DNA of 64,000 bases, from NCBI RefSeq assembly GCF_005796105.1, contig NZ_VAUO01000002.1:806001-870000 (forward strand), in the 5' to 3' direction. This DNA is from Pseudomonas mosselii (GTDB lineage: Bacteria; Pseudomonadota; Gammaproteobacteria; Pseudomonadales; Pseudomonadaceae). Position numbers and translations under genes: made by a program. Shown here one piece after another: positions 1 to 64,000 of the stretch. How positions within the stretch are numbered: the first letter of the stretch is position 1; every line of letters starts with the position of its first letter. The notes below the pieces were generated by a model that ran no database searches, was not told the DNA's origin, and saw only the letters and a program-made list of their open reading frames with translations.

Positions 1-1152
1 AAGGCGCTGCTACTGAACCAGGACAATAAGCCCGAGCAGGCCCTGGAGCTGCTTGAAGCCCATCCGCCGCAAAACGGTGAGATCGCCCCGATTCTGCTGC
101 GCGCACGCCTGCTGCAAACCCTCGACCGCGGCCCCGAGGCCCTGCCCCTGCTGCGCGGTGCGATTCGCGACAACCCCGACGACAAGCGCCTGCGCATCAC
201 CTATGCGCGCACACTGGTCGAGCAGGACCGTATCGACGACGCCAAGGCCGAGTTCGAAAGCCTGCTGCAGCAATACCCTGAAGACGACGAAATTCGTTAC
301 TCGCTGGCCCTGGTGTGCATGGAAACCAAGCACTGGGACGAAGCCGAGGGCTACCTGCAGGAAATGGTCGAGCGCGACGCCAACACCGATGCTGCCCACT
401 TCAACCTTGGCCGCATCCGCGAAGAACGCAGCCTGCCAGCTGCCGCCCTGCGCGAATACGCACTGGTCGGCGCCGGGCCAGACTACCTGCCAGCACAACT
501 GCGCCAGGCCGATATCCTGATTGCCAACGGCCGCAGCGCCGAGGCCTCGCGACTGCTCGCCGAAGCCCGCGAAGCCCAGCCCGACTACGCCATCCAGCTG
601 TACCTGATCGAGGCCGAAAGCCTGGGTAACAACGGCAAGGAGGCCGAGGCCGACCATGTGCTGCAACAGGCGATCAAACGCTATCCCGACGACCTGAACC
701 TGCTCTATACCCGCGCCATGCTTGCCGAAAAACGCGACGACTTGCCGGAAATGGAGAAGGACCTGCGCGCAATCATCGCTCGCGAGCCAGAGAACGCCAT
801 GGCCCTCAACGCCCTGGGCTACACCCTGGCCGACCGCACCACCCGCTACGCCGAGGCCAAGGCCCTGATCGACAAGGCCCACCAACTCACCCCGGACGAT
901 CCGGCTGTGCTCGACAGCCTGGGCTGGGTCAACTACCGCATGGGCAAGCTCGACGAGGCCGAGCGCCTGTTGCGCCAAGCCTACGAGCGCTTCCCCGACC
1001 ACGAAGTCGCAGCCCACCTGGGCGAGGTGCTGTGGGCCAATGGCAAGCGCCGCGAAGCCCGCCAGTTCTGGGCCAAAGGCTTTGAAGCGCAACCCGACAG
1101 CCCCATCCTGCGCAAGACCTTGTTGCGCCTGACCGGATCCGAGAGCCTGTAA
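1..1152 (+). CDS. TPR-repeat protein, 5'-truncated by the window edge
   Basis: An open frame runs from base 1 to the TAA at 1150-1152, giving 383 residues of the C-terminal part of a larger protein. It is made of tandem tetratricopeptide-type helical repeats; typical pieces are NALGYTLADRTTRYAEAKAL and LDSLGWVNYRMGKLDEAERL. TPR proteins are protein-interaction scaffolds. In Pseudomonas a protein of this kind precedes lolB and is predicted to be exported, but the N-terminus and any signal peptide lie outside the window. Three bases separate its stop from the lolB start, so it is probably the first known gene of a TPR-lolB-ispE operon. Confidence 0.85.
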   Translation, partial: KALLLNQDNKPEQALELLEAHPPQNGEIAPILLRARLLQTLDRGPEALPLLRGAIRDNPDDKRLRITYARTLVEQDRIDDAKAEFESLLQQYPEDDEIRYSLALVCMETKHWDEAEGYLQEMVERDANTDAAHFNLGRIREERSLPAAALREYALVGAGPDYLPAQLRQADILIANGRSAEASRLLAEAREAQPDYAIQLYLIEAESLGNNGKEAEADHVLQQAIKRYPDDLNLLYTRAMLAEKRDDLPEMEKDLRAIIAREPENAMALNALGYTLADRTTRYAEAKALIDKAHQLTPDDPAVLDSLGWVNYRMGKLDEAERLLRQAYERFPDHEVAAHLGEVLWANGKRREARQFWAKGFEAQPDSPILRKTLLRLTGSESL

Positions 1153-1155
1153 ACC

Positions 1156-1776
1156 ATGTTCCTGCGTCATTGCATCACCTTCACCCTCATCGCCTTGCTG
1201 GCCGGTTGCGCCGGTTTCGGCACCCAGGAGGCCGTGCGCGGCCACGGCGACCCGCAACTGTGGCGTGCACACAAGCAGCAATTGAGCACGCTCGATGGCT
1301 GGCAGATCAGCGGCAAGGTCGGCATCCGTGCCCCCCGCGACTCCGGTAGCGGAACGCTGTTCTGGCTGCAACGCCAGGACTACTACGATATCCGCCTGGC
1401 CGGACCGCTCGGCCGTGGCGCCGCGCGCCTGACTGGCCGCCCCGGCGCGGGTGTCACGCTGGAAGTCGCCAACCAGGGCCGCTACGAAGCGGCGAGCCCC
1501 GAAGCGCTGCTCGAAGAACAACTCGGCTGGCGCCTGCCGGTGTCGCACCTGGTATGGTGGGTCCGCGGCCTGCCGGCCCCGGACAGCAAGAGCCAACTGA
1601 CGCTGGACAACGACAGTCGCCTGGCCGCACTGACCCAGGATGGCTGGCAGGTCGAGTACCTCAGCTATAAAGAGCAGAATGGTTACTGGCTGCCCGAACG
1701 CCTGAAGCTGCACGGCGAAAACCTCGATGTGACCGTGGTAGTCAAGGACTGGCAGCCGCGTCAGTTGGGGCATTGA
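1156..1776 (+). CDS. lolB: outer-membrane lipoprotein LolB
   Basis: This 206-residue protein has a lipoprotein signal peptide with lipobox LLAGC; Cys18 is the predicted acylated residue. LolB is the outer-membrane receptor that takes lipoproteins from the periplasmic carrier LolA and inserts them into the outer membrane. The mature part has the family pattern ([20 protein letters not shown], then a run of beta strands ending in a WQP motif). Its length is normal for the family. It sits between a TPR gene and ispE with gaps of 3 and 4 bases. The lolB-ispE-prs order is widely conserved in gammaproteobacteria, which supports the name. Confidence 0.95.
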
Positions 1777-1780
1777 TACG

Positions 1781-2641
1781 ATGCAGAAACTGGTACTCCC
1801 CGCCCCGGCCAAGCTCAACCTGTGGCTGCACATCACCGGTAGGCGCCCGGACGGCTACCATGAGCTGGAGACGGTGTTCCAGTTCCTCGACCACGCCGAC
1901 GAGCTGAGCTTCGCCCTGCGTGAAGACGGCCAGATCCGCCTGAATACCGAGATCGACGGCGTGCCCCACGACAGCAACCTGATCGTGCGCGCCGCGCGCA
2001 CCTTGCAGGCGCAGTCAGGCACGGCATTGGGGGCCGACATCTGGTTGCACAAGATCCTGCCCATGGGCGGCGGCATCGGTGGCGGCAGCTCCGACGCCGC
2101 AACCACCCTGGTGGCACTGGCCCACCTGTGGCAACTGGACTGGGACGAAGATCGTCTGGCCGCCCTCGGGCTTGCCCTGGGTGCCGACGTGCCGGTGTTC
2201 GTACGTGGTTTTGCAGCGTTCGCCCAAGGCGTCGGCGAGCAACTTACCCCGGTCGAGCCCGCCGAGCCTTGGTACGTCGTGCTGGTGCCGCAAGTGTCTG
2301 TCAGCACAGCGGAAATTTTTTCGCATCCAGAGTTGACACGTGATTCCCTCCCCCTTAAGATGCGCCCCGTTCCCGAGGGAAACAGTCGAAATGACTGCCA
2401 ACCGGTGGTAGAGCAACGTTATCCAGAAGTTCGCAATGCGCTGAATTCACTGGGCAAATATACGGAAGCTCGAATGACCGGCACTGGAAGTTGTGTGTTT
2501 GGGGCCTTCCCAAGCAAAGCCGAAGCTGATAGAGTTCTGGCCCTTCTTTCAGAGACCCAAACAGGGTTTGTGGCAAAAGGAAGCAATATTTCGATGTTGC
2601 ATCGCAAGCTGCAAAGTCTGATCAAGAAGTCGAGCGCCTAG
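1781..2641 (+). CDS. ispE: 4-diphosphocytidyl-2-C-methyl-D-erythritol kinase IspE
   Basis: This 286-residue GHMP-family kinase phosphorylates CDP-methylerythritol with ATP in the MEP route to isopentenyl diphosphate. The N-terminal APAKLNLWL carries the expected catalytic lysine (Lys11). The glycine-rich ATP loop [14 protein letters not shown] is at about residues 94-107, and LGADVPVF follows the usual spacing. The start at 1781 is 4 bases after the lolB stop. The last third (about 2330-2640) is more AT-rich than the rest, but the frame and length are normal. Transcription probably continues into tRNA-Gln and prs. Confidence 0.96.
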
Positions 2642-2660
2642 CGTTCGCAGCAACAGATAC

Positions 2661-2735
2661 AGGGGCGTCGCCAAGCGGTAAGGCAGCAGGTTTTGATCCT
2701 GCCATGCGTTGGTTCGAATCCAGCCGCCCCTGCCA
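2661..2735 (+). tRNA. tRNA-Gln (anticodon TTG)
   Basis: The sequence folds as a standard cloverleaf. The acceptor stem is AGGGGCG (2661-2667) with CGCCCCT (2725-2731), then discriminator G and an encoded CCA at 2733-2735. The anticodon stem GCAGG/CCTGC encloses TTTTGAT, placing anticodon TTG at 2693-2695, which reads CAA as glutamine. It lies 19 bases after ispE and before prs with no obvious promoter of its own, so it may be processed from the ispE-prs transcript. Confidence 0.95.
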
Positions 2736-2780
2736 TTTCTTATACTCATCCAGGTTACCCTCAGCCTTCAGGTACTGCGC

Positions 2781-3722
2781 GTGTCCAAGATGATGGTCTT
2801 CACGGGGAATGCAAACCCCGATCTGGCTCGGCGTGTAGTACGTCAGCTGCATATTCCACTGGGTGATGTTTCTGTCGGTAAGTTCTCCGACGGCGAAATC
2901 AGTGCTGAAATCAACGAAAACGTTCGTGGTAAGGACGTCTTCATCATTCAGCCAACCTGTGCCCCTACCAACGACAATCTGATGGAACTGGTAGTGATGG
3001 CCGACGCCTTCCGCCGCTCCTCAGCGTCGCGAATCACCGCCGTGATTCCTTACTTCGGATACGCCCGCCAGGACCGCCGTCCGCGTTCGGCACGTGTAGC
3101 CATCAGCGCCAAAGTCGTCGCTGACATGCTCACTGTCGTGGGTATCGACCGTGTACTCACCGTCGACCTGCACGCTGACCAGATCCAGGGTTTCTTCGAT
3201 ATCCCGGTCGACAACATCTACGGCTCGCCCGTACTGGTCGACGATATCGAGGACCAGCGTTTCGAGAACCTGATGATCGTCTCCCCGGACATCGGTGGCG
3301 TGGTACGTGCGCGTGCCGTCGCCAAGTCCTTGGGTGTTGATCTCGGGATCATCGACAAACGTCGCGAAAAGGCCAACCACTCCGAGGTGATGCACATCAT
3401 CGGCGACGTCGAAGGGCGCACCTGCATCCTGGTAGACGACATGGTCGACACCGCGGGGACTCTGTGCCACGCGGCCAAAGCCCTGAAAGAACACGGCGCT
3501 GCCAAGGTTTACGCCTATTGCACGCACCCTGTCCTGTCGGGCCGCGCGATCGAGAACATCGAGAAGTCGGTACTGGACGAGCTGGTGGTGACCAACACCG
3601 TTCCGCTGTCCGCCGCTGCTCAAGCCTGTGACCGTATCCGCCAGCTGGATATCGCACCGGTTGTCGCTGAGGCGGTACGCCGCATCAGCAACGAAGAATC
3701 GATCAGTGCGATGTTCCGCTAA
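2781..3722 (+). CDS. prs: ribose-phosphate pyrophosphokinase (PRPP synthetase)
   Basis: This 313-residue enzyme makes PRPP from ribose 5-phosphate and ATP, feeding purine, pyrimidine, NAD, histidine and tryptophan synthesis. Family landmarks are visible: [18 protein letters not shown], the flexible loop [17 protein letters not shown], and the PRPP-binding motif [15 protein letters not shown] chose the GTG at 2781 because it yields the standard length and the N-terminus [12 protein letters not shown] longer frame opening at 2709 would overlap tRNA-Gln and add a non-family extension. A strong terminator follows. Confidence 0.96.
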
Positions 3723-3746
3723 GCGGAACACCGGCTGACGAAAAGC

Positions 3747-3786
3747 GCCCCGCCCCAACACTGGTTGTTGGGGCGGGGCTTTTTTG
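3747..3786 (+). terminator. rho-independent terminator after prs
   Basis: A perfect 14-bp stem (GCCCCGCCCCAACA, 3747-3760, with TGTTGGGGCGGGGC, 3766-3779) has a 5-base loop and is followed directly by a run of T. It ends the ispE/prs transcript and isolates rplY, which must have its own promoter or rely on read-through. Confidence 0.93.
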
Positions 3787-3845
3787 CCATCCCCGCCTGG
3801 CGCTGGTCGCAAACGCCTTGCGGGAGGCTAATTTGGAGAAACAAA

Positions 3846-4442
3846 ATGACTGACTTCATCCTGAACGCCCAAGCGCGTACTGACCTGGGGAAAGGTGCGA
3901 GCCGCCGCCTGCGTCACTCCGCGAGCATCCCTGCCGTTGTATACGGTGGCGATAAAGAAGCCCAATCCCTGACCATCGTGGCCAAGGAAATCGCCAAGCT
4001 GTTCGAAAACGAAGCGGCCTTCAGCCACGTGATCGAACTGAACGTCGACGGCGCCAAGCAAAACGTCGTGGTCAAGGCCATGCAGCGTCACCCGGCCAAA
4101 GGCTTCATCATGCACGCCGACTTCGTTCGCGTCGTTGCTGGCCAGAAGCTGACCGCCAAGGTTCCAGTTCACTTCGTCGGTGAAGAAGCTCCGGTCAAGA
4201 AAGGCGGCGAAGTTTCGCACGTCGTTTCCGAGATCGAAGTGTCCTGCGAAGCCAAGGACCTGCCTGAGTTCATCGAAGTCGACCTGTCCAAGGCCGAAAT
4301 TGGCACCATCATCCACCTGTCGGACCTGAAAGCGCCGAAAGGCGTAGAGTTCGTCGCTCTGGCCCACGGTGATGACAAAGCGGTTGCCAACGTCCACGCC
4401 CCGCGCGTAGCCGCTGACGCTGAAGAAGGCGCTGCCGAGTAA
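3846..4442 (+). CDS. rplY: 50S ribosomal protein L25 (long, general stress protein Ctc type)
   Basis: This 198-residue protein binds 5S rRNA in the large ribosomal subunit. The N-terminal L25 domain ([20 protein letters not shown]) is followed by a beta-rich TL5/Ctc C-terminal domain containing [16 protein letters not shown]. It is about twice the length of the single-domain E. coli L25, as usual in Pseudomonas. The ATG at 3846 has a good ribosome-binding site (GGAG at 3835-3838). An upstream in-frame start at 3765 lies inside the prs terminator hairpin and is rejected. It is followed by pth and ychF on the same strand. Confidence 0.95.
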
Positions 4443-4521
4443 TCCACTCGCACGCCGGTGTTGATCGGGTTACAGTGCCGCGCGCACGGTAACCCACCAA
4501 CTCCAAGGAAGAGCCCCTGAC

Positions 4522-5106
4522 GTGACCGCCATCCAGTTGATCGTCGGCCTGGGTAACCCCGGCCCCGAATACGAACAGACCCGGCATAACGCAGGGGCTC
4601 TTTTCGTTGAACGCATTGCCAGCGCGCAGCGTGTCTCGCTGTCCGCTGATAAAAAGTATTTCGGCCTGACGGCTAAGTTCAGCCATCAGGGCAACGACGT
4701 TCGTTTGTTGATACCCACCACCTACATGAACCGCAGCGGCCAGTCCGTGGCGGCCTTGGCGAATTTTTTCCGGATCAAACCGGACGCCATCCTGGTGGCC
4801 CACGACGAACTCGACCTGCCTCCAGGCGTCGCCAAGCTCAAAAAGGGCGGCGGGCATGGCGGGCATAACGGCCTGCGCGACATCATCGCGCAGCTCGGCA
4901 ACCAGAACGACTTCCACCGCCTGCGGCTTGGCATCGGCCACCCGGGCGACGCCAAACTGGTCTCCAACTTCGTCCTGGGTCGTGCGCCGCGCGCCGAACA
5001 GGAGAAGCTCGACGCCAGCATCGATTTTGCCCTCGGCGTGCTGCCGGACGTGCTCGCAGGCGACTTCGCCAAGGCGATGCGCGAGCTGCACAGCCAGAAG
5101 GCCTGA
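4522..5106 (+). CDS. pth: peptidyl-tRNA hydrolase
   Basis: This 194-residue enzyme releases tRNA from peptidyl-tRNA that drops off ribosomes. The family signature is clear: [20 protein letters not shown] includes the catalytic His (His22), followed by [16 protein letters not shown] and [13 protein letters not shown]. The start is GTG at 4522, preceded by AAGGAAGAG. It lies 79 bases after rplY and 23 bases before ychF; the rplY-pth-ychF order is a common translation-related operon. Confidence 0.96.
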
Positions 5107-5129
5107 CATCTCTACAAAGGGGAATTCCC

Positions 5130-6230
5130 ATGGGTTTCAATTGCGGCATCGTCGGCCTGCCCAACGTCGGCAAGTCCACCCTGTTCAACGCCCTGACCAA
5201 GTCCGGTATCGCGGCGGAGAACTTCCCCTTCTGCACCATCGAACCGAACAGCGGCATCGTGCCGATGCCCGACGCGCGTCTGGCTGCACTGGCCGAGATC
5301 GTCAAGCCTAACCGCATCCTGCCGACCACCATGGAGTTCGTCGACATCGCCGGCCTAGTAGCCGGTGCCTCCAAGGGTGAAGGCCTGGGCAACAAGTTCC
5401 TCGCCAACATCCGCGAGACCGATGCCATCGCCCATGTGGTGCGCTGCTTCGAAGACGAGAACGTAATCCACGTCTCCAACAGCGTCGACCCCAAGCGCGA
5501 CATCGAGATCATCGACCTCGAACTGATCTTCGCCGACCTCGACAGCTGCGAAAAACAACTGCAGAAAGTCGCGCGCAACGCCAAGGGCGGTGACAAGGAC
5601 GCCCTGGCACAGAAAGCCATCCTCGAGCAGCTCATCCCGCACTTCACTGAAGGCAAGCCTGCGCGCAGCCTGATGAAGCACATGAGCGCCGACGAGAAGG
5701 CCGTGATCCGTGGCTTCCACCTGCTGACCAGCAAGCCGGTCATGTACATCGCCAACGTTGCCGAAGACGGCTTCGAGAACAACCCGCACCTGGACGTGGT
5801 CAAGGCCATTGCCGAGGAAGAAGGCGCGGTCGTGGTGCCGGTGTGCAACAAGATCGAAGCCGAAATCGCCGAGCTGGACGACGGTGAAGAGAAAGACATG
5901 TTCCTCGAAGCCCTGGGCCTGGAAGAGCCTGGCCTGAACCGCGTGATCCGCGCCGGCTACGAGCTGCTGAACCTGCAAACCTACTTCACCGCAGGCGTAC
6001 AGGAAGTCCGCGCCTGGACCGTGCGCGTCGGCGCCACTGCGCCACAAGCCGCAGGCGTGATCCACACCGACTTCGAAAAAGGCTTCATCCGCGCCGAAGT
6101 GGTGGCCTACGACGACTTCATCCAGTTCAAGGGTGAAAGCGGTGCCAAGGAAGCCGGCAAATGGCGCCTGGAAGGCAAGGACTACATCGTCAAGGACGGT
6201 GACGTCATGCACTTCCGCTTCAACGTCTGA
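5130..6230 (+). CDS. ychF: redox-regulated ATPase YchF (Obg-like)
   Basis: This 366-residue protein of the TRAFAC/Obg-HflX group binds ribosomes and has been linked to stress responses. YchF prefers ATP despite its GTPase fold. Visible motifs are the P-loop [11 protein letters not shown] (about residues 8-18), the switch II element [17 protein letters not shown], the altered G4 element NKIE, and a C-terminal TGS domain ([17 protein letters not shown] to the end). The start is preceded by AAAGGGGA. A strong terminator follows the stop. Confidence 0.96.
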
Positions 6231-6254
6231 TCAACGCCGAAGCCGTTGTCGAAC

Positions 6255-6290
6255 AAAACCCCTCGGGCTCGCGCCCGAGGGGTTTTGTGT
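6255..6290 (+). terminator. rho-independent terminator after ychF
   Basis: An inverted repeat reads AAAACCCCTCGGGC, a short loop, then GCCCGAGGGGTTTT, followed by GTGTTTTT. It ends the rplY-pth-ychF transcript. Confidence 0.9.
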
Positions 6291-6462
6291 TTTTGGGACC
6301 GTCCCACGCTGGCCGCTCAAGCCGCACGGTGATGCCCAGCTCACGGTCACCGCATCAGTTCACAATTTCCTGAACTGATTATTTGCCCCTAGCGATTTTT
6401 CCCATCTGCGCCCCCCACCAGAATCGCTTCACCACAATCACAAGAACCGTGAGGCCACTCCC

Positions 6463-6852
6463 GTGGACCAGACACTTCAGGTACGCCAGGCCGCCGCCGA
6501 CCTGGTTGCTGCTTTCGCCAGCAACGACACCGCACGCTACTTCGCCTGCTTCAGCGAAGACGCCACCTTCCTCTTCCACACCTTGCCGCACCCTCTGCTG
6601 TCTCGCCGCGCCTACGAAGAGGTCTGGGCCGGCTGGCAGGCCGAAGGTTTTGCCGTGCTCGGCTGTACGTCCAGCAACGTGAAGGTGAGCGTGCAGGGCG
6701 AGGTGGCGATCTTCATGCACGACGTAGCCACACGCCTGCGTGTCGGCGGCGAAGAGCTGGCGCTGAACGAGCGCGAAACCATCGTGTTCCGCCTGTGCGG
6801 CGAGCGCTGGCTGGCGTGCCACGAGCACCTGTCGGTCGTATCGCCAGCCTGA
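6463..6852 (+). CDS. NTF2-like / SnoaL-fold protein
   Basis: This 129-residue protein has the size and pattern of the NTF2-like (SnoaL/DUF4440-type) cone fold: N-terminal helices (AAADLVAAFASNDTARYFACF), then strands including FLFHTLPHPLL and a C-terminal stretch ending LACHEHLSVVSP. The start is GTG at 6463 with GAGG upstream. Members include isomerases, hydrolases and ligand-binding proteins, so the reaction cannot be named. It precedes an NCS1 permease (86-base gap) and an aldehyde dehydrogenase on the same strand, suggesting one uptake-and-oxidation unit for a small molecule. Confidence 0.75.
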   Translation: MDQTLQVRQAAADLVAAFASNDTARYFACFSEDATFLFHTLPHPLLSRRAYEEVWAGWQAEGFAVLGCTSSNVKVSVQGEVAIFMHDVATRLRVGGEELALNERETIVFRLCGERWLACHEHLSVVSPA

Positions 6853-6938
6853 CCCTTTGAAACGCGGCCCTGCCGCACTGCCATCGCACCCACAACAAGG
6901 CCTGCCACAGGCCGACAACACACGCGCTGGAGCACCCC

Positions 6939-8438
6939 ATGAGCCACTCGACCGGTATCGAGACCAATGGCGTCGAACAGATCCCTGACGATCAACGCGA
7001 TGCCTCCCCCCTGGACCTGTTCCGCCTGATCTTCGGCGGCGCCAACACCTTCGCCACCGCCGTGCTCGGCAGCTTCCCGGTATTGTTCGGGCTGTCGTTC
7101 CAGGCCGGGGTCTGGGCAATTCTGCTGGGGGTCGGCATCGGCGCGCTGATCCTCGCGCCGATGGGCCTGTTCGGCGCCCTCAACGGCACCAACAACGCCG
7201 TGTCCTCAGGCGCGCACTTCGGCGTACATGGGCGTATCGTCGGCTCGTTCCTGTCACTGCTGACCGCCGTGGCGTTCTTCTCGCTGTCGGTATGGAGTTC
7301 GGGCGACGCCCTGGTCGGCGGAGCCAAGCGCCTGGTCGGCCTACCGGAAACCGACCTCACCCTGGGCCTGGCCTACGGCCTGTTCGCCGTCCTGGTGCTG
7401 GTGGTGTGCATCTTTGGTTTCCGCTTCATGCTGTGGGTGAACAAGATCGCTGTGTGGGCGTCGAGCCTGCTGTTCCTGCTGGGCATCGTGGCCTTTGCCG
7501 GGCCGTTCGATGCAGGCTTCGCCGGCAGCGTCAACCTCGGCCAGGCGGGCTTCTGGGCGGCGTTCGTGGGTGCAGCGCTGCTGGCCATGAGCAACCCCGT
7601 ATCGTTCGGCGCCTTTCTCGGCGACTGGTCGCGTTACATCCCGCGCGCCACGCCCAAGCGGCGCATCATGCTGGCGGTGATCGCCGCCCAGGCCGCCACG
7701 CTGATCCCGTTCCTGTTCGGCCTGTGCACCGCCACCTTGGTGGCCAGCCAGGCGCCGGACTACATTGCCGCCAACAACTACGTGGGCGGGCTTCTGGCGG
7801 TTTCGCCAGGCTGGTTCTTCCTGCCGGTGTGCCTGATCGCGGTGATCGGCGGCATGTCCACCGGCACCACCGCGCTGTACGGCACGGGCCTGGACATGTC
7901 CAGCGTGTTCCCGCGCCTGCTCAGCCGCGCCGCCGCCACCCTGCTGATCGGCGTGCTGGCCATCGGTTTCATTTTCATCGGTCGATTCACCTTCAACCTG
8001 GTGCAGAGCGTGTCGACCTTCGCCGTGCTGATCATCACCTGCACCAGCCCGTGGATGGTGATCATGATCCTCGGCCTGATTACCCGCCGCGGCTTCTACC
8101 ATGCCGACGACTTGCAAGTGTTCACTCGCGGCCAGCAAGGCGGGCATTACTGGTTCAGTCACGGCTGGAACTGGCGCGGCATGGGCGCATGGATCCCCAG
8201 CGCAGCGATCGGCCTGTGCTTCGTCAACCTGCCGGGGCAGTTCGTCGGCCCGTTGGGCGAGCTGGCCGGGGGTATCGACCTGAGCCTGCCAGTCACCTTG
8301 GGTATCGCCGGCGTGCTGTACCTGATCCTGCTCAACCTGTTCCCTGAACCCGCTGGCGTGTATGGCCCCAACGGCCCGCGCTGGGTGCGCTGCAAACGCG
8401 TGCCCGTCAAGCCTGTGACCACGGCCGAAATGGCCTGA
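6939..8438 (+). CDS. NCS1-family purine/cytosine permease-like transporter
   Basis: This 499-residue inner-membrane protein has about twelve hydrophobic segments. Near the N-terminus the pattern FRLIFGGANTFATAVLGSFPV and GALNGTNNAVSSGAHFGV are typical of nucleobase:cation symporter-1 (CodB/CytX-like) carriers. The ATG at 6939 is preceded by GGAG. It lies 13 bases ahead of an aldehyde dehydrogenase gene, so co-transcription is likely. The substrate is not readable from sequence; in this family it is commonly a purine, pyrimidine, hydantoin or thiamine precursor. Confidence 0.88.
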   Translation: MSHSTGIETNGVEQIPDDQRDASPLDLFRLIFGGANTFATAVLGSFPVLFGLSFQAGVWAILLGVGIGALILAPMGLFGALNGTNNAVSSGAHFGVHGRIVGSFLSLLTAVAFFSLSVWSSGDALVGGAKRLVGLPETDLTLGLAYGLFAVLVLVVCIFGFRFMLWVNKIAVWASSLLFLLGIVAFAGPFDAGFAGSVNLGQAGFWAAFVGAALLAMSNPVSFGAFLGDWSRYIPRATPKRRIMLAVIAAQAATLIPFLFGLCTATLVASQAPDYIAANNYVGGLLAVSPGWFFLPVCLIAVIGGMSTGTTALYGTGLDMSSVFPRLLSRAAATLLIGVLAIGFIFIGRFTFNLVQSVSTFAVLIITCTSPWMVIMILGLITRRGFYHADDLQVFTRGQQGGHYWFSHGWNWRGMGAWIPSAAIGLCFVNLPGQFVGPLGELAGGIDLSLPVTLGIAGVLYLILLNLFPEPAGVYGPNGPRWVRCKRVPVKPVTTAEMA

Positions 8439-8451
8439 TTGGAATCTGTTC

Positions 8452-9882
8452 ATGACCACTCCTCACTACATCGACGGCCGTTGGGTCGAAGGCCAGGGCA
8501 ACGACTGCATCGTTGTCCACAACCCCGCTGACGGTCAGCCGTTCGCCGAACTGATGGCCGCCAGTAGCGCCCAGGTCGATCAGGCCGTAGCCGCCGCGCG
8601 CCGCGCCCTGGCCAGTTGGAAGCAGGTCAGCGCCGCCGAGCGCGCCGCCTACCTGCGGGGTTTCGCTGAACAGCTCGGCCAGCGCCGCGAGGCCCTGATC
8701 GCCCTGCAAATGCGCAACAACGGCAAACCGCGCCACGAGGCCGAGATCGACCTGGACGACGCCATCGCCACCTTCGCCTACTACGCCGAGCTGGCCGAGC
8801 AACTGCCGGCCAAGAACCGCGACGTGCCCCTGGCCGCCGCAGGTTTCAGCGCGCGCACCCGCTTGGAGCCGGTGGGCGTGGTCGGCCTGATCGTGCCGTG
8901 GAACTTCCCGCTGGTGACCAGCGCCTGGAAGCTCGCCCCGGCCCTGGCCGCTGGCTGCACCGTGGTGCTCAAGCCTTCCGAGGTAACCCCGCTGATCGAG
9001 CAGGTCTACGGCCAGATCGCCGAGCAGCTGGGCCTGCCCGGTGGCGTGCTGAACATCGTCAATGGCAAAGCCGAGACCGGCGCCGCCCTAAGCGGCCACA
9101 GCGGCCTGGACAAGCTCTCGTTCACCGGCAGCAACGGCGTCGGCAGCCAGGTGATGCGCGCCGCCGCCGCGCAGTGCCGCCCGGTGACCCTGGAGCTGGG
9201 CGGTAAGTCGGCAATCGTGGTGTTCGACGACTGCGACGTGGATCAGGCGGTGGAGTGGATCGTCGCCGGCATCACGTGGAACGCCGGGCAAATGTGCTCG
9301 GCCACCTCTCGGCTGCTGGTCCAAGAAGGTATCGCCGAGACCCTGCTAGCACGCCTGCAAGCTGCGCTGGAGCAACTGCGGGTAGGCAACCCGCTGGTCG
9401 AAGAAGTGGACATGGGCCCGCTGACCAGCCAGGCGCAATGGCTCAAGGTGGCCAGCTATTTCGCCACCGCCCGCGAAGAAGGCTTGCAGTGCCTGGCAGG
9501 CGGCACGTCGCTGGACCGCAATGGCTGGTTCGTCAGCCCTACGCTGTATGTGGATGTGCCAAAGAGCAGCCGCCTGTGGAACGAAGAGATCTTCGGCCCA
9601 GTGCTGTGCGCCCGGCGTTTTGCCACTGAAGCCGAAGCGATTGCCCAGACCAACGACAGCCGCTTCGGGTTGGTGGCCACGGTTTGCTCTGCCGACCTGG
9701 AACGTGCCGAGCGCGTGGCCGATGCGCTGGAGGTGGGGCATGTGTGGATCAACTCGATCCAGGCGGTATTCGTCGAGACCTCGTGGGGCGGCACCAAGGG
9801 CAGTGGTATCGGCCGCGAGCTTGGGCCTTGGGGGCTTTCGGGGTATCAGTCGGTGAAGCATGTGACGCGGTGTTTGGGGTGA
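8452..9882 (+). CDS. NAD(P)+-dependent aldehyde dehydrogenase (betaine-aldehyde dehydrogenase-like)
   Basis: This 476-residue ALDH-superfamily enzyme oxidises an aldehyde to an acid. Catalytic residues are in place: Asn151 in PWNFPL, Lys174 in LKPSE, Glu248 in LELGGKSA and the nucleophile Cys282 in NAGQMCSA. The substrate is unknown; similarity in pattern is to betaine- and aminoaldehyde dehydrogenases. It is the last gene of the NTF2-permease-ALDH cluster. A 20-bp perfect hairpin lies about 65 bases downstream. Confidence 0.9.
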   Translation: MTTPHYIDGRWVEGQGNDCIVVHNPADGQPFAELMAASSAQVDQAVAAARRALASWKQVSAAERAAYLRGFAEQLGQRREALIALQMRNNGKPRHEAEIDLDDAIATFAYYAELAEQLPAKNRDVPLAAAGFSARTRLEPVGVVGLIVPWNFPLVTSAWKLAPALAAGCTVVLKPSEVTPLIEQVYGQIAEQLGLPGGVLNIVNGKAETGAALSGHSGLDKLSFTGSNGVGSQVMRAAAAQCRPVTLELGGKSAIVVFDDCDVDQAVEWIVAGITWNAGQMCSATSRLLVQEGIAETLLARLQAALEQLRVGNPLVEEVDMGPLTSQAQWLKVASYFATAREEGLQCLAGGTSLDRNGWFVSPTLYVDVPKSSRLWNEEIFGPVLCARRFATEAEAIAQTNDSRFGLVATVCSADLERAERVADALEVGHVWINSIQAVFVETSWGGTKGSGIGRELGPWGLSGYQSVKHVTRCLG

Positions 9883-9946
9883 GTTTGTAGGTATTCCTTT
9901 CACGGGCTCGGGGAGACCGGCAGGTGTTCGCCGAAAGGGTTTAGGC

Positions 9947-9992
9947 GCCTGTGAGATCGAGCGCCGCGCGGGCGGCGCTCGATCTCACAGGC
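9947..9992. repeat. REP-type perfect palindrome downstream of the ALDH gene
   Basis: Two perfectly complementary 20-base arms (9947-9966 and 9973-9992; core GAGATCGAGCGCCG) enclose a 6-base GC loop. There is no T-run, so it is more REP-like than a classical terminator, although it could stop or stabilise the upstream transcript. The same sequence type is, to my recollection, dispersed in P. putida genomes. Confidence 0.75.
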
Positions 9993-10057
9993 GATGCAAG
10001 GCTATCGACGAACACAGGGTCGGTCGGTGGCAAATCAGACCTAGCTGTCAGACATTT

Positions 10058-10353
10058 CCGAACCCGCAACAAAGTGCTTCAAAGCTAGATCGCTTGGGAA
10101 TTACCCTACGCGCGCTGCCGACGTGTCTGAATTGTCGAAAACCACCAGCAGGACTAACTTCCCCGAGTCGCCGTTTCGGCGACCGGGTGTGAGAGCCTGA
10201 TATCTGGTTTGCAGCCTTTGCGGCAGCTGTACGCGGGCAGGATTCGTCCTGGCCGGGTTCCCAGGTCTCCGGTCTCTCACCCCGCGTCCAGCTGCCACCC
10301 AATCCTGTGAGAGGGATCAGCGTGCAGCTCCTGACCAATCTGGGAGATTCACA
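10058..10353 (+). promoter_or_regulatory. conserved leader of DUF3077 gene, copy A
   Basis: This non-coding stretch matches the region before the second DUF3077 gene (24622-24908). The shared 58-bp upstream block (10058-10115) includes GGGAATTACCCTACGCGCGC. A second block around 10150-10170 contains CTAACTTCC. A third at 10269-10313 contains CCGGTCTCTCACCCCGCG and GTGAGAGGGA. CTCTCAC (10274-10280) pairs with GTGAGAG (10307-10313), 41 bases before the ATG. An additional GTGAGAG at 10189-10195 could compete for the same partner. This suggests a shared promoter and a structured 5' UTR; the regulator or ligand is unknown. Confidence 0.6.
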
Positions 10354-10608
10354 ATGGAAAAGTTTGTACCCGATTCATCACCACCAACATCCCCAAACCG
10401 CCCCTTCTACACCATCAACGACGACATGCCCGCCCCCGAGGCACTGGTCCACGCTATCCAACTGATGCGCGGCATCGAAGACACCCTCGACGAATACTGC
10501 TGCGCCATGGCCGGCGAACCCGGCCTGGGCATGCTGGTCAACGCCGCGCGCAATGTGCAGATGGGGCTGGCACTGGCCGAACATGCGTTGAAACGCAACG
10601 GCGGCTGA
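10354..10608 (+). CDS. small DUF3077-family protein, copy A
   Basis: This 84-residue protein has a variable N-terminus and then the family core FYTINDDMP, HAIQLMRGIEDT and DEYCCAMAGEPGLGML. No signal peptide or membrane segment is seen, so it is probably cytoplasmic. The function is unknown. The ATG at 10354 is preceded by GGGAG. A paralogue of the same length with a near-identical core lies at 24909-25163, and the two share long stretches of their leaders as well. The acidic helix and Cys-Cys pair are conserved between copies. Confidence 0.8.
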   Translation: MEKFVPDSSPPTSPNRPFYTINDDMPAPEALVHAIQLMRGIEDTLDEYCCAMAGEPGLGMLVNAARNVQMGLALAEHALKRNGG

Positions 10609-10729
10609 TCCACACGCACGCCACCCGAGGGAGCAGGCCGCTCCCTCGATCGATCCGGTGATTTTTCCCCCTTGCCGCAGAGTCCCACTTCCTGGCAGCC
10701 CAATAATCACAAGACCAGGCCGGACCTTC

Positions 10730-10951
10730 ATGCACCCTCAACGCATCGCCCTGCACAACGAACTGCACGCCCGCCCGTCGCTGTATTTCGACGGCCCAGC
10801 CCATGTGTTTCACATCGCCCTGCTCGGCGGCCATGCTGCCTGCCAGGCGCTGCTGCCCCGAAGCGCCCGCCCCGATGCGGCGCAGGTGATCAACTCGGTG
10901 TTGGTGCTGCTGGTGATCCTGCTGAGGATCCACAAAGCCAAGCAGCACTGA
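10730..10951 (+). pseudogene. DUF3422-type membrane protein remnant (internally deleted)
   Basis: This 73-codon frame opens with HPQRIALHNELHARPSLYFD and VFHIALLGG, the characteristic N-terminus of DUF3422 proteins, which are usually over 400 residues with membrane helices at the C-terminus. Here about 45 residues of N-terminus run straight into a hydrophobic tail, INSVLVLLVILLRIHKAKQH, that looks like a C-terminal membrane helix. The most likely reading is an in-frame internal deletion that removed most of the gene. A short functional protein is possible but less likely. Confidence 0.55.
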
Positions 10952-11000
10952 TCACGCTGATGCAACACAGTCGCTGTAGGAGCGGCCCGGCACACAGGAT

Positions 11001-13400
11001 TTACGTAGGCTCGGCAGGCTTCGTACTGTCCTGCAACAACACCATGCTCGCTGGCGATGACAGGGCGATGCCTTCGTCGCGCAAATGCCCAAGGATGGTG
11101 AACAACAGGTCGCTGCGCGTGCTAGACACCTGGCGTGGCGATGCCACGTAGCCGCTGACGGCTATCACCATGCCACTGCTGGTCAAGTCCTTGAAGGTCA
11201 CGGAACTGGCCGGTGCATCGAGGATGTTGTCGTGCTCCTTGTACGCCGCCAGCAATACCTCGCGCACTTTCGCAGGGTCAGTCTCCAACGGCAGGGTCAG
11301 GGTGATGCCGACCACGCCCAGGGCATTGGCCATGGTCACGTTGCGCACGTTCTGCGAAATGAACTGCGAGTTGGGCACGATCACCGTCGAGCGGTCGGAC
11401 ATCTGGATCTCGGTGGCGCGCACGTTGATGCGACGGATATCACCTTCCACACCGGCCAGGCTCACCCAGTCGCCCACCTTGACCGGACGCTCGGTGAGCA
11501 GGATCAGGCCCGAGATGAAGTTCTGCACGATCTGCTGCAAGCCAAAACCGATACCCACCGACAGCGCACTGACCACCCAGGTCAGGCTGGTGAGGTTGAT
11601 GTGCAAGGTGGACATCACCAGCATGGCCAGGAACAGGAAGCCGAGGTAACCGACCAGGGTCACCAAGGAGGCACGCATGCCCGCGTCCATGTCGGTTTCT
11701 GGCAACAGACGCTCGCTCAGCCAGCGCTTGACCACGCGGATCGCGAACCAGCCGCCGAGGAAGATCGCCACCGCCAGGAAGATGTCCTGGGGCACGATGT
11801 TCAGGTTGCCAAGCACCTTGCCACCGGTGCCATCCCAGTCCGACAGGCTCATCAGCAGCTCACCAGGGCTGGTGCCGGAAGGCATGAACACCAGCAGTGC
11901 GGCGACGAACAGCAGCAGCGTACGCCCGATCCCGGCCAGTACCGTGCTGGCCTGGGCCTGGTGACGTTGCTGCAACCCCAGCGCAGAGGCCAGCGCCAGG
12001 CCACCTGGCTGACGCGGCGACAGCAGGGTTTCGCACACGTCGCCGAACACGCTGGTCAGCAGGTAGGCGCAGGTGGTCACCACGCTGACCCACAGCAGCT
12101 TGGCCGTGAGGAAGTACGCCAAGGTCAGGTAGCCCGTCAGCAGGGTCAGCAGTATCGCCAGCACCCACACCACGATCACGAACGGGATCAACCCAGCCAA
12201 GCCTTTGGGCCGCTCCAGGCCATGCGCACGGCGGGTACGGCGGTAGCCCACCAGGGCGGTGACGAACAACAGCGACACCACCAACGCGGTCAGGCCATTG
12301 GTGGCCAGGGTCAGCGCCAGGCTGGTGCCGATCACACTGTTGATACGTTCCTGGGTCAGCAGCACCATCAGCGCCAGCGCCAGCACCTGCGGGAACCAAG
12401 CTAATGCGCTTGCCACCTGGTCAGGGATCGGCGGCAGGCGCCAGGACGGGCGCTGTAGCATCAGCATGGCGCGGCCAAGGCCCGAAATGAATGCGCTGAA
12501 CACCACCAGGGTCAGAATGTGATTGGTCAGGCTCGCCAGGTCCGTGCCCAGCTCGGCACTGCTCTCAAGCCCCCAGCGCAGCAGCGACACAGAACCGGCA
12601 ATGGTGCCGAGGGTGGCGAGGGCAACGCTCAGTGCCAGGGCACTGCGGCGTAGGCGCCCCTCGGGCAGCCAGCGAATCATGGCATCGGCCAGCAGGCGCT
12701 CGAAGAGCCGTCGCACCAGGGTCCAGACCAGCACCGCCGCGACCAGTGCGGCGAGGAACAGCCAGCGATGCTCGGGGCTGAAAGCGCTGGCCACGGCGTC
12801 GGCGACTTCCCCACGCAAATCGCGCAGGCGCGCCACGTCATCGTCGGTAGGGCGAATCAGGCTCGACCAGAATGCCGGGCTCAATGGGCTGGCGGCGCGG
12901 CTGGTGATCTGCGAGTTGAACAGGCTGCGGCGCAGGTTGACGATCTGTGTGGACAGGTCGCGGGCCGACTGGGTCAGCGTGGTGGCGTCCTTCTGCTCAG
13001 CAAGCACCGCGTTTTTCGCATCCGTCAGTTGCTTGCGCTGGCGGGTGAGGCTCTCGGCCTCCTCCGGCAACGGCGCGCCGAGCACGTTGAGCTGGTCGTC
13101 CAAACGCTGCACATCGGCGGTGCGCTGGGTGGCCAGCGCATCGGCCTGGCGCTGCACCTGCAAGGCCGACTGGCGCAACTGCGCCAGCAGATCATCGTTG
13201 GCGTTGCTGGTGACGCCCTGGCGGATCTGGTCGAGCCGTTCACTCAGGTCTTCCAGACTAGCGTTCTCGTCCAACACCTGCTGTTCGGCCACCGCCAGGC
13301 GCGATACCGGTGTAGCCGGCGCGGCCCAGGCTGGGGAGACCACCCACAACAACACGGCCAGAATCCCCACATAAAATCGCTTAAGGCTGACACGCCTCAT
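11001..13400 (-). CDS. MscS-family mechanosensitive ion channel with DUF3772 domain
   Basis: This 799-residue inner-membrane protein has a signal peptide (LAVLLWVVSPAWAAPA), a periplasmic coiled-coil region with a DUF3772-type segment (about residues 120-190), roughly ten transmembrane helices in the middle, and a C-terminal MscS domain. The last begins near LTSLTWVVSALSVGIGFGLQ and continues with ERPVKVGDWVSL and IVPNSQFISQNVRN. Channels of this type release solutes on hypo-osmotic shock. The length fits the large KefA/DUF3772 subgroup. It lies 55 bases downstream of ada on the same strand, but is probably expressed separately. Confidence 0.92.
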   Translation of the reverse strand: MRRVSLKRFYVGILAVLLWVVSPAWAAPATPVSRLAVAEQQVLDENASLEDLSERLDQIRQGVTSNANDDLLAQLRQSALQVQRQADALATQRTADVQRLDDQLNVLGAPLPEEAESLTRQRKQLTDAKNAVLAEQKDATTLTQSARDLSTQIVNLRRSLFNSQITSRAASPLSPAFWSSLIRPTDDDVARLRDLRGEVADAVASAFSPEHRWLFLAALVAAVLVWTLVRRLFERLLADAMIRWLPEGRLRRSALALSVALATLGTIAGSVSLLRWGLESSAELGTDLASLTNHILTLVVFSAFISGLGRAMLMLQRPSWRLPPIPDQVASALAWFPQVLALALMVLLTQERINSVIGTSLALTLATNGLTALVVSLLFVTALVGYRRTRRAHGLERPKGLAGLIPFVIVVWVLAILLTLLTGYLTLAYFLTAKLLWVSVVTTCAYLLTSVFGDVCETLLSPRQPGGLALASALGLQQRHQAQASTVLAGIGRTLLLFVAALLVFMPSGTSPGELLMSLSDWDGTGGKVLGNLNIVPQDIFLAVAIFLGGWFAIRVVKRWLSERLLPETDMDAGMRASLVTLVGYLGFLFLAMLVMSTLHINLTSLTWVVSALSVGIGFGLQQIVQNFISGLILLTERPVKVGDWVSLAGVEGDIRRINVRATEIQMSDRSTVIVPNSQFISQNVRNVTMANALGVVGITLTLPLETDPAKVREVLLAAYKEHDNILDAPASSVTFKDLTSSGMVIAVSGYVASPRQVSSTRSDLLFTILGHLRDEGIALSSPASMVLLQDSTKPAEPT

Positions 13401-13454
13401 CGAAACTTCCTCTATACAACTCGACAGGGCGTGAATTCTACGCGGTCCGTGCGC

Positions 13455-14498
13455 TCAGGAGGATGCCGTTTCTCGGTCCAGCAACTGCTGCTTGCGCTCG
13501 ATGCCCCAGCGATAGCCGCTGAGGTCGCCGTCGCGACGCACCACGCGGTGACAGGGGATCGCCACCGCCAGGGTGTTGGCCGCGCAGGCCTGGGCAACGG
13601 CGCGTACCGCCTTGGGTGCGCCGATGCGCTCAGCGATGTCGGTGTAGCTGACCCGCGTGCCAGGTGGGATTTCACGCAGCGCCTGCCAGACCCGTTCCTG
13701 AAACGCCGTGCCTCGCACGTCCAGCGGCAGCGCCAGGCCCAACGCCGGGGCTTCGACAAATCCGATCACCTCGGCCACCAGACGCTCGAACGCTGCATCG
13801 CCGCCGATCAAGCACGCCTTGGGGAAGGTATCTTGCAGCTCGTTGAGCAACGTTTCAGGCTCATCGCCCAGCAAGATCGCGCAGATACCCCGCTCGCTCT
13901 GCGCCACCAGGATCGCCCCCAGCGCGCATTGAGCCAGGGCGAAGCGGATCACCGCCCCGGTGCCGCCTGCGCGGTACTCTCGCGGGCGCATGCCCAGGCG
14001 TTCGCCGGCACTTTCGTAGAAGCGGCTGTTGGAGTTGTAGCCGGCGTCGTAGATGGCCTCGGTGACGCTGTCAGCAGCGCCCAGGCGTTCACGCAGGCGC
14101 TGGGCACGGAACGCCGAAGCGTAGGCCTTGGGGGTGAGGCCGGTCTCGGCCTTGAACTGGCGATGCAGATGAAACGGGCTGATGTTCAGCGCTTCGCCCA
14201 ACTGATCGAGGCTGGGGGCGATGTCCTGCGCCTCGATCAAACGACAGGCCTGGGCCACAAGGTCGGTGCGCCTAGGGCTGGCCATGCAGCGCTTGCAAGC
14301 CCGGTAGCCGGCAGCCTCGGCCTGCTCGGCTGCGTCGAAGAATTCGACGTTCTCGCGCTTGGCCAAGCGTGCCTTGCAGGCCGGCTGGCAGTACACGCCA
14401 GTGGTGCGCACGGCATACACGAAATGCTCACAGGCTGCGGCATCACGGGCCTGCACGGCATGCCAGCGCTCGGCGTCGGTGGTATAGGCTCGGTTCAT
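13455..14498 (-). CDS. ada: bifunctional Ada: methylphosphotriester-DNA methyltransferase / O6-methylguanine-DNA methyltransferase and regulator
   Basis: This 347-residue protein repairs alkylated DNA and activates the adaptive response. The N-terminal zinc domain has Cys37, Cys41, Cys68 and Cys71 (TGVYCQPAC, ACKRC); Cys37 is the expected methyl acceptor. An AraC-type DNA-binding domain follows (QLGEALNISPFHLHRQFK, with PKAYASAFRAQRLR). The C-terminal methyltransferase domain has the active-site motif PCHRVVR with Cys316. I chose the ATG at 14498 because it gives the standard N-terminus MNRAYTTDAERWHAV; an in-frame upstream extension is not family-like. alkA lies immediately upstream on the same strand. 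Confidence 0.95.
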   Translation of the reverse strand: MNRAYTTDAERWHAVQARDAAACEHFVYAVRTTGVYCQPACKARLAKRENVEFFDAAEQAEAAGYRACKRCMASPRRTDLVAQACRLIEAQDIAPSLDQLGEALNISPFHLHRQFKAETGLTPKAYASAFRAQRLRERLGAADSVTEAIYDAGYNSNSRFYESAGERLGMRPREYRAGGTGAVIRFALAQCALGAILVAQSERGICAILLGDEPETLLNELQDTFPKACLIGGDAAFERLVAEVIGFVEAPALGLALPLDVRGTAFQERVWQALREIPPGTRVSYTDIAERIGAPKAVRAVAQACAANTLAVAIPCHRVVRRDGDLSGYRWGIERKQQLLDRETASS

Positions 14499-14611
14499 GA
14501 TGGCCTCTGTGGGTAACGATAGGCTCAGCCTGACAGGCCAGGTTGGCGCGATCACTCCGATTCTTGCAAGTAACTCTACGTCGGCATCGCAGATCCTTAT
14601 CGACTGCCCTA

Positions 14612-15238
14612 TCAGGCCCGCCATAGATACCACGCCGCCAAGGTCCGATACGGGCTCCAGCCCTGCCCCAGCACCCGCATCTGCGCAGGTGTCGGGGCCT
14701 TGCTCAGCCCCTTCATGCGCCGATACCCCTCGCGCACGCCAAAGTCATCCACCGGCAGGATATCCGAACGCTCCAGGCTGTAGATCAGCAGCATCTCTAC
14801 CGTCCAGCGCCCGACCCCACGCAGGCTCACCAAGCGCTCGATCAATACCTCGTTGCACAGAGTCAACGCCTGTGCCCGACTGGGCACGATGCCGTCGAGG
14901 CTCGCCTGGGCAATGCCATGCAGGGTCGCAGCCTTGCTCGCCGAAAAGCCACAGCTGCGCATCACTTGCGGGGTCACCTGGAGCAGTTGTTCGGGGCTGG
15001 GAAATGCCTGCGCGGGGAACATCGCCAGCAGCCGTCCAAGAATCGCCTCCGCTGCCCGGGCGTGCAACTGCTGGTAGGCAATTGCCCGCACCAGCGCTTC
15101 ATAAGGCTCACGGCCTGGGGTGGCGGCGTGCAGGCATGGTCCGATCGCGGCGATATGCCGCGCCCAGTCGGGATCTTGCCTGGCAAGAAAACAGGCGCCG
15201 TCTTCCAGGGCCTGCGGTGCAAGGTCTGCAAGGATCAT
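14612..15238 (-). CDS. alkA: DNA-3-methyladenine glycosylase II
   Basis: This HhH-GPD superfamily glycosylase excises alkylated bases. The ATG at 15238 gives 208 residues; a TTG at 15268 would add ten. Motifs are QQLHARAAEAILGRL, the helix-hairpin-helix LVSLRGVGRWTVEMLL and the catalytic-aspartate region ILPVDDFGVREGY. It is shorter than the 282-residue E. coli AlkA because it lacks the N-terminal TBP-like domain, as is common in Pseudomonas. It is followed 113 bases later by ada, so the two probably act in one adaptive-response unit. It is divergent from the fecI-like gene. Confidence 0.9.
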   Translation of the reverse strand: MILADLAPQALEDGACFLARQDPDWARHIAAIGPCLHAATPGREPYEALVRAIAYQQLHARAAEAILGRLLAMFPAQAFPSPEQLLQVTPQVMRSCGFSASKAATLHGIAQASLDGIVPSRAQALTLCNEVLIERLVSLRGVGRWTVEMLLIYSLERSDILPVDDFGVREGYRRMKGLSKAPTPAQMRVLGQGWSPYRTLAAWYLWRA

Positions 15239-15356
15239 CGAAGGTGTCGCACACAGGTAAAGGGACAAGCCTAGTCCAACCGTTTATCGGTGAAACCCTG
15301 GATCTTGCGCGGTGATTCCTTGGCATACCGTTGATCTGGCCATACCGCCCGCATAG

Positions 15357-15385
15357 AATTGAGAACAATTAACAATCACATTCTC
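15357..15385 (+). promoter_or_regulatory. candidate Fur box upstream of the ECF sigma gene
   Basis: An AT-rich stretch with TGAGAACAATTAACAATCAC and a trailing ATTCTC resembles the repeated GATAAT/TGAGAA-type hexamers bound by Fur. It lies just upstream of the fecI-like start, where an iron-repressed promoter would be expected. The match is partial. Confidence 0.45.
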
Positions 15386-15405
15386 CAGGCAAGGCGCTTC
15401 CGACG

Positions 15406-15921
15406 ATGCAGATCGATGACACGCTGAAACCGGCCGAGGTCGATTTGCTCTACCACGCCCATCACCGCTGGCTGCGCAGTTGGCTGGGCGCACGGGTCGG
15501 CTGCCGGGAGCAGGCCGCCGATCTGGCCCAGGACACCTTCGTGCGCCTGCTCAAAGCTCGCCAGATATCGCCGCTCAAAGAACCCAGGGCCTACCTGAGC
15601 AGTATCGCGCGCGGCCTGATGATCGATCAGTACCGCCGCCGCGCCTTGGAGAAAGCGTACCTCGAAAGCCTGGCCAGCCTGCCTGAACTCGAAGCGCCAA
15701 GCGCAGAGCATCGGCTGCTGCTGCTCGATGCCCTTGAGCGCCTCGACCACGCGTTGCAGGGGCTCAAGCCGCGTACCCGACAAGCCTTCCTCATGGCGCA
15801 GCTCGATGGCCTAAGCCTGCCGCAGATTGCCCTGCGCCTGGGCGTTTCGCGGGCTACCGTCGAACGCGACCTGACCAAGGCATTGGGCGTCTGCTATCGG
15901 TTGCGCTATGCCGATGCCTGA
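15406..15921 (+). CDS. FecI-like ECF sigma factor
   Basis: This 171-residue sigma factor has region 2 (DLAQDTFVRLLKA, LSSIARGLMIDQYRRRAL) and region 4 (GLKPRTRQAFLMAQLDGLSL, IALRLGVSRATVERDL) of the iron-starvation subgroup. Such factors drive a TonB-dependent siderophore receptor gene when released by their FecR partner. It overlaps the fecR-like gene by 14 bases. No receptor gene follows in this window: the next gene is a convergent MFS transporter. The target is therefore unknown and may be elsewhere in the genome. Confidence 0.92.
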   Translation: MQIDDTLKPAEVDLLYHAHHRWLRSWLGARVGCREQAADLAQDTFVRLLKARQISPLKEPRAYLSSIARGLMIDQYRRRALEKAYLESLASLPELEAPSAEHRLLLLDALERLDHALQGLKPRTRQAFLMAQLDGLSLPQIALRLGVSRATVERDLTKALGVCYRLRYADA

Positions 15922-16864
15922 TCAAGCCCCCTCCCAGGCGCGCGTCGACCAAGCCATCGACTGGATGGTCAAGTTGCGCTACGACAAACCAGGGCCGTGC
16001 CTTGAGCGGCAGTTCCAGCAGTGGCTGGCCGCCGACCCGCACAACGCGCTGGCCTGGCAACGGGTCAGCGACCTGGGCGACGAACTGGCCAGCCTGCCCG
16101 GCGAACTCAGCCGACGCACCCTCGCCGGCAGCGAACGCCGACGCATGGGCCGACGTGAGCATCTCAAGTTCCTGTCGTTGCTGGCCGCGGCCGGTACGCT
16201 TGGCTGGACCGCGCGTGAGCCGCTGGGCCTGTCGGCCATGCTCGCCGACAGCACCACCGCCACGGGCGAGTGCCGCGAACTGCAAGGCAACGACGGCAGC
16301 CACATTCACCTGAACACCGACAGCGCCATCGATCTGCGCTACAGCGCCAACCTGCGCCAGCTCACCCTGGTGCAGGGTGAAATCAGCCTGGACAGCAACG
16401 CCAATGACAACCGCCCGTTTCGCATCGACACGCCAATAGGCGCGCTGGCCACCCAGGGCGGCCAGTTGCTGTTGCGGGAAAACGCCTCGGGTATGCTGCT
16501 GGCGGTGCGCCGGGGCGAGGTCACGCTGTTCCCCGCCTCGGTAGCCGAGCAGCCGGTCATAGCGGGCGAAATACTGCAGATTTCCCGCCAGGGCAAGGTC
16601 CAACCCGCCCACCTGCGCGCGGATCCCTGGGGGTGGACGGAAGGCGTGCTGAGCGTGCAGCAGATGCCCCTGGGCGAGTTCGTCGACGAGCTGTCGCGCT
16701 ACCGCCCAGGCCTTGTACGCTGCGCTGCGGCGGTTGCCGGGCTGAGGGTGTCCGGCACCTACCAGTTGGCCGACACCGACCAGATCCTGCTGCTGATTGC
16801 GCGCAGCCTGCCGGTGCGCATCGACTACCGCACGCGTTACTGGGTGAGCATCGACGCCGCCTGA
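15908..16864 (+). CDS. FecR-like anti-sigma/sigma regulator
   Basis: This 318-residue single-pass inner-membrane protein has an N-terminal cytoplasmic DUF4880-like sigma-binding segment (IDWMVKLRYDKPG, FQQWLAADPHNALAWQRV), a membrane helix near LKFLSLLAAAGTLGWTA, and the periplasmic FecR domain (GSHIHLNTDSAIDLRYS, LVQGEISL). Its C-terminus is STN-like (LRVSGTYQLADTDQILLLIA). It starts inside the sigma gene, which suggests translational coupling. Its 3' end overlaps the convergent MFS gene by 28 bases. Confidence 0.92.
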   Translation: MPMPDQAPSQARVDQAIDWMVKLRYDKPGPCLERQFQQWLAADPHNALAWQRVSDLGDELASLPGELSRRTLAGSERRRMGRREHLKFLSLLAAAGTLGWTAREPLGLSAMLADSTTATGECRELQGNDGSHIHLNTDSAIDLRYSANLRQLTLVQGEISLDSNANDNRPFRIDTPIGALATQGGQLLLRENASGMLLAVRRGEVTLFPASVAEQPVIAGEILQISRQGKVQPAHLRADPWGWTEGVLSVQQMPLGEFVDELSRYRPGLVRCAAAVAGLRVSGTYQLADTDQILLLIARSLPVRIDYRTRYWVSIDAA

Positions 16865-18000
16865 CGGCGCGAGCGGCAATAGGCCTGACGGGCAAAGCAC
16901 ACGAACACACCGGCCATCAACGCCAGCGCCATGGGCAGGCCATGTGGGGCCACGTCCATCGCCGCGCCGCTGAGCAGTGGCCCGACCAGGCTGCCCACGC
17001 CCCACAGCAAACCGACGCTGGCGTTGGCGGTCACCAGGTCCTGGCCTTTGAAACGCTGCCCAATCAGCACCAGCGCCAGGGTGTAGATGCCCCCTGCAAC
17101 CGCGCCCAGCACCACCAGCAGCGGCCACAGCAGCCACGTCACTTGCAGCAGCCACGGCAAGGCGATACCGATGCTCATCGCCACCAGCCCGCAAACCAGG
17201 TGCAGCCCAGTGCGCTCGACCCGGTCGGCCAGCCATCCCAGCGGCAACTGGAAAACCATGTCGCCGGCGAACACCACTGTCACCATCAGCGCCGCCACGC
17301 CCACGGCAAAACCGTGGCTGCTGGCGTACACCGGCAGCAGCGAGAGCACTACGGCATCGAAGAACGAGAAGAACAACACCGCCACGCACAGCGTCGGGGC
17401 CACACGGAAGAAGCCGCCCAGGCCGAAGCTCTTTTCGCCTTCTGCGTGGGCGACATGGTCGTTGGGCACGGTGAACAGAATGCACAACAACGCCAGGCCA
17501 TAGCAGGCGCTGACCACACCCACCAACCACGGGCTGTCGGCGCCCAGCAGCGCCAGCAGCGCCGGGCCGAGCACCTGGAAGCCGGTGAAACTGGTGGCGT
17601 ACAGGGCCATGATCTTGCCGCGATTGTGCTCCGGGCACAGCTCGTTGACCCACGACTCGCCGAGAATGATCGCGATGCCCATGCCAATGCCCAACCCCAG
17701 ACGCAGCGCGGCCAGCCACAACAGCGAGTCGAAAGCCCATTCGAGCCCGGCAATGCTGATAGCGCACAGGCTGAAGCTCAGCAGGTAGATGACGCGCCGG
17801 GTCAGGTGCTTGCAGCAGGCATCGACCATGAACGCCGAAAGCATCATCCCCGCTGCGGGGATCGCCGAGATGATGCCGATTTCAAGTGTGCCGGCACCGG
17901 CCTCGTGCAGGCGCAACGATACCAGTGGCAGGCTCGCCCCCAGGCTGAAACCCACCACCGACACGGCGAACAGAAGGCCGACCAGCAAACGCATGTTCAT
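16837..18000 (-). CDS. MFS transporter (YcaD-like)
   Basis: This 387-residue protein has twelve hydrophobic segments, beginning MNMRLLVGLLFAVSVVGFSL. The A-motif region is diverged (FMVDACCKHLTRRVIYLLSF), and LGLGIGMGIAIILGESWVN matches the YcaD-type subgroup. The ATG at 18000 has an excellent AAGGAG 9 bases upstream; a longer frame extends to 18306 but is Pro/Ala/Arg-rich and unlike the family. The substrate is unknown. The position next to fecIR hints at siderophore or metal traffic, but the gene is on the opposite strand. Confidence 0.88.
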   Translation of the reverse strand: MNMRLLVGLLFAVSVVGFSLGASLPLVSLRLHEAGAGTLEIGIISAIPAAGMMLSAFMVDACCKHLTRRVIYLLSFSLCAISIAGLEWAFDSLLWLAALRLGLGIGMGIAIILGESWVNELCPEHNRGKIMALYATSFTGFQVLGPALLALLGADSPWLVGVVSACYGLALLCILFTVPNDHVAHAEGEKSFGLGGFFRVAPTLCVAVLFFSFFDAVVLSLLPVYASSHGFAVGVAALMVTVVFAGDMVFQLPLGWLADRVERTGLHLVCGLVAMSIGIALPWLLQVTWLLWPLLVVLGAVAGGIYTLALVLIGQRFKGQDLVTANASVGLLWGVGSLVGPLLSGAAMDVAPHGLPMALALMAGVFVCFARQAYCRSRRQAASMLTQ

Positions 18001-18464
18001 GTACCACTCCTTGCAAGCCGGCGCGCAGGGGCACAGGGCCCTGGCCGGCTGAAAAACCGCTGAAAGATGTTCGAACACAGGCGCCCGCCATGGCGCGGGA
18101 CAAACGCGGCACGCAGGGGCGCGGATCAGTTCAGGGCAAGGTGTGGCGAGAAGGTGAAGGCAAACAGCACGCTGCGCCGACGCTTGAGCACCGTGTCGCT
18201 CGGCCACGCGCGGCGCGCTGTCGGGGCGACAGGCTGGCGGGGGGAGCTGAACACATCGATACGGCGCATCGCTTGAACTACGCAGGTGGGGAAATGGTGC
18301 AGGCACTCTAGGGCAGGCGCTTGCACCGCGTCAATCATCGTCCGCTACAGTGCCCGACCTGGGCCCCCTGTAGGAGCGGCCTTGTGCCGCGAAAGGGCTG
18401 CGTAGCAGCCCCAGGATTTCAGCCTCATGCAAGATCGCCCCCTACAGAGGCAGCGGTGCAGCAC
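18001..18464. other. intergenic region between the two MFS genes
   Basis: I see no convincing gene here. It holds the upstream region of the MFS gene that ends at 16837 and, at about 18371-18415, one REP-type unit (TGTAGGAGCGGCC with GGGCTGCGTAGCAGCCCC) just beyond the 3' end of the fosmidomycin-resistance-like gene. Confidence 0.6.
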
Positions 18465-19670
18465 TCAGCGCTTGCCAGTAGACGGCAGGAACACCGCCAG
18501 CAGCCCGAACAACGGCAGGTACGAACACACGCCATACACGTATTCGATGCCGCGCAGATCAGCCACATACCCCAGCAGCGCCGCGCCGATCCCGCCGAAG
18601 CCGAACATCAGGCCGAAGAAGATCCCGGCGATCATCCCCACGTTGCCCGGCACCAGTTCCTGGGCATACACCACGATGGCCGAGAACGCCGAGGCCAGGA
18701 TGAAACCGATCACCAGGCTCAGCACGGTGGTCCAGAACAGGTCGGCATACGGCAGCGCCAGGGTGAACGGCGCCACACCAAGAATCGAGAACCAGATCAC
18801 CGCCTTGCGCCCGATGCGATCACCAATCGGCCCGCCGAAGAAGGTGCCGGCGGCCACTGCGCCGAGGAACAGGAACAGGTGCAGTTGCGAACTGGCCACC
18901 GAAAGCTGGAACTTCTCGATCAGGTAAAAGGTGAAGTAGCTGGTGAAACTGGCCATATAAAAGTACTTGGAGAACACCAGCAGGCCCAACACCACCAGCG
19001 CCAACTTGACGCGCCGTGGCGAGATGCCGTGGCTCGCCTGCACTGCCTTGCGCGCCTTGGCCTGGTTGAGATGCTCGATGTACCAGCGACGCAGCATCAA
19101 GGTCACGCCGAAGAAGAACAGCGCCGCTAGGCCGAACCACGCCACGTGGGTCTGGCCGAACGGAATGACGATGGCTGCGGCCAGCAACGGGCCAAACGCG
19201 GAACCTGCGTTCCCACCCACCTGGAAGGTCGACTGGGCCAGACCGAAGCGCCCACCCGACGCAAGCCGCGCGATGCGCGAGGTTTCCGGGTGGAAGGTCG
19301 ACGAACCGATGCCCACCAGCGCCGAGGCCAGCAGAATCATCGGGAAGCTGCCGACGAATGCCAGCATCACGATCCCCACCAGGGTGCACAGGGTACCCAG
19401 TGGCAGCAAGTTGGGCGTTGGACGCTTGTCAGTGAAAAGCCCCACCCACGGCTGCAGCAGCGAGGCGGTGACCTGAAACGTCAGGGTGATCAGGCCGATC
19501 TGGGTGAAGCTCAGGTCGTAGTTGGCCTTGAGCATCGGATAGATCGCCGGGAGCACCGACTGGATCAGGTCGTTGATCAGGTGCGCCAGGGCGCAGAAGG
19601 TGATGATGCGCATCACCAGCGGGCTGGCCGAGGAACTGCCGGGGAGGGTCGAGGTACTGCTGTTAGCCAT
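18465..19670 (-). CDS. fsr: MFS exporter, fosmidomycin-resistance (Fsr) type
   Basis: This 401-residue membrane protein has about twelve transmembrane helices. The pattern CALAHLINDLIQSVLPAIYP, FQVTASLLQPWVGLFTDKRP and STFHPETSRIARLASGGRFG is characteristic of Fsr-type efflux proteins, in which a PE-S-R loop replaces the standard MFS motif. Fsr exports fosmidomycin in E. coli; natural substrates are uncertain. It is monocistronic, followed by a REP unit and divergent from the orphan fecR-like gene. Confidence 0.88.
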   Translation of the reverse strand: MANSSTSTLPGSSSASPLVMRIITFCALAHLINDLIQSVLPAIYPMLKANYDLSFTQIGLITLTFQVTASLLQPWVGLFTDKRPTPNLLPLGTLCTLVGIVMLAFVGSFPMILLASALVGIGSSTFHPETSRIARLASGGRFGLAQSTFQVGGNAGSAFGPLLAAAIVIPFGQTHVAWFGLAALFFFGVTLMLRRWYIEHLNQAKARKAVQASHGISPRRVKLALVVLGLLVFSKYFYMASFTSYFTFYLIEKFQLSVASSQLHLFLFLGAVAAGTFFGGPIGDRIGRKAVIWFSILGVAPFTLALPYADLFWTTVLSLVIGFILASAFSAIVVYAQELVPGNVGMIAGIFFGLMFGFGGIGAALLGYVADLRGIEYVYGVCSYLPLFGLLAVFLPSTGKR

Positions 19671-19864
19671 GGGCTAGGAGTCCGTGCGCAGGTTGGGATC
19701 CGATTATCCTGAAACGAATAGATACGAAGCTACCTTTTTATTCCCCCGCCGACCTTCCATCCGACACGCACTTGTAAATGGTTCTCAATATATTTAGCAT
19801 CCTCTGTCTATTCCCCCTGTGAACGCTGGGCCTACCCGCCCCGACCTTGCGAGCAGCCCGATCC

Positions 19865-20794
19865 ATGAGCCCGATGCCCGCCTTGCAGCAGCCCGACCCC
19901 GAGCAGGAAGCCCTGGACTGGTTCTCGCGCCTACGCCAACCCGGTTGCAGCGAGGCCGTGCGCCAAGCCTTCGGCCATTGGTGTCAGGACCCGCTGAACG
20001 CACACGCTTATGCCCAGCTCGAAGCTTACTGGCAACAGGTACAGGCCCCTGCTGCCCGGCCGCGCCCGCGGATCACCGCACTGCGCCGCAGCCGTGTCGG
20101 ACTGTGGTTGGGTGCCGCCTTCCTGGCACTGTTGGCGGGGCTGGCCTCACTTTACTGGCCCATGCTGCAGCGCCTGAGCTGCGAGCTGCACACCGACAGC
20201 GGCGAACGCCGTAGCGTGCGCCTGGCCGATGGCTCCACCCTGCACCTGGACAGTGCCAGCGCCATGAACGTCGACCTGCGTGGACGTACCCGTCTGCTGC
20301 ACCTGATACAAGGTCAGGTGTACGTGGAAGTGATGCTCGACGGCCGGGCCATGGACGTGCAAGTGGACGACGCGCGCATCCAGGTATTCGGTACGCGGCT
20401 GCAAATTGCCCGCTACCGCGACCACGATGAACTGGTGGTGCTCGCCGGCAAGGCGTCGGTATCCCTGGGCGGCGACCAGCGTATGGTCAATGCCGGCGAG
20501 CGGGTGACCTTCACCGACATGCGTATCAACGCCACGCAAAAGATCGATGCCGGAGCCGCCGATGCGTGGCGGCGCGGCCAGCTGGTCGCCCGCGACATGC
20601 CGCTAGGTCAAGTGCTGGAGCGCCTGGCGGGCTACCACGGTCAGCGGGTGTGGCTGCTCGATGAGCACAGCGCGGCCCGGCGCATCAACGGCAATTTCAC
20701 GTTGGATAACCCGGCCCAGAGCCTGGCGCGGCTGGCCAGCGAACAACATCTGCGCCTGCAAGGCGTACTTGGCCACTGGCTGGTCGCTTACTGA
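19865..20794 (+). CDS. orphan FecR-like regulator
   Basis: This 309-residue protein has an N-terminal DUF4880-like domain (ALDWFSRLRQPGCSEAVRQA), a membrane helix (LWLGAAFLALLAGLASLYW), the FecR periplasmic domain (RSVRLADGSTLHLDSASAMN, LIQGQVYVEV) and an STN-like C-terminus (RINGNFTLDNPAQSLARLA). I used the ATG at 19865; a TTG at 19847 is an alternative. No sigma factor gene is adjacent, and the only FecI-like gene in the window, 4 kb away, already has its own FecR. It may control a distant sigma factor or be the remnant of a broken signalling operon. Confidence 0.85.
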   Translation: MSPMPALQQPDPEQEALDWFSRLRQPGCSEAVRQAFGHWCQDPLNAHAYAQLEAYWQQVQAPAARPRPRITALRRSRVGLWLGAAFLALLAGLASLYWPMLQRLSCELHTDSGERRSVRLADGSTLHLDSASAMNVDLRGRTRLLHLIQGQVYVEVMLDGRAMDVQVDDARIQVFGTRLQIARYRDHDELVVLAGKASVSLGGDQRMVNAGERVTFTDMRINATQKIDAGAADAWRRGQLVARDMPLGQVLERLAGYHGQRVWLLDEHSAARRINGNFTLDNPAQSLARLASEQHLRLQGVLGHWLVAY

Positions 20795-20849
20795 CGTGGG
20801 CTGCCCGGCTAAGTTTTTGAAAGGTTGGAAATTTTTTTTGGAATGAGTG

Positions 20850-20878
20850 TTGACAGCTTAGCGTTTCGAGCTAATAAT
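20850..20878 (+). promoter_or_regulatory. sigma-70 promoter of tRNA-Met
   Basis: A consensus -35 (TTGACA, 20850-20855) is followed 16-17 bases later by an AT-rich -10 (TAATAAT, 20872-20878), 12 bases before the tRNA. This is the clearest vegetative promoter in the window. Confidence 0.8.
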
Positions 20879-20890
20879 GCGCGCCAAGTT

Positions 20891-20967
20891 GGCTACATAG
20901 CTCAGTTGGTTAGAGCATAGCATTCATAATGCTGGGGTCCGGGGTTCAAGTCCCTGTGTAGCCACCA
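20891..20967 (+). tRNA. tRNA-Met (elongator, anticodon CAT)
   Basis: This 77-base cloverleaf has acceptor stem GGCTACA (20891-20897) with TGTAGCC (20957-20963), discriminator A and an encoded CCA. The anticodon CAT is at 20925-20927. The first base pair is a normal G-C, unlike initiator tRNA, so it reads as elongator Met; a tRNA-Ile2 with lysidine-modified CAT is less likely from the body sequence. Confidence 0.93.
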
Positions 20968-20972
20968 ATTTC

Positions 20973-21005
20973 AAAAGGGCTTATCGAAAGATAAGCCCTT
21001 TTTAT
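20973..21005 (+). terminator. rho-independent terminator of tRNA-Met
   Basis: The stem AAAGGGCTTATC, a short loop and GATAAGCCCTTT is followed by a T-rich run, starting 6 bases after the tRNA CCA end. Confidence 0.92.
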
Positions 21006-21022
21006 TTGTGCGCGTGAAAGTC

Positions 21023-21128
21023 CTAGCGTCCTGTCTCGGAAATACGTTCGTTTTTGGCGAGTGGCTTGGGTGTTCGGCCAAGGCGCTGCCAAAAGTGAGC
21101 CGCTTATTTCCGAGACAGGGCACTAGCG
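21023..21128. repeat. inverted-repeat element with flanking direct repeats (MITE-like)
   Basis: Perfect 15-base inverted arms, CCTGTCTCGGAAATA (21030-21044) and TATTTCCGAGACAGG (21105-21119), enclose nested complementary pieces (TTTTGGC with GCCAAAA; CTTGG with CCAAG). The direct repeat CTAGCG occurs outside each end (21023-21028 and 21123-21128); the right copy contains the stop codon of the LysE-type gene. It could be a non-autonomous mobile element or a long hairpin RNA. No transposase is encoded. Confidence 0.55.
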
Positions 21129-21740
21129 CACCCCCGCCACTGCGACGGCCACCCCCAGCCCGATCAAGGCCGCACCGATCACCCGATCCACCAGCACCTG
21201 GCGCTCGATCATCGCGCGGCGCAGCGCACCGCTCGAAAAGAACACCGCTACCAGACTGAACCACAACCAGTGGGCCAGCGACATGAATGCGCCGTAGGCA
21301 AAGTTCAGCGCCAGCGCACTGCCCGGCTGCACCACCTGGGTATAGGCACTGACCACGAAGAGCATGGTCTTGGGGTTCAAGGCATTGGTCAGAAATCCGC
21401 TGCGCAAGGCTTGGACGAGGCTTGCGTACTCCCCCTGGGACTGCCCCTGCAGGCTGATCCGGGTGGTGTTGGTCAGCGACTTGTAGCCCAGGTAGATCAG
21501 ATAACCCGCCCCCAGCACTTTCATACCCAGAAACAAGGCCGGGCTCTGGCGGATGATCAAGGCGATGCCCAGTACCGTGTACAGCACATGCACCTGCACG
21601 CCCAGGGCGATGCCCACGGCGGCAGCCAGCCCGGCCTTGCGTCCCTGGGCGTAGCTGCTTCGAGTGACCATGGCGAAATCGGCGCCGGGGCTGATGACCG
21701 CCAGCAGGGTGAACAGGGCAACTGCGATGAGTTCGTGCAC
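21123..21740 (-). CDS. LysE-family amino-acid exporter
   Basis: This 205-residue membrane protein has six hydrophobic segments, with the LysE/RhtB signature SPGADFAMVTRSSYAQGRKAG near the N-terminus and GAGYLIYLGYKSL. These proteins export amino acids or derivatives. I chose the GTG at 21740 because AGGAA lies 7-8 bases upstream and the protein then starts VHELIAVALF as in the family; a longer frame to 21824 adds a non-hydrophobic leader. It is divergent from a LysR regulator that probably controls it. Its stop codon lies in the edge of an inverted-repeat element. Confidence 0.9.
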   Translation of the reverse strand: MHELIAVALFTLLAVISPGADFAMVTRSSYAQGRKAGLAAAVGIALGVQVHVLYTVLGIALIIRQSPALFLGMKVLGAGYLIYLGYKSLTNTTRISLQGQSQGEYASLVQALRSGFLTNALNPKTMLFVVSAYTQVVQPGSALALNFAYGAFMSLAHWLWFSLVAVFFSSGALRRAMIERQVLVDRVIGAALIGLGVAVAVAGVR

Positions 21741-21869
21741 AGCGAATATTCCTCGATGAAAACTGACTGAAGTGAAAGTATCGAGGCCAGCGCTGCCAGG
21801 AAAAATCGATTTATAGTCGCGCAAACCTGCTAGTTTTACTCACACATACCCCCGCCACTGCGCCCGCTC

Positions 21870-22763
21870 ATGATCAAACTGCCGCCACTTGCCACACTGC
21901 GCTACTTCGACCTGGCCGCCCGCCTCGAAAGCTTCGTACGCGCCGCCGAACAACTGCACGTCACCCACGGCGCGGTCAGCCGTCAGGTTCGTCTGCTTGA
22001 AGAGGACCTCGGCGTGGCGCTGTTCGAGCGGCGCAACCGCGCCGTGCACCTGACCCGCGCCGGTCGCGACTTGCACGACACCACACGGGCGATCTTCGAG
22101 CAACTCGAAGACAGCGTGCAGCGCCTGCGCCAGCCACCTCACGACAACGTGCTGGTACTCTCCTGCGAGCCAACCATCGCGATGCGCTGGCTGATACCGC
22201 GCCTGCCACGCTTTCACGCCGCCCACCCGGACGTGCAATTGCACTTGGTCGCCGCAGGTGGCCCGGTGGACTTCGCCCGTGGAGGCATCGACCTGGCGCT
22301 GCGCCGCGATGACTTCGAGTGGGACCGCCAGTTGCACAGCCTGAAGATCTGCGATGAATGGATCGGCCCGGTGCGTACGCCAGGCGCCACCGGCGAGCGC
22401 CTGCTGCACAGCACCACCCGCCCCAGTGCCTGGGCCACCTGGCAACGCCTGGGCGGGCAAACCCCAAGCTATCCATCACGTAGCGACTTCGAGCACTTCT
22501 ACCTGTCGATCCAGGCGGCCAGCGCCGGGCTTGGCCTGGCCATGGCCTCGGCGCTGATGGTCAGCGACGAGTTGCACAGCACTCAGCTAGAAGCACCGTT
22601 CGGATTTCTGCGCGACGGCTCCAGCTACCACCTGCTCAGCCCTCAGCCACTGCACGACAACGGCAAGCGTCAACGCTTCGCCGACTGGGTCACCAACGAA
22701 TGCCAGGTATGCCTGACTCAGCTGGGCCTGGGGCAAAACGTCGCGCCGCCCCATGTGCGATAG
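21870..22763 (+). CDS. LysR-family transcriptional regulator (GcvA-like)
   Basis: This 297-residue regulator has an N-terminal winged HTH (FVRAAEQLHVTHGAVSRQ, LLEEDLGVALFERRNRAV) and a LysR substrate-binding domain with the GcvA-type pattern (LVLSCEPTIAMRWLIPRL, IDLALRRDDFEW). It is transcribed divergently from the LysE exporter across about 130 bases that should hold its operator, so it is the likely regulator. Its 3' end overlaps the convergent peptidase gene by 46 bases. Confidence 0.9.
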   Translation: MIKLPPLATLRYFDLAARLESFVRAAEQLHVTHGAVSRQVRLLEEDLGVALFERRNRAVHLTRAGRDLHDTTRAIFEQLEDSVQRLRQPPHDNVLVLSCEPTIAMRWLIPRLPRFHAAHPDVQLHLVAAGGPVDFARGGIDLALRRDDFEWDRQLHSLKICDEWIGPVRTPGATGERLLHSTTRPSAWATWQRLGGQTPSYPSRSDFEHFYLSIQAASAGLGLAMASALMVSDELHSTQLEAPFGFLRDGSSYHLLSPQPLHDNGKRQRFADWVTNECQVCLTQLGLGQNVAPPHVR

Positions 22764-23287
22764 CCTGCCGTATCGATATGAATCCGCCCTGACGGATATC
22801 GCCCCAGCCCCATGTTCCACGCCTGCCCGTGCCGCTGCCAGAACTGGCATAGCCGCGTGGCGTCTGCCCCTGGCGCCAGCAACAGGTCGACGGCGAACGC
22901 GCGCAGATGCGCGCTGCCCGGCACCCCGCCCGCACAGCGATTGAGCGGCCCGTCACGGTAAGCCGAGACCACCTCGTACTCGCGTAAGACGCCTTGCTCA
23001 CCGAGCACTTTCAACAACGCTACGGTCGAGCGGACTGCCGGCCATTGGCTGGCCGGCGGCACTGCGAAGGGCTCGGCGCGGCACTTGCGCCAATCCGACG
23101 CCGAGCGCAGCAGTTGATGGATCGGCACCACGCCGTACAGCCGCGCCTGCACCAGCATCTGGCGAAACGCACCGGTTTCATGATCCCCGGCCCACGCGGC
23201 GAAGCGCCGTAGATCACGCTCGTCAGCCTGGGCCGAGAGCGCCCCGGCCAAGCCGATGGCCAGTAGCCATGCCTTGGCACTTTTCAT
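22718..23287 (-). CDS. secreted M15-family-like peptidase (D,D- or D,L-carboxypeptidase fold)
   Basis: This 189-residue protein has an N-terminal signal peptide (WLLAIGLAGALSAQA). The zinc site typical of M15-type peptidases is visible: His127 and Asp134 in GSAHLRAFAVDLLL, and His170 in GRIHIDT. Such enzymes trim peptidoglycan peptides in the periplasm, but the exact bond cut cannot be read. The N-terminal half (WAGDHETGAFRQML to LLRSASDWRKC) is less conserved. Its end overlaps the LysR gene tail-to-tail. Confidence 0.78.
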   Translation of the reverse strand: MKSAKAWLLAIGLAGALSAQADERDLRRFAAWAGDHETGAFRQMLVQARLYGVVPIHQLLRSASDWRKCRAEPFAVPPASQWPAVRSTVALLKVLGEQGVLREYEVVSAYRDGPLNRCAGGVPGSAHLRAFAVDLLLAPGADATRLCQFWQRHGQAWNMGLGRYPSGRIHIDTAGYRTWGGATFCPRPS

Positions 23288-23352
23288 TCGACCACCTCTT
23301 CATCCACCATAGGTCGCCCGCCGTTCTGGCGGCCACACACAAGGAGTTAAGC

Positions 23353-24513
23353 ATGCACAAGATTGCAGCAACCGGCCTGGCCGCCCTCGCCTTCAGCAGC
23401 CTGGCCTGCGCCGATGCGCAGATCGACCTCGGTGACGCGCAGCGCGTCACTCGCCTGTTCGCCTTCCCCAACAACTGCCACGTGATCTGCTACCGGGCCT
23501 GGACGCTGGAGCAGACCGTCGAACACTACCTGACCCAGAGCGTGCAGCGCGACGGCTACAGCACCGCCCAGGTCAAGGTCGAGCGTGAACACGACACCCT
23601 GCGGGCGCGCATCAGCGGCGTGCCCGACGGGTACACCGAGCCGCTGCGCAAGCTGCTCGACACTGGCGAGCTGGCCTACCAAGGCGCCAGCAAGCTGAAC
23701 CAGGACGGCAAGTGGTCCTACGACTGGTACCTGTTCCTGCCCCTGGGGATGGCCTTGGAACAACGCCGCAGCATCGAGCTGCTGCACTTCCCACCGGACT
23801 ATTCGCTGACCCGCTATCAGGACTACCTCAAGTCCAATACCACCGATCGCTGGGCCGAGCTACTGACCTTCAACGGCGTTGAGGCGGCCAGCACCCCGGC
23901 CTACCAGACCATCATCGACATCGCCCCCATCGCCGCCCCTGCCAGTGCAGGCAGCACCCTGGAAGGCACCTACGACTACTTCCGCGACTATCAACTGCGC
24001 ATGGTCAAGGAGATGGCCCTCACCCACAACGGTAGGACCGCGCTGCCGATGGTCGCCTTCGGCGCGCCGGTGCGTGCGTGGATCGCACAACAATATGGGC
24101 CGAAGCTGGACGTGCTCGGCCTGGTATCGATCAGCCCTGAAACAGGCGCCGCCCAGGTGCCGGTACTCGGCGCCAACCACCCGAGCGCCATCTGGTACGC
24201 CGCCGACCCGGCAAACAACGGCGGCGATCAGGACAAGGCCGATGCTGCCGGCCTGAAGATGATGGGCCAGGACTTGTCGGCCGCCTGCTGGCAAGCCGGC
24301 ATGGGCCGCAACCCGCAGGCCGACGCCAAGCTGACCCTGCAGGCCTGCACCGGCAAATGGCAGGTGACCCAGAAGAAACAGACCTGCGAGCTGTTCTACC
24401 GCAGCATACGCAAGATGACGCCCGATCAGGCAGCGGCCAAGTGCAATACCGGCGTGGTGACGCGCAGCTTGAGGGACTTGCGCAAACCGGTGGAGATCGA
24501 GCCGAGCATCTGA
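23353..24513 (+). CDS. secreted protein of unknown function
   Basis: This 386-residue protein has a clear signal peptide (KIAATGLAALAFSSLACADA). I do not recognise the family. The mature part has two Cys near the N-terminus (NNCHVICYRAW) and four near the C-terminus, consistent with periplasmic disulfides. It contains WSYDWYLFLPLGMALEQRRS and FRDYQLRMVKEMAL but no catalytic signature I can name. The ATG at 23353 has AAGGAG 7 bases upstream. It is divergent from the M15-type peptidase, and the two could share a cell-envelope role. Confidence 0.7.
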   Translation: MHKIAATGLAALAFSSLACADAQIDLGDAQRVTRLFAFPNNCHVICYRAWTLEQTVEHYLTQSVQRDGYSTAQVKVEREHDTLRARISGVPDGYTEPLRKLLDTGELAYQGASKLNQDGKWSYDWYLFLPLGMALEQRRSIELLHFPPDYSLTRYQDYLKSNTTDRWAELLTFNGVEAASTPAYQTIIDIAPIAAPASAGSTLEGTYDYFRDYQLRMVKEMALTHNGRTALPMVAFGAPVRAWIAQQYGPKLDVLGLVSISPETGAAQVPVLGANHPSAIWYAADPANNGGDQDKADAAGLKMMGQDLSAACWQAGMGRNPQADAKLTLQACTGKWQVTQKKQTCELFYRSIRKMTPDQAAAKCNTGVVTRSLRDLRKPVEIEPSI

Positions 24514-24547
24514 GCATCCCGCTTCCTTGATGCCTGACTCCAACCTC

Positions 24548-24600
24548 TGTGGGGGCGGCCTTGTGGCCCATCGCGACACAACGCTGCGCCCACAGAAACG
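24548..24600. repeat. degenerate REP unit
   Basis: A CTGTGGGGGCGGCCTTGTGG stretch followed by the partial complement CTGCGCCCACAGAAA has the form of a REP unit, between the unknown secreted protein gene and the DUF3077 leader. Confidence 0.45.
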
Positions 24601-24621
24601 CAGGCGTGCCCATGGGCATTG

Positions 24622-24908
24622 CCGAACCTGAAACCAAATGCTTCATGACTGCCGGCCTTGGGAATTACCCTACGCGCGCCAAAGAAGCTTCTCCGTTGTC
24701 GCTAAAGGTTCTCAGGGCTAACTTCCTCGGGTCGTCACCAAATGCCCTACGAAACAGAAGCACCGCTCTCAATGGCTACCGTGCGCGGGAGGCTCATGCC
24801 TGCCGGAGTTGTCTGTTCGCCGGTCTCTCACCCCGCGTTGCGGTTGCCACCCCTTGTCCCGTGAGAGGGACCACGCCAGCGGCCTTTCCCCTGAACAGGA
24901 GAAGCATC
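24622..24908 (+). promoter_or_regulatory. conserved leader of DUF3077 gene, copy B
   Basis: It matches copy A at 10058-10353. The upstream block (24622-24679) shares GAACC, TGCTTCA and GGGAATTACCCTACGCGCGC with identical 12-base internal spacing. The hairpin block has CTCTCAC (24825-24831) and GTGAGAG (24861-24867), 41 bases before the ATG. At the stem base copy B has GGT/ACC where copy A has GGT/ATC, a change that keeps pairing through a G-U. The sequence between these blocks is much more diverged, as expected for functional constraint on the blocks. Confidence 0.6.
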
Positions 24909-25163
24909 ATGAGCAAGCCCGCCCCCGATCCGCACCCTGGCAAACCCAACCGTGATTTTTTCACCATCAACGACGATATGCCCGGCGCAGATGCGCTGGC
25001 CCACGCCATTCAGTTGATGCGTGGGGTCGAGGACACCATCGACGAATACTGTTGCGCCATGGCCGGCGAGCCCGGCCTGGGGATGCTGGTCAACGCCGCG
25101 CACAACGCCCAGATGAGCCGGGCACTGGCCGAACATGCGCTCAAGCGTAGCCGGGCAGATTGA
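24909..25163 (+). CDS. small DUF3077-family protein, copy B
   Basis: This 84-residue paralogue of the protein at 10354-10608 has the core FFTINDDMPGADALAHAIQL, RGVEDTIDEYCCAMAGEPG and MLVNAAHNAQM nearly identical to copy A; the first 15 residues and the last few differ. The ATG at 24909 is preceded by CAGGAG. No signal peptide or membrane helix is seen, and the function is unknown. A longer in-frame extension upstream runs through the conserved leader and is rejected. Confidence 0.82.
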   Translation: MSKPAPDPHPGKPNRDFFTINDDMPGADALAHAIQLMRGVEDTIDEYCCAMAGEPGLGMLVNAAHNAQMSRALAEHALKRSRAD

Positions 25164-25193
25164 ACCGACTGCAAGCGGTTCACGCGACCGCAA

Positions 25194-25649
25194 TCAGTCT
25201 TCGAGCAATGTACAGGCCATCACCAGCGCGTCTTCACGACCACCCGCCAGCGGGTAATAGTCGCGACGTCGGCCGATCTCGTTGAAACCGTAGCGTTCGT
25301 AGAGGCGATACGCCGACTGGTTGCTGGCCCGCACCTCCAGGAAGCACTCACGCCCATTGAGCTGGTAGGCCCGCGCCATCAGGTGCTCGAGCAGGCGCAG
25401 GCCCAGACCGCGGCCCTGACTCTGCGGCTTGACGGTGATGTTGAGCAGGTGCGCTTCATCGATGATCACGTTGATTACACCGTGGCCGACCTGCTGCTGG
25501 CCTTCGAACATCAGCCACACTTCGTAGGACTTCAGGGCATCGGTGAAGATGCCCCGGGTCCAAGGATGGCTGAAGGCTGCATATTCGATTTTAAGCAGGG
25601 CATCCAGATCCGCTTCGGTGGCCGGGCGGAAACTGATCGAGTCACTCAT
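25194..25649 (-). CDS. rimI: ribosomal-protein bS18 alanine N-acetyltransferase RimI
   Basis: This 151-residue GNAT acetyltransferase transfers acetyl from acetyl-CoA to the N-terminus of ribosomal protein S18. The acetyl-CoA loop is in LNITVKPQSQGRGLGLRLLE, followed by ECFLEVRASNQSAYRLYERY and GFNEIGRRRDYY, typical of RimI. The ATG lies inside the end of the upstream gene (8-base overlap), matching the holD-rimI arrangement known from enterobacteria. Confidence 0.94.
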   Translation of the reverse strand: MSDSISFRPATEADLDALLKIEYAAFSHPWTRGIFTDALKSYEVWLMFEGQQQVGHGVINVIIDEAHLLNITVKPQSQGRGLGLRLLEHLMARAYQLNGRECFLEVRASNQSAYRLYERYGFNEIGRRRDYYPLAGGREDALVMACTLLED

Positions 25650-26484
25650 CTACACGCTTCCAGCGCGCCATCAGCTGGCGCATGGCTTTCCAGACGTGGG
25701 CCTTGCGCTGCGGCTCGTCCATCAACAGTTCAAGACCCGGCAGCGCCCAGGCGTCACCCAGCAGGTCGACCTTGAGTTCTTGGTAATAGGCATCCGCATC
25801 GGCCTGGCCGGCAAAACGCACGGCCGGCAGGCCAACCAGCCACAGACAGGTGCAGGGGGCGTCTTCCAGGCGCGCGGCAATGAAGCCTTGCACGAAGTCC
25901 CGCGCTGCCTCCGGCCCCTGGTCCAGGTTGCCGCGCACCAGCAACGGCCAACGCACCGGCTCGCCGACCAACTGCGGCGCATCCGGCAGGCCGGCGGCGC
26001 GCAGCAGGTCCTTGAGCAGCAGGTACGAAGGGTCGCGGCTCTGGAACGGCTGGCCGGTGGCAAGCTCCACCAGTATCAGGCAACTGCCGGCACGCAGCAG
26101 TTGCAGGGCGAAACGCGGCGGCGGCACACGCACCGGACGCGGCGCAGGAGCTTGCTGCTCGGTTTGCACCGGCTTGACCGCAGGTTTCGCCACGCCAGGG
26201 CGAGGCACCTCGATTTTCGGCCGCTCCAGCGTACGCGCCTGGGGCGCTTCAGCAGGCGTCGCAGCCGGAGCCTGCGGGCGCACCTCGAAATCCACATCCT
26301 CGACCGGCGCCACCGGCAGCAGCAGCTCCGGGCGCGAAGGTGCAGCGAATGGCAGTTCGGCACGCGGCAGCCAGTGCACCACTTGCATGGCAGACAGGTA
26401 GGCGCGGCGACGGGATTCGATCAGCAAGGGGTGGATATCCGGGTGGGCGAAATCAGGCGGGCATTCTAACGCCGTTGGCGGCAT
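25642..26484 (-). CDS. holD: probable DNA polymerase III psi subunit (large pseudomonad form)
   Basis: From the ATG at 26484 this is a 280-residue protein. The N-terminal part (ESRRRAYLSAMQVVHWLPRA) resembles the chi/clamp-loader-binding peptide of psi. A long Pro/Ala/Val-rich linker (about residues 60-130) separates it from a C-terminal domain (PRFALQLLRAGSCLILVEL to the end). Automatic annotation often misnames such linkers as TonB-like. The overlap with rimI mirrors the E. coli holD-rimI pair, and I recall that the Pseudomonas psi is a larger, poorly conserved protein at this locus. The function would be to bridge chi and the clamp loader at the replication fork. Confidence 0.7.
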   Translation of the reverse strand: MPPTALECPPDFAHPDIHPLLIESRRRAYLSAMQVVHWLPRAELPFAAPSRPELLLPVAPVEDVDFEVRPQAPAATPAEAPQARTLERPKIEVPRPGVAKPAVKPVQTEQQAPAPRPVRVPPPRFALQLLRAGSCLILVELATGQPFQSRDPSYLLLKDLLRAAGLPDAPQLVGEPVRWPLLVRGNLDQGPEAARDFVQGFIAARLEDAPCTCLWLVGLPAVRFAGQADADAYYQELKVDLLGDAWALPGLELLMDEPQRKAHVWKAMRQLMARWKRVDE

Positions 26485-26712
26485 AGCGCCGCAATGGGGC
26501 GACGGAAATTTATCGGCAACTTCGGCCTCTTCGCGGCAAGCCGGCTGCCACAGGTACCGTACCAGCCGGACGGACGGCGCCACGCCCGCGAAGAGGCCAG
26601 TGAATCCCCCACACAAACCAGGGTAATCCCCCATTACAGACCAAGGGGTGAAATCCTCCCCCTCGGATGCAGTACAATCGCGCCTTTTATTTGGCAACGA
26701 GTCGACCCGCCA

Positions 26713-27999
26713 ATGATCGAACCCAAGCGCGTGCTGCGCGCCCTAGCCGAACACTGGGCCTTGATCGAGCCGCTGTGCGAGCGCTTCGACCAGGGCACCC
26801 TGAGCCTGATCGAGCTACGCCAGCAACTGGCCCGACAGCAGGTAGAAAGCACCCCGCAGGACATTACCCAGCTGCTCGACATCTGGATTCGCCTGGACAT
26901 CCTGGTCCCGGTGGCCAAGAGCCCGAACCGCTTCGAACTCAACGCGCAAATCCACGATTTCCTCGCCTATCTGCGCCGCGAGCACCGCCTGGGCTTGTGC
27001 CTGGAGATCGAAGCCTACCTGCGCCACCTGGAGCGCCTGGCCGGGCATATTCAGGATGCCTTCGACAACCGCGACAGCGACGATTTGGCGCGCCAACTGC
27101 GCCTGCTCGACATGCGCGTACGCGATGTACTGAAGAAGCTCGACAACGACGAGCAAGCGCTGATTGCCGTGGCCGAACGGGCCAAGACCAGTAACCGGCA
27201 GATCCCGCTGCGCCAGCGTTACGCCGAAGTCCTGGCGACCTGGGACGAATACGTCGAGCCGATGATCCAGCTGGTCAACGCTGACGGCGCCTTCGAGCAG
27301 GGCGTGCGCAAGGTCGAGACCGTGCTGCTGCGCCTGCTGGGCGAACAGGCACGACTGGGGCACCTGGTCGACGACGACATGCTGCTGCGTACCCACGCGC
27401 GTATCCTCGAGATGCAGACCAGCGCCCAGCTCACTCTGCGCCATGCCCGCGAGTTACTGCTGCCGTTGCGCGAAGAGGCGCGTCGGCACAATGCCGTGAC
27501 CCGTGGCGCGGCGCTGGCCCTGTCGGTGATCCGCAAGAAGGGCATCGATGCCGTGCCGCAGGCGGCCATGCCGATGTTCACCCGCCCGCAGAGCACCTTC
27601 CTCGGCAGCGCCAGCCAGGTCGAGGCCTACGTCTACGCCCTGGCCCGCTTCGAGCCCAAGCCTGCGCGCTTCCCCAAGGCGCACAAGACGCAGAAAGGCC
27701 CTTTGCCGCGTGCGCCGCGCACGGTCAAGGAAATGCTCGAACGCTGCGAAGATGCCTTGCCGCTGCCGGACCTGATGGTCTGGCTGCTTGAGCAAGAGCC
27801 CGAAGGCGCCACCGACGAATTGCTGTACTGGTTCTCGCGCCTGTCGCGCGAGAAGCGCTTCAGCCGCGAACGCCTCGATCGCCAGCAATACCTCACCCGC
27901 GAACATATGGTCAGCCTGCGTTCCTTCGCCCTGACGTCCAGCCGCGAGCCAAAACCTGCTGCCACCGAATCCACCGCGAGCCCAGCCAATGCATCTTGA
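26713..27999 (+). CDS. mksF: condensin MksF (kleisin-like subunit)
   Basis: This 428-residue MukF-like kleisin of the MksBEF bacterial condensin begins MIEPKRVLRALAEHWALIEP. It has a winged-helix N-terminal part (DITQLLDIWIRLDIL), long helices in the middle (LEIEAYLRHLERLAGHIQDA) and a C-terminal winged-helix part. Kleisins bridge the heads of the SMC dimer. The ATG at 26713 was preferred to a frame opening at 26494, which would overlap the divergent holD promoter. It overlaps mksE by 11 bases, and the three genes form one operon. Confidence 0.88.
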   Translation: MIEPKRVLRALAEHWALIEPLCERFDQGTLSLIELRQQLARQQVESTPQDITQLLDIWIRLDILVPVAKSPNRFELNAQIHDFLAYLRREHRLGLCLEIEAYLRHLERLAGHIQDAFDNRDSDDLARQLRLLDMRVRDVLKKLDNDEQALIAVAERAKTSNRQIPLRQRYAEVLATWDEYVEPMIQLVNADGAFEQGVRKVETVLLRLLGEQARLGHLVDDDMLLRTHARILEMQTSAQLTLRHARELLLPLREEARRHNAVTRGAALALSVIRKKGIDAVPQAAMPMFTRPQSTFLGSASQVEAYVYALARFEPKPARFPKAHKTQKGPLPRAPRTVKEMLERCEDALPLPDLMVWLLEQEPEGATDELLYWFSRLSREKRFSRERLDRQQYLTREHMVSLRSFALTSSREPKPAATESTASPANAS

Positions 28000-28696
28000 T
28001 CTTTCCGAACTGTCCCAGCTCGCGCCGATCTTCCGCGAGCTGTTCAAGGGTTTCCACGTCAGCCGCCGCGACCCGGAGCTGTACGCCCAGCTGTCGAACT
28101 TCCAGGACCAGTACCGCACCCTGTTCAAGGCGCTCGGTTTCGAGCTGGTCTGCGATACCCGTGGTTTCTACTACTTCGTCCCCGAGCAGGCTGCCGCGCA
28201 GGTCAACAAGACCGCCCAGCGCCTGTCGCTGTTCACCTTCATCCTGGTCGAGCACCTCGCCGACCAGGGCCGCGACCCAATGGCCGTGCTCGACGGCGGC
28301 AGTATCGGCCGCGACGAGCTGCCTTCGCTGCTAGAGAAGTACCGCGACCTGTTCCTGCAAGCCGAAGTGCAGAGCGTCGAGGAACTCGAAGAGAAGATCC
28401 TGCGCCGCATGACCCAGTTGGGCTTCGCCCATGAAGAAGGCGGTATCTACCGCTTCCTGCCGCCGATGCACCGCTTCCTCGACGTATGCCTATCGGTGCA
28501 GCAGGACCGCGACCTGGCTGCCACGCTGCACAGCGACCTGCCGCTGCCAGTCCCGGTGCTGGTGGTCGAAGAGACCCCCGAAGAACTCAACCGCACCGAC
28601 GATCCGCTGGACCTGTCGCCGTTCGACGGCGAAGAGAGCGAAGAAGACGCCCTGGCCCGGGCGATCCGCGAAGAGCAACAGGAGATTGACGCATGA
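27989..28696 (+). CDS. mksE: condensin MksE
   Basis: This 235-residue MukE-like accessory subunit binds the kleisin and DNA. The body reads as two winged-helix domains (ELYAQLSNFQDQYRTLFKAL, LVCDTRGFYYFVPEQ; then LGFAHEEGGIYRFLPPMHRF). The C-terminus is strongly acidic (DDPLDLSPFDGEESEEDALA). It starts inside mksF and its TGA overlaps the mksB ATG (ATGA), indicating translational coupling and a fixed stoichiometry. Confidence 0.88.
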   Translation: MHLDLSELSQLAPIFRELFKGFHVSRRDPELYAQLSNFQDQYRTLFKALGFELVCDTRGFYYFVPEQAAAQVNKTAQRLSLFTFILVEHLADQGRDPMAVLDGGSIGRDELPSLLEKYRDLFLQAEVQSVEELEEKILRRMTQLGFAHEEGGIYRFLPPMHRFLDVCLSVQQDRDLAATLHSDLPLPVPVLVVEETPEELNRTDDPLDLSPFDGEESEEDALARAIREEQQEIDA

Positions 28697-31524
28697 GCCA
28701 GGAACGCTACGGCATTCGCCGCTTCGCACTGCTCAACACCGCCGGCTACAGCCTGGGCCTGTTCCCCCTGGAACACCCGCTGTCGGTCTATGGTGCCAAC
28801 AACCTGGGTAAATCGGCGTCGATCAACGCGCTGCAATTCCCGATCCTGGCGCGCATGTCGGACATGAGCTTCGGCAAGTACAGCCTGGAACAGTCGCGCC
28901 GCTTCTACTTCGCCAGCGACACCAGCTACATCCTCTGCGAACTGAACCTGCCCCACGGCCCGCACGTGATTGGCGTGGTCGGGCGTGGCCCGGGCGGCGG
29001 CTTCGGCCACCAGTTCTTTGCCTACCAGGGCGAACTGGACCTGGCCCACTACCAGAAAAACGACACCTGCCTGCGCCAGAAAGAGCTGTTCACCAACCTT
29101 GAGCAGCATGGGCTCAAAGCCTATGAACTCAAGCCGGACGAACTGCGCCGGCTGCTGGTCGGCGGGCACACCTCGGTGCCACTGGACCTCACCCTGATTC
29201 CGCTGCGCTCGACCAGCGAACAGAGCCTGAAGACCTTCCGCGCGCTGTTCATCAACCTGCTGCACATGCGCGAGATCACCGCCGCCAAGCTCAAGCAGTT
29301 GTTCCTCGATGCCTTCGAGCACAGCCTGCGTTCGGGCAGCGTCGACTACATCGCCGCCTGCGAGGAAGCGTTCCGCGACGTGCGCCGCATGGAGGGCGAC
29401 TACAACGCTCTGGTTGCCGCAGGCCCGTTGGTCGAGGCCCTGGCTGGCGGCGTGGCCCAACGTGACATCCTGCGCGGCAAACTGCACCGCATCTCGCCGG
29501 TGCTCGACAACCTGCTGGGCACCTGGCAGGAATACGGCATGGCACGCAAGGAAGAGCTGACCATCCAGGCCGAACACTACCGCAGCGAGCAGGATCGCCT
29601 GCAGAACGATCAGCGCGGCGGCACCCAGGAATTGATGCGCCTGGAGCGCGAGATCACCGGCGTGCAGCGCTGGCTGGGCGAGCTGGCGGTGCTCAAGCAC
29701 CGTTTCGCCCTGGTCGAGGACGTCAAGGTCCTGGAGCAGCAACTGCTGGCGGCCAAGGACGCGCATGACGAGCTGGCCGGCGCCCTGGCGCAATCGCGCC
29801 AGTTCTCCGCCGAAGACCTCGACGAGCGCGTGCGCGACCTCGAAAAACGCGTCAAGGCGGTCAAGCAGCAGCTCGACCACGCCGACAACAACAGCTACGC
29901 ACGTCTGCGCGAGGAGTTCTCGCAGCAGGACGTCGATCGCCTCATGCGCCTGTTCAACGGTGCGCTGTTCAGCCTGCCGCTGGGCGAACGCGGCATCGAG
30001 CTGGACGACAGCGATGTCTGGGTGAAAACCCTCGAAGGCGTGCTCGACCGCTTCAAGGGCGAACGCTTCGAAGTACCGGGGCTGTCCATCGATATCTCCC
30101 ACATCGACCCGCCTGCCCTACAGGCGCTGGCTGATCGCGCCGCCCTGCGCGACCAGAAAGAGCGCCTGGAAAAAGAACTCAAGCAGCTCAAGACCCAGCA
30201 GTCGGTGGCCCTGGACCGCGCCGCCAGCAAGGCCCAGGCCGAGGCCTTGTACCAGCAGGTGCTCGATGCCCAAAAAGCCCTGGAAGACTTCCGCCGCAGC
30301 GAAACCCTGAGCGCCGAGGAACCCGAGAAACTCGAGCAACTGGCCCAGTTCGAAGCCGCCCAGGACGAGCTCAAGCGCTCCAGCGACGCCTTCACCGAGC
30401 GCGTCCAGCAACTGTCGGCCAAGCTGCAACTGGTGGGCCGCCAGATCGCCGACCTGGAAGCCAAGCAGCGCACCCTCGACGACGCCCTGCGCCGTCGCCA
30501 GTTGCTGCCAGCCGACCTGCCGTTCGGCACGCCGTTCATGGAGGCCATCGACGACTCGATGGACAACCTGCTGCCGCTGCTCAACGACTACCAGGACAGC
30601 TGGCAAGCGTTGCAACGCGTGGATAACCAGATCGAGGCGCTGTACGCCCAGGTACGCCTCAAAGGCGTGGCCAAGTTCGACAGCGAAGACGATATGGAAC
30701 GCCGCCTGCAACTGCTGATCAACGCCTATTCGCACCGCACCGAAGAGGCGCTGACGCTGGCCAAGGCGCGGCGCGCGGCGGTCACCGACATCGCCAGGAC
30801 CCTGCGCAACATCCGCAGCGACTACGACAGCCTCGAACACCAATTGGCGCTGTTCAACCGCGAGATCAACAAACGCCAGGTTTCCAACCTGGAGAGCTTC
30901 CGCGTAGTGCTGGCGCCGAACAAGGAAGCGCTCAAGCACATCGACCAGATCATCCACAGCGCCGGCCAGTACGAGGAAGGCGAAACCCTGTCGGTGTTCG
31001 ACCTCACGCAAAGCGCCGAGCAGGACAACAAGAACGAAGAGGCCAAGGAATACCTGGCGCGACTGGTGGCAGCCAACCACAACCAGTTGGGCCTGAAGGA
31101 CCTGTTCGAACTAGCCTTCGAGATCACCAAGATCAACAGCCAGCCGGTGATCCACGCCGACATCGACGGCGCCGCCTCCAACGGCACCACCATGACCATC
31201 AAGGCGCTGACCAACATGTACTTGTTGCTGCACTTGATGGACCGCGACCTGGCCGGACGCATCCGCCTGCCCTACTACCTCGACGAGGCCGCAGACATCG
31301 ACGAGCGCAACCAGGCCGCGCTGCTGGAGACCAGCCAGCAACTGGGCTTCGTGCCGATCCTGGCGAGCGTCAAGCCGCAGGTGTCAGCACGTGTGGCGAT
31401 CGACCTGGAAGGTGGCAGCGGACCGAATGGCATCTACATCGACGAGGCGGACTGGAAATACATCAGCCGTCGCGACGAGGTGAAGGCCATCGTGCGCGAG
31501 GATGAGGCCGAGGAACTGGCCTGA
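28693..31524 (+). CDS. mksB: condensin ATPase MksB (SMC/MukB-like)
   Basis: This 943-residue SMC-like ATPase has Walker A GANNLGKSA (Lys40) at the N-terminus. Two long coiled-coil arms (about residues 280-480 and 500-800) surround a short hinge. The C-terminal head has a signature-like SNGTTMTIKALTNM and a Walker B region YYLDEAADIDERNQA. It organises the chromosome with MksE and MksF. It is shorter than MukB (about 1480), as expected of MksB. No mksG nuclease gene follows: the next gene is an unrelated creA on the other strand. Confidence 0.92.
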   Translation: MSQERYGIRRFALLNTAGYSLGLFPLEHPLSVYGANNLGKSASINALQFPILARMSDMSFGKYSLEQSRRFYFASDTSYILCELNLPHGPHVIGVVGRGPGGGFGHQFFAYQGELDLAHYQKNDTCLRQKELFTNLEQHGLKAYELKPDELRRLLVGGHTSVPLDLTLIPLRSTSEQSLKTFRALFINLLHMREITAAKLKQLFLDAFEHSLRSGSVDYIAACEEAFRDVRRMEGDYNALVAAGPLVEALAGGVAQRDILRGKLHRISPVLDNLLGTWQEYGMARKEELTIQAEHYRSEQDRLQNDQRGGTQELMRLEREITGVQRWLGELAVLKHRFALVEDVKVLEQQLLAAKDAHDELAGALAQSRQFSAEDLDERVRDLEKRVKAVKQQLDHADNNSYARLREEFSQQDVDRLMRLFNGALFSLPLGERGIELDDSDVWVKTLEGVLDRFKGERFEVPGLSIDISHIDPPALQALADRAALRDQKERLEKELKQLKTQQSVALDRAASKAQAEALYQQVLDAQKALEDFRRSETLSAEEPEKLEQLAQFEAAQDELKRSSDAFTERVQQLSAKLQLVGRQIADLEAKQRTLDDALRRRQLLPADLPFGTPFMEAIDDSMDNLLPLLNDYQDSWQALQRVDNQIEALYAQVRLKGVAKFDSEDDMERRLQLLINAYSHRTEEALTLAKARRAAVTDIARTLRNIRSDYDSLEHQLALFNREINKRQVSNLESFRVVLAPNKEALKHIDQIIHSAGQYEEGETLSVFDLTQSAEQDNKNEEAKEYLARLVAANHNQLGLKDLFELAFEITKINSQPVIHADIDGAASNGTTMTIKALTNMYLLLHLMDRDLAGRIRLPYYLDEAADIDERNQAALLETSQQLGFVPILASVKPQVSARVAIDLEGGSGPNGIYIDEADWKYISRRDEVKAIVREDEAEELA

Positions 31525-31528
31525 GGAA

Positions 31529-31650
31529 GCCGGGGCCGCCTTGCGGCCCCATTCGCGGGCAAGCCCGCACCCACAGGGCCCGCGTCACATTCATGGACTG
31601 CGCGCTACCTGTAGGAGCGGGCTTGCCCGCGAACGAGGGCCAAGCCCTCG
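31529..31650. repeat. pair of REP units after mksB
   Basis: GGGGCCGCCTTGCGGCCCC is followed by TTCGCGGGCAAGCCCG and then, inverted, TGTAGGAGCGGGCTTGCCCG ending in CGCGAA. This convergent REP pair (BIME-like) lies between the convergent mksB and creA genes and may act as a bidirectional transcription end. Confidence 0.75.
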
Positions 31651-31667
31651 CAACTACTAACTAAAAA

Positions 31668-32123
31668 TTACTGCGCCCAAGGCACGATTGGAATCGCCGT
31701 CACCGCGTTCTGCGGGCTGCCTTCGATCAGGCGGTCGCTGTACACCAGGTACACCAGCGTATTGCGCTTCTTGTCTAGGAAGCGCACTACCTGCATGGTC
31801 TTGAACACCAGCGAGGTGCGCTCCTTGAACACTTCCTCGCCGTCCTTGAGTTCCCCCTTGAACTGAATCGGCCCGACCTGACGGCAGGCGATCGAAGCCT
31901 CGGCGCGGTCCTCGGCCAACCCCAGCCCACCCTTGATGCCGCCAGTCTTGGCCCGCGACAGGTAACAGGTCACACCGTCGACCTTGGGATCATCGAAGGC
32001 CTCGACCACGATGCGGTCGTTGGGGCCGACGAACTTGAACACGGTCGACACCTGGCCAATCTCCTCGGCACCGGCCAGCATTGGCAGCGCCAGGGCTGCC
32101 ACGGCAATCATCCTTTTCAGCAC
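31668..32123 (-). CDS. creA: CreA-family periplasmic protein
   Basis: This 151-residue protein has a signal peptide ([17 protein letters not shown]). The CreA pattern is clear: [39 protein letters not shown] and [16 protein letters not shown]. Two Cys (in CYLS and ACRQ) may form a disulfide. The biochemical role is unknown; the old name refers to catabolite regulation, which is unproven. It is the last gene after proB on the same strand, with an 11-base gap. Confidence 0.9.
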
Positions 32124-32134
32124 GCGAACCTCCT

Positions 32135-33253
32135 TCAGACCAACACCAGGTTGTCGCGGTGCACCAGTTCCGGCTCCGCGCTGTAGCCCAGCAGGCTTTC
32201 AATGGCATCGGACGGCTGACCGATGATTTTCTGCGCTTCCAGCGCGCTGTAGTTGGCCAGGCCGCGTGCCACTTCGACACCGTCAGGACCAACGCACACG
32301 ACCATTTCGCCACGGCGGAAACTGCCCTGCACGGTCTTCACACCCACCGGCAACAGGCTCTTGTTGGCCTGACGCAGCGCCTGCACGGCACCGGCGTCCA
32401 GTACCAGGGTGCCACGGGTTTGCAGGTGGCCCGCCAGCCATTGCTTGCGCGCGGCGAGCATGCCGCGCTCGGGCGACAGCAGGGTGCCCAGGCGCTCACC
32501 GCCCTTCAGGCGGTCCAGCACGCGCTCGATACGGCCACCGATGATGATGGTGTGGGCGCCGGAGCGGGCAGCCAGGCGTGCAGCGCGCAGCTTGGTCTGC
32601 ATGCCGCCACGTCCCAGGGCTCCACCGGTGCCGCCCGCCACGGCATCCAGCGCCGGGTCATCGGCACGGGCTTCGTAGATCAGCTGGGCTTCGGGGTTGT
32701 TGCGCGGATCGGCGTCGAACATGCCGTCGCGGTCAGTGAGGATGACCAGTAGGTCGGCTTCCACCAGGTTGGCCACCAGTGCAGCAAGGGTGTCGTTGTC
32801 ACCAAAGCGAATCTCGTCGGTGACCACGGTGTCGTTCTCGTTGATCACCGGCACCACGCCCAGGTCGACCAGGGTGCGCAGGGTGCTGCGGGCATTGAGG
32901 TAACGCTTGCGGTCGGAGAGGTCGTCGTGGGTCAGCAGGATCTGCGCGGTGTGCTTGCCGTGCTCGCCGAAGCTCGACTCCCAGGCTTGCACAAGGCGCA
33001 TCTGGCCGATCGAGGCCGCCGCCTGCAACTCGTTCATCGCACTCGGTCGCGAGGTCCAGCCCAGCTGGCTCATGCCGGCCGCCACGGCCCCGGAGGACAC
33101 CAGAACCAGTTCCACGCCCGCTTCACGCAGGGCCACCATCTGCTCGACCCACACCGCCATGGCACCACGGTCAAGACCCTTGCCGTCGGCGGTCAGCAGC
33201 GCGCTGCCGATCTTCACGACCCAGCGCTTGGCGCCAGTCACCTTGCTTCGCAT
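32135..33253 (-). CDS. proB: glutamate 5-kinase
   Basis: This 372-residue enzyme phosphorylates glutamate in the first step of proline synthesis. The amino-acid kinase domain ([58 protein letters not shown]) is followed by a C-terminal PUA domain (about residues 275-372). I chose the ATG at 33253 since it is preceded by GGAAGAG and gives the standard N-terminus [11 protein letters not shown]. It lies downstream of obgE, separated by a hairpin. Confidence 0.96.
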
Positions 33254-33286
33254 CTTCTCTTCCAACCTGTGTCGAATCTGTAGATA

Positions 33287-33314
33287 CCAAAACGCCGCTC
33301 ATTCGAGCGGCGTT
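33287..33314 (-). terminator. hairpin between obgE and proB
   Basis: A perfect 10-bp stem AACGCCGCTC/GAGCGGCGTT (33291-33300, 33305-33314) with a 4-base loop is followed on the minus strand by TTTT. It is probably a terminator, possibly leaky, that lowers proB transcription from the obgE promoter. Confidence 0.72.
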
Positions 33315-33331
33315 CAGTGTACTGCAACCGG

Positions 33332-34555
<1,224 letters not shown>

Positions 34556-34697
34556 TCAAAACCGCCTCTCGTCGGATGACGAGTCGAAAAACAGAAAACC
34601 TGAGGCTCTTGCGAAGATGAGCGCGGCGGCCCCGTACGAACCAGAAACCAACGCCGGCAGCCCAAACAATACAGCTTTGCAAGAGGCTCACCACAAA

Positions 34698-34726
34698 CGA
34701 AAAAGCCCCGTCGCATGACGGGGCTT
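34698..34726 (-). terminator. rho-independent terminator after rpmA
   Basis: The 10-bp stem AAGCCCCGTC/GACGGGGCTT (34703-34712, 34717-34726) is followed on the minus strand by a TTTTT-containing tail. It ends the rplU-rpmA transcript. Confidence 0.9.
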
Positions 34727-34743
34727 CTGGAGCGACGTCGCGA

Positions 34744-35001
34744 TTAAGCGGCGACGATGCTCACGTAGCGGCGCATGAACTCGCCTTTCTTCTCGAACTT
34801 GATCACGCCTTCGATCTTGGCGAACAAGGTGTGATCCTTGCCCATGCCAACGCCGTAGCCAGCGTGGAATTCGGTGCCGCGCTGACGGACGATGATGTTG
34901 CCCGGCTTGATAACCTGGCCACCATACATCTTCACGCCAAGGCGTTTCGATTCTGAGTCGCGACCGTTACGAGTACTACCACCAGCCTTCTTGTGAGCCA
35001 T
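34744..35001 (-). CDS. rpmA: 50S ribosomal protein L27
   Basis: This 85-residue protein starts [20 protein letters not shown], the standard bacterial L27 N-terminus that reaches the peptidyl-transferase centre. It is co-transcribed behind rplU with a 37-base gap. Confidence 0.98.
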
Positions 35002-35038
35002 GGTTCAATTCTCCAATAAATTCAGGGGATCGGGGCGA

Positions 35039-35353
35039 TTAAGCCTGGATACCGGTGATTTTGATTTCGGTGAACCACTGGCGGTGGCCCATGCGCTTCA
35101 TGTGGTGCTTACGACGACGGAACTTGATGATGCGAACCTTGTCGTGGCGGCCTTGCGAAACGACTTCGGCCACAACTTTAGCGCCAGCAACAACTGGAGC
35201 ACCGATGGTGACTTCTTCACCGTTGGCGACCAGCAGAACGCGATCGAAGGTCACGGATTCGCCAGTGGCGACTTCCAGCTTTTCGATCTTGAGGAATTCA
35301 CCTTCAGCGACTTTGTACTGCTTGCCGCCGGTAACGATTACTGCGTAGGACAT
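35039..35353 (-). CDS. rplU: 50S ribosomal protein L21
   Basis: This 104-residue protein starts [19 protein letters not shown], and the basic RNA-binding stretch [16 protein letters not shown] is at the C-terminus. The ATG at 35353 gives the exact family length; an in-frame extension to 35551 is spurious and would run across the promoter region. It is divergent from ispB. Confidence 0.97.
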
Positions 35354-35597
35354 TTTGAATCTCCGATAATCCTGCTCACCCAGCGCTTTATATGATGAGT
35401 ATTGGCTGGCATGGCTGCACAAGGCTGGAACGGCCTGGTGCAATTGCGTAAGGCAGGTGCTGCCCAGGAATGTAGGGTGCGCGATTGTACGCAACCGCAG
35501 AAAGCCTTGCAAGTACCGGCCTGGGCCCACGGGCAGCGCGCCTTGACACACCGATACCCGCGACCTAGCATGCCGCGCAACCTCACTGGAGCAGCCG

Positions 35598-36566
35598 ATG
35601 CAACCCCAATCCTTCTACCGCGCGGTAGCTGACGATTTCAGCGCCGTCGACGAGATCATCAAGAAACAGCTGACCTCGCGCGTGCCGCTGGTATCGAAGA
35701 TCGGCGACTATATCACTTCCGCTGGCGGCAAGCGCCTGCGTCCGCTGCTGGTGCTGCTGTGCGGCAAGGCTCTAGGCCGTGAAGGCGACGACCTGCGCCT
35801 GCTGGCTGCCACCATCGAGTTCCTGCACACCGCCACGCTGCTGCACGATGATGTCGTGGACATGTCCGGCATGCGCCGCGGCCGCTCCACCGCCAACGCC
35901 CTGTGGGGCAACGCACCCAGCGTGCTGGTAGGCGACTTCCTCTATTCGCGATCGTTCGAAATGATGGTCGAGCTGGGCTCGATGCCGGTCATGCAGATCC
36001 TTTCCAAGGCCACCCGGGTGATCGCCGAAGGCGAAGTGCTACAGCTGTCGCGTGTCCGCGACGCCAGCACCACCGAAGAGGTGTACATGGAGGTCATTCG
36101 CGGCAAGACCGCCATGCTTTTCGAAGCCTCCACCCACAGCGCCGCAGCGCTGGCCGAGGCCACCGATGAACAGCGCGAAGCGCTGCGCACTTTCGGTGAC
36201 CACCTGGGCGTGGCCTTCCAACTGGTCGATGACCTGCTGGACTACAAGGGTGACTCAGAGACGCTGGGCAAGAACGTCGGCGACGACCTGGCCGAGGGCA
36301 AACCCACCCTGCCGCTGATCTACACCATGCGCGAAGGTACGCCGGAGCAAGCAGCACTGGTACGCCAGGCGATCCAGAAAGGTGGCCTTGAGGACCTCGA
36401 ACAAATCCGCATCGCCGTGGAAGCTTCCGGCGCCCTGGCCTACACCGCGCAAATGGCCCGCGACTACGTTGCCCGTGCCATTGCCTGCCTGGAAGTGCTG
36501 CCCGCCAGCGAGTACCGCGATGCACTGGTCGAGTTGAGCGAGTTTGCCGTAGCGCGTACCCACTAA
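35598..36566 (+). CDS. ispB: octaprenyl diphosphate synthase
   Basis: This 322-residue all-helical trans-prenyltransferase makes the long side chain of ubiquinone by adding isopentenyl units to farnesyl diphosphate. The first Asp-rich motif is DDVVD within [17 protein letters not shown], and the second is in [20 protein letters not shown]. The ispB/rplU divergent arrangement is conserved. A 32-bp perfect inverted repeat follows the stop. Confidence 0.95.
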
Positions 36567-36583
36567 AGCATTGCGCCACCCTC

Positions 36584-36677
36584 TTCGCGGTGGTCCGACA
36601 CTCCGGCAAGCCCGCCCCCACAGGCCATGCACTGTTCCTGGGGGAGCGGGCTTGCCGGAGTGTCGGACCACCGCGAA
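36584..36677. repeat. perfect 32-bp REP inverted repeat after ispB
   Basis: The arms 36584-36615 and 36646-36677 are exact reverse complements over 32 bases (each containing GGTGGTCCGACACTCCGGCA or its complement), separated by a 30-base loop that reads as the REP inter-arm spacer. It is a BIME-like pair that could fold into a long hairpin at the 3' end of the ispB message. Confidence 0.85.
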
Positions 36678-36762
36678 TGCTTTGGCGCAGGGAAAATTCA
36701 TTTCCCAAGCAAAACCTTATACAATGTGCGCCTTTACCCGCCCCATCTGTTAAGGATCGAAC

Positions 36763-37104
36763 GTGAGCACTTTGCCGCCCTGCCCCCAATGCAACTCCGA
36801 ATACACCTACGAGGACGGCACCCAGCTGATCTGCCCCGAGTGCGCCCACGAGTGGTCGGCCAGCGGTGAAGCCGAAGCCGCCAACGATGACGTGGTGAAG
36901 AAAGACTCGGTGGGTAACGTGCTGCAGGACGGCGACACCGTTACCGTCATCAAGGACCTCAAGGTCAAGGGCTCGTCGCTGGTGGTCAAGGTCGGCACCA
37001 AGGTCAAGAACATCCGCCTGTGCGATGGCGACCACGACATCGACTGCAAGATCGACGGCATTGGCGCGATGAAGCTCAAGTCCGAGTTCGTGCGCAAGGT
37101 CTGA
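36763..37104 (+). CDS. yjdM: YjdM/PhnA-family zinc-ribbon protein
   Basis: This 113-residue protein has an N-terminal zinc ribbon, Cys7, Cys10, Cys24 and Cys27 ([20 protein letters not shown]), and a C-terminal SH3-like beta domain ([39 protein letters not shown]). The family was once linked to phosphonate metabolism, but that is not established. The start is GTG at 36763. Length and motifs are typical. Confidence 0.93.
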
Positions 37105-37200
37105 CCCTCTTCGGGGCCGTCTTCAGGGCGGCCCTGACAGATCCTGCAACAGGATCACTGGCACCATTGGGAAGAAATCTTCCAATAGTCTCTTGCTATT

Positions 37201-37225
37201 TTGATAATAAGAATTATTCTCATTG
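37201..37225 (+). promoter_or_regulatory. Fur box upstream of a small gene
   Basis: TTGATAATAAGAATTATTCT with a trailing CATTG is a close match to the Fur consensus (GATAAT-type hexamers in direct and inverted order) and lies 25 bases before the ATG. It predicts strong iron repression. Confidence 0.78.
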
Positions 37226-37250
37226 GAAATGCTTTCCAAGGAGAACAGCC

Positions 37251-37496
37251 ATGACCTACCTGATCGACGCCTGGCTCGACCGCCCTCACCCTTACCTGCG
37301 CATCCTGCACCGCGAAACTGGCGAAGTCTGCGCCGTGCTCGAACAAGATGCACTCGACGAACTGCGCGACCAGGGCGACCTGGACCTGATGGGTTTGAAT
37401 TCCAGCGAGCCGGGCGTGCTCAAGGAGCTGGTGAGGAATCTGTTTCTGTTCTGCTATGCACGGGCATTGCGCCCTGGGGGAACAGATTGGAACTGA
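37251..37496 (+). CDS. small iron-regulated protein (PA4570-like)
   Basis: This 81-residue protein starts MTYLIDAWLDRPHPYLRILH; the ATG at 37251 has AAGGAG 7 bases upstream. There is no signal peptide and no known domain, and it is acidic in the middle (EQDALDELRDQGDLDLMGLN). The Fur box and position next to ispB-rplU match the P. aeruginosa gene I recall as PA4570, which is strongly induced by iron starvation. The molecular role is unknown. Confidence 0.75.
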   Translation: MTYLIDAWLDRPHPYLRILHRETGEVCAVLEQDALDELRDQGDLDLMGLNSSEPGVLKELVRNLFLFCYARALRPGGTDWN

Positions 37497-37507
37497 GGCC
37501 AGCAGGG

Positions 37508-37618
37508 CCGGCCTCTTCGCGGTGGTTCGGCAAGCCCGCTCCCACAGGATCTGCGCAACCACTGGGGATTGCGCAGGTCTGTAGCAGCGGGCCTGCCGGA
37601 GTGCCGGACCACCGCAAC
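37508..37618. repeat. REP pair between two convergent genes
   Basis: CTCTTCGCGGTGGTTCGGCA followed by AGCCCGCTCCCACAGG is mirrored by GTAGCAGCGGGCCTGCCGGA and ending GGACCACCGC. It lies between the small iron-regulated gene and fklB, which converge. Confidence 0.75.
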
Positions 37619-37634
37619 GCGCCTTGAGCGGCGA

Positions 37635-38252
37635 TTACAGAACGTCGAGCAGCTCGACGTCGAACACCAGGGTGCTGTGCGGCGGGATGCTGCCGACGCC
37701 TTGGGCGCCGTAGGCCAGCTCGCTCGGCACGTACAGGCGCCATTTGCTGCCCGCGTTCATCAGTTGCAGGGCTTCGGTCCAGCCAGCGATCACGCCGCCG
37801 ACCGGGAATTCGGCAGGCTGGCCACGATCGTAGGAGCTGTCGAACACGGTGCCGTCGATCAGGGTGCCGTGGTAGTGGGTACGCACGTTGTCTTCGCGGG
37901 TCGGCTTGGCGCCTTCACCTGCGTTCAGCACTTCGTACTGCAGGCCCGAGGCCAGGGTAACGATGCCTTCACGCTTGGCGTTCTCGGCCAGGAATTCCTT
38001 GCCGGCAGCAGCAGCGGCTTCGGCCTTGGCAGCGGCTTCGGCCTGCATGATTTCGCGGATGACCTTGAAGCTGGCCGACAGGTCGGCTTCGCTGACGCGG
38101 CTGTCGGCGCCGTTGAAGGCGTCGGTCAGGCCGGCGAGGATAGCGTCCAGGCTGACGCCCGGTGGCGGGTTGTCACGCAGCTGACCACCCAGCTGGCGGC
38201 CGATGCCGTAGCTGACGCGGGTTTCGTCGGTGGACAGGTTGAGTTCGGACAT
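37635..38252 (-). CDS. fklB: FKBP-type peptidyl-prolyl cis-trans isomerase
   Basis: This 205-residue enzyme has a helical N-terminal dimerisation domain (DETRVSYGIGRQLGGQLRDN to an Ala-rich helix) and a C-terminal FKBP domain (VRTHYHGTLIDGTVFDSSYD, PVGGVIAGWTEALQLMNAGS, ELAYGAQGVGSIPPHSTLVF). There is no signal peptide with the ATG at 38252, so it is a cytoplasmic FklB/FKBP22-like protein. It assists folding by isomerising Xaa-Pro bonds. Confidence 0.93.
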   Translation of the reverse strand: MSELNLSTDETRVSYGIGRQLGGQLRDNPPPGVSLDAILAGLTDAFNGADSRVSEADLSASFKVIREIMQAEAAAKAEAAAAAGKEFLAENAKREGIVTLASGLQYEVLNAGEGAKPTREDNVRTHYHGTLIDGTVFDSSYDRGQPAEFPVGGVIAGWTEALQLMNAGSKWRLYVPSELAYGAQGVGSIPPHSTLVFDVELLDVL

Positions 38253-38337
38253 GAGCTTGCTCCGCTTGAGGGCGCACGACATCTACGCCCTGATGAAAAG
38301 GGCGAGCAGCCTAGCACACCGGCACGGCGCGAAGCAG

Positions 38338-38643
38338 CTACCAGGCCGAACGCTGGGAAATCGGCACCTTGAGGTCTTCCGCTGGATGAGCCCCCATGCC
38401 GCACATCTCGTCCTGCACAGACCCGTGCACCAGGTTCATCGACAACAACGGCAGGGTTTGTAGAAGCTTGCGCGCATCCTCCACCGAATGCACACGCAAG
38501 CGCTCGCCACGGGGATCGGACAAGGGGTGGGCCCGGCCGTTGACCCGCGCCTCGATCAGGTAGTCACCGCCCTCGATGGCGATCAGATTGAGTTCGTCGA
38601 CATGGCCAGCCCTGGCCTCGGCATTGAGCTGATGCAGGTTCAT
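38338..38643 (-). CDS. DUF6482-type small protein
   Basis: This 101-residue protein starts MNLHQLNAEARAGHVDELNL; the ATG at 38643 is preceded by GAGGTG. The pattern DYLIEARVNGRAHPLSDPRG, the leucine-rich segment and VHGSVQDEMCGM is one I associate with the Pseudomonas DUF6482 family. It is cytoplasmic by sequence and its role is unknown. It lies 85 bases upstream of fklB on the same strand. Confidence 0.75.
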   Translation of the reverse strand: MNLHQLNAEARAGHVDELNLIAIEGGDYLIEARVNGRAHPLSDPRGERLRVHSVEDARKLLQTLPLLSMNLVHGSVQDEMCGMGAHPAEDLKVPISQRSAW

Positions 38644-38744
38644 GAATGCACCTCGCTGCGGCAATACGCATGAGCGATCATTTTTTGTACAGAACCTGTG
38701 AATAGGCAAGGCACCGCTCGTCAGTTGCGCGGCGTTGCCGTTTT

Positions 38745-38800
38745 CGTGGGTGAACCCGCTCCCATAGGCCATGGGAACCGGTTCACCCGCGAATGGGGGG
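38745..38800. repeat. REP-like hairpin after the YqhA gene
   Basis: TTCGTGGGTGAACCCGCTCC is followed after a short spacer by GGTTCACCCGCGAA. These are imperfect inverted arms directly at the 3' end of the YqhA-family gene. Confidence 0.6.
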
Positions 38801-38801
38801 A

Positions 38802-39290
38802 TCAGTGCTTGGTGACCTTGTCCAAGTAACCCATGACGAACGCCGAGATCACGAAGGTCATGTGGATGATCACGTACCACATCAGGTAGTCGGTGGAGAT
38901 GTTCTGCGCATCCATGAAAACACGCAGCAAGTGGATCGAAGAGATCGCGACGATCGACGCGGCAACCTTCATCTTCAGCGAAGAAGAGTCCATCTTGCCC
39001 AGCCAGCTGAGTTTCTCCTTCTTATCGTCGATATCCAATTGCGAAACGAAGTTCTCATACCCCGAGAACATCACCATCACCAGCAGGCCGCCGACCAGCG
39101 ACATATCGATCAACGACAGGATCACCAGTACCAGGTCGGCTTCGCTGAGGACGAAGACATTCGGCAGTACATGGATGATTTCCTGGAAGAACTTCAGGGC
39201 CAACGCCAGCAGGCCCAACGAGAGGCCGAAGTAGATCGGGGCGAGCAGCCAGCGCGAGGCATACATCGCATTTTCAAGAATACGTTCCAT
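38802..39290 (-). CDS. YqhA-family inner-membrane protein
   Basis: This 162-residue protein starts [20 protein letters not shown]. It has four hydrophobic segments, the second containing [20 protein letters not shown] and followed by [14 protein letters not shown], typical of the UPF0114/YqhA family. The function is unknown. The frame extends further upstream to 39437, but family starts match the ATG at 39290. Confidence 0.9.
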
Positions 39291-39449
39291 GGACAGTGGG
39301 GGACTCAATAGGTGGCGGATAAGCGAGCGCGAGTATAGCCAGCCACCTGTGACAGCAAAAGTCTGCGGCGGGTTGCCGCATGTGTCGTGCTCAAACCTGG
39401 GCCGTGTTTCTGAGGCGCGCAGAATGAGGGCTGACAACTACATGTCACT

Positions 39450-39580
39450 GGAGCGGCCTTGCCGGGGCGCCGGACCGGCCGGAAAGGACTGCGCAACAGC
39501 CCCGGCTATTTCAGATTTTGCGCTGATAACCTGTGGCCGCTACGCGCCCCTTTCGCGACACGAGGCCGCTCCTACAGGTC
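39450..39580. repeat. two REP units
   Basis: CTGGAGCGGCCTTGCCGGGG with GCGCCGGACCGGCCGGAAAG (39450 onward) recurs at 46611-46671 and, inverted, at 58586-58645. A second unit (TTTCGCGACACGAGGCCGCT) ends near 39578. Confidence 0.7.
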
Positions 39581-39591
39581 CACCAGCAGGC

Positions 39592-39930
39592 TCAGGTCTC
39601 GGGATGGAACTGATAGTCACCGAGGTTGCGACAGCGCTCGCCGTTGATCTTGCGCAGTTGCGCCTGCAAGTGCAGGCACCAGATCTGTGGGTCTTGTGCG
39701 ACCTGATAACCGTGCAGGGTGAGGCTGTCGACAATGGCATTCATCACCGACTCGGCCACCATCGGGCCATGGAACGGCCCCTGGGCTTTGATCGCCGAAG
39801 GTTGTTCGCCGGCCATGCCGGCGGCGAACAGCAAGGTCCACATACCGTTGTCGCCAGCCAGTGGACGGATGCTGCATTCGATACGCGTCACCAGGCCCAG
39901 GCACTGGCGGGTGAGGCTGAGGTTGCGCAT
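39592..39930 (-). CDS. conserved hypothetical protein
   Basis: This 112-residue protein starts MRNLSLTRQCLGLVTRIECS. I do not recognise a domain. Its order between a YqhA gene and a Lon-like protease gene matches what I recall as PA4574-PA4576 in P. aeruginosa, so it is probably a conserved gene and not a chance frame. It contains the loop AGMAGEQPSAIKAQGPFHGP and three cysteines. Confidence 0.65.
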   Translation of the reverse strand: MRNLSLTRQCLGLVTRIECSIRPLAGDNGMWTLLFAAGMAGEQPSAIKAQGPFHGPMVAESVMNAIVDSLTLHGYQVAQDPQIWCLHLQAQLRKINGERCRNLGDYQFHPET

Positions 39931-40091
39931 GGCGGCGTCCCCTCTGAGATGCCCTGTTCAGCCCGAACCGTTCGGGCTGTTTCCATCCTGAACCTTGATA
40001 CCGTCCCTTAGTTCCACCTTAGCCGACGGACGAAAAAGTTAGAAAACCGGCGCCGAACGGTAGCAATGTGCCTCGACGCCAGTTTATTGAC

Positions 40092-42530
40092 TTACTCAGC
40101 CTTGCCCTGGGCGATTACCTCCTCCAGGCGCTCCTTCTCGGCCTCCTTGATGTCTTCCTCGCTGATCATCTCGGCAATCACCCGCAGCCGTTCGACCACT
40201 CGCGCGTTGACACTGCCCTCGGCGAACTCGCCTTTGTCGTCCAACGCGCCAGCCTCCTCGCCTACCAGCAAACTCAGGGCCTCGTCGGCCTGGCTGACGG
40301 CGTACACGTGGAAGCGTCCGGCTTCTACCGCCTGCAGCACGCGCTCATCAAGCATCAGCGTGGCGACGTTGGCGCGCGGGATGATCACCCCTTGCTCGCC
40401 GGTCAGGCCACGGGCCTCGCAGAGGCGGAAGAAGCCTTCGATCTTCTCGTTCACCCCACCGACTGCCTGTACCTCACCGAACTGGTTGATCGAGCCGGTG
40501 ATGGCGAAGCACTGCTTGAGCGGCGTACGCGAGAGCGCCGAGATCAGCGTGCAGGCCTCGCCCAGCGAGGCGCTGTCGCCGTCGACATAGCCGTAGGACT
40601 GCTCCAGGGCAATGCTCGCCGAAATCGCCAGGGGGAATTCCTGAGCATAACGGCTGCCCAGGTAACCGGTGAGGATCATCACCCCCTTGGAGTGGATCGG
40701 CTGGCCCAGGTTGACCTCACGCTCGATATCGACGATGCCGCTGCCACCGGGGTAGACGGTGGCCGAGATGCGTGCAGGCATGCCGAAGGCCGAATCCCCC
40801 ACTTCAAGCACGGTCAGGCCGTTGCACTTGCCAATCGCCGCGCCCTCGGTGTCGATCAGGATGATCCCGGCAAGCATGTCGTCCAGCACCCGCTGCGACA
40901 CTCGCCCAGTGCGGGTGGCCTTGGCCTTGAGCGCCCGTTCGATGTGCCCGGCATCGGTCATTTCGTCATTGGCCAGCTGGCGGATGAAATCAGCCTCGCT
41001 GACCAACTGGAACAGATCACCGATACGCGCCGACAAGCGCGACTGGTTTTCGGCCAGGCGTGCACTGTAGGTGGCCAGACGCGCCACCGCGTCGCTGGTC
41101 AGCGGTGCCATACCCTCCTCGTTGGTGCGGGTGCGCAGCAGTTGGGCGAATTGCTCCAGGTTCTCGTCGACCATGGGCATGTCTTCGTCGAAGTCGACCA
41201 GCACCCGGAACATCTCCTGGAAGTCCGAATCGTGATCCTGCAACGCGTAGTACAACTGGCGCGAGCCGATGATCACCAGTTTGACGCTGAGCGGGATCAT
41301 CTGCGGTGTCAGGCTGACGCTGGCAACACGGCCCAGTTCGCCCAGCGGCGACTCCATCTTCAGCTTGCGCGATTGCAAGGCACGCTTGAGGGCATCCCAG
41401 ACGAACGGCTCACCGAGCATTTTCTCGGCCTCAAGGATGAGGAAGCCGCCATTGGCGCGGTGCAGCGCCCCAGGGCGCAACTGGCGATAGGAGGTATACA
41501 ACGCCCCCTGGTCGGTGCTGTATTCGATACGCCCGAACAGGTTGTCGTAGGTGGGATGCGGCTCGAACACCACCGGCGCCCCACCATTGGCAGGATGGCC
41601 GACCACAAGGCTTGGCGCGTATTGCTCTTCGAGCATCTTGCGCGCCAGCGCATCGGTCTTGCTGTCTTCCACCAGTTGCTCGACCACCGTGCGCAGCAAG
41701 TTGAGCTGCATCGACTGCAAGTAGGCGCACACGGCGGCGTTCTCGGCGTACTTCTCCGACAGCGGTGCCAGCAGTGGCTGCAAGGCCAGGGTGATGGTCT
41801 CTTCGTTGAGCTGACGCAACTGGTTGTTGGACTCGCGCTTCCACTGCGGCAGGCTCGACAGCTCTTCGTTCAGCCGCTCTTCCAGCTCGGCGATGTCCTC
41901 GTGGAAGCGCTCGCGCACGTCTTCGGGCAACTGGGCGAACTCAGCCTCGTCCAGCGCCTTGCCATCGGCCATGGGCGTGAAGGCGACGTTGCTGCTATCG
42001 CGGTACAGCGCCACGTCCTTTTCCAACGAGGCGCGCTCGATCACATCCAGGGCGCGGTCGTAACGCTGGTTGAAGGCGCGGTCGATGGCGCTTTTCTTCT
42101 GCTGGTAAGAGGGGTGCTCGAACACCGCCGGGAAGGTGGCCAGCAGGTTGTCGATCAGGCCGTTCATGTCACTGATGAACGCATGCGCCGTACCCGCCGG
42201 CAGCTCCAGTGCACGCGGCTCGCGGGAGTCTTCGAAGTTGTTGACGTACAGCCAGTCGGCCGGGGTAGCCTGGCGCTTGCCCTCGGCTTTCAGGTAGCGT
42301 TTGACGAAAGAAAAGCGGCCGGTGCCCGGTTCGCCCATGACATACACGTTGTAACCGGGGCGCGGCATGGCCACGCCGAATTGCAGGGCCTCGACGGCAC
42401 GCTCCTGGCCCAGCACACCACGGAATGGCTCCAGATCGTCGGTATTGGAGAAGGCAAACTGTTCAGCGGAGAAACGCCGGGTCAGGGCTTCGGGCGCGAG
42501 ACGCAGGCGCGAGGCGACAGGATCGGGCAT
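40092..42530 (-). CDS. Lon-like ATP-dependent protease (AAA_32/LonC-type)
   Basis: This 812-residue protein is related to E. coli YcbZ. The N-terminal ATPase part has the Walker A-like GEPGTGRFSF (last positions altered from GKT), followed by long helical linkers and an AAA module (GGFLILEAEKMLGEPFVWDA). The C-terminal Lon protease domain has its catalytic Ser in YVDGDSASLGEACTL and Lys in GEVQAVGGVNEKIEGF. Targets are unknown. It appears monocistronic. Confidence 0.9.
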   Translation of the reverse strand: MPDPVASRLRLAPEALTRRFSAEQFAFSNTDDLEPFRGVLGQERAVEALQFGVAMPRPGYNVYVMGEPGTGRFSFVKRYLKAEGKRQATPADWLYVNNFEDSREPRALELPAGTAHAFISDMNGLIDNLLATFPAVFEHPSYQQKKSAIDRAFNQRYDRALDVIERASLEKDVALYRDSSNVAFTPMADGKALDEAEFAQLPEDVRERFHEDIAELEERLNEELSSLPQWKRESNNQLRQLNEETITLALQPLLAPLSEKYAENAAVCAYLQSMQLNLLRTVVEQLVEDSKTDALARKMLEEQYAPSLVVGHPANGGAPVVFEPHPTYDNLFGRIEYSTDQGALYTSYRQLRPGALHRANGGFLILEAEKMLGEPFVWDALKRALQSRKLKMESPLGELGRVASVSLTPQMIPLSVKLVIIGSRQLYYALQDHDSDFQEMFRVLVDFDEDMPMVDENLEQFAQLLRTRTNEEGMAPLTSDAVARLATYSARLAENQSRLSARIGDLFQLVSEADFIRQLANDEMTDAGHIERALKAKATRTGRVSQRVLDDMLAGIILIDTEGAAIGKCNGLTVLEVGDSAFGMPARISATVYPGGSGIVDIEREVNLGQPIHSKGVMILTGYLGSRYAQEFPLAISASIALEQSYGYVDGDSASLGEACTLISALSRTPLKQCFAITGSINQFGEVQAVGGVNEKIEGFFRLCEARGLTGEQGVIIPRANVATLMLDERVLQAVEAGRFHVYAVSQADEALSLLVGEEAGALDDKGEFAEGSVNARVVERLRVIAEMISEEDIKEAEKERLEEVIAQGKAE

Positions 42531-42773
42531 TGGGTTTCCTTACTTCGGCGGGGCAGATGGACAGCATTCTGGCGCTGCCTGCGCGCAGCTGGCAAGGCTG
42601 CGCCGGACTTTATGTCGCAAGCATGGCAATGCAATTTTTCGCAATAAGCAACGCAACCTTTGGATCGCGCCTAAACTCCAAGCTGCGCGGGGGGGTGGAA
42701 AGCTTCCCTGTACTGGCAACCTGGTTGCCAGTCCCTGACCCTTGGTACGTCACTTTAGAATGAGAACAATGCT

Positions 42774-43262
42774 ATGAAACGGATTCTTCTGGGTACTCTG
42801 TTCGCCGCTGTCTCGATCAACGCCATGGCCGAAGCGCCAGGCGGCCCGAACTGCGGCTGGGGCAACATGCTGTTCGAAGGCCAGCGAGGCACGCCGGCCC
42901 ACTTCCTGGCTTCCACCACCAACGGCACTTCCGGCAACGCTACCTTTGGCATGACCTCCGGCACCAACGGCTGCTCGACCAAGGCAGCCCTGAGCTATGG
43001 CGGCAAGTCCTGGTTCGCCATGAACGGCATGATGAACGAACTCTCCGAAGACATGGCCAAGGGCCAGGGCGAAGCCTTGACCACCTACGCCGTAGTGCTC
43101 GGCGTCGCGCCTGAAGACCGCGCGCACTTCGCTGCCGTCACCCACGAGCACTTCCAACAGATCTTCAGCAGCGCCGATGTCACTGCCGAGACGGTCCACA
43201 GCAACACCCTGGCCGTACTCAAGAGCGATCCACAACTGGCCAAGTACGCCACCGAGGCTTGA
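42774..43262 (+). CDS. DUF3015-family secreted protein
   Basis: This 162-residue protein has a signal peptide (ILLGTLFAAVSINAMA) cut before EAPGGPNCGWGNMLF. The core GQRGTPAHFLASTTNGTSGN, GMTSGTNGC and AMNGMMNELSEDMAKGQGE is the DUF3015 pattern. Two Cys probably form a periplasmic disulfide. The function is unknown. A GC-rich hairpin follows, and then the DUF4105 gene on the same strand. Confidence 0.88.
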   Translation: MKRILLGTLFAAVSINAMAEAPGGPNCGWGNMLFEGQRGTPAHFLASTTNGTSGNATFGMTSGTNGCSTKAALSYGGKSWFAMNGMMNELSEDMAKGQGEALTTYAVVLGVAPEDRAHFAAVTHEHFQQIFSSADVTAETVHSNTLAVLKSDPQLAKYATEA

Positions 43263-43273
43263 GCCCCGCGCCT

Positions 43274-43300
43274 CCCGCCCCGATCACGGGGCGGGTTCTG
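43274..43300 (+). terminator. GC-rich hairpin after the DUF3015 gene
   Basis: CCCGCCCCG and CGGGGCGGG form a perfect 9-bp stem with loop ATCA. The T-tail is weak (TTCTGG), so termination may be partial and allow read-through into the next gene. Confidence 0.5.
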
Positions 43301-43341
43301 GCGCTTCACCCTCCGGCATCATCAGGATGTAGTTGCCCGAC

Positions 43342-45195
43342 ATGCTCAAACGCCTCGCTCCCTTGGCGCTGATCGCCAGCGCACCGCTGCACGCCGCACC
43401 ACAACTGGACCCGGCTCGCCTGCAACAGCTCGCCGCCACGCCTTATTGGATCGCCCTCGGCCACTACGAGACGGCCAAGCTCGGCGGCTGGCGCAGCTAT
43501 GTGGACGACCGACGCTTTTTCCTTGCCGAGGATGGCGCGCACCACCCCGACCAGGAACTGCAAGCCACGCTCAAGGCGCTGTATGCGCCGGCAAACCTGG
43601 GCGACAAGCATGCCCAATGCGTATTCCCGGCACGTACCCGTTGGTTGCGCGAACAACTGAACCTGACCGACCTGCCGCAACCGGACTGCCAGGAGTTCGC
43701 AACCTGGTACAAGGCCATCGACCCGCACAGCGCGGCACTCATCTTCCCGGCGGCCTACCTCAACAGCCCGTCATCGATGTTCGGCCACACCCTACTGCGT
43801 ATCGACCAGTCCAATACCCAGCGCGACGACACCACCCTGCTCAGCTACGCGATCAACTTCGGCGCCTACATCGAGGGCAGCGACAACAGCATCCTGTATG
43901 CCTGGAAAGGCCTGATGGGCGGCTACCCAGGCTTGTTCGCGCTGATGCCCTACCAGGAAAAACTGTCTGAATACCGCAGCCTGGAAAACCGCGACCTGTG
44001 GGAATACCAGCTGGACCTCACCCCCGAAGAGACCGGGCGCATGGTCGAGCACGTCTGGGAACTCAAACAGATCCAGTTCGATTATTTCTTCTTCGACGAG
44101 AACTGCTCCTACCGCCTGCTGGAACTGCTCCAGGTAGCGCGTCCCGGCCTGGACCTGACCTCGCAATTCGGGCTGACCGCGATCCCGACCGATACGGTCA
44201 AGGCGGTGAAACAGTCTGGACTGGTCACCGACGTACGTTACCGCCCCTCCCGCGAACGCGAGCTGCTGGCCCGCGCAGAGCCCTTGGCGCACACCGAAAA
44301 ACAGCATGTGCTAGCCATCAGTGCCGACACCGCTCACCTGCAAGACCCCGACTTCACTGCCCTGCCCCGCGAGCGCCAAGCGCTGGTGCAGGACGCTGCG
44401 TATCGCCTGGAACGCTACCGCGCCAACGGCCAGCAACGCGACCCGGCCCAGGCCGCGCGCAGCTTCGAATTGCTGCGTGCGATCAACCGCAATCCACCAC
44501 CGCCCTTGCAGGTCGAGCGCCCAGGCCTGCCCGAGGACGGGCACCAGTCACGCACCTGGCAATTGGGTGTCGGGACCCGGGAAGACCGCGCCTTCGCCGA
44601 ATACGGACTGCGCATGGCCTACCACGACCTCAACGACAACCTGTACGGCTTCCCGCTGGGTGCGCAAATCGAGATCCTGCAACTCAAGTTGCGCCAGTAC
44701 GAAGGCAATGACTGGCAGGTACAGCGCCTGGACCTGGCCACCATCCGCTCGCTGACACCGCGCAACGAGCTGCTAAAGCCCTGGTCGTGGCAAGTGGCCG
44801 GGGGCCTTGAACGGGTGCCGGGCAAGCACGACGACGAAGTGCTGGTCAGCCATGTGAATGGCGGTGCGGGTGGTACCTGGCAACTGGCTGACGATCTGCT
44901 TGGTTTTGCCTTGGGCACCGTACGTATCGAGCACCACAATGACTTCGCCGAGTTCGTCTCGCCCGCCGCAGGGTTCAACGGCGGGGTGTTGTGGCGCAAC
45001 CCGCTGGGCAACCTGACCCTGGAAGCCAAGGGCGACTACTTCACCAATGGCGAAGTACGCCGCAGCGTCAGCCTCAACCAGCAATGGGAAGTCAGCCAGA
45101 ACCTTGGCCTGCGCCTGAGCGCGTCACGTCAGTTCAGCCACCTCGCCACGGCGCAGAACGAGGTGATGCTGGAGTTGAAGTGGTACCAGTACTGA
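43342..45195 (+). CDS. DUF4105 (Lnb N-terminal periplasmic domain) protein
   Basis: From the ATG at 43342 this is a 617-residue exported protein with signal peptide MLKRLAPLALIASAPLHAAP; a TTG at 43333 is an alternative with better ribosome-binding spacing. The DUF4105 core is FPAAYLNSPSSMFGHTLLRI, LSYAINFGAYIEGSDNSILY and YFFFDENCSYRLLELLQ, with a conserved His/Cys pattern. The C-terminal third is rich in alternating strands (LGVGTREDRAFAEYGLRMAY to LELKWYQY), suggesting an outer-membrane beta-barrel. The enzymatic role is unknown. Confidence 0.85.
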   Translation: MLKRLAPLALIASAPLHAAPQLDPARLQQLAATPYWIALGHYETAKLGGWRSYVDDRRFFLAEDGAHHPDQELQATLKALYAPANLGDKHAQCVFPARTRWLREQLNLTDLPQPDCQEFATWYKAIDPHSAALIFPAAYLNSPSSMFGHTLLRIDQSNTQRDDTTLLSYAINFGAYIEGSDNSILYAWKGLMGGYPGLFALMPYQEKLSEYRSLENRDLWEYQLDLTPEETGRMVEHVWELKQIQFDYFFFDENCSYRLLELLQVARPGLDLTSQFGLTAIPTDTVKAVKQSGLVTDVRYRPSRERELLARAEPLAHTEKQHVLAISADTAHLQDPDFTALPRERQALVQDAAYRLERYRANGQQRDPAQAARSFELLRAINRNPPPPLQVERPGLPEDGHQSRTWQLGVGTREDRAFAEYGLRMAYHDLNDNLYGFPLGAQIEILQLKLRQYEGNDWQVQRLDLATIRSLTPRNELLKPWSWQVAGGLERVPGKHDDEVLVSHVNGGAGGTWQLADDLLGFALGTVRIEHHNDFAEFVSPAAGFNGGVLWRNPLGNLTLEAKGDYFTNGEVRRSVSLNQQWEVSQNLGLRLSASRQFSHLATAQNEVMLELKWYQY

Positions 45196-45332
45196 ACCGT
45201 GGAACGCGTCGCGGGGCGACCCGCGATGCAGCTTGTCGCGTGTGAACCCAGCGACTCTTTGACACTGTTTTGACACCCCCCCGACAAATCAGCACCTAGA
45301 CTTTCGAGCATCATTTCAAAGGTCGGGTAGTC

Positions 45333-45689
45333 ATGTGGCGGTACGGGTTGGGCATGTGCGTGGCGTTGTGGCTGACAGGGTGCGAAACCACCCACGAGCA
45401 GATGGTCAATCAGGGCTATCCGCCTGCATACGCCGACGGTTTCCAGGATGGCTGCAGCAGTGGCCGGCAAGCGGCCGGGCTGATGGTCGGCGACTTTCGC
45501 AAGAACGTTCCGCGCTACCTGCACGAGCGCCAGTACGAAACCGGCTGGGACGATGGGTTCCGTCAGTGCAATGCGATGCAGAGCAACGAAGACACGCGCC
45601 AGTATCGCGAGCGTTACTGGGATGAACGAGATCGCGACTGGCAACGCGAAAAAGACCAAGGTGCGGCACGCGCCTTTCGGCGTAACTGA
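45333..45689 (+). CDS. small putative lipoprotein
   Basis: This 118-residue protein has signal peptide and lipobox WLTGC (Cys17), so it is probably lipid-anchored. The mature part contains PPAYADGFQDGCSSGRQAAG and ETGWDDGFRQCNAM, two similar DGF-Cys repeats, and a charged C-terminal helix. The family is not recognised. Confidence 0.75.
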   Translation: MWRYGLGMCVALWLTGCETTHEQMVNQGYPPAYADGFQDGCSSGRQAAGLMVGDFRKNVPRYLHERQYETGWDDGFRQCNAMQSNEDTRQYRERYWDERDRDWQREKDQGAARAFRRN

Positions 45690-45823
45690 GTCGCAAACGG
45701 ACATGCCCGCTTCAAGCCGCAAGCAGTAAGCTCTAAGCAAAAGCACAAGCGCTGCCTGATCGACGCCTGCTCTGGGGCAACACCGATCAGCTTGAAGCTT
45801 GAAGCTTGCCACTTGGAGCTGAG

Positions 45824-46321
45824 ATGAGCCGAGCATTCGTCAACGAAGACCAGGCCGCTGCACAGGCCAGCCAGCCGGTGGAGCGGCGTGTCAGCGACCA
45901 GCCTAATTACCTCACCGCCCAGGGCCTGGCGCAGTTGCAGCAGCGCGTGGCATCGCTCAACGCCCTGCGCAGCGAGCTGCACGCCCAAGGCGAGCGCGCC
46001 GACAAACAGCGCATGGCCGACACCGAACGCGACCTGCGTTACTACACGGCCAGGGTGCAGAGTGCCCAGGTGGTGCCCGCCGCCAGTTCTACCGAGAAGG
46101 TGCAGATTGGCAGTTGGGTGCGGTTTGTCGATGAGCAGGGGCAGCAGCATGAGGTGCAACTGGTGGGTGAGGATCAGGCCGATGCCGCGCAGGGCCTGAT
46201 CAACTGGGGCTCGCCGCTGGGACGGGCGTTGCTGGGGGCCGCGCCTGGGGATGAAGTATTGTGGCGCAGGCCGGCAGGCGATCAGATGATCGAGGTTGTG
46301 GAGATCTTGGTTGAGGGCTGA
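45824..46321 (+). CDS. GreA/GreB-family elongation factor-like protein
   Basis: This 165-residue protein has an N-terminal helical hairpin (YLTAQGLAQLQQRVASLNAL to RMADTERDLRYYTARVQSAQ) and a C-terminal FKBP-like domain (VQIGSWVRFVDEQGQQHEVQ, INWGSPLGRALLGAAPGDEV), the architecture of Gre factors that help stalled RNA polymerase. It is not canonical GreA or GreB, and the acidic tip residues at the hairpin turn differ. The ATG at 45824 is preceded by TTGGAG. The upstream 40 bases contain the dispersed AGCTTGAAGCTTGAAGCTT-type repeat. Confidence 0.8.
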   Translation: MSRAFVNEDQAAAQASQPVERRVSDQPNYLTAQGLAQLQQRVASLNALRSELHAQGERADKQRMADTERDLRYYTARVQSAQVVPAASSTEKVQIGSWVRFVDEQGQQHEVQLVGEDQADAAQGLINWGSPLGRALLGAAPGDEVLWRRPAGDQMIEVVEILVEG

Positions 46322-46682
46322 GGGCCATGGGGCTGCTTTGCAGCCTTTCGCGGCACAAGGCCGCTCTCATAGAACTACACATAACTTGTTGATTTAGAAG
46401 GAATCTGTGGGAGCGGGCTTGCCCGCGAACACCGGCAAAGCCGGTGCCATACACCGAGTCGCCTGCTTCGCGGGCAAGTCGGGGCGCCGAACCGCCGCTC
46501 CCACAGGGTACGCGGAGCGCTTGCGAAATCAGTTCTCTGCGCGACAGCGCAGCCCAAAGGGCTGGGTGATCTCCTACAGGGGCCTGCGATCATTCAGCTA
46601 TCGCGTTCCACTGTAGGAGCGGCCTTGCCGGGGCGCCGGACCGGCCGGAAAGGGCCGCAAAGCGGCCCCCTGCGATCTCGGA
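46322..46682. other. intergenic region with REP cluster
   Basis: I see no gene here. It holds three REP-type stretches between the convergent Gre-like and gdhA genes: a short one near 46330-46370, a pair at 46405-46508 with internal hairpin ACCGGCAAAGCCGGT, and one at 46611-46671 containing GCGCCGGACCGGCCGGAAAG. Confidence 0.75.
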
Positions 46683-48023
46683 TCAGACCACGCCTTGCGC
46701 CAGCATGGCATCGGCCACCTTGACGAAGCCCGCGATGTTCGCGCCCTTGACGTAGTTGACCGTGCCATCGGCCTCTTGCCCGTAGTGCACGCACGCGTGG
46801 TGGATCGACTGCATGATGTTGTGCAGCTTGCTGTCCACTTCACCAGCCGTCCACAGCAGGCGCATGGCGTTCTGCGACATTTCCAGGCCCGACACGGCGA
46901 CGCCGCCGGCGTTGGATGCCTTGCCCGGTGCGTACAGAATGCCTGCTTCGATGAACAGGTCCACGGCATCCAGCGTGGTCGGCATGTTGGCGCCTTCGGC
47001 CACGCAGATGCAGCCATTACCCAGCAGCGTGCGGGCATCGTCGAGGTTCAGCTCGTTCTGGGTCGCGCACGGTAGGGCGATATCGCACGGCAGGCTCCAC
47101 GGAGTCTGGCCCTTGCGGAACTCCAGGCCGAAATCGCCGGCCAGTTCGCTGAGGCGACCACGCTTGACGTTCTTGAGCGTCATCAGCGCCTCCCACTGGG
47201 CATCGTTCAGGCCAGCTTCGCAGAACAGCGTGCCTTCGGAGTCGGACAGCGAGATCACCTTGCCGCCCAGATCCATCACCTTGCGCGCCGCATACTGGGC
47301 GACGTTGCCCGAACCGGAGATCGCCACGCGATGACCGTCGATGCGCTTGTCCTGGCGCTTGAGCATTTCTTCGGCGAAGTACACACAACCGTAGCCGGTG
47401 GCTTCCGGGCGGATCAGGCTGCCGCCATAGGTCATGCCTTTACCGGTCAGCACCGAAGTGAACTGGTTGGCCAGGCGCTTGTACTGGCCGAACATGAAGC
47501 CGATCTCACGGGCGCCCACACCGATGTCACCGGCCGGCACGTCGCAGTCGGCACCGATGTGGCGGTACAGCTCGCTCATGAACGCCTGGCAGAAGCGCAT
47601 CACTTCGGCGTCGCTCTTGCCCTTTGGATCGAAGTCCGAGCCGCCTTTGCCGCCGCCCATGGGCAACGAGGTCAGGGAGTTCTTGAAGGTCTGCTCGAAG
47701 GCCAGGAACTTGAGCACGCTCAGGTTCACCGACGGGTGGAAGCGCAAGCCGCCCTTGTACGGGCCGATGGCGCTGTTCATCTGGATGCGGTACCCACGGT
47801 TGACCTGGACCTTGCCCTGGTCATCGACCCACGACACCCGGAACAGCACGGCGCGCTCGGGCTCGACGATACGCTCGAGGACACCGGCTTGCAGGTAGTG
47901 CGGGTTGGCCTCGAGGAACGGCCACAGGGTACGCAGCACCTCCTCCACCGCCTGGTGGAATTCCGGTTGTCCGGGATCACGTTGTTGCAGGCGTGCGAGG
48001 AAATTGTCGACAGATTCGATCAT
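46683..48023 (-). CDS. gdhA: NADP-specific glutamate dehydrogenase
   Basis: This 446-residue enzyme aminates 2-oxoglutarate to glutamate. The substrate-binding region includes GPYKGGLRFHPSVNLSVLKF and PMGGGKGGSDFDPKGKSDAE (catalytic Lys126). The Rossmann domain is at VAISGSGNVAQYAARKVMDL. Length and motifs match the hexameric bacterial NADP type. The upstream region contains the palindrome TGTATACA (48144-48151) and a REP pair. Confidence 0.97.
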   Translation of the reverse strand: MIESVDNFLARLQQRDPGQPEFHQAVEEVLRTLWPFLEANPHYLQAGVLERIVEPERAVLFRVSWVDDQGKVQVNRGYRIQMNSAIGPYKGGLRFHPSVNLSVLKFLAFEQTFKNSLTSLPMGGGKGGSDFDPKGKSDAEVMRFCQAFMSELYRHIGADCDVPAGDIGVGAREIGFMFGQYKRLANQFTSVLTGKGMTYGGSLIRPEATGYGCVYFAEEMLKRQDKRIDGHRVAISGSGNVAQYAARKVMDLGGKVISLSDSEGTLFCEAGLNDAQWEALMTLKNVKRGRLSELAGDFGLEFRKGQTPWSLPCDIALPCATQNELNLDDARTLLGNGCICVAEGANMPTTLDAVDLFIEAGILYAPGKASNAGGVAVSGLEMSQNAMRLLWTAGEVDSKLHNIMQSIHHACVHYGQEADGTVNYVKGANIAGFVKVADAMLAQGVV

Positions 48024-48169
48024 GGTAGACGTCTCACCAAGAGGGATTGTTTATTGGTTTTTTCGCGAATGTACCAAGAAGCAATCGCACTACAACAGGG
48101 CAAAATGTCGTTTTTCTGAATTTTTTGGTGCGTTTTCTATAAATGTATACAAAGCCATGTATCGGAGTA

Positions 48170-48262
48170 GCTTTATTCGCGGGCAAGCTCGCTCCCCCAG
48201 ATACCGCCCAGGCCAAGGACTTTCTGCTCTCCTGTGGGAGCGGGCTTGCCCGCGAATAAAGC
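48170..48262. repeat. REP inverted pair upstream of gdhA
   Basis: The arms 48170-48196 and 48236-48262 are complementary over 26 of 27 bases (TTCGCGGGCAAGC and its mirror). They lie between the divergently oriented gdhA promoter region and the 3' end of ettA. Confidence 0.85.
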
Positions 48263-48333
48263 CCACGCCACTTTCCAGTCAGGCACAAAAATGGGGCCAC
48301 TTATGGCCCCATTTTTGTGCAACCGAAACGGGC

Positions 48334-50001
48334 TTACTGGGCCAGTTTCTTGTGACGGACACGGTGCGGTTGAGCAGCGGCGTCGCCCAGGCGTTTCTTG
48401 CGATCGGCTTCGTACTCGGTGTAGTTACCTTCGAAGAACACCACGCTCGAGTCGTCCTCGTACGCCAGGATGTGGGTCGCCACGCGGTCCAGGAACCAAC
48501 GGTCGTGGGAGATCACGATCGCGGCGCCTGGGAAGTCCAGCAGGGCTTCCTCCAGGGAACGCAGGGTTTCCACGTCGAGGTCGTTGGACGGTTCGTCCAG
48601 CAGCAGCACGTTGCCGCCCTCTTTCAGGGTCAAGGCCAGGTGCAGACGGCCACGCTCACCACCGGAGAGGTCCTTGACGAACTTCTGCTGGTCGCCGCCC
48701 TTGAAGTTGAAGCGGCCAACATAGGTACGCGACGGGATCTCGTAGCTGCCGATACGGATTTGGTCGGAGCCATCGGAAATTTGCTGGAACACGGTCTTGC
48801 TGCCGTCCAGGTCCTCACGGCTCTGGTCGACGCAGGCCAGTTGCACGGTTTCGCCGATCTCGATGCTGCCCGAGTCCGGTTGTTCCTTGCCCATCAGCAT
48901 GCGGAACAGGGTCGACTTACCGGCACCGTTACCACCGATCACGCCAACGATCGCGCCCTTGGGCATGGAGAACGACAGGTTGTCGATCAGCACACGATCA
49001 CCATAGCCCTTGGTGACGTTCTTGAACTCGATGACCTTGTCGCCCAGGCGCGGACCTGCCGGGATGTAGATCTCGTTGGTCTCGCTGCGCTTCTGGAACT
49101 CTTGCGACTGCATCTCTTCGAAGCGCTGCAGACGCGCCTTGGATTTGGACTGGCGAGCCTTGGCGCCTTTGCGCACCCACTCCAGCTCTTCTTTCATGGC
49201 CTTTTCGTGAGCGCTCTGCTGCTTGGATTCCTGCGCCAGACGCTCGGACTTGGCTTCCAGCCAACCCGAGTAGTTGCCTTCGTACGGGATGCCAGCACCG
49301 CGGTCCAGTTCGAGGATCCAACCGGCGACGTTGTCCAGGAAGTACCGGTCGTGGGTGATCGCCACCACGGTGCCGGGGAAATCGTGCAGGAAGCGCTCGA
49401 GCCAGGCGACCGAGTCGGCGTCCAGGTGGTTGGTTGGCTCGTCGAGCAGCAGCATGTCGGGTGCCGACAGCAGCAGACGGCACAAGGCCACACGGCGCTT
49501 TTCACCACCGGAGAGGTGCTCGATCTTCGCGTCCCAGGCTGGCAGGCGCAGGGCGTCGGCGGCGACGTCCAGTTGGCGCTCCAGGTTGTGACCGTCAGAG
49601 GCTTGCAGGATGGCTTCGAGCTTGGCCTGTTCGGCGGCCAGTTTGTCGAAGTCGGCATCCGGATCGGCGTAGGCAGCGTAGACCTCGTCCAAGCGAGCCT
49701 GGGCGTCCTTGATCACGCTGACGGCTTCCTCGACCACTTCACGCACGGTCTTGCTCGGGTCGAGCTGTGGCTCCTGGGGCAGGTAGCCGACATTGATGTC
49801 GGGCATCGGACGGGCTTCGCCGTCGAACTCCTTGTCGACGCCCGCCATGATGCGCAGCAGGGTCGATTTACCCGCACCGTTCAGACCGAGTACGCCGATC
49901 TTGGCGCCAGGGAAGAACGACAGGGAAATGTTCTTGAGAATTTCCCGCTTCGGCGGCACGACCTTGCTCAGCCGATGCATGGTGTAGACGTATTGAGCCA
50001 A
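48334..50001 (-). CDS. ettA: energy-dependent translational throttle protein EttA (ABC-F)
   Basis: This 555-residue ABC-F protein binds the ribosomal E site and gates entry into elongation according to ATP/ADP. Two ABC domains are present: Walker [10 protein letters not shown] and GGNGAGKST, signatures [15 protein letters not shown] and [15 protein letters not shown], and Walker B motifs [11 protein letters not shown] and [11 protein letters not shown]. The EttA-specific arm and linker lie between them. The best start is a TTG at 50001 (7 bases after GAGGG, giving MAQYVYTM); no ATG is available in the right place. Confidence 0.95.
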
Positions 50002-50234
50002 AACCAAGCCCTCTATCAGATAGGTAAAGACATCGCCGTACGCCCAGACGATGGCCTGGGAAGATATCTACGGGGTGCCATTGAACAAAGTGAGCCATTC
50101 TACGCCAAGTCGTGGCGTTGCACAGATGGGGCGGATGGCAGGAAGGCATCGCAGCGCGGCGGGCGCAAAGCCTGCCCGCCCCACGGCTGTAGATCAGCCG
50201 CCAGGGGCGCGGGCAGACGCCGCAGCGCGGGGGC

Positions 50235-50627
50235 TCAGACGTGCGACTGCTTGGCCTTACCGCGCGGCAGGCGGCAGCGCTCCGATTGCTCGGCCAAGCG
50301 CGCAGCCCAGGCCGACTTGACGCTGAAAGCACCAGGCCGGGCCGGCGCGGTAACGGCCTTGGCGGCCGGTTTGCTCACCGACCTGGCGGGCGACGCCGCA
50401 GGCTTTGCGGCCAACTCGGCGGCAGGCTGCACGGCGGGCTTGGCTGACTTGCGCAGCTCGGCCAGCGATGGGCTCTTGTTCGCGCCGTTAGCGGCCGCCT
50501 CTGGCTTGGCCAGCGAACGCTGGCAGCTCTTGCAGGACACCTCTTCGGCCTTGGCGCTGCCGACCAGGGTCTGGCTGCTGCGCCCGCAGGCAGAATCGAG
50601 GCCATTGGTGGAATAGTGAGTGACCAA
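50235..50627 (-). CDS. small Ala/Lys-rich protein with a Cys-pair motif
   Basis: This 130-residue protein has an N-terminal segment with Cys14 (DSACGRSSQT) and VSCKSCQRSLAKP, which could form a zinc-binding knuckle, and then an Ala/Pro/Lys-rich linker. The basic C-terminus (KSAWAARLAEQSERCRLPRG) could bind nucleic acid. The family is not recognised. It lies upstream of ettA on the same strand. Confidence 0.65.
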   Translation of the reverse strand: MVTHYSTNGLDSACGRSSQTLVGSAKAEEVSCKSCQRSLAKPEAAANGANKSPSLAELRKSAKPAVQPAAELAAKPAASPARSVSKPAAKAVTAPARPGAFSVKSAWAARLAEQSERCRLPRGKAKQSHV

Positions 50628-50827
50628 ACCTTACTTCTCCGATGCGTTGACTATGAAGCGGGCGGCATTCTCGCACAGCTTGCAGGGACTTGCAGAATGC
50701 GTAGACCGGACGGCCACACATGATCACCACGACTGGCACTTTGCCATAATTGAAGGCATGCTAGGCGCCTTAACCGTTGCAGCTATATAGTGCCGGGCTG
50801 TACGCCAGCCCACGGCATGCACCGTGC

Positions 50828-53800
50828 ATGGAACCCCTGCCATCGCCAGCTCAATCGCAGGACCAACGCTTGACCAATTTGACGCAAAAGCCTCCTCCGC
50901 GCACTGCCGCCTCTGCGGCCGGATCACACCTGCGTGGTTCGCTCAAGGGCGCGCTGGCGCTGCTGGCCTTGGTATTGCTGGGGTTGCTGCTGTGGCAAAT
51001 GCTCACCCAGTTCCGGCACACCCAGGCAGACCTGCGTAACCAGAGTCTGACCGGCAGCGCAGAACTGGCCGATCACCTTAACCTGAACATGGCGCTCAAG
51101 GCCCAGCAGGCGCTCAATGTGGTCCAAGCGTACGTCAAAACACCGGCACCCAGCGCCCTGCCCAACCTGCTCGACACCTTGCAGCGACGCCTGCCGAGCC
51201 TGCGTCATCTGGCCTGGCTGGATGCCGACGGCAAGCTGCGCGGCGACACCCTAGCCGGTAGCCCCGACCGTCAGTTGATTGACGAGCTGGTAAACCTGAA
51301 TCAGGGCCATACCTACTTCTTCAGCAACGCCCCCGACAACCAGTTGATCTACCTGCTGCTGCGCCAGTCCACCGAACACGACCGTGGCTACTGGCTGCTA
51401 CGCCTGAGCACTGACTACTACCAGGAACTCACCGAGCACCTTAACGGCTCGAACCATCCGCTGTGGCTGCTCGAAAACAGCCGCAACGGCGAGGTCATCG
51501 AGCGCCACGCGCCGACCCAGACCAGCGAGGTGCCGTTGCAGAGCGTGATGCTGGCCTTCATCGACAACAGCACCTGGCAGTTGCGCGGGCTGTTCGACGA
51601 AGGCCTGGCGCGCAGCAAGCTGCTGCCGGCGCTGGTGGGCAAGTGCATACTCGTGCTGTTCTGTGCCCTGCTGCCGGTACTGGCCCTGATCAACATGCGC
51701 CGCCGCCAGCGTGCCTTGCAGGAAGACCGCCGGCGCTATCAGGAAATCTTCGAAGGCACCGGCGTCGCGCTCTGCGTGCTCGACCTCTCCAGCCTGCCCG
51801 GCCAGCTCGACCGCTACCACCTGCGCAACCTCGCCGGGCTCAAGCAGAGCCTGGCACTGGACAGCAACCTGCGCCGCTCGCTACTACAGGAACTGAAGAT
51901 CACCGAGATCAACCAGGTGGCCCGTCAGTTGCTCAATGTCGACTGCCACGAAGGCGCCTGGCATCGCCTGATCGATGGCAGTGGCGCCGGCCGCGAGAGC
52001 ATCGGCATGCAGTTGATCGATGCGCTGATCGAAGAGCGCCCGCAGTTGGAGCTTGAAGTACGCCTGCCCGCGCCGCGAGGTGGCGAGCTGCACCTGTGGC
52101 TGATGGCGCGTCTGCCCCAGCAACGACGCGACTACCAGGCGGTGATCCTGAGCATCAGCGATATCACCAGCCGCAAGCAGGTCGAATTGTCGTTGCTCGA
52201 ACGCGAAAGCTTCTGGTCGGATGTGGTGCGCACCGTGCCCGATCAGCTTTACGTCCAGGACGTGCTCACCCAGCGCATGATCTTCAGCAACCGCCACCTC
52301 GGCCAGACCTTGGGCTACGACCGTGCAGAGCTGGCGCAGATGGGCGAACGGTTCTGGGAACTGCTGCTGCACCCCGAAGACGCCGCGCACTACAACGCCC
52401 TACGCCAGCAGCAACTGGACGCAAGCTATGGCCAGTCGCTGCACTGCCAGTTACGTTTCCGTCATCATGACGGCGGCTGGCGCTGCTATGACATTCGCGA
52501 GCAGGTGCTGACCCGCGATGGCGATGGCCAGGTCACCCGCATCATCGGTGTGGGCAAGGACGTCACCGTACAGATCGAGGCCAGCGAGTCGCTGCGCGAC
52601 AGCGAGCAGCGCTATCGCATGCTCGCCGAAAGCATCAGCGACGTGATCTTCTCGACCGATGGCCAGCTTCAGCTGAACTACGTCAGCCCGTCGGTGCAAG
52701 CCGTGCTGGGTTACCAGGCCGACTGGATCTTCGCCAACGGCTGGCAGTCGATCGTCGCCAACCCGGCGCAACTCACCGGTGTCTACAGCCTGATGGAGCG
52801 CGTCAGCAAGGCACTGGGCGACAACGCACAGTTGGCCCGGCTGCGCACCACACTGCCTACTCAGCTGTTCCTGTTCGACTGCCTGCGCGCCGATGGGCGC
52901 AAGATCCCTATCGAGCTGCGCCTGGTCCTGGTGTGGGACGAGCACGAACGCTTCGAAGGTGTACTCGGGGTCGGCCGCGACATCAGCCAGCAGCGCCGCG
53001 CCGAAAAAGACCTACGCATGGCCGCGACGGTCTTCGAGCATTCCACTTCGGCGATCCTGATCACCGACCCGGCAGGCTATATCGTCCAGGCCAACGAGGC
53101 CTTCAGCCGGGTCAGTGGCTACGAAGTGGCCGAAGTGCTCGATCAACTGCCAAGCATGCTCACCGTCGAACAGCAACAGGATGCGCACCTGGGCTACGTG
53201 CTCAAGCAACTCAACCAGCGCGGCAGTTGGGAGGGCGAGGTGTACCTCAAGCGCCGCAACGGCGAGCACTACCCGGCCTGGGTAGGCATTACCGCAGTTC
53301 TGGACGATGAGGGCGACCTGGCCAGCTACGTATGTTTCTTCACCGACATCAGCGAACGCAAGGCCAGCGAACAGCGCATCCATCGCCTGGCCTACTACGA
53401 CGCCCTCACCCACCTGCCCAACCGCACGCTATTCCAGGACCGCCTGTACAACACCCTGCAGCAGGCCGAGCGACAGAAGACCTGGGTGGTGCTGATGTTC
53501 CTCGACCTGGACCGCTTCAAGCCGATCAACGACTCCCTCGGGCATGCCGCAGGCGACCGCATGCTCAAGGATATGGCCGAGCGCTTGCTGGCCTGCGTCG
53601 ACAGCGACGACACCGTGGCACGCATGGGCGGCGACGAGTTCACCTTGCTGTTGCAGCCGCGGGCAACCCGCGAGCAAGCGCTCAACCGTGCGATCCATGT
53701 GGCCGAGAACATCCTCGCCGGCCTGGTGACACCGTTCGTGCTGGAAAACCGTGAGTTCTTCGTCACCGCCAGTATCGGCATCGCACTAAGCCCACAGGAT

Positions 53801-54700
53801 GGCAGTGAGCTCAGCCAGCTCATGAAGAACGCCGACACCGCCATGTACCACGCCAAGGAGCGTGGCAAGAACAACTTCCAGTTCTATCAGGCGGACATGA
53901 ACGCCAGCGCCCTGGAGCGCCTGGAGCTGGAAAGCGACCTGCGTCACGCACTGGAGCAGAACGAGTTCATTCTCTACTACCAACCGCAGTTCAGCGGCGA
54001 TGGCAAGCGCCTGACCGGCGCCGAGGCCTTGCTGCGCTGGCGTCACCCAACCCGTGGCCTGGTGCCGCCAGGCGACTTCATCCCGGTCATCGAAGAACTG
54101 GGCCTGGTGGTGGATGTCGGCGACTGGGTCCTGCGCGAGGCCAGCCGGCAGCTCAAGGCCTGGCACCAGCAGAAGGTACGCGTACCGAAGGTGTCGGTTA
54201 ACATCTCGGCGCGGCAGTTCTCCGACGGCCAACTGGGCACACGCATCGCCACCATCCTGGAGGAAACCGGCCTACCGCCGGCGTGCCTGGAACTGGAACT
54301 GACCGAGAGCATCCTGATGCGCGAGGTCAACGAAGCCATGCAGATCCTCGACAGCCTGAAGAACCTCGGTTTGAGCATCGCAGTCGACGACTTCGGCACC
54401 GGCTACTCGTCGCTCAACTACCTCAAGCAGTTCCCTATCGACGTGCTCAAGATCGACCGCACCTTCGTCGACGGCCTGCCTGAAGGCGAACAGGACGCGC
54501 AGATCGCCCGGGCGATCATCGCCATGGCCCACAGCCTGAACCTGGCGGTAATCGCCGAGGGCGTGGAAACCCACGAGCAGCTCGAATTCCTGCGTGAGCA
54601 TGGGTGTGACGAAGTACAGGGCTACCTGTTCGGCCGACCAATGCCGGCCAACCAGTTCGAGGCGCAGTTCAGCAACGAAACGCTGTTCATGTTCCAGTGA
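50828..54700 (+). CDS. morA: MorA-type membrane diguanylate cyclase/phosphodiesterase
   Basis: About 1290 residues. One membrane helix (GALALLALVLLGLLLWQML), a periplasmic sensor region, a second helix (VLFCALLPVLALINM), then PAS domains (DQLYVQDVLTQRMIFSNRHL; SDVIFSTDGQLQLNYVSPS; SAILITDPAGYIVQANEAFS), a GGDEF domain with an intact GGDEF site at about residue 935, and an EAL domain with EALLRWRHP at about 1065. It should make and/or degrade c-di-GMP. The morA-glyA neighbourhood matches P. putida and P. aeruginosa, where MorA controls motility and biofilm. The start is uncertain: ATG at 50828 is used, but a TTG at 50870 has a better AGGA. Confidence 0.9.
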   Translation: MEPLPSPAQSQDQRLTNLTQKPPPRTAASAAGSHLRGSLKGALALLALVLLGLLLWQMLTQFRHTQADLRNQSLTGSAELADHLNLNMALKAQQALNVVQAYVKTPAPSALPNLLDTLQRRLPSLRHLAWLDADGKLRGDTLAGSPDRQLIDELVNLNQGHTYFFSNAPDNQLIYLLLRQSTEHDRGYWLLRLSTDYYQELTEHLNGSNHPLWLLENSRNGEVIERHAPTQTSEVPLQSVMLAFIDNSTWQLRGLFDEGLARSKLLPALVGKCILVLFCALLPVLALINMRRRQRALQEDRRRYQEIFEGTGVALCVLDLSSLPGQLDRYHLRNLAGLKQSLALDSNLRRSLLQELKITEINQVARQLLNVDCHEGAWHRLIDGSGAGRESIGMQLIDALIEERPQLELEVRLPAPRGGELHLWLMARLPQQRRDYQAVILSISDITSRKQVELSLLERESFWSDVVRTVPDQLYVQDVLTQRMIFSNRHLGQTLGYDRAELAQMGERFWELLLHPEDAAHYNALRQQQLDASYGQSLHCQLRFRHHDGGWRCYDIREQVLTRDGDGQVTRIIGVGKDVTVQIEASESLRDSEQRYRMLAESISDVIFSTDGQLQLNYVSPSVQAVLGYQADWIFANGWQSIVANPAQLTGVYSLMERVSKALGDNAQLARLRTTLPTQLFLFDCLRADGRKIPIELRLVLVWDEHERFEGVLGVGRDISQQRRAEKDLRMAATVFEHSTSAILITDPAGYIVQANEAFSRVSGYEVAEVLDQLPSMLTVEQQQDAHLGYVLKQLNQRGSWEGEVYLKRRNGEHYPAWVGITAVLDDEGDLASYVCFFTDISERKASEQRIHRLAYYDALTHLPNRTLFQDRLYNTLQQAERQKTWVVLMFLDLDRFKPINDSLGHAAGDRMLKDMAERLLACVDSDDTVARMGGDEFTLLLQPRATREQALNRAIHVAENILAGLVTPFVLENREFFVTASIGIALSPQDGSELSQLMKNADTAMYHAKERGKNNFQFYQADMNASALERLELESDLRHALEQNEFILYYQPQFSGDGKRLTGAEALLRWRHPTRGLVPPGDFIPVIEELGLVVDVGDWVLREASRQLKAWHQQKVRVPKVSVNISARQFSDGQLGTRIATILEETGLPPACLELELTESILMREVNEAMQILDSLKNLGLSIAVDDFGTGYSSLNYLKQFPIDVLKIDRTFVDGLPEGEQDAQIARAIIAMAHSLNLAVIAEGVETHEQLEFLREHGCDEVQGYLFGRPMPANQFEAQFSNETLFMFQ

Positions 54701-54720
54701 CTGCCGCCCACGCCTGACCT

Positions 54721-54776
54721 CCTGTAGGAACGGCCTTACCGGAGCGCCGGATCGGCAAGACCGCTCCTACAGGGGT
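54721..54776. repeat. REP unit between morA and glyA
   Basis: CCTGTAGGAACGGCCTTACC, GGAGCGCCGGATCGGCAAGA and CCGCTCCTACAGG form an imperfect palindrome of the REP type just after the morA stop. Confidence 0.75.
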
Positions 54777-54943
54777 TCGCGCAGCCTTCTGAAAAGCGGA
54801 CCAGGAAGTCAACTCCAGCCCAGTCACCACGCGGCCTGCAACATGAAGCCCATTGGTCCGCGACTTGATGCCACTTCATATGCCAGGCGTGAATCAATCG
54901 GTTAGAATGCCCCCCCAATTCAGCCCGATCCTTGAGGACCGCC

Positions 54944-56197
54944 ATGTTCAGCCGTGATTTGACCATTGCCAAGTACGACGCCGAGCTCTTCGAAGCCATG
55001 CAGCAAGAAGCCCTGCGCCAGGAAGAGCATATCGAGCTGATCGCTTCGGAAAACTACACTAGCCCCGCCGTCATGGAAGCCCAGGGTTCGGTACTGACCA
55101 ACAAGTACGCCGAAGGCTACCCAGGCAAGCGCTACTACGGTGGCTGCGAATACGTCGACGTGGTCGAGCAACTGGCCATCGACCGCGCCAAGGAGCTGTT
55201 CGGCGCCGACTACGCCAACGTCCAGCCGCACGCGGGCTCGCAAGCCAACGCCGCCGTTTACCTGGCGCTGCTGTCGGCCGGTGACACCATCCTGGGCATG
55301 AGCCTGGCCCACGGCGGTCACCTGACCCACGGTGCCAGCGTTTCCTCCTCGGGCAAGCTGTACAACGCTATCCAGTACGGCATCGACGGTAACGGCCTGA
55401 TCGACTACGACGAAGTCGAGCGCCTGGCGCTCGAGCACAAGCCGAAGATGATCGTCGCCGGTTTCTCGGCCTACTCGCAGGTCCTGGACTTCGCGCGCTT
55501 CCGCGCCATCGCCGACAAGGTCGGTGCCTACCTGTTCGTCGACATGGCCCACGTGGCCGGCCTGGTTGCCGCTGGCGTCTACCCGAACCCAGTACCGTTC
55601 GCCGACGTGGTCACCACCACCACCCACAAAACCCTGCGCGGTCCACGTGGCGGCCTGATCCTGGCGCGCAAGAACGAAGAGATCGAGAAGAAGCTCAACT
55701 CCGCCGTCTTCCCTGGCGCCCAAGGTGGCCCGCTGGAGCACGTGATCGCCGCCAAGGCCATCTGCTTCAAGGAAGCCCTGCAGCCTGAGTTCAAGGCCTA
55801 CCAGCAACAAGTGGTGAAGAACGCCCAGGCCATGGCCGAAGTGTTCATCGAGCGTGGTTTCGACGTCGTTTCCGGCGGCACCCAGAACCACCTGTTCCTG
55901 CTGTCGCTGATCAAGCAGGAAATCTCCGGTAAGGATGCCGACGCCGCTCTGGGCAAGGCCTTCATCACCGTCAACAAGAACTCGGTCCCGAACGACCCAC
56001 GCTCCCCGTTCGTTACCTCGGGCCTGCGTTTCGGCACCCCTGCCGTCACCACCCGCGGCTTCAAGGAAACCGAGTGCCGCGAACTGGCTGGCTGGATCTG
56101 CGACATCCTGGCCGACCTGAACAACGAAGCGGTGATCGACGCCGTACGTGAGAAGGTCAAGGCCATCTGCAAGAAGCTGCCGGTGTACGGCAACTGA
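54944..56197 (+). CDS. glyA: serine hydroxymethyltransferase
   Basis: This 417-residue PLP enzyme interconverts serine and glycine with tetrahydrofolate. The PLP lysine is Lys229 in [15 protein letters not shown]. Other landmarks are [37 protein letters not shown] and [12 protein letters not shown]. The ATG at 54944 is preceded by GAGGA. A terminator follows. P. putida carries more than one glyA; by context this is the copy next to morA. Confidence 0.97.
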
Positions 56198-56218
56198 TTG
56201 ACAGACTGCTGAAGTAAA

Positions 56219-56246
56219 GAGCCCGGCCATGTGCCGGGCTTTTTTG
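56219..56246 (+). terminator. rho-independent terminator after glyA
   Basis: The 8-bp stem AGCCCGGC/GCCGGGCT (56220-56227, 56233-56240) is followed by TTTTT. It marks the end of the core block; the sequence beyond becomes AT-richer. Confidence 0.92.
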
Positions 56247-56398
56247 TGGGCGCTTACAGGGGGAATGCTGCAAGTGGCTGCGTAAAGTCCGCCGCCTATG
56301 GTTGTGCCAACACATGATTTATGTACATAAAGAGACGACCTACACTTACAACAGAAACTTCCTACAACCTAATACAAGAAATAGTTTTGCGTTAAATA

Positions 56399-56442
56399 TA
56401 ACGTAGCCTGCAAATTCACAACCCCCACAATCACACGCATGG
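56399..56442 (+). repeat. leader repeat, copy 1 (before the XRE gene)
   Basis: TAACGTAGCCTGCAAATTC, then an AC-rich stretch containing ACAATCACACGC, then the ATG of the XRE gene. A near copy (TAACGTAGCCTGAAAATCC, then ACAATCACCAGCATG) begins at 56727. It is a candidate operator for autoregulation or a duplicated leader. Confidence 0.55.
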
Positions 56443-56729
56443 AAAACAAACCTTGCCGTGGCCGACCTAAAGGCACCTTAGCCAACCACGCACCCTATGC
56501 CCGCGCATTAGGGACGGTGGTAAAGCAACTACGCGCTATCAAAAAGACCTCTCAAGAGGAACTGGCGATTACAGCGGGTATCGAACGCTCGCACATGGGT
56601 AAGATCGAACGCGGCGAACATTTACCATCACTAATACTGCTCATCAAAATTGCAGTGGCATTGGAGTGCGAAACAGCAGAATTAATGAGGCGAATGGAAG
56701 AACACATCGCCAAAGCGGATAAAATTTAA
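56439..56729 (+). CDS. XRE-family helix-turn-helix regulator
   Basis: This 96-residue protein has a Cro/CI-type HTH at about residues 24-80 (LGTVVKQLRAIKKTSQEELA, AGIERSHMGKIERGEHLPSL, KIAVALECETAELM). The first 15 residues (CRGRPKGTLA) form an AT-hook-like basic leader. It is AT-richer than the flanking core, which suggests recent acquisition. A repeated motif lies immediately upstream and at its stop codon. It may control itself and the FlhE-like gene that follows. Confidence 0.85.
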   Translation: MENKPCRGRPKGTLANHAPYARALGTVVKQLRAIKKTSQEELAITAGIERSHMGKIERGEHLPSLILLIKIAVALECETAELMRRMEEHIAKADKI

Positions 56730-56760
56730 CGTAGCCTGAAAATCCGACAATCACCAGCAT
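56727..56760 (+). repeat. leader repeat, copy 2 (at the end of the XRE gene)
   Basis: TAACGTAGCCTGAAAATCC begins on the XRE stop codon and is followed by GACAATCACCAGCATG, matching copy 1 at 56399-56442. The ATG here leads only to a TAG, so no protein start is used, which fits a duplication of a 5' leader plus start codon. Confidence 0.55.
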
Positions 56761-56839
56761 GTAGTTATTGCCGCTCGGCAATAACAGCCGCGAGATGGAA
56801 TTACTCGCGACACACATTAATTACAGGATGGTAATTAAC

Positions 56840-57244
56840 ATGCTGAAGACCTTTGCTTTTGCAATGACGGCTACCGGCTTGGCCGTATTTTCAACGACTG
56901 CTTCGGCGGGCGAATATCAATCGTCTGTCATGCTGCCTGCTGTATTTGCAAAAAACTATGACTACACCGCCTATCTACCTGTCAAAGGGAGTCCACCTTC
57001 GAACGTCAACATATCCAACGTGACGTGGAACTGGTCAGTGGTGGGATGGCCAGATCAATTCTCCGTCCGACTTTGCGCAGGAACTGCCAGCAATTGCATC
57101 GATGTATCCAGGCAGCGCTCCAGCTCTACCAACTCGTTCTTCGCACACAATCCAAACAAACAGTTCTTTTACATCCTAAGAGCAGGTACGAATACTCTTG
57201 TGCCAGTGGGTGGTCAAGAAGGAAAAATTACGGTGCAGTGGTAA
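56840..57244 (+). CDS. FlhE-like secreted protein
   Basis: This 134-residue protein has signal peptide FAFAMTATGLAVFSTTASAG. The mature part resembles the flagellar accessory protein FlhE: WNWSVVGWPDQFSVRLCAGT, a second Cys in NCIDVSRQRS, FFAHNPNKQFFYILRAG and a C-terminal GQEGKITVQW. FlhE is a periplasmic protein of uncertain role in enteric flagella. This gene is isolated from any flagellar operon and lies in an AT-rich islet behind an XRE gene. The ATG at 56840 is used; ATG 56828 is an alternative. Confidence 0.65.
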   Translation: MLKTFAFAMTATGLAVFSTTASAGEYQSSVMLPAVFAKNYDYTAYLPVKGSPPSNVNISNVTWNWSVVGWPDQFSVRLCAGTASNCIDVSRQRSSSTNSFFAHNPNKQFFYILRAGTNTLVPVGGQEGKITVQW

Positions 57245-57246
57245 AA

Positions 57247-57275
57247 AATGGCGGGCTGCGATGCAGCCCGCCATT
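57247..57275 (-). terminator. bidirectional terminator between convergent genes
   Basis: The 13-bp stem AATGGCGGGCTGC/GCAGCCCGCCATT (57247-57259, 57263-57275) has a TTTTTT run on the minus strand side and a weaker one on the plus side. It serves the convergent gene pair around it. Confidence 0.85.
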
Positions 57276-57299
57276 CAGTAAAATCTGACGCAACCGTAA

Positions 57300-57785
57300 T
57301 TAATACCAGATATTCTTCATCTGCTTGTATCGAAGTGGCAGCGAGGAATTAAACTCGAGAAAACGTTCAAACGTCTGATCTGGACTTTCTCCTTGGGCTT
57401 TCCCTGATGCGTAGATATCCTGGTAGCCTCGTTTGGCGTACGCATTCATCTCAGCATAATAAATCATCGATTCCTTAGTCACTAACTCACCCGAGACAGT
57501 GAACCGGATCGCATCGGGGTCTGTGATATCGATCAAGGGACCGCCCAAATCATTCATGTATGACTTCATCACATCATCGGCATAACCATCACGATGCTTG
57601 GACATTCTAAGAATCTTCCCAATCTCGTCCGACCTATTCCCCCCCCGCGCTTCTACATCATTCACAGCACCTTGCAATATTGAAGAAAATGAAGACTCCT
57701 GGCTCTCAGGTTTTACTTGAGCCGAGACGAGCCGAAAACTTCCTACATCATCATTAATCCTCACAGCGCTCTCCTTTTCAAGCAC
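57300..57785 (-). CDS. hypothetical protein of the AT-rich islet
   Basis: This 161-residue protein has no recognised family. It has a hydrophilic Ser-rich N-terminus (DDVGSFRLVSAQVKPESQES), no signal peptide and no membrane helix. The middle and C-terminal parts are helical with many aromatic residues (ESMIYYAEMNAYAKRGYQDI, NSSLPLRYKQMKNIWY). Base composition is lower in GC than that of core genes, and a terminator follows. The N-terminus is reminiscent of secreted effector or secretion-apparatus proteins, but this is not strong. Confidence 0.6.
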   Translation of the reverse strand: MLEKESAVRINDDVGSFRLVSAQVKPESQESSFSSILQGAVNDVEARGGNRSDEIGKILRMSKHRDGYADDVMKSYMNDLGGPLIDITDPDAIRFTVSGELVTKESMIYYAEMNAYAKRGYQDIYASGKAQGESPDQTFERFLEFNSSLPLRYKQMKNIWY

Positions 57786-58021
57786 CTCTCATCCATGAGT
57801 GATATTTAACTTCTCATGCCGAACCAGTCCGACTATAAGTACGAAAAGCAAAATTCGCGCCACCTCTCTTTAGTGCCTGTTCTAGAGAGCCTGATAAGCA
57901 ATCAACATAAATTTATTGCCTCTCTACCGGCAAAAACATGCCGCTGCCGGGCAACTGCGCAGACAGCTAGGCGTTGTTGTGCGTTCGAGCAGTTGCACTG
58001 GCCAATACATGGCAGCGTTGT

Positions 58022-58321
58022 TCAGCGTACCGGTGTGGGCTCCGGCACCAAGCGTATTTCCACACGTTGCCCCAGGGCACGCGCGGCACTGGCCAAGGTA
58101 GCCAGCGTCATGCCGGTATCGTTCTGGTCCAGCGCACGGTCCACGGCTGTGCGGCTGGTGTGCATGCGCTCGGCCAGCACCTTCTTGCTGACCTTCTGCT
58201 GCGCCATGACTTGTGTGAGCTGCCAGGCGATCACCCGCTTGAGCGCCGCGGCGGTGACCTCCTCCAGAAAGCCTTCTTCGGCGAGAAAATCATCGAAGTC
58301 CGAACCGATGTGTGGGCTCAT
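58022..58321 (-). CDS. HigA/XRE-type antitoxin
   Basis: This 99-residue protein has an HTH domain in the C-terminal half (VIAWQLTQVMAQQKVSKKVL, AERMHTSRTAVDRALDQNDT, LATLASAARALGQRVEIRLV), the pattern of antitoxins paired with Gp49/HigB-type RelE-like toxins. The ATG at 58321 has AGGAG 9 bases upstream, located at the very end of the toxin remnant, as in normal toxin-antitoxin operons. The antitoxin looks intact; its toxin does not. Confidence 0.8.
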   Translation of the reverse strand: MSPHIGSDFDDFLAEEGFLEEVTAAALKRVIAWQLTQVMAQQKVSKKVLAERMHTSRTAVDRALDQNDTGMTLATLASAARALGQRVEIRLVPEPTPVR

Positions 58322-58326
58322 GTCAC

Positions 58327-58480
58327 TTAACTCCTGAGACTTGCCTTGCGTTGCCTGGCCAGTACGAGCTCGGCCGAGGGCGGCAGACAAGGCTTTCAAC
58401 CAAGCTCGCACAGGCTCGTTGCCAAGCTCACTGCGGAAAAACAGAACACGGAGTTGCTGATCTGACGAGGCCAAGTGCAC
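58327..58480 (-). pseudogene. HigB/Gp49-type toxin remnant with internal deletion
   Basis: From a GTG at 58480 the frame gives VHLASSDQQLRVLFFRSELG then NEPVRAWLKAL, the N-terminus of Gp49-like RelE toxins. A different frame near 58340-58385 gives PPSAELVLARQRKASLRS and a stop at 58327-58329, the usual toxin C-terminus. About 60 central codons, including the RNase core, are missing, and the two ends are out of frame. The promoter-proximal part may be kept because it leads into the antitoxin gene. Confidence 0.7.
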
Positions 58481-58558
58481 CAAAAAAGGTACTCCTATCA
58501 AGAGGGCCGTTACTGCCGGCTCATAGCTTGAACAAGGCCATGAAAAATGCAGCCTTTC

Positions 58559-58760
58559 GGCGTAATGCTGTTCACTTAAGATCGTCGGGGCCGCTTTGCG
58601 GCCCTTTCCGGCCGGTCCGGCGCCCCGGCAAGGCCGCTCCTACAGAGTCCGCGTGAGCCCATGAATGTTAGCTTGCGCAGTCGGTGTCGGAGCGGCCTTG
58701 CCGGGGCGCCGTCCGGCCGCGATGGGCTGCGAAGCAGCCCTAAGTGAACGGTATTACGCC
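58559..58760. repeat. inverted repeat enclosing two opposed REP units
   Basis: Outer arms 58559-58578 (GGCGTAATGCTGTTCACTTA) and 58741-58760 (TAAGTGAACGGTATTACGCC) match at 18 of 20 positions as reverse complements. Inside are two REP units in opposite orientation (58586-58645 and 58686-58740), both with GGCGCC and GGCCGG cores. The whole 202-bp structure resembles a BIME or non-autonomous element at the right edge of the islet. Confidence 0.65.
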
Positions 58761-58794
58761 TTTCGGCGGCATCAACCAGTCAGCTACGTCCCAA

Positions 58795-59772
58795 TCAGGC
58801 GTGGGTCAATGCCTCGAACCCTGCCCGAATCTTCTCCTCCGGCAGCTCATCGGCAATGAACACCATCACGCTCTCGCGCACCTCGCCCTCCTTCCATTCG
58901 GTGTCCCAGTCGAAGCCGTACAACTTGAGCACTCCCTGAAACACCAGACGGCGGTCTTCGCCGGCGATGTTCAGCACGCCCTTGTAGCGCAGCAGCTGCT
59001 GACCATGCTCCTCCAGCAGCGCGTTCATGAAGTCGCTGAGGCGGTCGATATCCAGCGCGGTCTGGGTGCGCAGCACCAAGGTCGAAATCCGGTCCGGGGT
59101 AGCTGGCTTGAGCAGCGGGCGCAGCACCGGCTTGAGGCTGATGCCCAGGTCCGGGTTGAGGTTGAAGCCACGTACATCAAGCAGCTCGGCCAGATCGATA
59201 CGGCCATGCTCGACCACGCGGATCGCCGCGCGACCGTTGATCCGCGCCAGGCGCTCGCGCAGGGCCTCGACCGCCTCGGGCTCGGCAAGGTCGGTCTTGC
59301 TCAGCAGCAGGCGGTCAGCAAAGCCCACCTGGGCCTGGGCAATGGCCTGGGTCAGGTGCAGCTCGGCGTGCACGGCATCGACCAGGGTGATGATGCCATC
59401 CAGGATATAGCGCTCGCGCAGTTCTTCGTCGATGAAGAAGGTCTGCGCCACTGGCGCAGGGTCGGCAAGACCGGTGCACTCGATCACAAGGCGGTCGAAG
59501 GCGATTTCGCCTGCGTCCAGGCGTTCGAGCAGCAGGTACAAAGCGCGGGTCAGGTCGCCATGAATACTGCAGCAGACGCAGCCGTTGGCCAGGGTCATGA
59601 CCTGCACCGGTGCATCGCCCAGCATTTGGCTGTCGATGCCGGCCTCGCTGAACTCGTTCTCGATCACAGCGAGCTTCAGGCCGTGCTCGGCCTTGAGCAT
59701 GTGTTTGAGCAGGGTGGTCTTGCCGGCGCCAAGAAAGCCGGTCAGCACGGTTACGGGAATCGGCGTTTGCAC
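58795..59772 (-). CDS. yjiA: YjiA/CobW-family GTPase (metal-chaperone type)
   Basis: This 325-residue protein has P-loop GFLGAGKTTLLKHML, the metal-binding motif NGCVCCSIHGDL (CxCC), ECTGLADPAPVAQTF, the G4-like SKTD and a C-terminal CobW_C domain (LLRYKGVLNIAGEDRRLVFQ). Family members load metals such as zinc or cobalt into target proteins. The GTG at 59772 has AGGAG 8 bases upstream; a longer frame to 59823 would run across a hairpin. It lies downstream of yjiX and a BtsT/CstA-type transporter, as in E. coli yjiY-yjiX-yjiA. Confidence 0.92.
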   Translation of the reverse strand: MQTPIPVTVLTGFLGAGKTTLLKHMLKAEHGLKLAVIENEFSEAGIDSQMLGDAPVQVMTLANGCVCCSIHGDLTRALYLLLERLDAGEIAFDRLVIECTGLADPAPVAQTFFIDEELRERYILDGIITLVDAVHAELHLTQAIAQAQVGFADRLLLSKTDLAEPEAVEALRERLARINGRAAIRVVEHGRIDLAELLDVRGFNLNPDLGISLKPVLRPLLKPATPDRISTLVLRTQTALDIDRLSDFMNALLEEHGQQLLRYKGVLNIAGEDRRLVFQGVLKLYGFDWDTEWKEGEVRESVMVFIADELPEEKIRAGFEALTHA

Positions 59773-59786
59773 GCGTAGGTCTCCTG

Positions 59787-59824
59787 AAAACGAAAGTGGG
59801 AGCCCGGTTGCCCGGGCTCCCACT
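59787..59824 (-). terminator. hairpin between yjiX and yjiA
   Basis: A perfect 13-bp stem AGTGGGAGCCCGG/CCGGGCTCCCACT (59795-59807, 59812-59824) with a TTGC loop is followed on the minus strand by TTTCGTTTTC. It is an intra-operon terminator or attenuator that should reduce yjiA expression relative to the transporter. Confidence 0.7.
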
Positions 59825-59844
59825 GGATCACATCTGTCGCGAGT

Positions 59845-60042
59845 TCAACAGCACTTGGGCCCGGACTTGCCACCGTAACGCGCTTCTTGTCGTTCGCGGA
59901 AGAACGCTTCGTAGCTCATCACCGGCTTGTCCGGGTGTTTGTTCTGCATGTGCTCGACATAGTTGTCGTAGTCGGGCATCCCGACCATCAGGCGGGCTGC
60001 CTGCCCCAGGTATTTACCCAGTCGACCCAGGTCGTTGAACAT
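59845..60042 (-). CDS. yjiX: YbdD/YjiX-family small protein
   Basis: This 65-residue protein begins [20 protein letters not shown] and contains [20 protein letters not shown] and [15 protein letters not shown], the family signature. It ends in a Cys-Cys pair (GPKCC). YbdD/YjiX proteins are encoded next to CstA/BtsT transporters and are thought to assist them. It lies 13 bases after the transporter gene. Confidence 0.95.
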
Positions 60043-60055
60043 CGTGGCAGTCCTC

Positions 60056-62122
60056 TCAAGCGTCAGGCAAAGCCTGGAACGGGGTTTCTTTGTCGCTGCG
60101 TTCCTTGCGGCCGAGGGCGGCGAGGCCGACCTTGACGGCGAAGAACAGCACGCTGAACACCACCACCAGGAACAGCACGGTCAGGCCGGCGTTGGTGTAG
60201 GCGTTGAAGATCACATGCTGCATCTGCCCGATGTCCTTGGCCGGCGCAAGAACCTGGCCGGCATCTAGCGCGGTGCTGTACTTCTTGGCCAGGGCCAGGA
60301 AGCCAACGGCTGGGTTCGGGTCGAACAGCTTGATCAGGCCTGCGGTGGTGGTGCAGATCAACAGCCACACAGCCGGCAGCAGGGTGACCCAGACATAGCG
60401 CTGACGCTTCATCTTGATCAGTACCACGGTACCCAGCATCAGCGCGATACCGGCCAGCATCTGGTTGGAGATGCCAAACAGCGGCCACAGGGTATTGATA
60501 CCGCCCAACGGATCGATCACGCCCTGGTACAGCAGGTAGCCCCACAGCGCCACGCAACCTGCGGTGCCGATCAGGTTGGCGGTCCACGACTCGGTGCGTT
60601 TGAGCGCCGGTACGAAGCTGCCCAGCAGGTCTTGCAGCATGAAGCGTCCGGCACGGGTACCGGCGTCCACGGCGGTGAGGATGAACAGGGCTTCGAACAG
60701 AATCGCGAAGTGGTACCAGAAGGCCATGGTGTTCTCACCCGGCAGCACCTGATGCAGGATCTGCGCGATACCGACCGCCAGCGTCGGAGCACCACCGGCA
60801 CGCGCCAGGATGGTGTGCTCGCCGATATCACGGGCGGTGGCCTCAAGCTGCTCGGGGGTAATCATGAAGCCCCAGCTGCTGACGGTTTGCGCCACCGAAG
60901 CGACATCTGCGCCGACCACAGCGGCGGGGCTGTTCATGGCGAAGTACACGCCCGGTTCGATCACCGACGCGGCGACCATGGCCATGATCGCGACGAACGA
61001 CTCCATCAACATACCGCCGTAACCGATGTAACGGGCGTTGGTTTCGTTGTCCAGCAGCTTCGGCGTGGTCCCCGAGGAGATCAGCGCGTGGAAGCCAGAC
61101 ACCGCACCGCAGGCGATGGTGATGAACAGGAACGGGAACAGGGTGCCTTTCCAGACCGGGCCGGAGCCATCGGTGAACTGGGTCAGCGCCGGCATCTTAA
61201 GCTCAGGCGCGATGATCAGGATGCCGATCGCCAGGCCCACGATGGTGCCGATCTTGAGGAAGGTCGAGAGGTAGTCACGCGGCGCCAGTACCAGCCATAC
61301 CGGCAGCACGGCGGCGACGAAGCCATAGCCCACGAGCATCCAGGTGATCTGTACGCCGGTGAAGGTGAACGCCGGGCCCCAGACCGGATCTGCGGCGATT
61401 TGGCCACCCAGCCAGATCGACAGCAGCAGCAGGACCACGCCGATGACCGAGATCTCGCCGATGCGGCCCGGGCGGATGAAGCGCATGTAGATGCCCATGA
61501 ACATCGCGATCGGGATGGTCGCCATCACCGTGAACATGCCCCATGGGCTCTCGGCCAGGGCCTTGACCACGATCAGCGCCAGCACCGCGAGGATGATGAT
61601 CATGATCAGGAAGCAACCGAACAGGGCGATGGTGCCGGGAATGCGGCCCATCTCCTCGCGCACCATGTCTCCCAGGGAGCGACCGTTGCGTCGGGTGGAG
61701 AGGAACAGGACCATGAAGTCCTGCACCGCACCGGCCAGCACCACGCCTGCGATCAGCCACAACGTACCGGGCAGGTAGCCCATCTGCGCAGCGAGTACCG
61801 GGCCTACGAGCGGGCCGGCGCCGGCGATGGCGGCGAAGTGGTGACCGAAGAGGATGTGCTTGTTGGTCGGGACGTAGTCCAGGCCATCGTTGTTGAGTAC
61901 CGCAGGCGTGGCCCGACGGGGGTCGAGCTGCATGACCTTGGTGGCGATGAACAGGCTGTAGTAGCGATAGGCGACCAAGTAGATGGCCACTGCCGCAACC
62001 ACGATCCACAAGGCGTTGATCGCCTCGCCGCGACGCAGGGCGACCACACCCAGCGCGCAGGCCCCTATGACTGCCAGCGCCAGCCACGGAATGTGGCGTA
62101 GCAGGCTATTATTGTTGTTCAT
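60056..62122 (-). CDS. CstA-family carbon starvation/pyruvate transporter (BtsT-like)
   Basis: This 688-residue polytopic protein has about 16-18 helices. The CstA domain is clear ([60 protein letters not shown]). E. coli relatives CstA and BtsT import peptides or pyruvate with protons. The association with yjiX and yjiA favours the BtsT (YjiY) subgroup. It is the first gene of the three-gene operon, divergent from the PilZ gene. Confidence 0.93.
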
Positions 62123-62287
62123 GGTTTACTTCCAGCTGGTGGATTGGAAAGACCGCCCATCGAGTCTAGGGCGTGTCATCGCGCATTGCCACACTTGCTT
62201 TGGTCTAGAGCCTCTGCGGCCAGATTGCGTTACCTGCTACAGCGACATCACCCACTCTAGTCAGGTTGAACCCCCGAGGACTTTTGC

Positions 62288-62656
62288 ATGAGCGACCACG
62301 ACGAACGCCGCCGTTTCCAGCGCATCGCCTTCGATGCTCCCACCGAACTGCGCCAGGGCGAACGCAGCTGGCCGGTAAAGCTGCTCGACCTGTCACTCAA
62401 AGGCTTGCTCATAGAACGCCCCTCCCCCTGGGACGCCGACCTGTCACAGGACTTCGAGGCCACCATCCGTCTCAACGACAAGAAGACCCTGGTGCACATG
62501 CAGGTGGAGCTTCGCCACGAAGAGCCCACGCGCCTTGGCTTCATCTGTCTTTATATCGATGTCGATTCGATGACTCATTTGCACCGTTTGGTGGAACTGA
62601 ACGTGGGCGACAGCACCGAAATGATGCGCGAACTGCGGGAATTGATCGAAGATTGA
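62288..62656 (+). CDS. mapZ: single-domain PilZ c-di-GMP receptor (MapZ/PA4608-like)
   Basis: This 122-residue protein is essentially one PilZ domain with both c-di-GMP motifs: RRRFQR near the N-terminus (Arg8 and Arg12) and DLSLKG (Asp34, Ser36, Gly39). The C-terminal part, DVDSMTHLHRLVELNVGDST, resembles PA4608 of P. aeruginosa, a monomer known as MapZ that inhibits the chemotaxis methyltransferase CheR1. It is encoded 7.6 kb from morA, a likely source of the second messenger. Confidence 0.85.
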   Translation: MSDHDERRRFQRIAFDAPTELRQGERSWPVKLLDLSLKGLLIERPSPWDADLSQDFEATIRLNDKKTLVHMQVELRHEEPTRLGFICLYIDVDSMTHLHRLVELNVGDSTEMMRELRELIED

Positions 62657-62838
62657 AATCTCTTAGCTTGCTAAGAAATCCTCCCCGAAGTGTTTCCTGA
62701 CTACTCAGGCAGCTTATTGAGGGCTGCCTGACGTGTTGTACACACCCACCTCGTACCGAACAGACTGAGTTGGAACGCATTCTGCATCCAGGGAAAGGGT
62801 CACCTGGCGGCACTACTGTGCGCGTTACAATCAAAAAC

Positions 62839-62848
62839 TTGTATACAA
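62839..62848. promoter_or_regulatory. TTGTATACAA palindrome upstream of the NCS2 permease
   Basis: A perfect 10-bp palindrome, TTGTATACAA, lies in an AT-rich segment 71 bases before the permease ATG. Such sites are typical operators of GntR/FadR-type repressors, so the permease is probably controlled by a regulator encoded outside the window. Confidence 0.5.
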
Positions 62849-62919
62849 TTTATATGGCAATCGGATGCACGCTTTGCCTACAGTAGTCCCACAACAATAA
62901 AACCCCGAGAGCCTGCTCC

Positions 62920-64000
62920 ATGACTACGTCCACCAGCACGTCTCCCTCCCAACGCCCCGAGGACGAGAACCTCGGGCTTGGGGCCAACCTGGCCTACGGG
63001 CTCCAGCACGTCCTGACCATGTATGGCGGGATCGTCGCCGTCCCGCTGATCCTGGGCCAAGCCGCAGGCCTCACGCCTGCGCAAATCGGCCTACTGATCG
63101 CCGCCTCGCTGTTCGCCGGGGGCTTGGCGACGCTGCTGCAAACGCTTGGACTGCCGTTCTTCGGCTGCCAGTTGCCGCTGGTACAAGGCGTGTCGTTCGC
63201 TGGGGTGGCGACCATGGGCGCGATCATCAGCAGTGAAGGTGGCGGTGGCTTGCCGGGCGTGCTGGGGGCAGTCATGGCGGCTTCGCTGATCGGTTTGCTG
63301 ATCACTCCGGTGTTCTCGCGTATCACCAAGTTCTTCCCGCCGCTGGTAACCGGTATCGTCATCACCACCATCGGCCTGACCCTCATGCCGGTGGCCGCAC
63401 GCTGGGTAATGGGCGGCAACAGCGCCTCGCCGGAATTCGGCAGCGTAGCCAACATCGGCTTGGCCGCCCTGACCTTCGCCATCGTGCTGCTGCTGAGTAA
63501 GCTGGGTAGCGCGAGCATTTCGCGCCTGTCGATCCTGCTGGCGATGGTGGTCGGTACGCTGATCGCCTGGGCGCTGGGCATGGCCGATTTCAGCACGGTC
63601 AACGAAGGCCCGATGTTCGCCTTCCCAACCCCGTTCCACTTCGGCATGCCGACCTTCCACATCGCCGCGATCCTGTCGATGTGCATCGTGATCATGGTGA
63701 CTCTGGTGGAAACCTCGGCCGACATCCTCGCCGTCGGCGAAATCATCGACACCAAGGTCGACTCCAAACGCCTGGGCAACGGCCTGCGCGCCGACATGGC
63801 CTCAAGCATCCTGGCGCCGATTTTCGGCTCGTTCACGCAAAGTGCGTTCGCCCAGAACGTCGGCCTGGTGGCCGTGACCGGGGTCAAGAGCCGCTACGTG
63901 GTCGCCACCGGTGGTGTGATCCTGGTCGTGCTGGGCTTGCTGCCGATCATGGGCCGGGTCATCGCAGCGGTGCCTACGCCGGTACTCGGTGGTGCGGGCA
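62920..64000 (+). CDS. NCS2-family nucleobase (xanthine/urate/uracil) permease, 3'-truncated by the window edge
   Basis: The open frame from the ATG at 62920 to the window end encodes 360 residues. Hydrophobic segments and the NCS2 patterns are clear: NLAYGLQHVLTMYGGIVAVP, LVQGVSFAGVATMGAI, LVETSADILAVGEI and the motif QSAFAQNVGLVAVTGVKSRY. The usual QNNG of xanthine/urate carriers is QNVG here. It imports a purine or pyrimidine base with protons. About 100 or more C-terminal residues are missing. Confidence 0.9.
   Translation, partial: MTTSTSTSPSQRPEDENLGLGANLAYGLQHVLTMYGGIVAVPLILGQAAGLTPAQIGLLIAASLFAGGLATLLQTLGLPFFGCQLPLVQGVSFAGVATMGAIISSEGGGGLPGVLGAVMAASLIGLLITPVFSRITKFFPPLVTGIVITTIGLTLMPVAARWVMGGNSASPEFGSVANIGLAALTFAIVLLLSKLGSASISRLSILLAMVVGTLIAWALGMADFSTVNEGPMFAFPTPFHFGMPTFHIAAILSMCIVIMVTLVETSADILAVGEIIDTKVDSKRLGNGLRADMASSILAPIFGSFTQSAFAQNVGLVAVTGVKSRYVVATGGVILVVLGLLPIMGRVIAAVPTPVLGGAG

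Follow-up and report, generated by a model that had tools for sequence, protein, structure and literature searches.

Two Leaders in a Pseudomonas mosselii Region Contain C4 Antisense RNAs and Probably Form P1-Type Self-Silencing Switches Multiplied on the Chromosome

Two small genes in the window, the 64-kb stretch of DNA analysed here, are each preceded by what Rfam model matching identifies as a full-length C4 antisense RNA (RF01695). Both loci have the order promoter-like site, C4, small open reading frame (ORF), with one C4 arm (a′) complementary to a site on the same mRNA (a2) and a second (b′) complementary to the Shine-Dalgarno (SD) sequence of that mRNA. Over the set of such modules, the b′ match favours the module's own target and is kept while its letters change. 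The multiplication of C4, and the apparent keying of many copies to their own gene, point to a phage control device that has been multiplied inside the bacterium. Each locus very probably works as a translational switch of the P1 C4 kind that silences its own gene, and that has been multiplied along the Pseudomonas chromosome. The features of the two copies are listed below, with a′ and b′ named after the P1 record.

10053–10115, + strand: copy 1, operator-like conserved block (CATTTCCGAAC ... GGGAATTACCCTACGCGCGC), aligned in 13 chosen upstream regions
10132–10160, + strand: copy 1, predicted sigma70-type promoter TTGTCG-17-TAACTT (consensus match only)
10154–10203, + strand: copy 1, candidate c4-a1b1 element, the upstream second target of C4 (RF03163, 36.9 bits, E = 1.2e-7; below the gathering score of 46.7)
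10216–10302, + strand: copy 1, C4 antisense RNA (RF01695, 71.2 bits, gathering score 45, model 1–87 complete)
10258–10266, + strand: copy 1, antisense arm b′ in the C4 P3 loop region, pairing with b2/SD (9-bp duplex with 10338–10346)
10274–10280, + strand: copy 1, antisense arm a′ (CTCTCAC), a single-stranded joining strand in the Rfam C4 structure
10302–10317, + strand: copy 1, hairpin presenting a2 (minimum-energy and centroid folds; stem covaries among modules)
10338–10346, + strand: copy 1, target b2, overlapping the SD GGGAG
10354–10608, + strand: copy 1, controlled ORF, 84 aa (DUF3077/DUF6124 superfamily by iterated profile)
24617–24679, + strand: copy 2, operator-like block (same alignment)
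24696–24724, + strand: copy 2, predicted sigma70-type promoter TTGTCG-17-TAACTT (consensus match only)
24768–24854, + strand: copy 2, C4 antisense RNA (RF01695, 53.1 bits, gathering score 45)
24812–24818, + strand: copy 2, antisense arm b′ (7-bp core duplex with 24893–24899)
24825–24831, + strand: copy 2, antisense arm a′ (CTCTCAC; 7 Watson-Crick pairs with a2)
24856–24871, + strand: copy 2, hairpin presenting a2 (computed folds, covarying stem)
24893–24899, + strand: copy 2, target b2 at the SD (GAACAGG of GAACAGGAG)
24909–25163, + strand: copy 2, controlled ORF, 84 aa (DUF3077/DUF6124 link by iterated profile)

The initial annotation had described two ORFs of equal length behind three shared upstream blocks. 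This description holds: the products are 73% identical, and the blocks occur in identical order in both copies. The likeness of the leaders goes beyond chance, as in each copy the stretch between the blocks is a C4 RNA, one of 17 genome-wide, all above the RF01695 cut-off. E-values on the window were 7e-12 (copy 1) and 2.1e-7 (copy 2), and copy 1 scored higher than phage P1's own C4 with the same model (68.8 bits). The covariation that had been expected of the leaders was found in the three-stem C4 fold, where 18 of 24 pairs showed at least one two-sided change among 36 C4 sequences, namely all 17 of the window's genome (G000) and 19 of the 38 listed for a congener (G005).

The heptamers CTCTCAC (10274–10280 and 24825–24831) and GTGAGAG (10307–10313 and 24861–24867) were located in both leaders, GTGAGAG lying 40–41 nt before each ATG. 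They had been read as the two sides of a leader hairpin, and in this the annotation was mistaken: CTCTCAC is the antisense arm of a separately folded C4, and GTGAGAG is its target. A simple leader hairpin was rejected, being absent from the minimum-energy and centroid folds of both leaders, where Rfam identifies C4. A cis-acting hairpin with no free antisense RNA, such as a thermosensor or attenuator, would fit the perfect complementarity of the heptamers and their conservation in both copies. It is nevertheless very improbable given those folds, and given that CTCTCAC forms arm a′ within an entire C4 fold. These arms are also matched to the upstream part of the module they belong to (equalled by 0 of 20,000 permutations), and the second contact, with the SD, covaries over modules.

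The pairing preserved at the stem base, also noted earlier, stands, and in the computed folds it belongs not to the leader hairpin but to the small hairpin that presents a2 (AUCCU[GUGAGA]GGGAU in copy 1, GUCCC[GUGAGA]GGGAC in copy 2). Across 54 modules the two stem sides framing a2 fitted each other better than swapped sides did (mean score 4.90 versus 4.02; 0 of 20,000 permutations), which explains the compensatory change. Stem length taken module by module was not significant (p < 0.05 in 2 of 55).

The link to phage P1 had been overlooked. In the P1 record (NC_005856) the order is C1 operator, promoters, a1, b1, C4, a2 (4 nt behind C4), b2 (at the SD), icd, ant. The immI region of P1/P7 (c4-icd-ant, RF01695) is alike in RNA family, in fold and in the order a1/b1, C4, a2, b2 at the SD, ORF. 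Copy 1 reproduces this layout, with its a1/b1 match below cut-off, and copy 2 matches it in all parts but a1/b1. The copy 1 element holds a1 as GTGAGAG (10189–10195), with a b1-like ATCTGG (10202–10207) at its edge (our own reading); upstream of copy 2 there was no RF03163 match at E ≤ 1. Elements with E ≤ 0.001 precede 11 of G000's 17 C4 RNAs and, at the 20 loci scanned in G005, 18 of 21, six exceeding the gathering score in each case. In the minimum-energy fold of leader 1 (z −3.07), all seven a′ bases are paired with a1, whereas in the centroid fold a′ is free within the C4 fold. These folds suggest two mutually exclusive states of the kind that a decoy switch requires. In leader 2, which lacks a1/b1, both folds contain the C4 stems and leave a′ unpaired; the z of −0.14 indicates that this leader is no more stable than shuffled sequence.

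Release by RNase P and translational repression by C4 are known for P1/P7 (as cited in the part of PMC5320573 covered here). By analogy, one transcript would be made per module and C4 would be cut from it, probably by RNase P. Free C4 would then bind a2 and b2 on other molecules of that mRNA and silence the ORF. In modules with a1/b1 ahead of C4, the leader RNA may titrate C4 as a decoy and so switch the ORF on, and a protein reading the upstream block would set transcription. The model for the decoy is IsrK-orf45-anrP of the Salmonella prophage Gifsy-1, whose short RNA, encoded upstream, switches on the following operon in trans (PMC4825925, in part). The isrK model overlaps c4-a1b1 matches in Pseudomonas, and one locus (L085) exceeds the isrK cut-off. 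IsrK differs in being a single prophage locus, and the isrK match of copy 1 reaches only 16.1 bits (cut-off 50), with none for copy 2. The CI RNA immunity of phage P4 (seqA-CI-seqC) is similar in that, as the same part of PMC4825925 describes it, an antisense RNA is flanked by two targets on one transcript, but it acts by transcription termination.

Pairing strength was assessed for the arms of the window copies. The b′/b2 duplex of copy 1, a contact that the annotation had missed, has −13.1 kcal/mol, and 26 of 1000 shuffled arms were equally good. The seven Watson-Crick pairs between a′ and a2 of copy 1 were, taken alone, not better than chance (186 of 1000 shuffled arms equal). For copy 2 the b′/SD pairing was weak, with 360 of 1000 shuffled arms equal to it and its own target ranking 4 of 17.

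Over the module set, own pairings stood out. In these tests, as in those on the window copies and on the stem framing a2, arms were cut at fixed offsets in C4, without structural alignment. The mean energy of b′ with its own SD region was −13.1 kcal/mol in G000 and −11.8 kcal/mol in G005, compared with −7.6 and −6.7 kcal/mol with the SD regions of other modules. None of 20,000 permutations was as good in either genome, on the SD side or on the proximal side, and none of 100,000 was for whole segments in G000. Several whole-segment ranks were poor because entire segments were compared. The own SD was the best target for 14 of 17 b′ arms in G000 but just 17 of 38 in G005; privacy thus holds as a tendency of the set, without binding every copy. 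Of the three G000 exceptions, two lack a module-type ORF behind them, and the third is copy 2. The a′ arm was complementary to its own mRNA at a2, by a run of at least 5 Watson-Crick pairs, in 54 of 55 modules. Its letters are common to several modules, and the own proximal target was best in only 1 of 17 (G000) and 2 of 38 (G005), which indicates that a′ gives little private specificity. Pairing of b′ with the upstream 95 nt in G000 was weak, being equalled in 594 of 20,000 permutations.

Orthologous loci show that the match can be rewritten. In P. peradeniyensis and P. mosselii, copy 1 stands in the same place, between genes for an aldehyde dehydrogenase and a mechanosensitive channel, in flanks about 89–90% identical to those of the window. 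The b′ arms at these loci differ from that of the window, yet pair with their own SD at −13.1 to −13.3 kcal/mol; crosswise pairing between window copy 1 and these loci gave −4.8 to −6.1 kcal/mol. The gene behind copy 1 (window 10731–10951), presumably a truncated DUF3422 gene, lacks about 980 bp present in P. peradeniyensis (L120 5951–6945 versus window 10886–10896), and the P. mosselii gap is alike. In Pseudomonas sp. GD03858 (L124, 4040–4116) the copy 1 leader and gene start seem deleted, with the upstream block running straight into the 3′ part of the ORF near the end of a contig.

The dN/dS ratio of the copy 1 ORF was 0.13–0.22 against three relatives of other species, with dS near saturation for one, and 0.19–0.22 between the window and the copy 1 ORFs of P. 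peradeniyensis and P. mosselii; over six protein pairs it was 0.13–0.25. By these ratios and predicted structure, the product is a small helical protein under purifying selection. These values bear on whether the modules are remnants of prophages in decay that no longer have a function. In favour, C4 is an RNA of phages, and several modules look degenerate; for example, C45:38499 has no module-type gene, and the ORF behind C23:219372 seems frameshifted. Against decay stand the low dN/dS, the maintained antisense-target matches, the conserved promoter-like site and upstream block and the conserved synteny of copy 1 in the two named species, and we regard this explanation as highly unlikely.

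A predicted promoter lies upstream of the entire C4 RNA in each copy. The CTAACTTCC block of the initial annotation holds the −10 box of a promoter-like TTG-N3-17 bp-TA-N3-T pattern, and the copy 1 promoter contains most of CTAACTTCC. The pattern occurs in 13 of 13 aligned upstream regions, which comprise 10 of the genome's 17 modules, picked for sharing the block, and three relatives. The 58-bp block lies directly upstream of the promoter-like site and is operator-like in its placing. In P1, by contrast, a C1 operator overlaps the promoter. A search pattern derived from the same modules, GRMMTAYCCTACGC, had five exact matches in the genome, four at C4 modules and one at a contig end beside one. 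Of its 14 one-mismatch matches, five were at modules, including both window copies, and nine elsewhere; a control pattern gave 15 genome matches. One further exact operator-like motif at a contig end (G000:C7:78287) may mark one more module, cut by the assembly.

The proteins had been labelled DUF3077, a label that is weak. Neither reaches the Pfam cut-off (PF11275, gathering score 21 bits): copy 1 had no match and copy 2 scored 15.4 bits. An iterated profile built from six window-type proteins recruited 50 of 119 ORFs behind C4 RNAs of G000 and G005, a set preselected for that position in which true and spurious frames are mixed. No reversed decoy fell below E = 0.01, the best being 0.024. 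A one-step profile comparison with DUF6124 (A8 versus A3) failed at 2.6% probability, and another (A2 versus A3) was discarded as circular, having sequences in common. Judged from iterated profiles only, the window proteins are outlying members of DUF3077/DUF6124. Many first ORFs start with M-K-K-x-V-P-D-P-P or M-F-K-x-T-P-N-P-P. The copy 1 model has a predicted disordered tail and a helical hairpin, with modest confidence (mean pLDDT 69.2); a DUF6124 model from a viral contig (mean pLDDT 71.4) has a confident C-terminal helical hairpin. A PDB fold search with the copy 1 model gave 66 matches at E ≤ 10, generic helical hairpins, none at E ≤ 0.001.

The leader is carried by many genes of this type. 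Among the 38 of 41 C4 RNAs analysed in G005, 31 precede a DUF6124 or DUF3077 gene. Counted over Pfam cut-offs, 26 of 30 DUF6124 and 5 of 6 DUF3077 genes have one of these RNAs within 700 nt upstream on the same strand. The remaining seven C4 RNAs stand before ORFs of other types; two of these ORFs look BRO-N-like in sequence, one with Pfam confirmation. In G000, 9 of 11 Pfam matches (8 of 10 genes) have a C4 within 900 nt. The earlier view of an RNA-controlled family and not a recent duplication was thus right, and its overall reading is upheld in part, the hairpin stem being the part that falls.

Database searches with the proteins were largely negative. PHROGs gave no match for the five module proteins tried, nor did PADLOC for three, and tblastn with the copy 1 protein found none in phage records. 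One DUF6124 protein had a tblastn match at the edge of one phage record and none in plasmids. No antirepressor gene was seen behind either window copy. In the literature searched, DUF3077 appears in connection with a mutation in an evolved strain. A regulatory or anti-phage role of the small protein may be guessed, with low confidence, from its place in the operon, the icd/ant position of P1.

A small protein behind an antisense RNA also recalls type I toxin-antitoxin systems, and the protein that P1 encodes at this operon position, Icd, carries the annotation of a cell-division inhibitor. An addiction module, with a harmful protein held down by C4, is in our judgement improbable. The copy 1 protein has no sequence similarity to P1 Icd. 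In P. farsensis (L122) a relative of copy 2 near a contig end has an intact ORF and no C4 at gathering threshold. In G005, 4 of 30 DUF6124 genes have no C4 among the 38 analysed, of which up to three may have one, since three of the 41 C4 RNAs lie outside that set.

Nine Pseudomonas genomes searched in depth, the window's own included, had 1 to 41 C4 RNAs each; two congeners, one of them G005, had 41 each. Three genomes of the same order from other families had none. In a survey of the genus, at least one C4 was found in 183 of 199 genomes, and 67 (counted by eye) reached 20 matches. In the class, C4 was found in 24 of 369 genomes, the window's own included, mostly 1 to 6 each. These counts are floors, with 20 candidates per genome scored for the genus and 11 for the class. 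The two surveys indicate that C4 expansion is strong in Pseudomonas, whereas elsewhere in the class sample it is rare but does occur. Three genomes of other gammaproteobacterial genera (G475, G568 and G462) had 10, 6 and 6 matches among 11 candidates scored each, which suggests that independent expansions may exist.

Some modules are clustered. At L009 (G000:C45), L012 (G000:C23) and L111 (G005), modules are tandem or near-identical. The two at L012 lie 3.3 kb apart with a group II intron match between them, and we take the ORFs between or beside them to be RHS-like. Modules at L020 and L123, in two genomes, lie near tmRNA genes, an integration hot spot.

Modules also occur in viral contigs. 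Among 57 IMG/VR loci found with DUF6124 genes, 14 were scanned (L125, L126, L128, L131, L132, L134, L138, L143, L147, L153, L157, L160, L176 and L178), and all 14 had a C4 upstream on the same strand. It lies about 50 nt before the gene in 11 and about 530–620 nt before it in L132, L138 and L178; in L132 and L178 a second DUF6124 ORF intervenes. The contigs carry portal, head and tape-measure genes and are, we assume, Mu-like. Proteins upstream of the viral modules match models of defence systems (Dsr1/SIR2, PtuA, AriA, AbiLi, ApeA, KAP, Shedu, FRG), and those downstream hardly do. From 122 non-redundant upstream ORFs with 100 aa or more, 98 of which have 130 aa or more, the longest 72 were scanned and match 314 PADLOC models; all 43 downstream proteins of at least 130 aa together match 2. 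On the G005 chromosome, 27 regions gave 97 upstream proteins with 200 aa or more; 82 of them, after 15 (some long) had been set aside by hand, match 11 models, a few of which are plausible defence proteins (mad3, mad8, DrmC, DpdK). PADLOC models are redundant, many per protein, so these numbers are not gene counts. As a side observation from sequence matches, the link to defence genes appears strong in viral contigs and weak on the G005 chromosome, and the neighbourhood in viral contigs is possibly a defence cargo site.

These occurrences raise the question of whether the main task of C4 is immunity in trans, silencing incoming prophages or satellites of the same specificity, with the local gene just the ancestral target. 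C4 is held essential for P1/P7 heteroimmunity (PMC12197685, in part), specificities are diverse among modules, and modules are found in viral contigs at all 14 loci scanned. Against this, b′ is matched to its own SD over the set and re-matched in orthologues, and the proteins are under purifying selection. As the main function it is unlikely, if a serious possibility, and it could hold in addition to local control. A more far-reaching reading, which we consider distinctly less likely, is that Pseudomonas reworked a phage immunity RNA into mutually private switches whose code is rewritten per locus over species time, with varying anti-phage defence genes next to the modules of Mu-like prophages. 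Such switches may sense invaders: a phage with a matching a1/b1 decoy, or one that overloads C4, would free a dedicated small protein.

Compared with P1, the Pseudomonas C4 RNAs are chromosomal, reach at least 41 copies per genome and differ in b′ from copy to copy. The controlled proteins are mostly of DUF3077/DUF6124 type, with BRO-N in some cases, in place of icd/ant. C4 has been listed in Proteobacteria and phages (Weinberg 2010, PMC2864571, in part) and, as the part of PMC5320573 covered here states, was predicted in Pseudomonadales in that work. The same part describes 21 C4-like RNAs in one genome, the Group 1 sRNAs of Acinetobacter baumannii AB5075, which are likewise multicopy and apparently processed from longer transcripts. 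The Pseudomonas modules differ in showing a matched cis target, a promoter-like site and a gene family, the parts covered here on AB5075 reporting no matched target of its own behind each copy. No description of a Pseudomonas C4 family was found in the literature searched, most subscription papers lying outside it. As far as these searches reach, a chromosomal, strongly multiplied and largely individually keyed C4 set is an unreported setting for a known RNA family.

C4 is best known as one RNA of one phage operon, and in Pseudomonas there are tens of copies per chromosome. If the proposed switch is correct, these would form a natural library of largely orthogonal RNA repressors. They would offer a first handle on the protein families DUF3077 and DUF6124, and would make it possible to test directly how antisense RNAs and their targets change in step while control is kept.
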